Below, piece by piece: positions 1 through 35,975 of a DNA stretch of 35,975 nt. Source of the DNA: a virus; IMG/VR virus record IMGVR_UViG_3300032285_000898, positions 1 through 35,975 of that record, one strand, 5' to 3'. The notes under the pieces were generated by a model. It saw only the letters and a list, made by a program, of their open reading frames with translations, was not told the DNA's origin and did not search any database. Position numbers and translations under genes: made by a program. How positions within the stretch are numbered: position 1 is the first letter of the stretch; each line of letters opens with the position of its first letter.

Positions 1-83
1 GGTTCCAAACCGCATAGTTTTTGTGCGAGTTGATTGTAAAACCCTTATCTCAATAGACTTGTATGCGTAAGTTAAATTAGAAA
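1..83. other. Left end of the junction control region
   Basis: This stretch before the first gene is probably non-coding. It opens with GGTTCCAAAC, which is also the last ten bases of the window. ATGCGTAAG at 63-71 matches copies near the right end (35863 and 35912). The hexamer TTGATT at 30-35 could be a -35 element, but I see no convincing -10 at the right distance. The ribosome site before the gene at 84 is weak. Confidence 0.5.
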
Positions 84-548
84 ATGAAATACCCCTGCTT
101 AATCTCAAAAAAAATCAGCGAGCTTTCGCCAGCTTCTTACAATCCTAGAAAAATTTCTAGTGATGCGTTAGGACGATTAACTAAAAGCCTTTCTGAACTT
201 GGGAATCTTCAACCGATCACTTGGAACGCAAAGACCGGGAACATTGTTGGAGGACATCAGCGGCTAAAGTGCTATTCAGCACTTGGCAAAGATGAGGTGG
301 AGGTCTGGGCGGTCTGGCTCGATGAGCAACAAGAAAAAGCCGCCAACATTGCACTTAATAAATTGAGTGGAGAGTTCGACCTACCAGCATTAAAGGATTT
401 GTTTGAGGGTCTTGATACTGGGGAAATCGACCTAGACATTACTGGATTTGGGCAAGAAGAAATTGCACAAATGATGGAAGCGACTACACCAGAGAAAAAG
501 GGCGAGTCCACCGAGGAAAAGTGTGAGGCTTGTGGCCGCCCTTTATAA
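84..548 (+). CDS. ParB-like nuclease-fold protein
   Basis: The 154-residue protein carries a ParB/sulfiredoxin-fold N-terminal domain. NPR sits at residues 20-22 and the signature GGHQRL at 56-61; in ParB proteins this loop binds or hydrolyses nucleotide. A helical part follows (about 75-135) and the protein ends in a single CxxC (CEACGRPL), half of a possible zinc site. In many phages such proteins lie beside the terminase, sometimes fused to a DNA methylase; no methylase domain is present here. A role in DNA marking or packaging regulation is inference. The start at 84 has only a weak ribosome site, but no better start is visible. Confidence 0.8.
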   Translation: MKYPCLISKKISELSPASYNPRKISSDALGRLTKSLSELGNLQPITWNAKTGNIVGGHQRLKCYSALGKDEVEVWAVWLDEQQEKAANIALNKLSGEFDLPALKDLFEGLDTGEIDLDITGFGQEEIAQMMEATTPEKKGESTEEKCEACGRPL

Positions 549-552
549 ATGA

Positions 553-1152
553 ATGATTCGACAAAGCGATCTGGTAAAAAAATGGGGAATGGACAGAGGG
601 CAAGTTTCTCGAATGGTCAAAGCCGGGATGCCCTTAAGTTCCGAAGCAGACGCATATCGATGGAAACTAGCAAACCAAAAAAAGCCAAGCAGACTGCAAC
701 CAATCTTGCCCCCATCTACGACCTCATCCGAGACATCCGAAACCTCGGACTCCGAGTCGTTAAAGTCGGAAAACTCGCTTGGACGATTGATTCGAGCGAA
801 AAGGGCAGAGCTAGTTGCTTACTCATTGGTAGCAAGAGCAAGCAGGGACGGAAACCCGGTTGCGATGAGGGCGGCGATTGCTGGATGGGGAGAAGCAAAA
901 AAAAGAGCGAGCGAAGCAGAAATGGAACACGCTCAATTCGAGGAAGCCACAAGAGCCGTCATCCGAATGGACGAAGTGCGGGAAGTGTTTGGTAAATGGC
1001 TTGGCTCGATTAGGAACTTGATGGACGCAATGCCAGCATCGCTTTCGGCCAGAGCAAACCCAAGTGATCCAGAGTGTGCGAAGCAAGCTATCCAAGAGGG
1101 AATCGATCAAGTCTTTGTGACGATTCAGAAAGCAGAGGGAGCATTCAAATGA
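553..1152 (+). CDS. Terminase small subunit (Nu1-like)
   Basis: The 199-residue protein begins with a helix-turn-helix (RQSDLVKKWGMDRGQVSRMV, then AYRWK) in the style of Nu1-type small terminases, which recognise the packaging site and recruit the large subunit. The middle is low-complexity and serine-rich (about 45-75); the rest is helical and charged, as expected for an oligomerising part. The overlapping frame starting at 549 lacks recognisable protein character, so 553 is preferred. The stop overlaps the next start as ATGA. The large subunit is further down the same operon. Confidence 0.75.
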   Translation: MIRQSDLVKKWGMDRGQVSRMVKAGMPLSSEADAYRWKLANQKKPSRLQPILPPSTTSSETSETSDSESLKSENSLGRLIRAKRAELVAYSLVARASRDGNPVAMRAAIAGWGEAKKRASEAEMEHAQFEEATRAVIRMDEVREVFGKWLGSIRNLMDAMPASLSARANPSDPECAKQAIQEGIDQVFVTIQKAEGAFK

Positions 1153-1232
1153 ACGAATCATTTCTTCTTTTGCTTGTCGGCCTAGTTGTGGTGTGCATCC
1201 TTGGCTCCATTCTGGATGATATTCTAAAATGA
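1149..1232 (+). CDS. 27-residue membrane peptide
   Basis: This very short gene is joined to both neighbours by ATGA overlaps (1149-1152 and 1229-1232), which supports translation by coupling. The peptide is almost entirely one hydrophobic helix: MNESFLLLLVG at the start, then LVVVCILGSIL, ending in DDILK. Such tiny single-span proteins are common in phages but cannot be assigned a role from sequence. Its place inside the terminase operon would be unusual for a holin. Confidence 0.55.
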   Translation: MNESFLLLLVGLVVVCILGSILDDILK

Positions 1233-1453
1233 AACGCAAAACTAAAAAATCAAAAGAAGATTCATTTTCTTTAGAGGAATTAAAGGGACTGCTAGAAGCA
1301 TTTAATAGACACGGATGTGAAATGCTTAAAATTTTTGAAGAACAACCATATTTTCCAGAAAAAGGAAAAGATATGCTTGTTGAACAAATTCAAAGAGAAA
1401 TCAACAATTTAAAAACTTTAATAAAAGAAAAAAATGAAACGCTCTCCACTTAA
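1229..1453 (+). CDS. Hypothetical small coiled-coil protein
   Basis: This 74-residue protein is rich in lysine and glutamate and predicted helical (LEELKGLLEAF; then a heptad-like stretch QIQREINNLKTLIKEK). The start overlaps the preceding stop as ATGA, and the end overlaps the HNH gene by 20 bases. Its codons are clearly more A+T-rich than the flanking terminase genes, which hints at separate acquisition. I do not recognise the family. Confidence 0.6.
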   Translation: MKRKTKKSKEDSFSLEELKGLLEAFNRHGCEMLKIFEEQPYFPEKGKDMLVEQIQREINNLKTLIKEKNETLST

Positions 1454-1739
1454 ACGCAAAACGCAACTAAAGCGAGGTGGCAAGCTACGCCGAGTCTCTA
1501 AAAAGAGAAAAGGCCAGAACGAAGTCTATAAGGATGTGCGGGAGAAGTTTCTTGGAAACAATCCAGTCTGCCAAGTTTGCCGATGCAAGATGGCAAGCCA
1601 AGTGCATCACCGCCGAGGCAGGTTTGGCGATAGGCTGAACGAAACAGAGTTTTTCTTGGCCGTGTGTTTTGAGTGCCATCACAAAATCCATCAGAACCCA
1701 CAATGGGCTTATGCAAAGGATTATATGGTTAACAGATGA
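1434..1739 (+). CDS. HNH endonuclease
   Basis: The 101-residue protein has a basic N-terminus (about 1-30) and a compact HNH nuclease fold: CQVC, then VHHRRGRFGDRLNE, then CFECHHKIH. The two CxxC pairs bind structural zinc and the histidines form the metal-dependent active site. In many cohesive-end phages (HK97 type) an HNH protein beside the terminase is needed for genome cutting during packaging, and the position here, between small and large terminase, fits. The stop overlaps the next start (ATGA at 1736). Confidence 0.82.
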   Translation: MKRSPLKRKTQLKRGGKLRRVSKKRKGQNEVYKDVREKFLGNNPVCQVCRCKMASQVHHRRGRFGDRLNETEFFLAVCFECHHKIHQNPQWAYAKDYMVNR

Positions 1740-2599
1740 ACCCTCTAGTCGAACCAGATATAAAGACGGAATACAACATCATCTCGCTTGGTGCTGGGGT
1801 GCAGTCTAGTTGCTTGGCCTTAATGTGTGCGAAGGGCGAGATTACGCCTATGCCAGACTTCGCTATTTTTTCAGATACACAAGATGAGCCAGAGAGTGTC
1901 TATAAATGGCTAGATCAATTAAAGGCATTATTGCCGTTCCCGGTTTATATAGTCACGGCTGGTAGCCTATCAAAAGAATCATTGAAAATGAGGGTAACAA
2001 AGGATGGCCGCAAGTTTAGCAGAATTAACATTCCATTCTTTACTAAAAGTGCCAAGGGCAAGCTGGGGAAGATTGTGTTTAGGTCTTGCACATCAGACTT
2101 CAAGATTAAGCCAATTATGAAAGAGGCTAGGGCTAGGTGCAAAATTAAGAGGGGTCAAAAACATATTTCAGTAACCCAATACATCGGCATTTCTTGGGAT
2201 GAATGGCATCGGTGCAAGCCATCTAGGGATGTTTGGGCACAAAGCCGATGGCCTCTAATTGAAAAGCGAATGACTAGGCAAAGTTGCTTGGAGTGGATGG
2301 AAAAGAATGGATACTCAAAACCCCCAAGATCATCGTGCGTGTATTGCCCATTTCATTCCAATAAAGAATGGAAGCGATTAAAAGAAGAAGAACCAGAGGC
2401 ATTTCAAAGAGCCGTCCAGTTTGAAAAAGATATGCAAGTCGCAAAAAAGAATAGTGAAATTTTTGACTCCACGCCATTCCTCCACAAGTCTTGCACCCCT
2501 ATTGAGCAAGTGGACTTTAGGGATGATTTTGATAAAGGACAAATGGACATTTTTGGCGGAGACCATCCATATTGCGAGGAAGGGATGTGTGGTGTGTGA
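1736..2599 (+). CDS. PP-loop enzyme of the PAPS-reductase family
   Basis: The 287-residue protein has an adenine-nucleotide alpha-hydrolase fold. Its PP-loop is SLGAGVQSS near residues 18-26. Further in are the family pattern RSCTSDFKIKPI and a CxxC-containing segment SSCVYCPFHSNKEW. This phage branch is usually labelled phosphoadenylylsulfate reductase, but relatives include DndC, which uses ATP and an iron-sulfur cluster in DNA phosphorothioation. Four or more cysteines here could hold a cluster. No partner Dnd genes are visible, so the substrate is unknown; nucleic-acid modification is inference. It overlaps the HNH gene (ATGA) and the terminase start (GTGA). Confidence 0.78.
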   Translation: MNPLVEPDIKTEYNIISLGAGVQSSCLALMCAKGEITPMPDFAIFSDTQDEPESVYKWLDQLKALLPFPVYIVTAGSLSKESLKMRVTKDGRKFSRINIPFFTKSAKGKLGKIVFRSCTSDFKIKPIMKEARARCKIKRGQKHISVTQYIGISWDEWHRCKPSRDVWAQSRWPLIEKRMTRQSCLEWMEKNGYSKPPRSSCVYCPFHSNKEWKRLKEEEPEAFQRAVQFEKDMQVAKKNSEIFDSTPFLHKSCTPIEQVDFRDDFDKGQMDIFGGDHPYCEEGMCGV

Positions 2600-4386
2600 A
2601 CCAGCTTTTTGATGTTAAGCAATTCGCAAGATCAATCTTTGAGCCAAGGGAAAAACTCTCAATCCCAGAGTGGGCAGAAAAGAATCTAACCCTTTCGGCT
2701 AGGGTAACGAATATTCCCGGAGCGTATTCGACCAAGCTAACCCCTTATGTAAAAGAACCGCTAGAGGCTTTTGGCGATGACTCGGTTCGTAGAATTACTT
2801 TGGTATGGGGGGCGCAAACATCCAAGACAACTACAATCCTAGCTGGTCTTGCCTATCGGCTTGCAGAGCGTCCTTGCCCTAGTTTGTGGGTTATGCCGTC
2901 AGAGGCTTTAGCTAGATCGTTCTCTGAAACTCGGTGGCTTCCGATGGTGGACGATTGCCCTGCATTGGCAAAAGAAAAGCCAGACAACACCGACAAGATC
3001 AAAATCCTAGAGCAACACTTCCGCAGAATGTCGCTTTGGTTTGTAGGGTCAAACAGCCCAGCCAATCTTGCCTCTCGTTCTGTTTCATTGCTGATGCTCG
3101 ATGAGGTGGACAAATACCCGGATGCCGGGTCGAGCAAGAGCGAGGCGGGTGCATTGCAGTTGGCAGAGGCTAGAGTTGCGACATATCCAAATCACTTAAT
3201 CATCGCCACATCTACGCCAACCACGGCTGATTCTACGATTTGGGCAGAATGGCAAAAAGGGGATATGCGTTTCTTTTTCGTGCCTTGTCCACATTGCAAC
3301 CACAAACAGAAACTAATCTGGGGGCAAGTGAAGTGGGATGAGGCCGCCAAGGTCGAAGAAGCAGTTTATGATTTTAAGCTGGTTAAATCATCGGCCTACT
3401 ACGAGTGCGAGAACTGCAAAGGAAAGATTACAGACGGCCAAAAGACAGCAATGCTCCGGGGTGGAGAGTGGATTGCGACCAACCCCAAGGGCGAACCGAA
3501 CCGCCGAAGTTATCACTTGAACGGACTATATGCCCCTTGGGTTTCGTTTGGCTCCCTAGCGGTAAAGTTCTTACAAGACAAGTATAGCGGAATCATTGGG
3601 CTACAAGACTTCGTGAACCGAATCCTTGCTGAACCTTGGCTGGAACACGAACAAGAGCGAATCGAGATCAAGGCTGGTGGTTACAATATGGGCGAGGTTC
3701 GAGATGGCGAGAAAACCATTATGTCAATCGATGTGCAAGAATCTGGTGGGTTCCACACTTGGGCTTTGGTTAGGGCTTATAATGGTGAGGGAAAGTCTCG
3801 AATGGTTTGGGCTGGAAGGCTTGAGACTTGGGGCGATGTAGCGGCGAAGGCTGATGAATTTGAAGTGGAACCAAGATGCGTTGTGATTGATACTGGCGAT
3901 CAAACCCGTCTTTGCTACGAGTGGATTTGTAAGATGGGCTGGTTAGGTCTTGTAGGTTCGGACAAGGCCAGCTTCTCCGAGATCGTAGGACAGCAAAAGA
4001 TAGCAAGACCATTTGCAAGAATCGCCAATGGTGACCCCTTTTCTGGTAAGGCCACAGGGTCTAGGGATGGCTGGAAATGGCGTTTGGCTCCTATATGGAG
4101 GTGGTCTAACCCTGCAATCAAGGACATCTTTGCCAATCTAGTTAAGTCGGAAGGATTCGTTGCCGATGATGCCCCGCAAGTTTGGCGAGAGCATATTGAA
4201 GCAGAGCGAAAGGTTTCAGTTAAAAACCCAATGACCGGGAGAACTAGGATGGTTTGGAAGCAGATTGGAAAGCAGAATCACTTGCTGGATTGCGAATGTA
4301 TGAACATTGTTGGTGCCGGGTTGCATAAGCTCTTGAATATCACACCAGCAAGTTTGACAGATGAGGTTGAGAATGGCGAAGGGTGA
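2596..4386 (+). CDS. Terminase large subunit, GpA family
   Basis: The ATPase-nuclease motor packages DNA into the prohead. From the GTG at 2596 (GTGA overlap, AGGAAGG ten bases upstream) the protein is 596 residues, close to lambda GpA. A deviant Walker A, WGAQTSKTT, is at residues 71-79, Walker B LLMLDE at 165-170, and TSTPTT at 205-210. Two CxxC pairs at 231-234 and 271-274 probably bind zinc. The nuclease acidic residues are seen in SIDV (D379) and VIDTGD (D432). A TTG at 2572 would add eight residues but lies deep in the previous gene. Confidence 0.92.
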   Translation: MNQLFDVKQFARSIFEPREKLSIPEWAEKNLTLSARVTNIPGAYSTKLTPYVKEPLEAFGDDSVRRITLVWGAQTSKTTTILAGLAYRLAERPCPSLWVMPSEALARSFSETRWLPMVDDCPALAKEKPDNTDKIKILEQHFRRMSLWFVGSNSPANLASRSVSLLMLDEVDKYPDAGSSKSEAGALQLAEARVATYPNHLIIATSTPTTADSTIWAEWQKGDMRFFFVPCPHCNHKQKLIWGQVKWDEAAKVEEAVYDFKLVKSSAYYECENCKGKITDGQKTAMLRGGEWIATNPKGEPNRRSYHLNGLYAPWVSFGSLAVKFLQDKYSGIIGLQDFVNRILAEPWLEHEQERIEIKAGGYNMGEVRDGEKTIMSIDVQESGGFHTWALVRAYNGEGKSRMVWAGRLETWGDVAAKADEFEVEPRCVVIDTGDQTRLCYEWICKMGWLGLVGSDKASFSEIVGQQKIARPFARIANGDPFSGKATGSRDGWKWRLAPIWRWSNPAIKDIFANLVKSEGFVADDAPQVWREHIEAERKVSVKNPMTGRTRMVWKQIGKQNHLLDCECMNIVGAGLHKLLNITPASLTDEVENGEG

Positions 4387-4630
4387 TTTTATTGGGCTAC
4401 CCCTCACCACCCTAACTTCCTTGCGGGATAAGTATATTACTTGCCTAGAGGCTATTGCGGTGGCGGGTTCAAGCTATTCCATCGCTGGACGATCTTTTTC
4501 TAGAGCGAATCTTGGTGAAGTGCGTGATACAATAGCAGAATTAACTCTTGCAATACAATCTGCAACCGGGCAAAGGATTCGCACTACCTATGCAAAATTT
4601 GGCCCTGCTCGCTCTATTGGAATGGCGTAA
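4373..4630 (+). CDS. gpW-like head-tail joining protein
   Basis: The 85-residue protein sits between terminase and portal exactly as lambda gpW does. It has the same outline: an N-terminal helix, a short beta hairpin (SSYSIAGRSFSR), then a helix (LGEVRDTIAELTLAIQ). gpW binds the portal and closes the filled head. I chose ATG 4373 over 4361 because a GAGG lies six bases before it and TTGACA lies 19 bases upstream, the spacing seen at seven other starts in this genome. It overlaps the terminase end by 14 bases. Confidence 0.65.
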   Translation: MAKGDFIGLPLTTLTSLRDKYITCLEAIAVAGSSYSIAGRSFSRANLGEVRDTIAELTLAIQSATGQRIRTTYAKFGPARSIGMA

Positions 4631-7345
4631 GTGAAAAAAATTGGTCTGAACTTTATTGATAAGGCTATTGCCTTTGTAAATCCTCAAGCGGCAGTTGATC
4701 GGCTCGCTTCTAGGGCAAAGCTCACGGCTTTTGAATATGATGCTACGCAATACAATCGGCAACGCCGTGGGCCGTCCTCATTATCTGGTGCAGAAGGTTT
4801 TCGATCAAACTATGATCGGGTAGAACTTCTAAAGCGTTCTAGAGACTTGGCAGAGAATGTTGGTCTTGTGCGTGGATTGCTGATGAAGTTTGCCAGCCAT
4901 TGTGCGGGTAACATTTCCTATCAAGCCAGAACAGAAAGCCCCAAGGTTAATTCAGATGTAGAGGCTTATTGGAATGAGTGGTGGGATAAATGTGATTTGT
5001 CGGGACGGAACACCGGGTCGTTCTTAATGCAAGTCGCAATGATGTCGATGCTCCGTGACGGAGACTTTTTGTTCGTTCTGGTGCGTGACCAGCAAGGAAA
5101 TCTAAAACTACAAGGCATTGAGGCAGACAGACTTGGAGACCCTAATCGCACCTACACAAGCCTTAATCTTATTAGCGGAATCCATATCGACCAAGAAACC
5201 GGGGCACCTACTGGTTACGATATTTATCTACGCACATATGGAAATGCCTATATCTTTCAAACCACAATTCCAGCAAGTCAAGCGTTCCACTTGTATGACC
5301 CACTTCGAATTGATCAATACCGGGGAATTTCTGCTTTTCACACCGCCATCAATGATTGCGTAGATTTGTATGAAATCATTGCCTCTGAAAAGATGGCCGC
5401 AAAGCTCGCAAGCTCACAAGCTGGAATCGTTAAGCGGAACAACAACAACGCCTCCGACTTGTCCACGCTCACCAACGATCTAAACGCCGATAACCAAGGA
5501 ATCAAACTAGAAACCATCGAGCCGGGGAAGATCAGCTATTTGGAAGTCAATGAGGACATCGTTTTTCCAGATGGGCCGAGCCGTCCCTCTGGTGCGTTTG
5601 CAGAGTTTCACAAGATTCTTTTGCGAAACATTTGTATGGGTGTTGGCATCCCTTATAGCTTTGCGGTAGACCCATCTTCAATGTCTGGCCCGACTGCTCG
5701 CCTTGAAATGCAACAAGCTGGACGCACTTTTCGAAGATACCAGAAACTTTTGGAAGATCGTGTGCTTCGCCCACTCAAGAACATTGTTATTGCAGACGGA
5801 GTAGCGAGGGAATTGATTGCAAACAACCTTGGAAGTAAAAGCACAAAAGGCATCTTTAACTTTGGTGCGAATGTTTCCATAGATTTAGGGAGAGAGAGCC
5901 AAGCCAATATAGCCGAGTTTCGAGCAGGTCTAACCAACGCTAGTCAAATTTACTCGGAGAAAGGCCTCGATTTTGAGAGTTCAATTAGGCAGAGGGCATT
6001 AGAGGCAAAGCTGATTAAAGACCTTTCAGAGCAATATGGTGTTCAAGCAAGCTCTATTTCCGACACAATTATTGGTTCTATTGCTCAACCAAACCAAGAT
6101 CAAACACAAGACGGCGAGCAACCCAAACAAGCAGATCAGACTTATGTCGCAGATCAAGCACTCAATGGAGCACAAGTTGCCTCGCTTATTCAAGTCATCA
6201 ATGCAGTTGCTTCCGGGGCGGTTTCAAAGGAAGGCTCTATTTCGATCATCACGGCGGCTTTCCCATTCATTTCGCCACAAGAAGCATCAAAGATTGTGGA
6301 AGGAATCAATATTGGAACAATTGCCCCATCCACAAAAACACCTACGCCTACTCAAGCAGTTCCCACACCAGAAAAGATGGAGGACGAACCGCAAGACGAA
6401 AACGCAGTTGTGGTTGTTCCCCCAATCAAAGAGCAAGACACTAAAACCCGCACAACTGGTAGCGATGGGGACATTGATGTTGGTGAAGAAAGAGAGCCTA
6501 CCGAAAAAGGCGCAACCGAAGATACGCAAAAAATTGGCGGAATACAGATCGAAAATAATCTGCAAGAATTGTCCAAGCTAGATAATAAGAGCGTTAAGAT
6601 GTTAATTGCTGGAATGCTCAAGGCTTGTGAGCTTGGCAAGTATTCAGACATCGACTTTACCCCACCTCAAGGTGCTAGGGATGCCGCCAAGCGAGCTTTA
6701 GAGGTTCGTAGTGAGAAACCATCCAGCCAGAGAGGAATGACCTCCGTAGGCATCGCTAGGGCTAGGGATTTGATTGCTGGCAAGGCATTATCCCCGGACA
6801 CAATTCGTAGAATGCACTCTTTCTTTAGCCGTCACGAAGTCGATAAGAAGGGTGCTGGTTGGGACGATCAAGGCAAGGGATGGCAAGCGTGGAATGGATG
6901 GGGTGGCGATGCTGGCTTTTCTTGGGTCAAGAAACTCATCAAGCAGATGGACAGCCGAGATGAAAAGCTAGAGGAACCAGCCTCTTGCCCAATCGCAACT
7001 CAAGATGTAAAAACGAATTTAGCTCATAGACAAAATGCGGTTGATGATGCCAACTATGGCCCAGCTAATCCCAATGAGCCAAACGATGCTTATTGGAAGG
7101 CAAAGGCAGACGAGTTTCAAGGCGATGTAGCAACCGCAAAGAAGATGCGTTGTGGTAATTGTGCCGCCTTTAACCAAACCAGCAAACTTCTTGGGTGCAT
7201 TAAGAAGGGGATTGGTGAAGATGCAAATGAAGTTGCTATCGGTGGCGACCTAGGCTACTGCGAGATTTTTGATTTCAAATGTGCATCTAAACGAACTTGC
7301 GATGCTTGGATTGTTGGTGGGCCACTCACCGATAAATCTAAATAA
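4631..7345 (+). CDS. Portal protein with long multi-domain C-terminal extension
   Basis: Residues 1-480 match the lambda-type portal family: conserved WNEWWDKCDLSG, a DGD segment near 143, and a stem/crown region with PYSFAVDPSSMSGPTAR. Residues 509-558 (LNGAQVASLIQVINAVASG and following) form a segment also seen at the C-terminus of other phage portals. A proline/charge-rich linker covers 565-640. Residues 672-770 carry a separate phage module (SVGIARARDLIAGKALSPDT, RRMHSFFSRHEVDKKG), and 840-895 a cysteine cluster (CGNCAAFN, GDLGYCEIFDFKCAS, CDAW) that is usually a stand-alone high-potential iron-sulfur-like phage protein. At 904 residues it is far longer than usual portals. The start is GTG. 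Confidence 0.88.
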   Translation: MKKIGLNFIDKAIAFVNPQAAVDRLASRAKLTAFEYDATQYNRQRRGPSSLSGAEGFRSNYDRVELLKRSRDLAENVGLVRGLLMKFASHCAGNISYQARTESPKVNSDVEAYWNEWWDKCDLSGRNTGSFLMQVAMMSMLRDGDFLFVLVRDQQGNLKLQGIEADRLGDPNRTYTSLNLISGIHIDQETGAPTGYDIYLRTYGNAYIFQTTIPASQAFHLYDPLRIDQYRGISAFHTAINDCVDLYEIIASEKMAAKLASSQAGIVKRNNNNASDLSTLTNDLNADNQGIKLETIEPGKISYLEVNEDIVFPDGPSRPSGAFAEFHKILLRNICMGVGIPYSFAVDPSSMSGPTARLEMQQAGRTFRRYQKLLEDRVLRPLKNIVIADGVARELIANNLGSKSTKGIFNFGANVSIDLGRESQANIAEFRAGLTNASQIYSEKGLDFESSIRQRALEAKLIKDLSEQYGVQASSISDTIIGSIAQPNQDQTQDGEQPKQADQTYVADQALNGAQVASLIQVINAVASGAVSKEGSISIITAAFPFISPQEASKIVEGINIGTIAPSTKTPTPTQAVPTPEKMEDEPQDENAVVVVPPIKEQDTKTRTTGSDGDIDVGEEREPTEKGATEDTQKIGGIQIENNLQELSKLDNKSVKMLIAGMLKACELGKYSDIDFTPPQGARDAAKRALEVRSEKPSSQRGMTSVGIARARDLIAGKALSPDTIRRMHSFFSRHEVDKKGAGWDDQGKGWQAWNGWGGDAGFSWVKKLIKQMDSRDEKLEEPASCPIATQDVKTNLAHRQNAVDDANYGPANPNEPNDAYWKAKADEFQGDVATAKKMRCGNCAAFNQTSKLLGCIKKGIGEDANEVAIGGDLGYCEIFDFKCASKRTCDAWIVGGPLTDKSK

Positions 7346-7366
7346 TTGACAAACTAGGGAGGGATT

Positions 7367-7744
7367 ATGGAAAACGCCAACGGCGAGACAATTCTCACAA
7401 CTTTTCTGACCTATCAGAATCAATATAAGATATTTCATTGGCAGACAAGGAGTTATAGCCAACACAAGAGTTTTGGCGAAATCTACGAGTCTCTTACAGA
7501 GAACATTGATGAATTTGTGGAAACCTTTATGGGCAAGTATGGCAGAATCATCTCTGCCTCTACTTTTGATTTTAGCCTAGACAATTACTCCGAAACCTTT
7601 GGCGAATATAACGATGAGTTTATCTCGTTCCTTTCAGAAGAACTACCCGGTTATTTGAACGAAGGTGACACCGATCTTTTGAATATCCGAGATGAGATTC
7701 TTGGAAATGTAAATCAGCTAAAATACCTCTTAACCCTAGTTTAA
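7367..7744 (+). CDS. Ferritin/Dps-like DUF5856 protein
   Basis: This 125-residue protein contains KIFHWQTRSYSQHKSFGEIY and DEFVETFMGKYGR, the hallmark of the DUF5856 family, which I recall from large phages and metagenomes and which looks like a shortened Dps/ferritin four-helix bundle (FHW histidine, then acidic residues about 15 apart). A role in binding metal or protecting packaged DNA is inference. It has a strong AGGGAGGG ribosome site and the TTGACA leader at 7346. Lying between portal and protease, it may be virion-associated. Confidence 0.6.
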   Translation: MENANGETILTTFLTYQNQYKIFHWQTRSYSQHKSFGEIYESLTENIDEFVETFMGKYGRIISASTFDFSLDNYSETFGEYNDEFISFLSEELPGYLNEGDTDLLNIRDEILGNVNQLKYLLTLV

Positions 7745-7748
7745 TAAT

Positions 7749-8957
7749 ATGCCCCTAATCACACCAGAAAAAGGCGAGAAAACCAAAGACTTCGTTGGTC
7801 GTTTTATGGGCAACAAGACAGCCGTAAAAGACTTTCCAGATACCAAGCAAAGGGCGGCGGTTGCCTACCAGACATACCGGGACGCAAAGAAGAAGCAACG
7901 CAAGGAAGCTAGGCTTGAAGAAGATTCAACCATTATCCCTAATGTGTATATTTTGAGCCAAGGCGAGGCCAGAGGCCACGATTTGTTCATCGACAAGACA
8001 TCCATTGAGAAAGCCTATGAACTAATGTCCAAGGCTCCTAATGGAGTTAAAGTTAAGATGAATCACGGCTCTGGTTTGCAAGATACCTTGGGATTTGCTA
8101 GGAACCCACGCATTGAAGGCGATAAGCTGATGGCAGACCTTCACTTGCTTAAAAGCTCACCCCACTACGGATTGGTTAAGGAAATGGCATCAGAAGCCCC
8201 AGACCAATTTGGAGTTAGCTTGGCGTTCTTGAACGAGTCTGAAACTATCGGAGGAAAAGACTATATTCGTCCGCAAAGGATTGAGTCTGCCGATTTGGTT
8301 TCTAGCCCCGCAAGCAATGAGAAGTTCCGTGACTTCCAAAGCAAAGACGCAGAGATGCTTGTTTTCGCAGTTGGAACAAAGTTTCGTTGCTGGGAAGGAT
8401 ACAAACCAGCAAAAGGCGTTGGAGCCTATGAACCCGGTTCTTGCGTAAAAGCAGAAGAAAATTTGGGATACAATGCGGGGGGCGTTAGCATCCCTGCCGA
8501 TATGCCACAAGCAGTTGTCGAGAGCGACCCAATACTTGACAAAAAAGGAGATAAAAATATGGATAAGAAATATATGGATGAATTGAGCGAACTCAAAGCT
8601 CGCCTAGAGGCTCTCGAAGCCGCTATGAAACCCGCTGACGAAGCCAAAGATCAAGCCGAAGATTCCGCAGAAGGAACGCCAGTTGCTGATGTTCCTTCGC
8701 CCGAAGATAAGGTTAAGAAGGACGAAAGCCAGATGGCCGAAAAGCTCAAAGCCGTTCTGACCGAATTTGGCATCAAGCCCATTTCCGCTTCCCCGGTTGT
8801 TGAAGCCCCGGCGAAAGTCGAACCCAAAACTTTTGAAGAACTTGTGGCCGCCCATAGCGACTACGGAACTTCGAAGCTCAAGGCAATGAACGCCGTGATG
8901 CTCTCCAACCCAAAAGAATATGCCGAGGCCAAAAGCCGTGGTATTACTAAAATCTAA
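7749..8957 (+). CDS. Head maturation protease with C-terminal scaffold
   Basis: The 402-residue protein has four parts. Residues 1-50 (FMGNKTAVKDFPDTKQRAAV) form a small module found on several phage head proteins. Residues 58-200 are the prohead protease, with likely catalytic H106 (VKMNHGSG) and S157 (QFGVSLAF). Residues 205-230 hold a short module, RCWEGYKPAKG...GSC. From 271 the chain is charged and coiled-coil, typical of scaffold. The arrangement mirrors lambda C with nested Nu3. Position between portal and decoration/capsid genes agrees. Confidence 0.8.
   Translation: MPLITPEKGEKTKDFVGRFMGNKTAVKDFPDTKQRAAVAYQTYRDAKKKQRKEARLEEDSTIIPNVYILSQGEARGHDLFIDKTSIEKAYELMSKAPNGVKVKMNHGSGLQDTLGFARNPRIEGDKLMADLHLLKSSPHYGLVKEMASEAPDQFGVSLAFLNESETIGGKDYIRPQRIESADLVSSPASNEKFRDFQSKDAEMLVFAVGTKFRCWEGYKPAKGVGAYEPGSCVKAEENLGYNAGGVSIPADMPQAVVESDPILDKKGDKNMDKKYMDELSELKARLEALEAAMKPADEAKDQAEDSAEGTPVADVPSPEDKVKKDESQMAEKLKAVLTEFGIKPISASPVVEAPAKVEPKTFEELVAAHSDYGTSKLKAMNAVMLSNPKEYAEAKSRGITKI
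8559..8957 (+). CDS. Nested scaffold protein (internal start in the protease gene)
   Basis: An in-frame ATG at codon 271 of the protease gene has its own AAGGAG at 8545-8550, eight bases upstream, and a TTGACA at 8536. The product would be 132 residues: a coiled-coil head (MDKKYMDELSELKARLEALE), an acidic low-complexity middle, and a C-terminal helix ending SRGITKI, which would bind the capsid protein. Lambda makes its scaffold Nu3 in this way inside gene C. The internal signals are seen directly; separate expression is inference. Confidence 0.65.
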   Translation: MDKKYMDELSELKARLEALEAAMKPADEAKDQAEDSAEGTPVADVPSPEDKVKKDESQMAEKLKAVLTEFGIKPISASPVVEAPAKVEPKTFEELVAAHSDYGTSKLKAMNAVMLSNPKEYAEAKSRGITKI

Positions 8958-8975
8958 CACAAAGGATTAAATACA

Positions 8976-9338
8976 ATGTCCACTCAAATTGATAATGTTT
9001 TTCGCACATTCGGAACGGCTTCCGCTGTTTCGGCTTATCGTTTTGTTACCCCCGATACCACCACGGCGGGTTTCGTAAATGTTGCGGTTTCTGGTGCTAA
9101 CAAAACCATTGGCGTGACTCAAGAAGATGCTCCCGCCGGAGGTTTTGTAACCGTGAAAATGCTTCACCCCACCTTCTTCGCAACAGTTTCTGGAACTTGT
9201 GCGGTTGGCAACACGCTCTTTTTTGATGCGGCTGGCCAATGCACCACGCTTGCGGCCAACCTCTCGACTGCTGGAATCGCTCTCGAAGCGGCCACGGCAA
9301 CATCGGCGGTTATCGAAATCGCAGTTCCATTGTTCTAA
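8976..9338 (+). CDS. Head decoration protein (DUF2190-like)
   Basis: The 120-residue protein is beta-rich, small-residue-rich and cysteine-poor (FVTPDTTTAGFVNVAVSGAN; later IGVTQEDAPAGGFVTVK). It lies directly before the major capsid gene, the place of lambda D. Proteins of this sort trimerise on the capsid surface and stabilise it after expansion. It has a good AAAGGA ribosome site and codon use like the capsid gene, suggesting high expression. Confidence 0.75.
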   Translation: MSTQIDNVFRTFGTASAVSAYRFVTPDTTTAGFVNVAVSGANKTIGVTQEDAPAGGFVTVKMLHPTFFATVSGTCAVGNTLFFDAAGQCTTLAANLSTAGIALEAATATSAVIEIAVPLF

Positions 9339-9375
9339 ACAATAGTAACAACAAACAAAGAAAGAATAATATAAA

Positions 9376-10338
9376 ATGAGCTTTATCTCTGGTGGCACGA
9401 CAATTCGTGCGGACATCAACCAAGCCCTTATCGAAGCCCCGGCCCAGATTGGGATGATTGGTGCTGACATTATGCCTCTCTTGCCCGTCTCGGCAAAGAG
9501 TGGTGTTTATCTCAAAGTGCAGACGGCTGATGCCGATCTCTTGAACGCTGATGCGGCCAAGCGTAATGCTGGTTCTGAATACGCTCGTGCGGTTCGGAAA
9601 TTCACTTCCGATACCTACGATTGTATTGAAACAGGACTGGAAGAATTGTTGGACGATTCTTTCCGTTCGGATGCAAACCGCTTCTTCCAGATTGAAGCCG
9701 AGACAGCGAAGTTCTTGCTCCGCCAAGTTAAGCTCTCCCACGAAAAGCGGGTGGCTGACTTGCTGTTTGCAACAACGACCCCCTTCACCACGGCTGATAT
9801 TAGCCCCACGGCTAACTATACCGAAGCGAATCTTGCGACCATCAACGCCCCTGCGGACGTTGCGGCTGGCAAGCTCGCTCTGAATAAACTCGGTTACGAA
9901 GCAAACGCCGTCATTATGTCGGCCAATGTTTACGAACGGGTTCGCCGGACAACCCTCCTCCAGAATCAGTTCTACGGAGTGGTTTCCAATACTGGTGGCC
10001 GTCTGCTTGATGAGAGCCAGATTGCAACCGCTTTTGGTGTGGATAAAGTCTACATCGGTCGTGCGGCCTACAACACGGCGAACAAGAACAAGAGCTACTC
10101 TGGCTCGTTCATCGTTCCCGATTCCAAGATTGTTGTTGCCAATGTCTCTGGCGGTCAGTTCACCGCTGGCGGTCTGGGACGCACCTTGGTGTGGTCTGAT
10201 GACGCTCCCGGTGGTTTTGTCTCTGAAAGCTATCGTGACGAAGCTCGCCGTAGCAATGTTCTCCGGGTTCGCATGAACACCGCCGAGAAAGTCATTGACG
10301 CTAACGCCGCTGTTCGTATCACCACGACTTACAGCTAA
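9376..10338 (+). CDS. Major capsid protein
   Basis: At 320 residues, this protein is the best candidate for the HK97-fold shell subunit, similar in size and order to lambda E. It has an N-terminal arm (ADINQALIEAPAQIGMIGAD), a long helical spine (SDTYDCIETGLEELLDDSF, then a helix rich in A/E/K) and a beta-rich C-terminus ending AVRITTTYS. It follows protease, scaffold and decoration genes and is itself followed by a strong terminator, the usual arrangement for the most abundant transcript. The leader is purine-rich (AAAGAAAGAAT). Confidence 0.82.
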   Translation: MSFISGGTTIRADINQALIEAPAQIGMIGADIMPLLPVSAKSGVYLKVQTADADLLNADAAKRNAGSEYARAVRKFTSDTYDCIETGLEELLDDSFRSDANRFFQIEAETAKFLLRQVKLSHEKRVADLLFATTTPFTTADISPTANYTEANLATINAPADVAAGKLALNKLGYEANAVIMSANVYERVRRTTLLQNQFYGVVSNTGGRLLDESQIATAFGVDKVYIGRAAYNTANKNKSYSGSFIVPDSKIVVANVSGGQFTAGGLGRTLVWSDDAPGGFVSESYRDEARRSNVLRVRMNTAEKVIDANAAVRITTTYS

Positions 10339-10369
10339 AGATTGGTTCATTGGTTGGTTCCTTGAAGAA

Positions 10370-10403
10370 GGGGGAGGGCGAAAGCTCTCCCCCTTTTTCT
10401 TTT
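10370..10403 (+). terminator. Strong intrinsic terminator after the capsid gene
   Basis: A ten-pair stem (GGGGGAGGGC with GCTCTCCCCC, one G-U pair) closes on a GAAA tetraloop at 10380-10383 and is followed by a T-rich run broken by one C (10394-10403). This is a textbook Rho-independent terminator and the strongest in the window. It would raise capsid-gene transcript stability and reduce downstream expression. Confidence 0.92.
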
Positions 10404-10423
10404 GACACAATCACAAGGAAACT

Positions 10424-10720
10424 ATGGCAGACCTCACAAATTCCGAACCTTATTACGATCAAGTTTCTCACGCCGCCAGACCCGGCACCCAGTATGTAAC
10501 AACAACTGGAACTGCAATTAGCGCATCCGCTGGATTTGCTGGTATTTATATTGTTTCAGATGCAAAGTTTTCAAGCATCTCCTCTGCCGTAACTGGATTT
10601 TCTGGGCTTGCTAATGCAACGGCGGCCTCTGCCTCTACCATCAATGCAGGGATTTACTTGGCTGGCACTTGCACAGCATTCTCTATTCATAGCGGAATTG
10701 TTCTTGGCATTGGTGACTAA
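10424..10720 (+). CDS. Small putative virion surface protein
   Basis: This 98-residue protein is rich in Ala, Ser, Thr and Gly and looks all-beta (TGTAISASAGFAGIYIVSDA; then FSGLANATAASA and AGIYLAGTCTAFSIHSG). The pattern resembles the small beta modules found in head-fibre and capsid-associated phage proteins. It is the first gene after the capsid terminator, has AAGGAA before the start, and carries the TTGACA leader at 10402. No enzyme motif is present. Virion attachment is inference from place and composition. Confidence 0.6.
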   Translation: MADLTNSEPYYDQVSHAARPGTQYVTTTGTAISASAGFAGIYIVSDAKFSSISSAVTGFSGLANATAASASTINAGIYLAGTCTAFSIHSGIVLGIGD

Positions 10721-10741
10721 AAGTCTGTAAGGTAAATCCTT

Positions 10742-11551
10742 ATGATGATTAAGGGTGGCATTCGGATTGGTGGGCTATCAAGAATATCTGGCTTCGATGG
10801 AGATGCCGCCGCTTACTTTGAGAGGGCTGGCGTGACTGACGCAACGGCAAAACAGCAGATCAATGCGTTTGTCGTAGGGATAAAGGCTTTAGGTCTCTAC
10901 AATAATATGGTCTGTTGGCCCCTACGCTCGTCGCAAAACGCTGGAACTGGTACAACTGCTTATAGCTTGGGTGGGTTCGGGATTTACAATGGCACTCTAA
11001 CCAATGGACCAACTTGGGGAGCAAATGGAATTACTTTTGATGGCACAAATGATTATATTGGGATTAGTGTCTTTGTTACTTCTTATCTTAATACGCTGTT
11101 TTATTCTGGTAATCATTCATCAATAACAAACGTTGAAAAAGCCATGTATTTTAATGGAAATGAAATTGGAACTGCATTTTCTGCATCATTTGGAATAGAA
11201 TGTGCTTCACTCCTTTCACCTTTCCCCGATGTTGGAAGAACTACAACAATATCGGGGCTTGGGTCTGGAGTCCAGTATTCGGCAACAGGAGTATTTAATC
11301 CTGCAGGTTCTTCAATGGCTAGATTTTATAACGGAGGCTCAAAAGTTATAAATTCTTCTGCTACTTATCCAGCATCATCGATATCAGAGGTAAATATAGG
11401 AACTCGATACGGAAGCACCGCAACCAATAGTCCATTTAAGGGAACTATTGCTATCGGCACATATTTTAATATTGCCCTTTCTGACGCAAATGTGCTTTCT
11501 CTTTACACACTCTACAAAACCACCCTCGGAACTGGCCTTGGATTGCCATAA
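10742..11551 (+). CDS. LamG/concanavalin-like surface protein
   Basis: The 269-residue protein starts with a short helical segment (DAAAYFERAGVTDATAKQQI, then FVVGIKALGLYNNMVCWPLR) known from phage virion proteins. The rest, from about residue 75, reads as a jelly-roll lectin domain: GITFDGTNDYIGI, MARFYNGG, VNIGTRYGS, and the closing FKGTIAIGTYFNIALSDAN. Such folds bind sugars or cell surfaces. A neighbouring glycosyltransferase cassette fits a carbohydrate theme. Its leader contains AAATCCT one base before the start, and AAGG is nine bases upstream. Confidence 0.65.
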   Translation: MMIKGGIRIGGLSRISGFDGDAAAYFERAGVTDATAKQQINAFVVGIKALGLYNNMVCWPLRSSQNAGTGTTAYSLGGFGIYNGTLTNGPTWGANGITFDGTNDYIGISVFVTSYLNTLFYSGNHSSITNVEKAMYFNGNEIGTAFSASFGIECASLLSPFPDVGRTTTISGLGSGVQYSATGVFNPAGSSMARFYNGGSKVINSSATYPASSISEVNIGTRYGSTATNSPFKGTIAIGTYFNIALSDANVLSLYTLYKTTLGTGLGLP

Positions 11552-11570
11552 TTAAAAACTAGAAATCCTA

Positions 11571-13235
11571 ATGAAATCCTCAATAAAACACGACATTTCA
11601 ATTTATCTCATAGCTGGAAATGAAGAAGAATACATTGGTCGATGTCTGGAAAGTTTCAAATCCATTGCAAAGGAGTTTGTTGTTGCAATCGCTAGGGGAA
11701 ATCAGACCCCGGATAAGACCGAGGAAATTTGCAAAAGTTTTGGAGCAAAGGTTGTTCACTACAAAAATAAACGCATTGATTGGCCTCATATTGACGATTT
11801 TGCGGAAGCTCGCAATCTGGCATTAGATAATTGTTCGTGCGAGTGGGCGGCTTGGGTCGATGCCGATGATGTGATGGCAGAAGGTTGTGAGGAAGCGATT
11901 GATCGGGCTTTGGATGAGGCAGAGAAGCAAGACAAATGGCTAGTGGCCATGAGATACGATGTGGCCAATGCTGGACTCAAGCCCCTTCGAGAAATTTTCA
12001 GCAAGAAGGGAAAGTGCCGTTGGAGAAATCGAGTCCACGAAATGCTTGTGGCGAGTGAACCAGACAAGCTGGTGGCAGTAGATAAAACTTTTCGTATTCA
12101 CAAGCCTCACGGATACAAACAAAAAAGTGCTGATAGGAACTTTCGCATCTTGGCAGACACTCTCGAACCCGCACCAAATTCCCTCTACTACACGGCTCAA
12201 GAAGCCTACCTATCTAACCAAATCGAGCGTTGTATTGATTACAGCAAGAGGGCTTTGATGTTCCCAGAGTTGGACGATACGCTCCGTTACGATGTGCTTT
12301 GCAACTTGGGACGATGCACCGGGAAAGACGAAAGACTTAAATGGTTAGGCCAAGCAATTACGCTTCAACCAGACCGCAGAGAAGCACACTATTATACTGC
12401 GATGGAATACGCCAGCCGAGGAATCTGGAACAAGGCTTATGCGTCTAGCCGGAGTGCGATGACCCTTCAAAGGCCAAAGACTCATTATTGGAATCAAGTC
12501 GAGGATGTCTATGATTGGAAAGCCCTAGACCTTTACCAGATCGCTTGCGTGTGCGTTGGGAATAATGAGGAGTCAGAGAAGATGCTCAAGATGTGGCCGA
12601 CTCCTAAAATCACTTTGGTTCACGCAACCAGAGGCAGACCGCAACTGGCTTGGCAACGGCGTTATCAATGGCTATCGCTCGCCCAAAAGCCACTAGAGAT
12701 TCAATGGATTTTCGCAGTAGATCACCATGAGAAGGTGGACTATACCCCGCACCAAGCTATTAGAGTTAATCCCGGCGGAATCATCAATGCTTGGAACGAG
12801 GGGGCAAAACACGCAAAAGGGGATGTGATTATTCAAATGAGCGATGATTGGTCTCCCTGCAAGCATTGGGATGCCCTAATTTTGAACGCTATTGGGGATA
12901 CAAAGGCCGATAAAGTGCTGGCAGTATCAGATGGGCTTCGGCAAGACAAACTGCTTTGTATGGCCATTTTAACGCAATCTAGGCTAAACAAGCAGGGCTA
13001 TATGTTCCATCCAGACTATCAAGGTTCGGATGGCATCTATTCGGACAATGAATTTACCGAGAGAGCCTATGCCGATGGGGTGGTTATTGAGGCAAAGCAC
13101 ATTCAGTTTAAGCATGAAAACCCAATGTTCACAAAAGGAAATCCAGACGAACAGCTTAAAAACCATAACAAGCCAGAGTTTTACGAAAAGGGCAAGGCCA
13201 TATATGAAAAACGCAAAGCAAATAATTGGGCGTAA
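11571..13235 (+). CDS. Two-domain glycosyltransferase (GT2-like) with TPR-like middle
   Basis: Residues 8-200 form a GT-A domain of family 2: IYLIAGNEEEYIGRCLES at the start and the metal-binding VDADD at 96-100. Residues 200-340 look like tetratricopeptide-type helix pairs (YYTAQEAYLSNQIERCIDYS, AHYYTAMEYASRG). Residues 346-530 form a second GT-A-like domain (LVHATRGRP, NPGGIINAWNEGAKHAKGDV, MSDDW). Two catalytic domains in one chain would allow two consecutive sugar transfers. The start overlaps no gene and has AAATCCT but no clear ribosome site. It heads the sugar cassette. Confidence 0.82.
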   Translation: MKSSIKHDISIYLIAGNEEEYIGRCLESFKSIAKEFVVAIARGNQTPDKTEEICKSFGAKVVHYKNKRIDWPHIDDFAEARNLALDNCSCEWAAWVDADDVMAEGCEEAIDRALDEAEKQDKWLVAMRYDVANAGLKPLREIFSKKGKCRWRNRVHEMLVASEPDKLVAVDKTFRIHKPHGYKQKSADRNFRILADTLEPAPNSLYYTAQEAYLSNQIERCIDYSKRALMFPELDDTLRYDVLCNLGRCTGKDERLKWLGQAITLQPDRREAHYYTAMEYASRGIWNKAYASSRSAMTLQRPKTHYWNQVEDVYDWKALDLYQIACVCVGNNEESEKMLKMWPTPKITLVHATRGRPQLAWQRRYQWLSLAQKPLEIQWIFAVDHHEKVDYTPHQAIRVNPGGIINAWNEGAKHAKGDVIIQMSDDWSPCKHWDALILNAIGDTKADKVLAVSDGLRQDKLLCMAILTQSRLNKQGYMFHPDYQGSDGIYSDNEFTERAYADGVVIEAKHIQFKHENPMFTKGNPDEQLKNHNKPEFYEKGKAIYEKRKANNWA

Positions 13236-13431
13236 AAAAGACCTTGGAAGTCTTGTCTTTGGCAAGGCCAGAAAAGCCCCCAAAATGGTTGAAGTGGATG
13301 TTAGCTATGATGAGAAATGTGAAAATGCTTTATTTAAGGCTGGTATGATGGCGTTAAAACATGATAAAGAAGCCGTGATTGCCTATGTCATTCGCAAGGC
13401 TTTAGAGGAAAAGATAAAATGCAAGAAGTAA
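13204..13431 (+). CDS. Hypothetical small basic protein
   Basis: This 75-residue protein (starting MKNAKQIIGRKKDLG) is basic and predicted helical, with VEVDVSYDEKCENALFKAG in the middle. It overlaps the glycosyltransferase by 32 bases and the next methyltransferase by 13. An ATG at 13285 would give a 48-residue version and avoid the upstream overlap; neither has a strong ribosome site. I do not recognise it. Confidence 0.5.
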   Translation: MKNAKQIIGRKKDLGSLVFGKARKAPKMVEVDVSYDEKCENALFKAGMMALKHDKEAVIAYVIRKALEEKIKCKK

Positions 13432-14027
13432 CCATTCAAGATTCGTTTGGGCAAGCCTTGGCAAAATATACCAAGGGGCTTCGTATTGGCTTGGAGATTG
13501 GTGGAGGAACCGGGGACGGCTCCACGCAATGCATTCAAACCGATAAACTCTTTTCTATTGAGAACCACCCAGATCGCATTGGCCGCCATAGAATGAACCT
13601 AGAGGCAAAGGGTGGCGTTTCGTTGCAAGGCACGGCGGTTGTTTCTGGATTGTGGATGAACAAGGCAGATGTGTCCGAGTTCTACCGCATCACAAAAACC
13701 AACCTTAATCAATATCCGCTAGAACAAGTTTTAAGCTGGCACGATGAGTGTATGCAAAACGCCAATGGCTATCAGACAAACGCAATCGAGGACATTCACT
13801 TCGATCATAATGTGGACTTTAATTTTGTGCTTATTGATGGTTCGCCATTCTCCGGGGAAGCCGAACTTCGATGCGTAAGGCCGTTCTTGGCGGATAAAGC
13901 AATCATAGCCTTGGATGATACAAACGACATTAAGAACTGGACGAACTACCACAAGCTAAAGGGATTTGCTAAATTGCTTTGGGAGGATTGGTCGGTGCGT
14001 AATGGAGCCGCCATCTTTCAGCTATGA
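13419..14027 (+). CDS. Class I methyltransferase-like protein
   Basis: The 202-residue protein has a SAM-binding glycine loop, GLEIGGGTGDGST, near residues 24-36, a following SIENHP strand end, and the VLIDGSPF strand-turn near 136, where class I methyltransferases place substrate-facing acidic residues. Later ALDDTND is also typical of the sugar/macrocin-type branch. The substrate is unknown; its place between glycosyltransferases suggests capping or O-methylation of a glycan. The end overlaps the next start (ATGA at 14024). Confidence 0.65.
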   Translation: MQEVTIQDSFGQALAKYTKGLRIGLEIGGGTGDGSTQCIQTDKLFSIENHPDRIGRHRMNLEAKGGVSLQGTAVVSGLWMNKADVSEFYRITKTNLNQYPLEQVLSWHDECMQNANGYQTNAIEDIHFDHNVDFNFVLIDGSPFSGEAELRCVRPFLADKAIIALDDTNDIKNWTNYHKLKGFAKLLWEDWSVRNGAAIFQL

Positions 14028-14536
14028 CCAAGGGCGTGATTACATCGGAAGCTCCGCAGATTCATTGGGAGCATCTTAATGTTGCTGGTGGTCGTGTGCT
14101 GGACTTGGGGTGTGCTTTCTGGACGGAAGGCGAAAGGCAAGAGGGCAATGGAACTGCAAAGTATTTCCTGTCTAAAAAGCCAGAGTTTTACTTGGGCGTG
14201 GATACAAACCAAGGGGACATAACCACTCTTTCCGCACAATATCCAAGCGGAGTCTTTAAGTGTGAAATGGTAGATTCATGCGATCAGATTTCAGAATGGA
14301 TTAAATCCCATTCAATTACACATATTAAATGCGACATCGAGGGACACGAAACAAACTTCCTAAAGATGGATAATGTTGGAACACTTAAAGAAATTGCAAT
14401 AGAACTTCACGCATCGGACTTGTGGTTAAAAGAGTTTATGGCTTGGTTTGATTCGATTGGTTTTGAGTGTTATCGCTATGATTCAGTTTCTTTCTGTTCC
14501 GAGATTAGCGTTATCTATGGACGATTGAAGTGCTGA
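14024..14536 (+). CDS. FkbM-type methyltransferase
   Basis: In 170 residues this protein shows a short SAM loop VLDLGC (25-30), LGVDTNQGD (57-65) and the FkbM hallmark IKCDIEGHE (101-109), then IAIELHAS. FkbM enzymes methylate hydroxyl groups, often on sugars or polyketides. It is coupled to the previous methyltransferase through ATGA and overlaps the following glycosyltransferase start by seven bases, so the cassette is translated as a unit. Confidence 0.72.
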   Translation: MTKGVITSEAPQIHWEHLNVAGGRVLDLGCAFWTEGERQEGNGTAKYFLSKKPEFYLGVDTNQGDITTLSAQYPSGVFKCEMVDSCDQISEWIKSHSITHIKCDIEGHETNFLKMDNVGTLKEIAIELHASDLWLKEFMAWFDSIGFECYRYDSVSFCSEISVIYGRLKC

Positions 14537-15297
14537 CAATTTTCACAATCGTTCTCAATGGGATGCCTTATATCAATAGGCATCTTGATGAGTTCAAGAA
14601 GCTCAAGATTCCTTGGCAATGGCGTATTGTTGAGGGAGTTTCTGAACCATTAGGATGCACCCGATGGTGCAAGCAAGTTCCAGATAAATACCACAAGAAC
14701 TTTGTGAGCGTGGACGGAACGCACGAATATCTGAACAGCATTAACGAACCCAATATTGTGGTTTATTGGCAAGCCAAGTCTTTCCCCGGAAAGCTGGCGA
14801 TGATTAAGGAGGCTTTGCAGGGCGTGGAAAAGGGGGTGGTTATGGAAGTGGATGCAGATGAAGTTTGGAGAGCCGACCAGCTAGATGCAATCTATGGGCA
14901 TCTAAAAGGATGCGAAGAAGGTCGAGCGATGCAGTTTCATTGCAATTACTATGTCGGGCAAAACAAAAAAGTTGTAACAAGGCAAGGTTTTGGGTCGAAC
15001 TGGTATGAATGGTTTCGAGCGTGGAAGTGGGGCAAGGGCATTGAGTTTGTAAGCCACGAACCTCCGAAGCTAAATGTGAATGGCCTTATGATTCCAAGAG
15101 GAATGACCGAGGCTTGGGGATTAACCTTCGAACATTTTGCCTATGCGACCAAAGAGCAAGTTCAATTCAAAGAGGATTTCTATGGCTACAAAGGATTGGT
15201 CGAAGGATGGGAAAAGCTACAAGAAACCAAAGGCCCGGTTAGGCTTGCAGACTATATGCCATTCGTAGCAGACAAGAGCGTTGCTGATGATTGCTAA
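14530..15297 (+). CDS. Glycosyltransferase-like protein
   Basis: The 255-residue protein starts with TIFTIVLNGMPYINRHLDEF, a GT-A type opening, and has an acidic DxD-like motif in VVMEVDADEVWRADQL near residue 110. The C-terminal part (RPRGMTEAWGLTFEHFAY-like region, about 190-215) may hold the acceptor side. The GTG at 14530 is chosen because it overlaps the previous stop; no strong ribosome site is visible, so coupling probably drives translation. Substrates unknown. Confidence 0.65.
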   Translation: MLTIFTIVLNGMPYINRHLDEFKKLKIPWQWRIVEGVSEPLGCTRWCKQVPDKYHKNFVSVDGTHEYLNSINEPNIVVYWQAKSFPGKLAMIKEALQGVEKGVVMEVDADEVWRADQLDAIYGHLKGCEEGRAMQFHCNYYVGQNKKVVTRQGFGSNWYEWFRAWKWGKGIEFVSHEPPKLNVNGLMIPRGMTEAWGLTFEHFAYATKEQVQFKEDFYGYKGLVEGWEKLQETKGPVRLADYMPFVADKSVADDC

Positions 15298-15958
15298 AAC
15301 TATCATCTACCGGGAGCGTCTTGGTGATGTGCTTCGATGCCTACCAGCCGCCAAGTTCCTAGCCGACAAAGGCCACGAAGTTTTTATTGATTGCTACGAG
15401 CAATATGCGGGAGTTTTCGATATAGTTTCATATTGCCAACGAGGGAACAAAGGCGATCAGATAGACTTACAGATTTGGCCTACTCGCTATGATGCTTTTA
15501 GGGCAAGCCGTAAGCCTTGGCACGATTTCGTTTATGACCACCCAGAAATTAAGGATGCAGAAAAGACAAACATCGTTTTAGACAAACTAGACGAAAAGCC
15601 AGCCAAAGGGCTTCCAGAAACATACAACCTAGTTGCCCCATTTGGAGCAAGCCAAAGCGACTACCGCAATCCTCTTTTAATCATTAAGGACGCAAGACAA
15701 CAACTTGGGAAAGACAACTTTTATGTCCTAACCCCGCCAGATATTAAGATTCAAGGGCTAGACACCTACACGGCTCCAAGCGTTTCAGAGATGGCAAAGG
15801 CTATCCGGGGGGCAGAGAATTTCTGGGGAATCAATAGTTCGCCAATGATATTGGCTTCCGCAGTTAGGCAGGGGAAAGAAACGATGTTTTTCCCTCAAAG
15901 AAATGGGTTTGAGGCCGATAATGTTTGGGACTTTGACGGACTTATAAAAGCTGATTGA
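15287..15958 (+). CDS. GT9/heptosyltransferase-like glycosyltransferase
   Basis: The 223-residue protein resembles the GT-B family that transfers heptose to lipopolysaccharide: an opening strand TIIYRERLGDVLRCLPAAKF, then GHEVFIDC, and a C-terminal nucleotide-sugar segment FWGINSSPMILASAV. It is shorter than full GT9 enzymes (about 320-350), so the N-terminal half is reduced. ATG 15287 is preferred over TTG 15281. It closes the sugar cassette. If real, it suggests recognition of a Gram-negative type surface sugar or modification of the virion. Confidence 0.6.
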   Translation: MIAKTIIYRERLGDVLRCLPAAKFLADKGHEVFIDCYEQYAGVFDIVSYCQRGNKGDQIDLQIWPTRYDAFRASRKPWHDFVYDHPEIKDAEKTNIVLDKLDEKPAKGLPETYNLVAPFGASQSDYRNPLLIIKDARQQLGKDNFYVLTPPDIKIQGLDTYTAPSVSEMAKAIRGAENFWGINSSPMILASAVRQGKETMFFPQRNGFEADNVWDFDGLIKAD

Positions 15959-15973
15959 CACACTTAAAAGGTT

Positions 15974-16291
15974 ATGTCTGGCACGATTGACACAACCTAC
16001 TTCTCCACCGATTTGACCTATATGATCGGAGACCTATGGGCGAGCGTAACAGGATTGGGTTCCTCGGCGGTTTCGGCAAGTGTTACAGACCTTGGGACTG
16101 CACAAGAATTGGATATTGGTGGAGATGTCATTAGGATTACACAAAGTTTAGTGGTTAAGGCATCGGCAATATCGGCACCAGCAATTGGACAGCTTTGCTC
16201 TGTTTCCGGGGTCGAGAGAATGATTGCTGGCTTTAGCAAAGCCGCCGATGATGTTTCCTATACCATCGAACTAGCCGACATCACGACCTAA
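15974..16291 (+). CDS. Putative head-closure / connector protein
   Basis: This 105-residue protein is mostly beta with a central turn-rich part (IGDLWASVTGLGSSAVSASV; then SLVVKASAISAPAIGQLC). It has no recognised motif. It lies at the resumption of structural genes after the sugar cassette, just before two tail-completion-like paralogues, which is where head-closure proteins (lambda FII position) are found. The leader has TTGACA at 15955, 19 bases upstream. The function is by position only. Confidence 0.5.
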   Translation: MSGTIDTTYFSTDLTYMIGDLWASVTGLGSSAVSASVTDLGTAQELDIGGDVIRITQSLVVKASAISAPAIGQLCSVSGVERMIAGFSKAADDVSYTIELADITT

Positions 16292-16707
16292 TGGCCTCTA
16301 TTGAGCGAGAGGTTGAGAACGCCCTACTCAACGCAATCTCGGCGGTTACTGGCGTTAATTTCTACACAAGCGAGCGAGGAACGGCTAGGACGCTTCCTAA
16401 TGTGGTTGCAAAGGCAACAATAGGCTCCGAGGAGCTTGGGCCATTTACCGGGGTATTTACAACGCCATCCATCCTTACCTATACAGCTAGAGTCGACATA
16501 AACTCTAGAGCAGAGTTTGATGCCAAGTTTCAAAGCATCATAGCCCAGCTTTATCGAAGCCCCGATCTTGCAAGCTATATGACCAGCAACTCGAACATCA
16601 CTTGTTTTGTGGCTAATGTTACCGGGGAAAGCCAAAGTGTTATTGCCACTAATAGGACTTGGAGCAATGAAATAACCTTGGACATAAGGGCTACCGCCAA
16701 AAAATGA
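16291..16707 (+). CDS. Tail-completion-like protein, first of a tandem pair
   Basis: The 138-residue protein and the next one share length, layout and motifs: a helical start (IEREVENALLNAISAVTGVN), a beta core with FTGVFTTPSILTYTARVDI, then AEFDAKFQSIIAQLYRSPDL, and an ending with ITLDIRAT. This outline fits small tail-terminator or minor-tail proteins that cap the tube near the head. It abuts the connector gene (one-base overlap) and overlaps the next by ATGA. Confidence 0.55.
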   Translation: MASIEREVENALLNAISAVTGVNFYTSERGTARTLPNVVAKATIGSEELGPFTGVFTTPSILTYTARVDINSRAEFDAKFQSIIAQLYRSPDLASYMTSNSNITCFVANVTGESQSVIATNRTWSNEITLDIRATAKK

Positions 16708-17126
16708 GTCAATCCACCCAGATTCTTGTAGAGGATGCGGTCTCTAGCCTTTTAAGCGGAGTTTCTGGGCTTAATCGCTATACAACGCAACGCACCGGAG
16801 CGAGGCTTTTCCCATATGCGACAATATCTGCATCAATCAATTCCCAGCTTCTAGTGCCTTATAGCGGAGTTTATGATCTGAATGTGGCCGTGAACTATTC
16901 CGATACTGCGGCAAAAGTCACGCAAGCCGAGTTTGATTCTGAATACTGCCTAATTTTTGAAGCCTTTTATTCTGAAAGCCCAACATTGACCGACAAATTA
17001 CAGAATGTTGTCGTTGGGACGAAGATTCATATGGCAAGGATTTCTAGCCAAAATCCAACTATAAGAGCCAATAAAAGGGCTTGGCAGAGGGGCTTAACAA
17101 TCAATGTGATAGCAACGCCACAATGA
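16704..17126 (+). CDS. Tail-completion-like protein, second of a tandem pair
   Basis: At 140 residues, this is a diverged copy of its upstream neighbour: VEDAVSSLLSGVSGLNRYTT aligns with the neighbour's helix, PYSGVYDLNVAVNYSD with its beta core, AEFDSEYCLIFEAFYSESP with its second helix, and LTINVIATPQ with its final strand. Duplicated genes here may give two rings of the neck or one for each face. The end overlaps the small lipoprotein gene (ATGA at 17123). Confidence 0.55.
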   Translation: MSQSTQILVEDAVSSLLSGVSGLNRYTTQRTGARLFPYATISASINSQLLVPYSGVYDLNVAVNYSDTAAKVTQAEFDSEYCLIFEAFYSESPTLTDKLQNVVVGTKIHMARISSQNPTIRANKRAWQRGLTINVIATPQ

Positions 17127-17260
17127 GAAGTATTTTACTAATCGCCACGGCCTTTGTTATTTGTTCTTGCTCCCCGGTGCAAGTGCAGGGCGATAACTAT
17201 CCAACCAAATATCCAAACACGCCTACTATGGGCGATGCGGATAGGGCTGGAACGCTATGA
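17123..17260 (+). CDS. Small putative lipoprotein (45 residues)
   Basis: The peptide begins MRSILLIATAFVICSCSPVQ: a charged start, a hydrophobic core and a cysteine in lipobox-like context (VICSC), as in proteins cut by signal peptidase II. About 25 polar residues follow (GDNYPTKYPNTPTMGDAD). It is coupled to both neighbours through ATGA overlaps. Small phage lipoproteins can block superinfection or act in lysis; here it lies within tail genes, so the role is open. The lipobox is imperfect. Confidence 0.55.
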   Translation: MRSILLIATAFVICSCSPVQVQGDNYPTKYPNTPTMGDADRAGTL

Positions 17261-17406
17261 GTGGCGAGGTTGATTGGTCTAAAATCTCTGATGAGGAAAA
17301 GATTCGTGCATTATCCTATCTATTTGATGAGGGTTTTATTGAGGCATCGCAAGACGCAAATGGCGAGTGGTTTATTAAGGTTACCGAAGCGGGGTCAAAG
17401 CTATGA
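17257..17406 (+). CDS. Hypothetical 49-residue protein
   Basis: This short gene overlaps its neighbours at both ends with ATGA (17257-17260 and 17403-17406). The protein is acidic and reads like a small winged-helix fragment: WSKISDEEKIRALSYLFDEG, then FIEASQ and WFIKVTEAG. It lacks a hydrophobic segment. I do not recognise a family; translation is supported by the overlaps and open codons. Confidence 0.5.
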   Translation: MSGEVDWSKISDEEKIRALSYLFDEGFIEASQDANGEWFIKVTEAGSKL

Positions 17407-17645
17407 GTGAGAACGAGTCTACCGAGATTAAAGAGCTTGCAATCGCACTTGCCCGAATGGAAGAACGCCAAAAAAATATTAGTGCGATGCTTGAGACAAG
17501 CCTTTCTAGGTATGCAGACCTTGTGAATAGGGTAAATGCCCTAGAGGTATTGAAACATAGGATGCTTGGAATGATGGCCGTTGCAGGATTTCTTTTCACT
17601 ATCGGATGGGAAATAATTAAGTCAAAATTCCTATCTAAACCATAA
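17403..17645 (+). CDS. XhlA-like membrane protein
   Basis: The 80-residue protein has an N-terminal coiled coil (about 6-55: ELAIALARMEERQKN, then RYADLVNRVNALEVL) and one membrane helix near the C-terminus (MLGMMAVAGFLFTIGWEI) followed by basic residues. This plan matches the haemolysin XhlA family of phage lysis accessory proteins. It is not in the lysis block but among tail genes, so it may instead be an injection or host-membrane factor. It is coupled to the previous gene through ATGA. Confidence 0.6.
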   Translation: MSENESTEIKELAIALARMEERQKNISAMLETSLSRYADLVNRVNALEVLKHRMLGMMAVAGFLFTIGWEIIKSKFLSKP

Positions 17646-17669
17646 CTTGACATAAAGGAGAACTTATCT

Positions 17670-18014
17670 ATGCCAGCCGTAACTATCGGAACTCAAGGGC
17701 TTGTTTGGGGTTGCACCGCAGAGGCTATTGGTCTTGTGCAGTCTTTTAGCGAAGCTCGCAACATTAGCAAATCAGAAATAACAAACAATTTTGGGGAGAT
17801 TGTTGGAGTAGCATATTACAACCCTACCACCGCATATTCACTTTCCGTTGCCGTAACTGGTGCAATTTCCGTTACTGCTGGTGGTGCTTTGGCGGCCCTT
17901 GCAAATGCGGCTACGGTTGGAACGACTAGGATTGATTCCTTGACGATCAACAAATCGCCCGATGCGTTTGTTACCCTCGACATCTCGGCTACTGGCTATC
18001 CAAACGTAAGTTAA
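17670..18014 (+). CDS. Putative major tail tube protein
   Basis: This 114-residue protein is beta-rich (VTIGTQGLVWGCTAE at the start, then a strand AYSLSVAVTG, a helix ALAALANAATVG and closing strands DAFVTLDISATGYP). It stands between tail-completion genes and tail chaperones, where the tube protein is expected, and has the strongest ribosome site of the tail genes (AAAGGAGAA) plus the TTGACA leader at 17647, consistent with high expression. It is shorter than most tube proteins (150-250), so the assignment rests on place and translation signals. Confidence 0.55.
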   Translation: MPAVTIGTQGLVWGCTAEAIGLVQSFSEARNISKSEITNNFGEIVGVAYYNPTTAYSLSVAVTGAISVTAGGALAALANAATVGTTRIDSLTINKSPDAFVTLDISATGYPNVS

Positions 18015-18052
18015 TAGAGGTTCCAATCCTCTTATTGAAATCCTAATATCTT

Positions 18053-18433
18053 ATGATGGAAGCCTTTTGGGGAACAACAAATATCAAGGTGGCATCTGCC
18101 GTTGCCACTTATGGTGGTAAGCTACGAACCACCGACCCGGTAACGACCCAAGTTTACGAGGATGGCAGGAGGCAGACAACCTTTTGGTTTCAGGCAGATG
18201 GAGCCGGAACAATGGCTAGGGATGAAATGCAATGTCATTGGTCTGAAATGAAAAGCGATATAGAGTCTCCAATTCGATATATTCGTGCCGCCCTTGAAAA
18301 CCGAGAAACACTTCTCGGCTTGGTTAAGAACAAGGTTGAACCAATTCGCATCATTCAGCGTGGAAATCAAACGCTTCTTATCCCAGAAAACGCAAAACCA
18401 GAACTCAAGAAAGCAATCCTAAAACACCTATGA
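18053..18433 (+). CDS. Hypothetical tail-region protein
   Basis: The 126-residue protein is placed between tube and tail chaperones. It contains GRRQTTFWFQADGAGTMARD and a helix-rich part, IRYIRAALENRETLLGLVKN. No known motif is seen. The leader has AAATCCT (18038-18044) and lacks a clear ribosome site. A second ATG at 18056 could be the start. The stop overlaps the chaperone start by ATGA. It may be an extra chaperone or a minor tail protein. Confidence 0.55.
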   Translation: MMEAFWGTTNIKVASAVATYGGKLRTTDPVTTQVYEDGRRQTTFWFQADGAGTMARDEMQCHWSEMKSDIESPIRYIRAALENRETLLGLVKNKVEPIRIIQRGNQTLLIPENAKPELKKAILKHL

Positions 18434-18813
18434 GCATATCCCTAGAAGAAGAGCTAAATTCATCGTTTGTATCCCCAGAGCGTGAGTTTATGGGCGAGAA
18501 ACTAGCCCCATACACCGAGGGGTCTAGATTGCTTTTGTTGCAAATTAGAGACGATGAAGATAGCTCCATTTACTTTATTTGGTCTTTTGTCTATATGCAC
18601 ATTGAGCTTGCCAAAGATAGAAAAGAGGCAATCAAGCTAGCTTGGAACAAGAACTTGTTTAGGGAAAAGGTTTTTTTGTGGGCCGATAACAAAACACAAG
18701 CAGATCGTGATATAGCAACCAACCTTGTTTCTTCCATTATTGAAGAAGCAAGCAAGGGACAGATTGAGGTATTGCCAACCCCCGGAGCCGTTCAGCAATC
18801 GGGAAACGCCTAA
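18430..18813 (+). CDS. Tail assembly chaperone, short form (gpG-like)
   Basis: The 127-residue protein is mostly helical (LSLEEEL-type start, SIYFIWSFVYMHIELAKDRK, KEAIKLAWNKN) and ends in a polar tail (QIEVLPTPGAVQQSGNA). Its position before the tape-measure gene, and the overlapping second frame reached through a slippery GGGAAAC at 18801, match gpG of lambda-type phages, which binds the tape measure during tail assembly. It starts through an ATGA overlap. Confidence 0.75.
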   Translation: MSISLEEELNSSFVSPEREFMGEKLAPYTEGSRLLLLQIRDDEDSSIYFIWSFVYMHIELAKDRKEAIKLAWNKNLFREKVFLWADNKTQADRDIATNLVSSIIEEASKGQIEVLPTPGAVQQSGNA

Positions 18814-19016
18814 CGCCGGGGGGAACTGCTTCTTTCTTGTTCTCTCTGGCAGAAAAAACTGGTTGGGACATTGATTACATTTTATGGCAAGTTCCATTAT
18901 CCATTATGTGCCAAGCATCCCATTGTTTCTTGTGGATGGCTGGTGCAAAATGCAGACGCAAGGGTTCAATGAGTGGGTCGGATGTAGCCGAGTTAAGCCG
19001 TCTGATTGGCATTTAA
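18430..19016 (+). CDS. Tail assembly chaperone, frameshift fusion (gpG-T-like)
   Basis: A -1 shift at GGGAAAC (18801-18807) moves ribosomes to a frame that stays open from 18807 to the stop at 19014-19016, adding 69 residues and giving about 195 in all. The added part (AEKTGWDIDYILWQVPLSIM, then FLWMAGAKCRR) is a clear gpT-like domain that binds tube subunits. Coordinates cover both frames; the join is near 18807. The T frame has no ATG placed to explain the sequence, so frameshift is the best explanation. Confidence 0.82.
18801..18807 (+). promoter_or_regulatory. Slippery heptamer GGGAAAC for -1 frameshift
   Basis: The heptamer reads G GGA AAC in the frame of the short chaperone, the X-XXY-YYZ form needed for -1 slippage, and lambda uses GGGAAAG at the same place. 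It lies two codons before the short form's stop, so only shifted ribosomes continue. A GC-rich CGCCGGGGGG stretch just downstream could slow the ribosome. Confidence 0.85.
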
Positions 19017-19031
19017 CAAAAGATTAAGTTT

Positions 19032-19742
19032 ATGATTTCTGATGCCGTAATAGTAAATCACAAGGAATTTAAGCAAGCCCTTGATATTTACTTGCGTTTG
19101 AGCAAGAAAACTATGGCAGATGCCATTAACGAAAAAATGGTCAATGTGGCGTTTAAGTCTGCTCAATTTACAGAACCCACCGGGCCTAAATCCACGGCCT
19201 CTGCGAAAATACGAGCCGAGATTATTGGACTACCAATTACCAAGGATGGCGGGGTCAAGCGTTATGGGGATAAGAGGTTTGTTGGTGCATACAAGCTAAT
19301 GAATTGGCAAAGGAAAAACTCTGGCCTTGTCCCAAGGGGCAATAAGTTCGGTAAGCGATCTGCCAAGGGTAGGCTACGCAAATTCATTTCACATAGGGCA
19401 AAGTCGGCCAAGTGGATTAGAATTGGGTGGTCTCAAGCGGCACAAGTCTTTGGCAAGAAGTTCACAAGAGGAAAGTTTGATGAGGCATTAAACAAGAGGC
19501 TCGGTGGAGGAACACCAGCCAAGCCAGCAAGTATTGTAGAAGCCGAGATTTTTAACAATGCAGGGCGTTATGATGTGCGATATAAACCAGCAAAGCCAAG
19601 AACCCCATCTGGTGCTATGGTGGTTGGCAAGCCGGGTCTGATAAAAGGCATACAAGCCGAGATCAAAAATATGTATGTTTATATCATTCCAAGGCTTGCA
19701 AAGGATTGGTATGGCATAAAGGGCAAGATTAAATTGGCGTAA
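19032..19742 (+). CDS. Putative minor tail protein
   Basis: The 236-residue protein is strongly basic, with clusters such as KFGKRSAKGRLRKF and a WIRIGWSQAAQVFGKKFTRG segment. It lies between tail chaperones and tape measure, an unusual slot. The C-terminal region has KPGLIKGIQAEIKNMYVY. I do not recognise a family; a minor tail or assembly role is inference. The ribosome site is weak and the start is 16 bases past the T-frame stop. Confidence 0.5.
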   Translation: MISDAVIVNHKEFKQALDIYLRLSKKTMADAINEKMVNVAFKSAQFTEPTGPKSTASAKIRAEIIGLPITKDGGVKRYGDKRFVGAYKLMNWQRKNSGLVPRGNKFGKRSAKGRLRKFISHRAKSAKWIRIGWSQAAQVFGKKFTRGKFDEALNKRLGGGTPAKPASIVEAEIFNNAGRYDVRYKPAKPRTPSGAMVVGKPGLIKGIQAEIKNMYVYIIPRLAKDWYGIKGKIKLA

Positions 19743-19746
19743 TGCA

Positions 19747-21132
19747 ATGGAAGAGCTAAAATTTAAGATTATTGCTGATAGCAAGGGTGTAGATGCCACG
19801 ATGAAAAGCGTGGCAAGAAGCACCGATAGTGTTGCAAAAAGTGGAGAGGGAGCCAATCATTCCTTAAAGCATCTTATTAAGACATTTGTTGGCGTTGGAA
19901 CTGGTGCGGAGTCTGCGGCTGGTGCTTTTAGAACTTTGGCTAGGCTTGGGACGGCTGGAATTGTGACAGCTAGTGCGGCAGAAGCACTTAATAAATTTGG
20001 CGAAGCAATCAAAGAGAACGCCAAAAATTACTATGAAACAAATAAATCTTTGGCAGAAGCCTTTGATCAAGGACTAAAATCCACATCAGTCGAACAAGCC
20101 GATAGTGCCTTGAAGTCGGTAAATGATAGACTTGAAAAGATTCGTGAAGAAGAAGCAAAGTTTAGCCCATTTAAGGCATTGTTGGGGGTTGCGGAAAAAC
20201 TAACTGGGCAAGACTTTGGAACTAAAAATCTTGAAAAAGCAAGAGACCTAGCCCTTCAAGAGCGTGATGCGCTTGAAGAAATTGTTGCATCTAGAATTAA
20301 AGAAAGAGATGCAGTCGAATATACTTCCGAAGGAATTAAAGCCCTAGAAAGACAGCAGAAACTTAATAAAATAATGCTTTCGCAATCGGCTATGGCTGGC
20401 AGGGCTAGGCAAGAGCAGGTCGATATGGCCTATGAAGATTTGCAAACAACATCGCTTGTTGTTGATGAATATCAAAAACTTCTTTCAAATCTTCAAAAAA
20501 TAGACGAAGGACAACGCAACCAAAAACTTTATCAAGAAACAATCGACAAACTATTAGACGCTAGAGTTCAAAAAGAACAATCACTTCTTAATTTACAGAA
20601 AGCACAAAGGGCAGAGGGCGATAAAGCCGCACAAGCCACGAAGACATTTGGGGGCGGACTTCTTGGCTCCTCACAAGCTGGACGGCAAGCACTTGAAACA
20701 GCACAAAAACAAAGAGCAGAAAAAGTAAGGCAAGAGAATTTTAAGGCTCAAGATGTTTATTTTAGCGAACAAGCTAAAGCCGAAAGCGCAAGAACCGGAA
20801 CTCGTGTAACGGCTCAAGATATGCGGGTTAGAGAAGCACAAAGAGTTTCAGCCGCAAATGCCCCCACTCTTGCAGAGCAAGCACAAGCCCAAGCCCAAGG
20901 AATTAGCCCAGAGCAAATGGCAATAGCAAATGTGGCTCAAAAGCAAACTGGTGGTGGATGGCTTAAAGACCTTCCCAAACAATCTTTAGATTGGAGTATG
21001 GGAGGAGCATCAAAACAAGAAGGACAAAATGTTGCTGGTGGAAAGGGAGGATTATTGGAAACGCTTAATTCAGTTCTTCAATCCTTGGCATCTGCTCCGC
21101 TTGTTACATCTGGTGCAGGAGGTTCTAAATGA
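19747..21132 (+). CDS. Tail length tape-measure protein
   Basis: At 461 residues, this is a mostly alpha-helical, Ala/Gln/Glu-rich protein with long coiled-coil tracts (residues 80-250, 270-380), a hydrophobic stretch near 50-85, and a glycine-rich C-terminus. It starts with ELKFKIIADSKGVDATMKSV, a common tape-measure opening. About 0.15 nm of tail per residue would give a tail near 70 nm. It follows the frameshifted chaperones, as expected. Confidence 0.8.
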   Translation: MEELKFKIIADSKGVDATMKSVARSTDSVAKSGEGANHSLKHLIKTFVGVGTGAESAAGAFRTLARLGTAGIVTASAAEALNKFGEAIKENAKNYYETNKSLAEAFDQGLKSTSVEQADSALKSVNDRLEKIREEEAKFSPFKALLGVAEKLTGQDFGTKNLEKARDLALQERDALEEIVASRIKERDAVEYTSEGIKALERQQKLNKIMLSQSAMAGRARQEQVDMAYEDLQTTSLVVDEYQKLLSNLQKIDEGQRNQKLYQETIDKLLDARVQKEQSLLNLQKAQRAEGDKAAQATKTFGGGLLGSSQAGRQALETAQKQRAEKVRQENFKAQDVYFSEQAKAESARTGTRVTAQDMRVREAQRVSAANAPTLAEQAQAQAQGISPEQMAIANVAQKQTGGGWLKDLPKQSLDWSMGGASKQEGQNVAGGKGGLLETLNSVLQSLASAPLVTSGAGGSK

Positions 21133-21803
21133 GCGCAGTAATTATTGGCTCTCCCATATCTGGAAGCAAGGTTTTGCAAAGGCAAAACTTTCAAAGGGAT
21201 ATTAACGGACTAGAAACAATCACGGAAACTTATAAGATTCGCACGGCTGATCGTGCCACTATTGCGCCAATAAAAGATACAACCTATTCTGCGTTTACTT
21301 CTACTACCACATATCCAAGAATGGCCGTTGAAACCATTAGCTTTAGCGAAGAGGATGGTGGACTTACTTCTATGAATGTTATTTATGTTGGCCTTACTAG
21401 CTCCACCGGGCTACCAAAACCAGTTGTCCGAATGATTCCCACAACCGGGGCTGGCATCTACGGCCCCCCACTTACTATTGAGGTTGAGTTTGTAACCGAT
21501 CTCGTAGAGAGCGAATTTGCGAACGGACAACTTGTAAAGGGTGTCCCAGTTTCTCAATCATTTACAAATTCTGGTCTTGGAAGATTTCTTACAATGCCAA
21601 CACAATTAAATGGTTTAGCTTTACCAAGTCATCCAGTTTCACCCGGAATTGTTCGTTCTAGCAATTCGGGGAACATAACTTATTATGGTTATTGTATGGA
21701 TAATTTAGACTCAATAAGAAGGGGTCAATTCTTGGTGGCTAAAGCAGTATTCAAAGAAAAACAATTTGGCATAGGTGCTTTTGCCTATGCTACGCAAGTA
21801 TGA
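21129..21803 (+). CDS. Putative distal tail protein
   Basis: This 224-residue protein is beta-rich with many Thr/Ser (TTYSAFTSTTTYPRMAVETI, VRMIPTTGAGIYGPPLTIEV). It overlaps the tape-measure gene by ATGA. Such position and composition fit a distal tail or hub component, but no family motif is recognised. The protein is cysteine-poor, with one Cys near the end (YYGYCMDN). Confidence 0.5.
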   Translation: MSAVIIGSPISGSKVLQRQNFQRDINGLETITETYKIRTADRATIAPIKDTTYSAFTSTTTYPRMAVETISFSEEDGGLTSMNVIYVGLTSSTGLPKPVVRMIPTTGAGIYGPPLTIEVEFVTDLVESEFANGQLVKGVPVSQSFTNSGLGRFLTMPTQLNGLALPSHPVSPGIVRSSNSGNITYYGYCMDNLDSIRRGQFLVAKAVFKEKQFGIGAFAYATQV

Positions 21804-22060
21804 CAAAAGAACCTCGCCTTGTTGAGCTAAAAGGAAGCTCTCGCCTTGCTCTTGGGTTTTTCAATAGCCTTATTCGGCGCATTGAATGCACCAAGCCAAT
21901 AGCTGGCGATGGAATTACTTTAATAGAAAAAGAAGATGGAATTCAAATTGCGGTATCTGGTGGCATTGGTAGTGGAAGTCTTGGGTTAAGAGTTATTGAT
22001 CTTGATGTTTGTGTAAATGGAGTTCCCAGCACAATTCAAGTCTATGGGCCATCGGTTTAG
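21800..22060 (+). CDS. Small tail-tip protein with GDGI repeat-like motif
   Basis: The 86-residue protein contains PIAGDGITLIEKEDGIQIAV, a strand-turn pattern often found in phage tail and fibre proteins. It is ATGA-coupled to the upstream gene and precedes the fibre. The remainder is a helix (LALGFFNSLIRRIEC) and two strands. It is probably a tail-tip or fibre-anchoring part. Confidence 0.5.
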   Translation: MTKEPRLVELKGSSRLALGFFNSLIRRIECTKPIAGDGITLIEKEDGIQIAVSGGIGSGSLGLRVIDLDVCVNGVPSTIQVYGPSV

Positions 22061-22083
22061 CATTGACATAGAGAGCAGTTAAA

Positions 22084-23784
22084 ATGGCACAAAATATCGA
22101 CTTCTTTATTGATGTGACCAATGGGACGCTTGTGGCGGCTGGTTCGGTTAAGAATGGCATTCTTCCGACCTTTACCCGCAACGACACTTACAACTTCCGT
22201 GTGCGTCTCCAAGAGCGAGACACCAACAACTTCCTTCGTGATTTGGATACCACCGGGGCTTCCCTAAAGCTAGGCATCGGTGGCATTGATGACGGCCCTA
22301 GCGATGGGGCGTTTAAGCTCACAATCAATTCTACAACTTCCAATGCTATCACTTGGAGTTCAGACGAAGCGGTTGTTGCATCAAGAATTTACACGGCTGT
22401 TTCCAACAATGTCTCTACTTGCGGAGTCTATGGACTAGAGCCAGATGCCTATCTGCTTACTGCAAGCCAGCCAAACACGGCTATGTCTTTTGGTGGTTCC
22501 AGCTTTACTCTTTTTCCAACTAGCTCTGTTATTATCAGCACTCGGCGTTATCCAACTGCAAGCGTTCAAGCCCAACAAGTTATTAAACTACGCCGCAACC
22601 CAGCAGTATATTCAGATACTTTCACGGCATCATCGGTATCTGGTGTTGTTTCGCTTACCAGAACTCAAGTAGGCTCCACAACTCGTAACGAAATCTATAA
22701 TCTTGCCATAGGCCCAGATGCCGAAGGTGGTTCCGTTGTTCTTGCATTTGGAAGCAACACGACAACCGCTATTGCTATTGGAGCAAGTGCCGCCAGCTTT
22801 GCAGAAGCACTCACATCGGTTACTGGCATTGGAGCAAACAATGTTTCCGTGGATTCTGGAAACAACTCTGGCGATTATTCAATTTCTTTTGTTCAAGCCC
22901 TTGGGTTACAAGCCGTAACTACCGCACTTACGCTCGATGCTTCCGGGGTTGTTTATGGTTCTTACCTAGGCACATCGGTTACAATGGCAACCGCTGAACT
23001 CGATGAACTTTTTGCGGAAGCTGGAACCGACACCATCACGCCCACAATCGAGATCGAACTTACCCAGAACGGAACGCCCAAGACCATTTACCAAGGCTCG
23101 ATTAGTGTTCGCCGTGACCTTATCACAACCGGGGCGGTAGTTCCCGCCGATCAAGCCAGCTACTACACCAAGGCCGAAGCCAACGCCCTCTTTGTTGAGG
23201 ATTTAACTACAAATGTCGATGCCACAAATCGCAAGCTGGTTAATAGCTATGGCACGACTTTCTTGGATTGGCAGAACAATAGCATTGGAACTGGCTCCAC
23301 CATTCTAGACCTTTCTGGAACCGCCATCACGATTGCCGATGGATACAACATTGGGATTGGTTCTACAACTGGAACCAAGATTGGCGCAACAAGTCGATCC
23401 AAGATTGCTTTCTTTGGAAATACGCCAGTTAGCAAGCCTACTGATGTTAATGTTGTTTCTGCATTGGCAACCCTTGGATTATTTACAGACAATTCCACAA
23501 CCTATGGAGTATTTCCAAAATCTACAAAAACTCTTTCAGCAGTAACATTTGCTGGCTTTGGAACTATTAATGGAAATGATGTTGGAACAATAACTATTCC
23601 TGTTACTGGTGCCGCACTTAACGACATTGTTTTGATCGGACTTCCAAATGATATTACAGAAGGGTTAGCGTTTTCTGGACATGTTGTTACAGCAAACCAA
23701 GTTCATTTAGATGCCCTAAATGTGACTGGAAGTGGAAAGACACAAAACGCAACTACATTTAGACTTACTTTGATCGGCTATTAA
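22084..23784 (+). CDS. Tail fibre / receptor-binding protein
   Basis: At 566 residues, this is a long, Thr/Ser/Gly-rich beta protein. Residues 1-180 form an N-terminal adaptor (AQNIDFFIDVTNGTLVAAGS). The middle has repeated strand-turn segments. YYTKAEANALF near 360 is a motif common in phage fibres, followed by fibre-like DLSGTAITIADGYNIGIGST and TKIGATSRSKIAFFGNTPVS. The final part is the likely tip. The TTGACA leader is at 22063. Receptor specificity cannot be read from sequence. Confidence 0.72.
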   Translation: MAQNIDFFIDVTNGTLVAAGSVKNGILPTFTRNDTYNFRVRLQERDTNNFLRDLDTTGASLKLGIGGIDDGPSDGAFKLTINSTTSNAITWSSDEAVVASRIYTAVSNNVSTCGVYGLEPDAYLLTASQPNTAMSFGGSSFTLFPTSSVIISTRRYPTASVQAQQVIKLRRNPAVYSDTFTASSVSGVVSLTRTQVGSTTRNEIYNLAIGPDAEGGSVVLAFGSNTTTAIAIGASAASFAEALTSVTGIGANNVSVDSGNNSGDYSISFVQALGLQAVTTALTLDASGVVYGSYLGTSVTMATAELDELFAEAGTDTITPTIEIELTQNGTPKTIYQGSISVRRDLITTGAVVPADQASYYTKAEANALFVEDLTTNVDATNRKLVNSYGTTFLDWQNNSIGTGSTILDLSGTAITIADGYNIGIGSTTGTKIGATSRSKIAFFGNTPVSKPTDVNVVSALATLGLFTDNSTTYGVFPKSTKTLSAVTFAGFGTINGNDVGTITIPVTGAALNDIVLIGLPNDITEGLAFSGHVVTANQVHLDALNVTGSGKTQNATTFRLTLIGY

Positions 23785-23790
23785 GCCGAG

Positions 23791-23802
23791 AGCCGAAAGG
23801 CT
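23791..23802 (+). other. Short GAAA hairpin between fibre and Cys-rich genes
   Basis: AGCCGAAAGGCT can form a four-pair stem closed by a GAAA tetraloop, starting seven bases after the fibre stop. There is no T-run after it, so it is not a full terminator. It may separate or stabilise transcripts. Confidence 0.3.
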
Positions 23803-23814
23803 GAAATCCTTCTG

Positions 23815-24249
23815 ATGAGCATACAATTAAGGCAAACTATTGAAGGAGTCTGTGAATGTCCGTGTATTTTGCCCGGTGGTTCTTGTAAATTAAAATTTCA
23901 ATATACAAACAGCAATCAAGTTCAAGATGATGGATTTAATTTTTATATTATTTCACCAAATGGAACTGAAAGATTTATTGGAAATATAAATGCACATTGC
24001 AAAGTTAATTTAAGTGAATGTGATTGTGCGGAAGTAGATGTTTTTTCTTTTGAAACAACAATAATACAAAAAGAGCTTTCGGCTTGTGGGCCGTGTTCTA
24101 TTCAATGGCGTTCACAATTAGTTCAAGATAATGGTTGCGGAACATTTGGTTTTTTTGAAATTATCGGGCCTTATGGAAATGTGCCAGATGCAGGGGAAAT
24201 TGGTGGTAGTGGAATAATTGATTTAAGAGATGCCTGTATTCATTCATAA
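23815..24249 (+). CDS. Cysteine-rich putative secreted/tail protein
   Basis: The 144-residue protein has about a dozen cysteines in clusters: GVCECPCILPGGSC near the start, then LSECDCAEVD, ACGPCSIQWR and DNGCGTFGFFEIIGPYGN. It looks like a beta-sandwich held by disulfides or metals. Its codons are much more A+T-rich than the fibre gene just before, suggesting later acquisition. The leader has AAATCCT four bases before the start. I do not recognise the family. Confidence 0.5.
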   Translation: MSIQLRQTIEGVCECPCILPGGSCKLKFQYTNSNQVQDDGFNFYIISPNGTERFIGNINAHCKVNLSECDCAEVDVFSFETTIIQKELSACGPCSIQWRSQLVQDNGCGTFGFFEIIGPYGNVPDAGEIGGSGIIDLRDACIHS

Positions 24250-24257
24250 TTAAATTT

Positions 24258-24674
24258 ATGACAAAATTTATTTTTCCGATTACAAGATTAGAAAATATAA
24301 AAAAAGTAAATCCAGAACTTGCTGATAGTCTTTATTCGATTGGTATAATGATTAATAACTCTCTTGAGGTGAATAGAGAAGATTATTTGAATCTTAAAAA
24401 TAAAAAAACCATACAAGCAAAAGAACCCGGAATAACTCAAAAAGCATCAACACTTGGGAAGTCTTTGATTGAATGGGCGGGAAACAAATTTGCAAGGGTA
24501 GATAAAGAAATTTATAATAAAAGGCTATCTATATGCAGGGAATGTGAGCATTGGGTTGAAAATGGAAATGCTGGATTTGGAAAGTGCAACAAATGTGGTT
24601 GCGGAAGGGGAAAGCTATGGTTGCATCACGAACAATGTCCTATTGAATTATGGGCAAAGGAACCTTTGACATAA
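24258..24674 (+). CDS. Zinc-ribbon protein at the end of the tail operon
   Basis: In 138 residues, the N-terminal half is helical and charged; the C-terminal half has ICRECEHWVENGNAGFGKCN then CGCGRGKLWLHHEQCPIELW, i.e. two CxxC pairs and a final CP. Similar domains follow the fibre genes of other phages. It is likely zinc-binding; the role is unknown. The gene is A+T-rich like its upstream neighbour. Confidence 0.55.
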   Translation: MTKFIFPITRLENIKKVNPELADSLYSIGIMINNSLEVNREDYLNLKNKKTIQAKEPGITQKASTLGKSLIEWAGNKFARVDKEIYNKRLSICRECEHWVENGNAGFGKCNKCGCGRGKLWLHHEQCPIELWAKEPLT

Positions 24675-24684
24675 GGGCAGGGCT

Positions 24685-24858
24685 ATGAACTGGATTACCG
24701 AAAATTTCACAAACAATTTCACAAACATTATGGCCGTGGTGGGTGCAGTCGTGGTTCTTGCTCGCATCATCGTGAAGCTCACCCCTACCCCGGCTGATGA
24801 CTCCGTCCTCGAAAAAGTGGTTTCGGTTCTTAAGACTCTCGGACTTCACATCGACTAA
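24685..24858 (+). CDS. Holin-like small membrane protein
   Basis: This 57-residue protein has an N-terminal polar segment (MNWITENFTNNF), one membrane helix (IMAVVGAVVVLARIIVKL) and a C-terminal amphipathic tail (VLEKVVSVLKTLGLHID). It is placed directly before the spanin-like pair and endolysin, and has the TTGACA leader at 24666 and AGGGCAGGG as ribosome site. Holins of this size have one or two spans and set the time of lysis. The assignment is by context. Confidence 0.6.
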   Translation: MNWITENFTNNFTNIMAVVGAVVVLARIIVKLTPTPADDSVLEKVVSVLKTLGLHID

Positions 24859-25020
24859 ATGATTACTTCAATCCTCGCCGTGATAGCGGGATTGGTTGGT
24901 ATTGGCGGGTGGTGGATTAAAAACAGAGCCAAGACCCGAAGGGAAAGAGACGATGAACAAATTGCCTATCGGCGTTCTCTCCGTGATGCGGAAGTGGACG
25001 CTTGGATTCATCGTAGGTAG
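24859..25020 (+). CDS. Inner-membrane spanin-like protein
   Basis: The 53-residue protein starts immediately after the holin-like stop. It has one N-terminal membrane helix (ITSILAVIAGLVGIGGWWI) followed by a basic, periplasm- or cytoplasm-facing helix (RAKTRRERDDEQIAYRRS). The next gene, a lipoprotein, starts inside it in another frame, the Rz/Rz1 arrangement. It is shorter than lambda Rz (153), so the pairing is uncertain. Confidence 0.5.
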   Translation: MITSILAVIAGLVGIGGWWIKNRAKTRRERDDEQIAYRRSLRDAEVDAWIHRR

Positions 25021-25234
25021 TTGCCTAGCTGGGTGCGCCACGACCCGGCCTTACGACATTGGGCAAACGCCACATCAAGACTCGATCTCGGACTTCATCC
25101 AAAGGTGGGACAAGCTCGACCGAACCCACGCCACAAAAAACGAATACCGGGAACTCTATGCCCAGACGCTTAAGGCGTTATCTCGATCAATGGAAGAAAC
25201 AGAACGATGCAGGGCGAGGCTTGAGGCACAATGA
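24953..25234 (+). CDS. Outer-membrane spanin-like lipoprotein
   Basis: From ATG 24953 the protein is 93 residues and has a signal sequence ending in a classical lipobox, SCLAGC, with the cysteine at residue 28. The mature part (about 66 residues) is helical and ends EETERCRARLEAQ. ATG 24986 would give a tighter signal peptide (MRKWTLGFIVG) but has no ribosome site; 24953 has a GGGAAAGAG upstream. Its overlap with the previous membrane gene and closeness to the endolysin support a spanin role in disrupting the outer membrane. Confidence 0.6.
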   Translation: MNKLPIGVLSVMRKWTLGFIVGSCLAGCATTRPYDIGQTPHQDSISDFIQRWDKLDRTHATKNEYRELYAQTLKALSRSMEETERCRARLEAQ

Positions 25235-25725
25235 CACTAAAGGAAGCGGCGGAGCGTTCTAGGGGGCATATAGAGCGATTAGAGCCTATTTTTGGGGCGA
25301 GAGTGGCAAAGTGGTATTCGGAACTGCTCGACAAGAAAATCCCTGCTTTGATTTACTGCTCGACCCGCACTCCAGAGGAGCAAGAAGAACTTTACGCTCA
25401 AGGTAGAACCAAGCCCGGAACAAAGGTTACAAACGCTAGAGGCATTCCAGCCCAATCCTTGCATATTGGAGGCCACGCTATCGACTTTGTCCCCTTGGCT
25501 CGAACTCCCACCGGGGACTACATCGCCTCTTGGGATGATCATAGCACATACGCTATTTGCCAAAAAATTGCAGAAAAACACGGCTTGCGTCATCTGGATT
25601 GGGAGGAACCTCATTTAGAAGATTCGACCATTTCTGGGTGGAGAGAATTGGTTTCTCCCCAAAAAGAAGAAGTGAAAACAAAAAAGATTTCTCTCGTAAA
25701 TAAAAAGCCTTGGTCTAGCAGATAA
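25231..25725 (+). CDS. Endolysin, M15 peptidase family
   Basis: In 164 residues the protein has the metal site of M15 D-Ala-D-Ala or L-Ala-D-Glu peptidases: SLHIGGHAIDF gives H78 and D85, and PHLE gives H128 with the acidic WEE before it. These enzymes cut peptide bridges of peptidoglycan. The preceding helical part includes RTPEEQEELYAQGRT, also typical. No signal peptide is seen, so export depends on the holin. The last 20 residues are lysine-rich. It starts through an ATGA overlap. Confidence 0.88.
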   Translation: MTLKEAAERSRGHIERLEPIFGARVAKWYSELLDKKIPALIYCSTRTPEEQEELYAQGRTKPGTKVTNARGIPAQSLHIGGHAIDFVPLARTPTGDYIASWDDHSTYAICQKIAEKHGLRHLDWEEPHLEDSTISGWRELVSPQKEEVKTKKISLVNKKPWSSR

Positions 25726-25728
25726 GGG

Positions 25729-26094
25729 ATGACATCTGCGAGTGTTGTGCCGTCCAAACAAAAGTTTTTCAACAAAAAACATCTTCATCATTTAACTCAA
25801 ATTCAAGCCGCCACTTGCGAGGCATTGGAACGCAAATACACGGCTGGGGTCGAAGCCTACAAAACAAACTTGTGGGAGATGCCAGCAATGCGAATGGTCG
25901 AGGAGGGCATCAATGAGGCAGTCGATCAGATAACTTATTTGATGTCGTTACGTCAATCCATGAAAGTGATATGTGCTTTAGCCCACGAAGGAATGACCGA
26001 TCTCGAACTGACAAATCCCAAGGCTAGGGAATGTTGCCAACTTATTTACACTTCATTAACTGGCGATAGAAATAAGCCTAGTGAAAACGATTAA
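25729..26094 (+). CDS. MazG-like nucleotide pyrophosphohydrolase candidate
   Basis: The 121-residue protein is all-helical, with RKYTAGVEAYKTNLWEMPAM followed by VEEGINEAVDQITYLMSLR. The E..E...D spacing resembles the metal site of MazG-type enzymes that hydrolyse NTPs to NMPs. Similar small phage proteins are common. No second MazG helix repeat is evident, so the match is partial. It follows the endolysin with three bases between. Confidence 0.5.
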   Translation: MTSASVVPSKQKFFNKKHLHHLTQIQAATCEALERKYTAGVEAYKTNLWEMPAMRMVEEGINEAVDQITYLMSLRQSMKVICALAHEGMTDLELTNPKARECCQLIYTSLTGDRNKPSEND

Positions 26095-26824
26095 ATTTGT
26101 AGCGTGTGGAGACATCCACGGAAATGAGCAATGCCCTAAAAGCGTTAAGGCTTTATTGGCGTTTTGCAAAGACTTCAAACCAGATTTAGTGGTTTGCATT
26201 GGGGACTTATGGGATTTCAAAGCCATCCGCAAAGGAGCCGGGGACGAAGAACAAGCATCGAGTTTGCAAGAGGATTGGGATTGTGGGGAGGAGTTTATCA
26301 GGGAGTTCTTTGCATTTGGAGAGGAGCGAATCTTTCTTCGGGGCAATCACGATGAACGCCTATGGGATTTAGCCAAGAATACATCTAGCGGGATTTGTAG
26401 GGATTACGCCAACTCTGGCATTGAGAATGTAGAAAGCATAATGAAGGAAACGAGGGCAAAGATGTTTCCCTACGATTCCATTCACGGAGTTTATACTTGC
26501 GGGAGTCTTTCGTTTGTTCACGGCTACGGCCATGCAATGCACGGAGCCAAGCAACACTCGGATGCCTATGGGAATGTTCTATTCGGCCACACTCACGCCA
26601 TTGATTATTTCCGTAGCGTTTCACACGACTTGCGGGAAGCGTGGAATATCGGATGTCTTTCCGAACTTGGGCCTACCTACAATCGCTCGCAAATGCGCCG
26701 CCTTCGTTGGCAGAACGGATGGGCTTTTGGAATGATTCACTTGGCAGAGAAAAGCCACGATGTTTTCCAAGCCAAAAGGAGGAACGGAAAGTTCACTCTG
26801 CCTACTGCAATTAAATCCTTTTAG
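26081..26824 (+). CDS. Calcineurin-like metallophosphoesterase
   Basis: The 247-residue enzyme shows the full motif series: GDIHG (10-14), GDLWD (41-45), GNHDE (88-92), HGYGH (147-151) and GHTHA (169-173), which ligate two metals. The family cleaves phosphate esters, including nucleic-acid ends and cyclic nucleotides; the substrate here is unknown. A GTG start overlaps the previous gene by 14 bases. It could act on DNA ends or on host signalling nucleotides; neither can be read from sequence. Confidence 0.85.
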   Translation: MKTIKFVACGDIHGNEQCPKSVKALLAFCKDFKPDLVVCIGDLWDFKAIRKGAGDEEQASSLQEDWDCGEEFIREFFAFGEERIFLRGNHDERLWDLAKNTSSGICRDYANSGIENVESIMKETRAKMFPYDSIHGVYTCGSLSFVHGYGHAMHGAKQHSDAYGNVLFGHTHAIDYFRSVSHDLREAWNIGCLSELGPTYNRSQMRRLRWQNGWAFGMIHLAEKSHDVFQAKRRNGKFTLPTAIKSF

Positions 26825-26827
26825 TTT

Positions 26828-27112
26828 ATGAGAGACAGGAAATGGAATAAACCAATCAGAGGAGAATGGGCATCTGCATTAGAAAGTTACATTTCAATGC
26901 AAGCAGAGGTTGTTCCTCCCGGTTGGAAAAGAGTTACAGAAACCCTGCAAGCGATGGGACTTAAATCCATTGGTAGCGGTTCACGCTCCAAGATGCTTAC
27001 AGATATGGTCGAGAATAAAATTTTAGAAAGAAAACAATTCAGAGTGCCAGATTTAAGTGGTCGAAGATTGATGCCCATTGACCACTATCGCCTAGTTCCC
27101 AAGGGCAAATAA
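26828..27112 (+). CDS. Small winged-helix-like protein
   Basis: This 94-residue protein has ESYISMQAEVVPPGWKRVTE, then a helix LKSIGSGSRSKMLTDMVENK and a wing-like hairpin ILERKQFRVPDLSGRRL. It looks like a DNA-binding fold of the winged-helix kind. It is the last gene before the inverted-repeat region, a good place for a regulator. An AAATCCT motif ends eight bases upstream. Confidence 0.5.
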   Translation: MRDRKWNKPIRGEWASALESYISMQAEVVPPGWKRVTETLQAMGLKSIGSGSRSKMLTDMVENKILERKQFRVPDLSGRRLMPIDHYRLVPKGK

Positions 27113-27138
27113 CCCAATATCAAGCACTTGCATAAGCC

Positions 27139-27181
27139 CATATTAGGACATCTTATAGGCACCATTAGCCTATTTAATATG
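27139..27181. promoter_or_regulatory. Bipartite inverted repeat between late and early regions
   Basis: CATATTA (27139-27145) pairs with TAATATG (27175-27181), and inside it ATAGGC (27155-27160) pairs with GCCTAT (27168-27173) around a seven-base loop. No T-run follows. It lies in a 115-base gap that divides the lysis/late genes from the early region, so an operator or a transcript processing site is plausible. A TTGACT at 27194-27199 with TAGAGT at 27216 could be a weak promoter, but the start codon would be very close. Confidence 0.45.
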
Positions 27182-27227
27182 TTCAACAACCGCTTGACTT
27201 AACATCAATAATGAATAGAGTGTGGGT

Positions 27228-27437
27228 ATGCAAACAACCACCCTCCGTGACTTACAGAAGTTCGATAACCTTGTAGAAGATTTCCTTAATCCTAGCGACA
27301 AAACTCCATCGCCAATCGGAGAGCTTTTCCGGAAGGGTAAGAAAGTTTTTTATGCCATCTTTGATGGCATTTACTACGAGGCTCCTTCCGCACTTCAAGT
27401 TGCCCAGAAGCTCGCCACGAAACACATCGGCAAATAA
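27228..27437 (+). CDS. Hypothetical early protein, 69 residues
   Basis: From ATG 27228 the protein reads MQTTTLRDLQKFDNLVED at the start, then a small beta part KKVFYAIFDGIYYEAPSALQ and a helix. I do not recognise it. It is the first gene after the inverted repeat. A GTG at 27222 would add two residues. It ends directly in an ACCAACCAA leader for the next gene. Confidence 0.55.
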   Translation: MQTTTLRDLQKFDNLVEDFLNPSDKTPSPIGELFRKGKKVFYAIFDGIYYEAPSALQVAQKLATKHIGK

Positions 27438-27461
27438 CCAACCAAGAAAGGAACACACACA

Positions 27462-27758
27462 ATGACCACAACCCCAACATTTAAAACAAGCAAGTCAGTC
27501 TGGAATCTTTCAGACCGGGTGGAGCATTTAGGAGTAAGAATTGAGCAAGACGATTCAACCATTGCCGCTTTTCTTCCCAGAGGAAAAGTTTTTGAGGTAA
27601 ATAGCAAAGCTTTTTTAATTACCCGCTATACCAATACTGCCGGACAAAGCTGGTTATATTGGGCAATTTATACTTTAGAAGGAGACATTAGACTAGGAAT
27701 CAGAGATGCAGACGAGCAAGAATTACAAGAATATGACCACTCAAACGGAGCCGACTAA
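27462..27758 (+). CDS. Hypothetical early protein, 98 residues
   Basis: The beta-rich protein contains VWNLSDRVEHLGVRIEQDDS, an FLPRGKVFEVNSKAFLITRY segment and WLYWAIYTLEGD. No motif is recognised. It has a clear leader: ACCAACCAA at 27437-27445 and AAAGGAA before ATG. It ends in acidic residues. Confidence 0.6.
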   Translation: MTTTPTFKTSKSVWNLSDRVEHLGVRIEQDDSTIAAFLPRGKVFEVNSKAFLITRYTNTAGQSWLYWAIYTLEGDIRLGIRDADEQELQEYDHSNGAD

Positions 27759-27783
27759 ACCAAACAAACAAAGGAGCCACACA

Positions 27784-27951
27784 ATGCAAACAACCTACAC
27801 AATCATAAATCACAACAACTATTCACACCAAGACTTCTCCACACCCGAAGAAGCCAAGTTGAATTTAGATGGCCCGGAGTGTGAACTTCGGGTTTGTTAT
27901 GTAGACGGAACCTACGAAGTCATAGTCCCCCAAACCAAATACAAAGTCTAA
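27784..27951 (+). CDS. Hypothetical early protein, 55 residues
   Basis: This short protein (MQTTYTIINHNNYSHQDFST at the start, then ECELRVCYVDGTYEVIV) has three strands and one short helix. The ATG at 27784 follows AAAGGAG nine bases upstream; the longer frame from 27706 lies inside the previous gene and is not used. Function unknown. Confidence 0.6.
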   Translation: MQTTYTIINHNNYSHQDFSTPEEAKLNLDGPECELRVCYVDGTYEVIVPQTKYKV

Positions 27952-27974
27952 ACCAACCAAAAAGGAACCACGAA

Positions 27975-28073
27975 ATGAAAAACGAACAACTCATAACCGG
28001 AATCTGCATCGGCTTTATCGCCGGGTGTATCTTGGCGATGGTCTGCATCACAATTATGGCGGAGTTAATTTAA
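27975..28073 (+). CDS. 32-residue membrane peptide
   Basis: The peptide is a single hydrophobic helix after a short polar start: MKNEQLITGICIGFIAGCIL, then AMVCITIMAELI. It has its own leader with ACCAACCAA (27952-27960) and AAAGGAACC before ATG, so translation is likely. Three cysteines lie in the helix. Role unknown. Confidence 0.6.
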   Translation: MKNEQLITGICIGFIAGCILAMVCITIMAELI

Positions 28074-28110
28074 GCTAGACAAACCAACCCCATACCCCAA
28101 CCTAATCACA

Positions 28111-28656
28111 ATGACATCCTACCCGGCACGACCGATGGCTTGCGATGCCCCAGCTTGGAACGAGTGCTACTCGGACTTTCACATCGAGCCAAAGTTCAAT
28201 GGCTGGCGCATTTTGGTAGATCAAGAGTTCGGTCAAGTCTGGAACCGCAAGGGGCAACGCTCAACGCTCGAAGCCCCGGTGCTGGAACGCATCAAGAACG
28301 CAAACATCAACTCTCGGTGGATTGATGGGGAGTGGCTAGGACAACGCACAAAGTCTGGTGCTGGTAGCTTCATTGTGATTGATGCTTGTGAGTCGTTGCC
28401 TTATGTGGAACGCCGCAAGCTCTTTGAGCATCTGGATGTGGCTACATTCTCCCCACGCTCAAATGCTTTGATGCGTATGCCAAACCTTACTCATTCAAAA
28501 CTTCGTGCTTGTTGGGACGAGATGGAGTTTCAAAACAACAAGGCTGGGGAGACAATCTTCGAGGGCTTTGTTATGAAGAAAGACAGCAAGTATCCTTGGG
28601 TCAAGAATCCATCCTACTTTTCCCCGGAATGGCAGAAGATGAGGATTCGCTCGTGA
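28111..28656 (+). CDS. Minimal ATP-dependent ligase-type adenylation domain
   Basis: This 181-residue protein contains the nucleotidyltransferase motifs of ATP ligases: motif I EPKFNGWR with the adenylated Lys28, motif III IDGEW (71-75), motif IIIa FIVIDA (87-92), motif IV EGFVMKK (151-157) and motif V WQKMRIR (174-180). The usual Asp of KxDG is Asn. The chain ends right after motif V, so it lacks the OB-fold domain needed by normal ligases, and it has no N-terminal DNA-binding part. Either it is a stripped-down ligase that needs a partner, or it adenylates something else. Confidence 0.7.
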   Translation: MTSYPARPMACDAPAWNECYSDFHIEPKFNGWRILVDQEFGQVWNRKGQRSTLEAPVLERIKNANINSRWIDGEWLGQRTKSGAGSFIVIDACESLPYVERRKLFEHLDVATFSPRSNALMRMPNLTHSKLRACWDEMEFQNNKAGETIFEGFVMKKDSKYPWVKNPSYFSPEWQKMRIRS

Positions 28657-28874
28657 CATTCTTTCTTGTCTGCTTTCTTGTGCTTCTTGTTTGCCGCACG
28701 GCATACGCTTTTGCCAAGCATTTAGATCGCCAAGAGCTAGAGCGTAAGAAATTTTACTTGGCCTTGGCCGAGGACTTGCAACGGCTGGACAATATGATTG
28801 TACAAGGCAATAAGCCACAACCCAAAGAGCCACGCATCACAACATTTAATAAACGCTGGGCGGGTCGCAACTGA
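28653..28874 (+). CDS. Small single-span membrane protein
   Basis: From GTG 28653 (GTGA overlap with the ligase gene; GAGGA seven bases upstream) the protein has 73 residues: a membrane helix at the start (TFFLVCFLVLLVCRTAYAF) and then a charged cytoplasmic helix (RQELERKKFYLALAEDLQRL). Function unknown. A longer reading from 28509 would lie inside the ligase gene. Confidence 0.55.
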   Translation: MTFFLVCFLVLLVCRTAYAFAKHLDRQELERKKFYLALAEDLQRLDNMIVQGNKPQPKEPRITTFNKRWAGRN

Positions 28875-29230
28875 TGAAACCCTCCACCAAGTTTGAACTG
28901 CTATGGCGTTCCATAGGTGGTGGAATTTTAGAAAAAGAATATAAGTTTCATCCGATTCGCAAGTGGAGGTTTGATTACTTTCATAAGTCTGGGGTAGCAG
29001 TCGAATTGGAGGGGGCGATTTTTACTGGTGGTCGCCATACGAGGGGAGCCGGGTTCCTTAAAGATATGGAGAAATATAACGAGGCCGCAAGCCGAGGCAT
29101 CCTAGTGTTTCGTGTGCCGTCCCATAAGATCACGGCTGAATGGCTCCGACCAATTCACGCAACCATAAGTAAGGGTGGGTCGATGGCATACAATGTTTTA
29201 CTAAACCAAATCAAAAAGGGAATTAAATGA
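28874..29230 (+). CDS. PD-(D/E)XK nuclease of a phage family
   Basis: In 118 residues the protein shows EYKFHPIRKWRFDYFHKSG, VAVELEGAIFTGGRHTRGAG and LKDMEKYNEAASRGILVFRV. The D of FDYF and the E-x-E of VELEG fit a PD-(D/E)XK active site, and the GRHTRG loop with following helix is constant in this phage nuclease group. It may cut branched DNA or act in replication/recombination. The two flanking genes overlap its ends. Confidence 0.72.
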   Translation: MKPSTKFELLWRSIGGGILEKEYKFHPIRKWRFDYFHKSGVAVELEGAIFTGGRHTRGAGFLKDMEKYNEAASRGILVFRVPSHKITAEWLRPIHATISKGGSMAYNVLLNQIKKGIK

Positions 29231-29442
29231 GTCAAGAAGAACTGCCTACTTTTTGGTATGAAGAACCAGCCAACAAGAAGCGACCCGGTGAAACTACCGA
29301 TCAATGGATTGTGCGATTGTTTGGCCCCATTCCAGATACAGAGTTTGATTCAAGAAATGATTTTAGGAGCTTAAACTTACCAGAAACAAAGAAAGAAAAT
29401 GCCGAAGGCTTTGGCGTTTTCGATTACAAAGACAAAGAATAA
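29227..29442 (+). CDS. Hypothetical early protein, 71 residues
   Basis: The acidic protein (LPTFWYEEPANKKRPGETTD, then IVRLFGPIPDTEFDSRND) starts via an ATGA overlap with the nuclease gene. It has no recognised motif. It ends at the ACCAACCAA leader of the next gene. Confidence 0.55.
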   Translation: MSQEELPTFWYEEPANKKRPGETTDQWIVRLFGPIPDTEFDSRNDFRSLNLPETKKENAEGFGVFDYKDKE

Positions 29443-29463
29443 CCAACCAATAAAGGAGAACCA

Positions 29464-30249
29464 ATGAGTGATAATCAGTTAGCAGTTCAGAACAATGGAG
29501 TATTAAACATTAGGCAAGCATCGGATGTTGCCGGAGCTTGTCGTGCAATCGTAATGGGAACCAGCCAACGCATAGGCCAAAAGGATTATGTGCGTGTAGA
29601 GGGCTGGCAAGCTATTGCAGTAGCTCACGGATGCGTAGCAAGTGCCAGAGATGTTGAGCGTCTTGAAGATGGCTATCGGTGCATCGGTGAGGTAAAGCGA
29701 ATGGACAACGGCCAAGTTATTTCTCAAGCCGAGGGATTTCTTGGTAATGATGAGCCCATGTGGGAAAAGCGTCCCACTTATGCCAAGCGAGCTATGTGCC
29801 AGACAAGAGCGATCAGTCGTGCTTGCCGCTCTGCTTTTGCTCATATTGTGGTTATGATTGATGGGAATCTATCGACAACGCCAGCCGAGGAAGTTCCACA
29901 CGGAGGTTTCCAAGACATCAACACGGACAAATACGAAGCACCAATCAAAGCCCCAGAGAAGTTTGCCGAAAAGATTGTGGCCCAAGTAACCAATGAAAAG
30001 CTCGGTGGCGCAAGGGATATGGTGCTTAACTTTGGAAAGCACAAAGGCTCTACCTTGCGGGAGATCGCCGCATTCCCTAGCGGCAAGGGCTTGGACTATT
30101 TGGATTGGTTGGCCAAGCAAGAACTGAAACCCGGTAAGGATGGCAAGCCGTTCAAGAACGACATCATCCGAAACGAGATAATCCGTGAAATCTTGCTCGA
30201 AGCAGAAGCAGTAACAAAGGAGAATCCCGATGACCAAATTCCTTTCTGA
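29464..30249 (+). CDS. Recombination-type protein with C-terminal DUF3820-like domain
   Basis: Of 261 residues, the first 150 read as a conserved phage protein (VRVEGWQAIAVAHGC, then RPTYAKRAMCQTRAISRACR, then STTPAEEVP), with an alternation that resembles single-strand annealing proteins such as Erf/Rad52 types; this link is inference. Residues 185-220 hold a second module, NFGKHKGSTLREIAA with YLDWLAKQEL, as in DUF3820 domains attached to nucleases. The leader is the best early one: ACCAACCAA then AAAGGAG. Confidence 0.55.
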   Translation: MSDNQLAVQNNGVLNIRQASDVAGACRAIVMGTSQRIGQKDYVRVEGWQAIAVAHGCVASARDVERLEDGYRCIGEVKRMDNGQVISQAEGFLGNDEPMWEKRPTYAKRAMCQTRAISRACRSAFAHIVVMIDGNLSTTPAEEVPHGGFQDINTDKYEAPIKAPEKFAEKIVAQVTNEKLGGARDMVLNFGKHKGSTLREIAAFPSGKGLDYLDWLAKQELKPGKDGKPFKNDIIRNEIIREILLEAEAVTKENPDDQIPF

Positions 30250-30454
30250 CGCAACAGAAACCATCGGCTCGCAAATGTTGGGCGAAATCCCAAACATCTT
30301 GCGGGAGAACTTTGCAAAGGTAGGCGAGTTGGAACGCAATCGTTGTGCCGAACTGGTTCAACAGATTGCCGATTCAACCGAAGATCAAGTAATTAAGGAT
30401 GTTCTTAATGATGTAGTCCTAGCGATAAGGAGGCTCCAAAATGTCCGCTATTGA
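30230..30454 (+). CDS. Hypothetical small helical protein
   Basis: The 74-residue protein (MTKFLSDATETIGSQMLGE, then RCAELVQQIADSTEDQVIKD) is predicted all-helical. It overlaps the previous gene by 20 bases and has an AAAGGAG before its start. Role unknown; possibly an accessory subunit of the preceding protein. Confidence 0.55.
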   Translation: MTKFLSDATETIGSQMLGEIPNILRENFAKVGELERNRCAELVQQIADSTEDQVIKDVLNDVVLAIRRLQNVRY

Positions 30455-30662
30455 AATTGATGTCCCTATAACCAAATGGTCAATGCTGGTTTGGAAAAAT
30501 ACAAAGGAGTTGCCAAAAGAAAATGAAAGAGTTCTTATGGATATTGATGGTGAGGTGCTTGGTGGTCGCTTCGTCTGCGGTCAGTTTGTTTCTAAAAGCT
30601 GGGACGAAGCTGAATCGAATGTTCGGATGTGGGCATCGTGGCCTAAAGCACCCAAATGGTAA
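30441..30662 (+). CDS. DUF551-like small protein
   Basis: In 73 residues it has the pattern ELPKENERVLMDIDGEVLGG, then FVCGQFVS, and the ending VRMWASWPKAP. This is the DUF551 layout, a small beta protein common in phages, of unknown function. The ends overlap both neighbours. The next gene starts inside it at 30656. Confidence 0.6.
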   Translation: MSAIEIDVPITKWSMLVWKNTKELPKENERVLMDIDGEVLGGRFVCGQFVSKSWDEAESNVRMWASWPKAPKW

Positions 30663-30811
30663 CTTTCCTTTTATACATCGCCAAGAGTTTGTGGGCGGCG
30701 TTCATTATGGGCATTGGCTTATTCGCCGCATTTCTCACGGGTTTGTTTGTGTGCGAGATATTGCTGGATTTGGTAAAAGACTTAATTGAAAGGATTAAAA
30801 AAAATAAATGA
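30656..30811 (+). CDS. 51-residue membrane protein
   Basis: This short gene starts seven bases before the DUF551-like stop (ATGGTAA) and ends in an ATGA overlap with the next gene. The protein is hydrophobic over its first 35 residues (MVTFLLYIAKSLWAAFIMGI, GLFAAFLTGLFVCEILL) and ends lysine-rich (KDLIERIKKNK), so it likely spans the membrane once or twice. Function unknown. Confidence 0.55.
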   Translation: MVTFLLYIAKSLWAAFIMGIGLFAAFLTGLFVCEILLDLVKDLIERIKKNK

Positions 30812-31017
30812 GCGTTAAGCGTCTATTGTTGGTGGATGAGTTCCACCGGGTTGTAAGCAAAAGGTTGAAGGAATTGTTCAAGGACTTCGATCACGCAAAG
30901 CGAGAAAACTATAAAGACATTGTGAATCACCTAGATTATTCCCATCGTATCACTAAAGAGCTATTGGAACGAGCGAAGAAATACCAGAAGCGAGATTTAG
31001 AGGCCAAGAAGAAATGA
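30808..31017 (+). CDS. Hypothetical basic helical protein
   Basis: The 69-residue protein (MSVKRLLLVDEFHRVVSKRL, then KDIVNHLDYSHRITKELLER) is basic and helical, ending in KKYQKRDLEAKKK. It is coupled by ATGA to its neighbours on both sides. Immediately upstream of the replication initiator, it may assist replication; this is inference. Confidence 0.5.
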   Translation: MSVKRLLLVDEFHRVVSKRLKELFKDFDHAKRENYKDIVNHLDYSHRITKELLERAKKYQKRDLEAKKK

Positions 31018-31742
31018 AGTTGCCGTGGATTAAATTCTACGCATCGGATTGGCTTTCTGATGAAGCCGTTCGGTCTTGTTCGGTGGAGGCTAGGGGGTTG
31101 TGGATTGATATGATTTCGCTAATGGCAAAATCTGAAATTCACGGATACCTATTGATTGGCGGCAAGCCAGCACGAGCCGAACAACTGGCAAGAATTGTTG
31201 GCCTAACCACGGAACGCACGATGGCGTTAATGGATGAACTGCACTCCTCCGGGGTGTTCTCTTTCGATAAAGAGACCATCATTTCACGCAGAATGGTAAA
31301 GGATGAGCAATTACGCAAGTCAGACGCTACTAGGCAGATGCGTAAGCGTCACGCCGATGTCACGCCGATGTCACGCAAATGTCCAGTCGATGTCACGGGG
31401 CAGAGACTAGAAGCCAGAAGCCAGAAGCCAGATATACATACAAGGGCTGATCGCCCTATTCGTGCGGAATGGATTGCTTATGCAAAAGAAATTGGGTGGA
31501 CGGGTGCTGATGTGGAGGGAGCTTTTGATTACTATGAATCGAACGGATGGAAGGTCGGAGGCAAAGCCCCGGTAAAAGATTGGAGAGCGTGCGCCAGAAA
31601 TTGTTATAGACGGAACCAAACCAAACCAATGAAAGGAAACCAACCAATGAAGAAAATAGTCAGTCAATGCGAGAGCCTACCCACCTATAAGGTGATGGGC
31701 TTTGCCACACGAGAAGCGTGGGTGAAAGCGGGTTGCCCATGA
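31014..31742 (+). CDS. Replication initiator / replisome organiser-like protein
   Basis: In 242 residues, the N-terminal domain (WIKFYASDWLSDEAVRSCS, ARGLWIDMISLMAKS, a winged-helix part ARIVGLTTERTMALMDELHS) is the DUF1376-like DNA-binding fold of phage replication proteins. A linker (about 105-145) is followed by WIAYAKEIGWTGADVEGAF and GGKAPVKDWRACARNCYRRN, a C-terminal domain typical of proteins that recruit the helicase. The linker DNA carries three CGATGTCACG repeats, as lambda O carries its origin. An in-frame ATG at 31647 has an early-type leader (AAAGGAAACCAACCAATG). Confidence 0.7.
   Translation: MKLPWIKFYASDWLSDEAVRSCSVEARGLWIDMISLMAKSEIHGYLLIGGKPARAEQLARIVGLTTERTMALMDELHSSGVFSFDKETIISRRMVKDEQLRKSDATRQMRKRHADVTPMSRKCPVDVTGQRLEARSQKPDIHTRADRPIRAEWIAYAKEIGWTGADVEGAFDYYESNGWKVGGKAPVKDWRACARNCYRRNQTKPMKGNQPMKKIVSQCESLPTYKVMGFATREAWVKAGCP
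31355..31431 (+). repeat. Candidate origin: iterons inside the initiator gene
   Basis: CGATGTCACG occurs at 31355, 31366 and 31388, spaced 11 and 22 bases, i.e. on the same face of the helix. Next come three 7-base AGAAGCC units (31409-31429), then A+T-rich TATACATAC. Lambda's origin has the same plan: iterons and an A+T-rich stretch in the middle of its initiator gene. Function as an origin is inference. Confidence 0.5.
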
Positions 31743-32200
31743 GAGAAATTCTAGACCTACCATTTGCCGCACTCGTTTACCGGGTGAAGGTGCTTGAGGA
31801 AAAACTTGTAGATCAAGCCAACCAGATAACCACACTAGCCAGTCAGATAGCTCACAATCGAACGGAAATGGCCTTAAAAGAGGCTAAAGAGGTCGAGGAA
31901 GGCATAACCACCATGTTGCAGATTCCAAAGGATTTAATGCCCACTATTGGCAAATATAGGGCAAGGAAGAACCGATCTTATGAAATCGTTAAGAAGCGTT
32001 GGGCCTTGTGGAAAGTGCAGTTTGAGTCTGGCCTTTCCCAAAACCAGATTGCAAAGGCTTGGGGTTGCGACCACGCAAGTGTTTCATACGCAAAGAAGCG
32101 CAACTTTGAGCCGAGGATTACAAGGGGACGGCCACTCGTGGAGTTCCCGGTTAATCCAAGGACGGCGGCACAATCAAAGAAAAGGATGGGTTTAATATGA
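31739..32200 (+). CDS. DnaA-domain-IV-like HTH protein
   Basis: From ATG 31739 (ATGA overlap) the protein has 153 residues: a coiled coil (about 10-55, RVKVLEEKLVDQANQITTLA), then a C-terminal HTH, VQFESGLSQNQIAKAWGCDH with ASVSYAKKR. The DHxSV pattern and preceding helix resemble the DNA-binding domain of bacterial DnaA. No ATPase part is present. Right after the initiator, it may bind origin or promoter sites. Confidence 0.6.
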   Translation: MREILDLPFAALVYRVKVLEEKLVDQANQITTLASQIAHNRTEMALKEAKEVEEGITTMLQIPKDLMPTIGKYRARKNRSYEIVKKRWALWKVQFESGLSQNQIAKAWGCDHASVSYAKKRNFEPRITRGRPLVEFPVNPRTAAQSKKRMGLI

Positions 32201-32463
32201 TTGCGATTCACCAAGCAGACCAATTCGAGTTGCCATTTATGCGAACCACTCACTCGGTAAAGATCGAGGGCAACGAACAGAACGCCAGAATCCTAGCTCA
32301 CTTGCAGGGAGGCCGAACACTCACGGCTCTTGAAGCATTGGATTGGTTCAAGTGCTTTCGTTTGGCTAGTCGTATCCACGACCTTAAAAAAGCTGGATAC
32401 GACGTGCAGAAGCGAATGGTAAAGACGGCAAGCGGCAAGAGTGTAGCAGAGTATTATTTATGA
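32197..32463 (+). CDS. HTH domain protein
   Basis: The 88-residue protein has the phage HTH outline ARILAHLQGGRTLTALEALD, then FRLASRIHDLKKAGYDVQKR and a closing wing (TASGKSVAEYYL). Such proteins are frequent in phage early regions and may regulate transcription. Both ends overlap neighbours by four bases. Confidence 0.65.
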   Translation: MIAIHQADQFELPFMRTTHSVKIEGNEQNARILAHLQGGRTLTALEALDWFKCFRLASRIHDLKKAGYDVQKRMVKTASGKSVAEYYL

Positions 32464-33152
32464 GTTTTTGCGGCGATAGCTCAATAGCAGAGCTTCCCCT
32501 ATTCCAAGGGGAGGATGGCGGTGCAATTCCGACCTCGCCGCTCCAAACTAAAGACAAAGACTTTCGAGGATGGATTGTTGAGCGTTGTTTTCGTAGGCAT
32601 ATTGAGGGTTTTATAGAAAAATGGCACTACTCAAAGTCAATAAGAGGATGCACAACGGATTACTGCTATCGGCTAAAAGACTCATCCGGCCTCATGATCG
32701 GTGCGATGTTTTACGGAAAGTTTGCTATGGCAGGGCAATGGAAAAGATTTTCTGATGACCCAGCAAAAGTTATCGAACTTCGGAGGCTATGCCTCATTGA
32801 TGCAACACCAAAAAATGCAGAGTCATTTTTTATATCAAAAAGCATTAGACTTTTAAGAAAAAATTGGAGGTCTGATGGGGTTATTGTATCATATTCAGAT
32901 TTAGAATATGGACATACCGGAGTAATTTATAGGGCAAGCAACTTCAAAATAATTGGGGAGACAAAAGGGATTGATGTTATAATTTGGAATGGTAAAAAAT
33001 ACCACGACAAATCAACAAGAAGTTATTATAAGGGAAAGTTAAAGCCTTTCTCGCAAAAATTGAGGGATGCACTAGAGAGTGGAGAGGCAAAATATGCAAA
33101 AACAAAGGGGAAAATTGTTTATGCCTACTACTTGTTATCTAATAACTTTTGA
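32460..33152 (+). CDS. Mom-like DNA modification protein (GNAT fold)
   Basis: From residue 44 to 215 this 230-residue protein resembles phage Mu Mom, which converts adenine to a carbamoylmethyl form that resists restriction. Motifs seen: FIEKWHYSKSIRG (51-63), YGKFAMAGQW (85-94), IELRRLCL (105-112) and YSDLEYGHTGVIYRA (145-159). The first 30 residues are the translation of a tRNA-Gly-like sequence. There is no ATG, GTG or TTG in frame between 32460 and the conserved part, so the start at 32460 seems forced. The later half is A+T-rich and low in the codons used by neighbours, suggesting transfer. Confidence 0.7.
   Translation: MSFCGDSSIAELPLFQGEDGGAIPTSPLQTKDKDFRGWIVERCFRRHIEGFIEKWHYSKSIRGCTTDYCYRLKDSSGLMIGAMFYGKFAMAGQWKRFSDDPAKVIELRRLCLIDATPKNAESFFISKSIRLLRKNWRSDGVIVSYSDLEYGHTGVIYRASNFKIIGETKGIDVIIWNGKKYHDKSTRSYYKGKLKPFSQKLRDALESGEAKYAKTKGKIVYAYYLLSNNF
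32470..32545 (+). tRNA. tRNA-Gly(TCC)-like sequence, possibly degenerate
   Basis: The 76 bases give a perfect seven-pair acceptor stem (GCGGCGA with TCGCCGC), a discriminator T and an encoded CCA. The D stem is GCTC/GAGC. The anticodon arm is TCCCC/GGGGA around TATTCCAA, an eight-base loop holding TCC; read as a seven-base loop, stem pairing is worse. The T arm has a TGCAATT loop and needs one bulged A. Missing GG in the D loop and T55 changed to G are defects. It lies in frame inside the Mom-like ORF. A fossil or an unusual functional tRNA are both possible. Confidence 0.45.
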
Positions 33153-33196
33153 CTTCATATTGCCTAAACAAGACAACGACATAAGTTCAAGACCAG

Positions 33197-33499
33197 ATGA
33201 ACCAGTTTCAAACACATAGCCAGAAAGCCACGGCCATTCTTTCAGAGCGTTACCCCGGTAGCGAACTAAAGAAAATGTTTGGCGGTTCTAGGTCGCAAGA
33301 CAGCATCGACATCTTGAGGGATGCGGTTCAAACCCTAATCCTAAACGGCATACCTACTTGCACGATTGCCGAGGCACTAAAAAAGAAGCAAGGAACAATC
33401 CAATATCACGCCCGGTGGCTAGAATCACACGGAAAGATTGAGCGATACAACGCAAGAGGCCATTGGCGGCAAGCGGAGGCTATCAATGAAAATAAATAA
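33197..33499 (+). CDS. HTH DNA-binding protein
   Basis: In 100 residues it has a helical part (SIDILRDAVQTLILNG) and then IPTCTIAEALKKKQGTIQYH with ARWLESHGKIERYN, a helix-turn-helix plus short wing. A transcription-regulator role is probable. It is preceded by a 45-base gap after the Mom-like gene and overlaps the start of the next gene by 14 bases. Confidence 0.6.
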   Translation: MNQFQTHSQKATAILSERYPGSELKKMFGGSRSQDSIDILRDAVQTLILNGIPTCTIAEALKKKQGTIQYHARWLESHGKIERYNARGHWRQAEAINENK

Positions 33500-34037
33500 A
33501 ATGCCAAAAGAGGAGATTCAAAAAGAGATCGACAAGCTAAAGACCCCGATTGACAGAGTAGATGGGAAAAGAACCAAAGGGGACGAATCCCCATCAAGGC
33601 GATTTCAGCATTTGTCTGATCGCTTGCATTACCTAACTATGACAAAAGCTCTTACTATTTTAGCGTTGCTTCTTCTAGGCTCCGTTCACGCCACGAACAT
33701 TTATGTGGAAGTTCCAAAGCCGCCCAAGAAAACAATTAAGGCCAGAATCACGGCTTATTGGTTGGGCGAGGACTGCTACGGATACAAAAGCTCAACTGGA
33801 AAACGGCTGGTATCTGGTCGTTCTTGTGCCGTAGACCCCAAAATTATCCCTTATGGGACAACTCTAATAGTGGAGGGCAAGCCATACATCGCACACGATA
33901 CCGGGTCGGCAGTAATTGCTAGAAGCGCATCTGGAAAATCAAGGCTTCCGGTAATCGACCTATTCTATAAAACGGAGGCACAAGCCAATCGGGAGCTTGC
34001 AAGGGTAGGCCACACGGCATTAGTCGAGGTTCAATGA
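33486..34037 (+). CDS. Membrane-anchored 3D-domain (lytic enzyme-like) protein
   Basis: From ATG 33486 (GGAGG six bases before) the protein is 183 residues. Residues 1-50 are charged and cytoplasm-like (KEEIQKEIDKLKTPIDRVDG). Residues 52-68 form a membrane helix, and the part from 81 is a 3D domain: ARITAYWLGEDCYGYKSSTG, CAVDPKIIPYG, HDTGSAVI, VIDLFYKT. The aspartates are the catalytic-type residues of this double-psi barrel, as in cell-wall lytic transglycosylases. An ATG at 33639 would instead give a secreted protein with a clean signal peptide, but lacks a ribosome site. It is far from the lysis block. Confidence 0.62.
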   Translation: MKINKMPKEEIQKEIDKLKTPIDRVDGKRTKGDESPSRRFQHLSDRLHYLTMTKALTILALLLLGSVHATNIYVEVPKPPKKTIKARITAYWLGEDCYGYKSSTGKRLVSGRSCAVDPKIIPYGTTLIVEGKPYIAHDTGSAVIARSASGKSRLPVIDLFYKTEAQANRELARVGHTALVEVQ

Positions 34038-34567
34038 AGCATCTAGGCCAAGACCCGGCAGATTCGATCTTGGCGAGTTACACTCCCGATATGGCAGAGG
34101 CCATTGATACACTCGAAGATCGGGTAAAGGAGCGTTTGGCCCAGATGAAGGCCATGAACCCGGCTATTGATTTAGACCAACTGGCAAAGCTCACGGCTGA
34201 AGTGGTCGAGCAAACCATCAAGTGCGAGGGCGATTCCCAGATGCTCCGCAACAAGCGTGACGATACATTGGACGAGGCTTTGCTGGCACTAGCCACCAAC
34301 CGAAGCCCAGACAGCTTAACGGCCATCGCCAAACGCTACATCAATCCCACAACCGGGAAGCCATACACAAGAGCGGCTATCTCTGCACGGCTATCCGAAC
34401 TAACCCAAAGAACCGGGCTGGTGCTACGCATCCAACGCTCGGAAAGAGTTCGCCAGATTTACAAGGAACGTGCCAAGCGGGTTCACGAAAGAAGGCGCAA
34501 GGAATGTCCGAAGTGGAACACATCGGCTTGGGCAAAAGGAATAAATCGGAGTGGCAAATGCAAGTAA
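34034..34567 (+). CDS. HTH protein with long helices
   Basis: The 177-residue protein starts through an ATGA overlap. It has a helical N-terminal half (ASYTPDMAEAIDTLEDRVKE, LAKLTAEVVEQTIKC), an HTH region AIAKRYINPTTGKPYTRAAI with SARLSELTQRTGLV, and a basic C-terminal tail (YKERAKRVHERRRK). It could be a transcription regulator or a packaging-type DNA binder. Confidence 0.55.
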   Translation: MKHLGQDPADSILASYTPDMAEAIDTLEDRVKERLAQMKAMNPAIDLDQLAKLTAEVVEQTIKCEGDSQMLRNKRDDTLDEALLALATNRSPDSLTAIAKRYINPTTGKPYTRAAISARLSELTQRTGLVLRIQRSERVRQIYKERAKRVHERRRKECPKWNTSAWAKGINRSGKCK

Positions 34568-35010
34568 ACCTTAATGCAAATGAGGTTTTGGTTGCAGGAT
34601 ATGTTGGTATGCGTAGAAACGCAGAGGCAAACTTTAGAAATAGAAAACCAAGATTTCCAGAAAAAGTAAAAGGTGAATTATGGGGATTTCACATTGAGTC
34701 GGCTCACGCAGAATTAGCAGTAGCAAAGACTCTTGGGGTATATTGGGGATTTGGTGTAAACACTTTTCATACATCCGACATAGATGGGAAACAAATAGAG
34801 GTTAGATGGTCTAGCAGAAATGATCTAAAAGTAAGACCAGATGATGAAGGGATTGTGATTTCGGTGTCTGGGTCTTGTCCTACATACACAATTAACGGAT
34901 GGATTGAGGCAGAAAAAGCAAAGATGTCAGAGTTTATATTTAATCAAGAACCAATTTGTTATTTTGTTCCACATAAATACTTGAAGCCAATAGGGGATTT
35001 ATGCAAGTAG
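34558..35010 (+). CDS. Nuclease-like phage protein (PD-(D/E)XK style)
   Basis: From ATG 34558 the protein is 150 residues. Key segments are GFHIESAHAELAVAKTLGVY, then TSDIDGKQIEVRWSSRNDLK and ICYFVPHKYLKPI. The E, D and E-x-R spacing fits the PD-(D/E)XK fold, but the activity is unproven. ATG 34558 has GGAG six bases upstream and overlaps the previous gene by only ten bases; ATG 34504 would add 18 residues. The gene is A+T-rich compared with neighbours. Confidence 0.55.
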   Translation: MQVNLNANEVLVAGYVGMRRNAEANFRNRKPRFPEKVKGELWGFHIESAHAELAVAKTLGVYWGFGVNTFHTSDIDGKQIEVRWSSRNDLKVRPDDEGIVISVSGSCPTYTINGWIEAEKAKMSEFIFNQEPICYFVPHKYLKPIGDLCK

Positions 35011-35291
35011 GCTCAAAGGTCGTTTGCTTGGATGATAAATTTCAAAGTGAAATTTTACTATTTTATACGAACCTTCCGATCAAAGATAGGGTCTATACAA
35101 TTCGGGATATGAGTGTTGGAGTTGGACTAAATGGAGAAGCCGGAGAAATCTCCGTAACCCTGCAAGAGTTTACAAATCCTTCCAGCAAGACCCCCCCCTA
35201 TCCAGAACGAGGATTCAACGCTGAACGCTTTAGAGAACTAGAACCACCCGCTGAAATCGAGGCCGAGAAATTGGCCGAGGCTACGGCATAA
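35001..35291 (+). CDS. Small SH3-like phage protein
   Basis: In 96 residues the protein begins MQVGSKVVCLDDKFQSEI and has a beta-barrel like core (DRVYTIRDMSVGVGL, GEISVTLQEFTNP) and an ending FNAERFRELEPPAEIEA. This pattern, with RFR near the end, is common in small phage proteins. No activity is known. It overlaps the previous gene by ten bases. Confidence 0.55.
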   Translation: MQVGSKVVCLDDKFQSEILLFYTNLPIKDRVYTIRDMSVGVGLNGEAGEISVTLQEFTNPSSKTPPYPERGFNAERFRELEPPAEIEAEKLAEATA

Positions 35292-35309
35292 CCAAGGAGA
35301 AATCCCAAA

Positions 35310-35783
35310 ATGAGCGAGAAACAGATCGGAATGGAGCTAAAGAAAACGGCGGCCTTGCTGGAAAAAGCCAAGGCACAAGCCGTGCAGACGATGGCAGAAA
35401 CCATAAGCCTAGCGGCGGACTGCGGGGACATCCTACTTTCAGCCCGGAAAGAGGAGCTAGACATTGATGCCATCCTAGAGATAGCAGAAATAAACGGCGA
35501 GATGGGTAGGCGGCTGGAGCGTGTAGCCAAGGCACGGCCATCACTACAAGCCCCTGCACCGGGGCAACTCAAGCAGTTGGCGTTGTGGGCTGGCATCCTA
35601 CCAGACCCTATCGAAACCAGCACCCAGAAGCCCGAACAAGCGTGGCATAGCTACATCATCAAGGCTCGCCAATGGCTTGCCCGCAAGAGCGTTAGCCAAT
35701 GGACACCAGCCCAACGCACCCAGTTTATCGAGGAGGCACGACCCATAGTGGAGGCTTACCGGGAGGCGGGTGGGGAAACGTGA
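35310..35783 (+). CDS. Helical hypothetical protein (DUF3102-like)
   Basis: The 157-residue protein is helical: a coiled-coil start (LKKTAALLEKAKAQAVQTMA), then GDILLSARKEEL and GEMGRRLERVAKA, and a C-terminal part rich in Trp/Gln (WLARKSVSQWTPAQRTQF). The layout is like DUF3102, a phage DNA-linked family of unknown role. It has a good AAGGAG ribosome site and is the last gene before the junction. Confidence 0.55.
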   Translation: MSEKQIGMELKKTAALLEKAKAQAVQTMAETISLAADCGDILLSARKEELDIDAILEIAEINGEMGRRLERVAKARPSLQAPAPGQLKQLALWAGILPDPIETSTQKPEQAWHSYIIKARQWLARKSVSQWTPAQRTQFIEEARPIVEAYREAGGET

Positions 35784-35975
35784 CACTAATGGGATATGCT
35801 ACTTACAAAAGTTGGTGCTTGCGTAAATCGTTGATAGACATTTGCCATAATGCTGTAACGCAATGCGTAAGTGCCTATAACAACCCATACTTGCGACTTT
35901 TAGGTAAAATTATGCGTAACCCCTTAATACTAGGAGACTTCTATATGCAATTTACCCTAGAATCAGGTTCCAAAC
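35784..35975. promoter_or_regulatory. Right-end region with TGCGTAA repeats
   Basis: This 192-base stretch carries (A/T)TGCGTAA at 35819, 35863 and 35912, with a fourth copy at 63 across the junction. The 35863 copy is part of an imperfect dyad, TAACGCA-A-TGCGTAA (35856-35870). The final ten bases repeat the first ten of the window. A reading frame from ATG 35789 stays open to the end and, if the ends are joined over the ten bases, stops at 33 (about 69 residues); the repeats fall in different frames, so I favour a control or cos region. Confidence 0.5.

Follow-up and report, generated by a model that had tools for sequence, protein, structure and literature searches.

The question raised by this locus is whether a short open reading frame in an uncultivated phage ends where its stop codon indicates, or whether some ribosomes would leave its frame just ahead of the stop and continue into a second coding region. 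The window, i.e., the whole stretch of DNA that was analyzed, comprises 35,975 nucleotides of IMG/VR record IMGVR_UViG_3300032285_000898. We consider it probable, at about 0.88, that a tail assembly chaperone gene of the lambda G/GT type is located here and carries a signal for programmed -1 ribosomal frameshifting. Tailed phages have long been known to use the G-T frameshift; what is added here is an undescribed sequence family that would employ this established mechanism. The features concerned are as follows.

17670 to 18014, plus strand: putative tail tube (major tail) protein; all 46 relatives have it in this position; no family match
18053 to 18433, plus strand: ORF of 126 aa, its stop overlapping the start of G in ATGA; conserved in all 46 relatives
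18430 to 18813, plus strand: G-like ORF of 127 aa in the 0 frame, proposed short form of a tail assembly chaperone; from the ORF list, with 47 homologues
18801 to 18807, plus strand: slippery heptamer G_GGA_AAC, recognized by its phase; slippery in 84 of 84 distinct junctions
18811 to 18813, plus strand: TAA, the 0-frame stop of G, read directly
18807 to 19016, plus strand: T-like region in the -1 frame, 69 codons plus stop, proposed C-terminal domain of a G-T fusion; delimited by conservation and pN/pS
18815 to 18822 paired with 18843 to 18850, plus strand: predicted frameshift-stimulating hairpin, from covariation and minimum free energy (MFE); spacer of 7 nt from the heptamer
19032 to 19742, plus strand: ORF of 236 aa between T and the putative tape measure gene; present in 45 of 47 representatives
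19747 to 21132, plus strand: putative tape measure protein of 461 aa, from position, variable length and low conservation; no family match

The heptamer and the -1 frame in the window

Direct reading of the end of G gives the codons TCG GGA AAC GCC TAA, which puts GGGAAAC in the X_XXY_YYZ phase with the TAA two codons past the heptamer. From C18807 the -1 frame encodes 69 residues, RLTPGGTASFLFSLAEKTGWDIDYILWQVPLSIM...RLIGI, up to a stop at 19014-19016, and with Gly-Asn decoded before the slip the G-T fusion would comprise 126 + 69 = 195 amino acids. The initial annotation, which had described a heptamer in the exact phase for -1 slippage near the stop at 18811 (two codons ahead of it), a further 69 residues open in the -1 frame and a fusion of about 195, agrees with this reading and with the translation of both frames. 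The predicted tryptic peptide spanning the join is GQIEVLPTPGAVQQSGNR, or GQIEVLPTPGAVQQSGK if the slip precedes decoding of AAC, and the C-terminal peptide of G is GQIEVLPTPGAVQQSGNA.

The string GGGAAAC is no commoner in the window than expected by chance (5 found, 5.9 expected). Across the 58 putative genes of the window there are 55 in-phase XXXYYYZ heptamers, two of which lie within 60 nt of a stop and are followed by a -1 frame that continues past 60 codons; the heptamer at 18801 is one of them. The sequence of the window by itself is therefore suggestive, and comparison with relatives is needed. The other such heptamer is GGGTTTA at 32188-32194, near the end of the ORF at 31718-32200, where the -1 frame is open for 86 codons. 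This frame is that of a gene at 32197-32463 with its own ATG overlapping the stop, and the arrangement likely represents an ordinary gene overlap.

Conservation of the heptamer among relatives

A search of viral contigs with G returned 41 relatives, and alignment searches with G and with T returned up to 80 loci each. From these related uncultivated phages we assembled 84 distinct junctions of 73 nt, and a set of 47 representatives, no two of which are 93% or more alike; over these 47 diverse homologues G has a mean column identity of 66%. Isolate phages searched with G gave no match at E <=1, the same phages searched with T queries and with a second G homologue gave chance matches only, and the bacterial and archaeal genomes searched yielded zero relatives. 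The lineage is thus known here from metagenome contigs only. The terminase of the window reaches about 31% identity at best to isolate phages. We read the names of the metagenomes as pointing to lakes or other freshwater.

All 84 distinct junctions carry a slippery heptamer, namely GGGAAAC (75), CCCAAAC (6), GGGAAAA (2) or GGGAAAT (1), with a conserved T domain behind it in the -1 frame. In every relative with a complete junction the heptamer lies one or two codons ahead of the G stop, which follows it directly or one codon later. The codon preceding GGA in the 47 representatives specifies Pro, Gln, Ser, Leu, Val or Glu, always with G as its third base (G-ending codons make up 22% in this phage), and in the two CCA forms among these representatives the preceding codon ends in C. 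In the CCC forms the three bases have all changed jointly relative to GGG. The CCC lineages L122 and L164 are placed on separate branches of the tree calculated from G and T, and 2% of the bootstrap trees unite them; a single origin of the CCC form would be compatible with the starred branches of the tree taken alone.

This distribution bears on two explanations that do not invoke ribosomal slippage. Any split frame known from one metagenome contig might be an assembly artefact, and the two parts could then represent one continuous gene divided by a sequencing error or a gene that is broken. However, 84 distinct junctions, drawn from many samples, share this frame relation, each of them at a slippery heptamer, and an error would neither recur at the same base nor covary with the hairpin described below. 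The relatives refute this explanation, to which we assign a negligible probability. Slippage of the transcribing polymerase, rather than of the ribosome, would result in an identical fusion product. Transcriptional slippage requires long homopolymers, whereas the runs present here are three Gs or Cs followed by three As (four in the two GGGAAAA forms), and the codon phase of the heptamer and a hairpin at a set spacing are expected for ribosomal slippage only. We consider transcriptional slippage extremely improbable.

Coding selection in the T region

In the 47 diverse homologues, conservation of T begins at the first codon past the heptamer, ahead of any candidate start codon. Mean pN/pS over the first 50 T codons is 0.43 in the -1 frame, whereas the 0 and +1 frames give 0.97 and 1.59, respectively. 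As judged from these substitution patterns, T evolves as a protein in the -1 frame only.

If T were a separate small gene with its own start, then the heptamer might be incidental. In the window, TTG at T codon 11 (position 18837) comes after a G-rich stretch (GGGGGG) and could in principle start a short T; the T frame also contains ATGs at codons 34, 44 and 55. However, the TTG is not conserved. Many relatives contain no ATG, GTG or TTG within the first 25 T codons, and the loci L003, L005, L046 and L093-L095 contain none across the entire T frame, which rules out a separate start as the usual way of producing T. Conservation of T from right behind the heptamer, before any such start, and retention of the heptamer in every junction also argue against a separate T, which we regard as very improbable. 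The initial annotation had stated that T has no ATG suited to produce it alone; the T frame of the window does contain three ATGs and the TTG, but the statement holds in that no early start is conserved and some relatives have no start at all.

A covarying hairpin downstream of the heptamer

The hairpin at 18815-18850, which was absent from the initial annotation, was found independently by RNAalifold. Over the 47 representatives 92.8% of the cells of the stem are paired, compared to 21-59% in controls in which the stem was slid along the alignment, and 34 cells have changed on both sides. None of 500 shuffles reached the observed number of paired cells, the number of cells changed on both sides, or the covariation score; on two further measures, the number of pairs with both-side change and the number of further pair types, the hairpin scored no higher than the shuffles. 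In all 84 junctions the stem runs for 6-8 bp without a break. The spacer of 7 nt, together with the compensatory changes, corresponds to an RNA structure 5-9 nt downstream of the slippery site.

Pair 32/57 illustrates the covariation: it is C-G in 32 of the 47 representatives, G-C in 13 and G-U in 2, and it is never broken. The pair joins the second base of T codon 5 to the wobble base of codon 13, and the two co-change in 47 of 47 representatives. The encoded protein places little constraint on the wobble side of codon 13, and its conservation therefore does not account for this pair. Leu14 of T is always encoded by CTG or TTG, though these represent about 30% of the Leu codons in the phage. 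The 63-nt segment of the window has an MFE z-score of -3.67; single-sequence z-scores in relatives are modest, and the segment of L029 folded alone prefers a different fold. A search of Rfam returned no match, and inspection of the junction rows revealed no conserved Shine-Dalgarno-like stimulator upstream of the heptamer.

The initial annotation had proposed a programmed -1 frameshift at this site. The conserved identity, phase and spacing of the heptamer, the coding selection in the -1 frame, the lack of a conserved internal start and the covarying hairpin strongly support programmed -1 frameshifting that would yield G and G-T products. That slippage occurs, and how efficiently, we infer from this comparison of sequences.

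Are G and G-T tail assembly chaperones?

The gene order speaks for a role in tail assembly. The gene pair is flanked by the putative tail tube gene on one side and the putative tape measure gene on the other, and its long form would arise through a -1 shift near the G stop. Relatives share the order putative tail tube, G, T, putative tape measure, and the putative tail tube gene, the gene at 18053, G and T are retained in all 46 other representatives. The ORF we take as the tape measure gene varies between 353 and 580 aa in relatives and has low sequence conservation. The identities of the tail tube and tape measure proteins are putative, drawn from position, length and character. Elsewhere in the window, the terminase and portal are of the lambda type, and both capsid and cement proteins have matches among head families.

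Sequence comparison, on the other hand, did not connect G or T to characterized chaperones. Searched as single proteins and as 47-member alignments against Pfam and PHROGs, both gave chance-level matches only; nothing convincing was found in PDB by sequence, and no homology to a named tail chaperone by fold; and hhalign comparison with lambda G and T gave probabilities of 0.2% and 0.4%, respectively. The gpT-like domain described in the initial annotation is thus unsupported by sequence, and the HMM comparison with tail chaperones that it had suggested gave no tail chaperone match in Pfam or PHROGs. We infer the chaperone role of G and G-T from position and architecture because these sequence matches are lacking, and it is on gene order and architecture, not on homology, that the assignment to tail chaperones made in the initial annotation is supported.

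The AlphaFold2 model of G (mean pLDDT 80.8) is mostly helical, and that of T has a mean pLDDT of 82.8. The predicted models would allow a chaperone rather than show one. Foldseek with the G model retrieved only unnamed phage proteins (best TM 0.68, E 0.0057), with named tail chaperones at negligible probability only. A match of the T model to the tape measure chaperone of Burkholderia phage Mica (probability 0.33, E 2.7) was too weak to use.

PHROG 11996, a family of 208 aa with no function assigned, gave weak matches to 31 of the 47 T sequences (best E 0.0011; 0.0016 for the window). The match covers a stretch of 21 residues (18843-18905) near the C-terminal end of the PHROG, and it could reflect a distant in-frame relative of T or chance. 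Given the weak and short match and the lack of an assigned function, we set this PHROG aside as a family for T.

An alternative explanation is that the frameshift is real but serves a different protein of this lineage, one of the virion or of its assembly, that is made in two forms. Named tail chaperones are unmatched by sequence or fold, and, unlike in lambda, an extra gene for a protein of 236 aa separates T from the putative tape measure gene. However, the locus conforms to the architecture of tail chaperones in its position and sizes, in having a -1 shift close to the stop of G and in the mostly helical model of G, and tail chaperones of different phages share low sequence similarity (PMC5009743). 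This alternative is unlikely, and the product is very probably a tail-assembly helper of an uncultivated phage.

Comparison with known systems

The arrangement resembles lambda G/GT in the -1 shift on a GGGAAA-type heptamer near the G stop, which gives a short and a long form, and in its placement past the tail tube gene and ahead of the tape measure gene, both putative here. In lambda the heptamer is at 1610-1616 (L171) and the G stop codon at 1632-1634; the initial annotation had stated that lambda-type phages use GGGAAAG at the same place, and in lambda this heptamer lies just ahead of the stop. In contrast to lambda, the heptamer here ends in AAC instead of AAG, T comprises 69 aa instead of the annotated 144 aa, the gene for the 236-aa protein follows T (lambda has none), similarity of the G and T sequences is undetectable, and a conserved covarying hairpin is present.

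The haloarchaeal siphovirus HCTV-1 provides a second comparison: the identical heptamer, G_GGA_AAC, is its reported g-t shift site, with the same proposed role (PMC5009743). The host of HCTV-1 is archaeal, and the likeness is one of heptamer and role. The combination of heptamer, short spacer and stem-loop is also that of the bacterial -1 cassettes of dnaX and of IS3-type elements, which are located in different genes; unlike in those cassettes, no conserved Shine-Dalgarno-like stimulator was seen upstream in the rows inspected here.

The review PMC5009743 describes binding of gpG and gpGT to the tape measure protein and of T to the tail tube protein, a ratio of 30:1, and an arrangement that is widely conserved despite low sequence similarity. 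By analogy, the majority of ribosomes would produce G (127 aa) and stop at 18811, whereas a minority, slowed by the hairpin, would slip back by one base on G_GGA_AAC, bypass the G stop and add 69 residues to form the G-T protein of 195 aa. As in lambda, the abundant G part may serve as a coat for the tape measure protein and the scarce T domain as the means of recruiting tail tube subunits.

Gene lists of this phage and of more than 80 related uncultivated phages would miss the T domain and misjudge the product, and with no convincing match to a Pfam or PHROGs model annotation pipelines cannot recover the family by homology. The heptamer variants together with the covarying stimulator constitute a clean comparative set for the study of how phages tune the ratio of a two-form chaperone. 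We give about even odds to a more specific proposal, i.e., that G and G-T represent a tail chaperone family not previously described, with sequences independent of the families tested here, with selection maintaining both the heptamer ending in AAC and the covarying hairpin, and with switches between GGG and CCC in separate lineages. If this were the case, then the relatives would form a natural series in which the level of slippage is conserved rather than the sequence.

Neighboring genes

The ORF at the position of 19032 encodes 236-304 aa in the 45 representatives that have it; the remaining two loci end there. In some clades its counterpart directly follows the T stop. The ORF at 18053-18433 equals G in its conservation across all 46 relatives, is unmatched in isolate phages, and may encode a tail component new to the libraries. 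In three relatives (L106, L113 and L117) the putative tail tube gene and the 18053 gene are 96-100% identical to those of the window, whereas identity falls to 56-72% in G and T, which suggests a recombination event immediately upstream of G.
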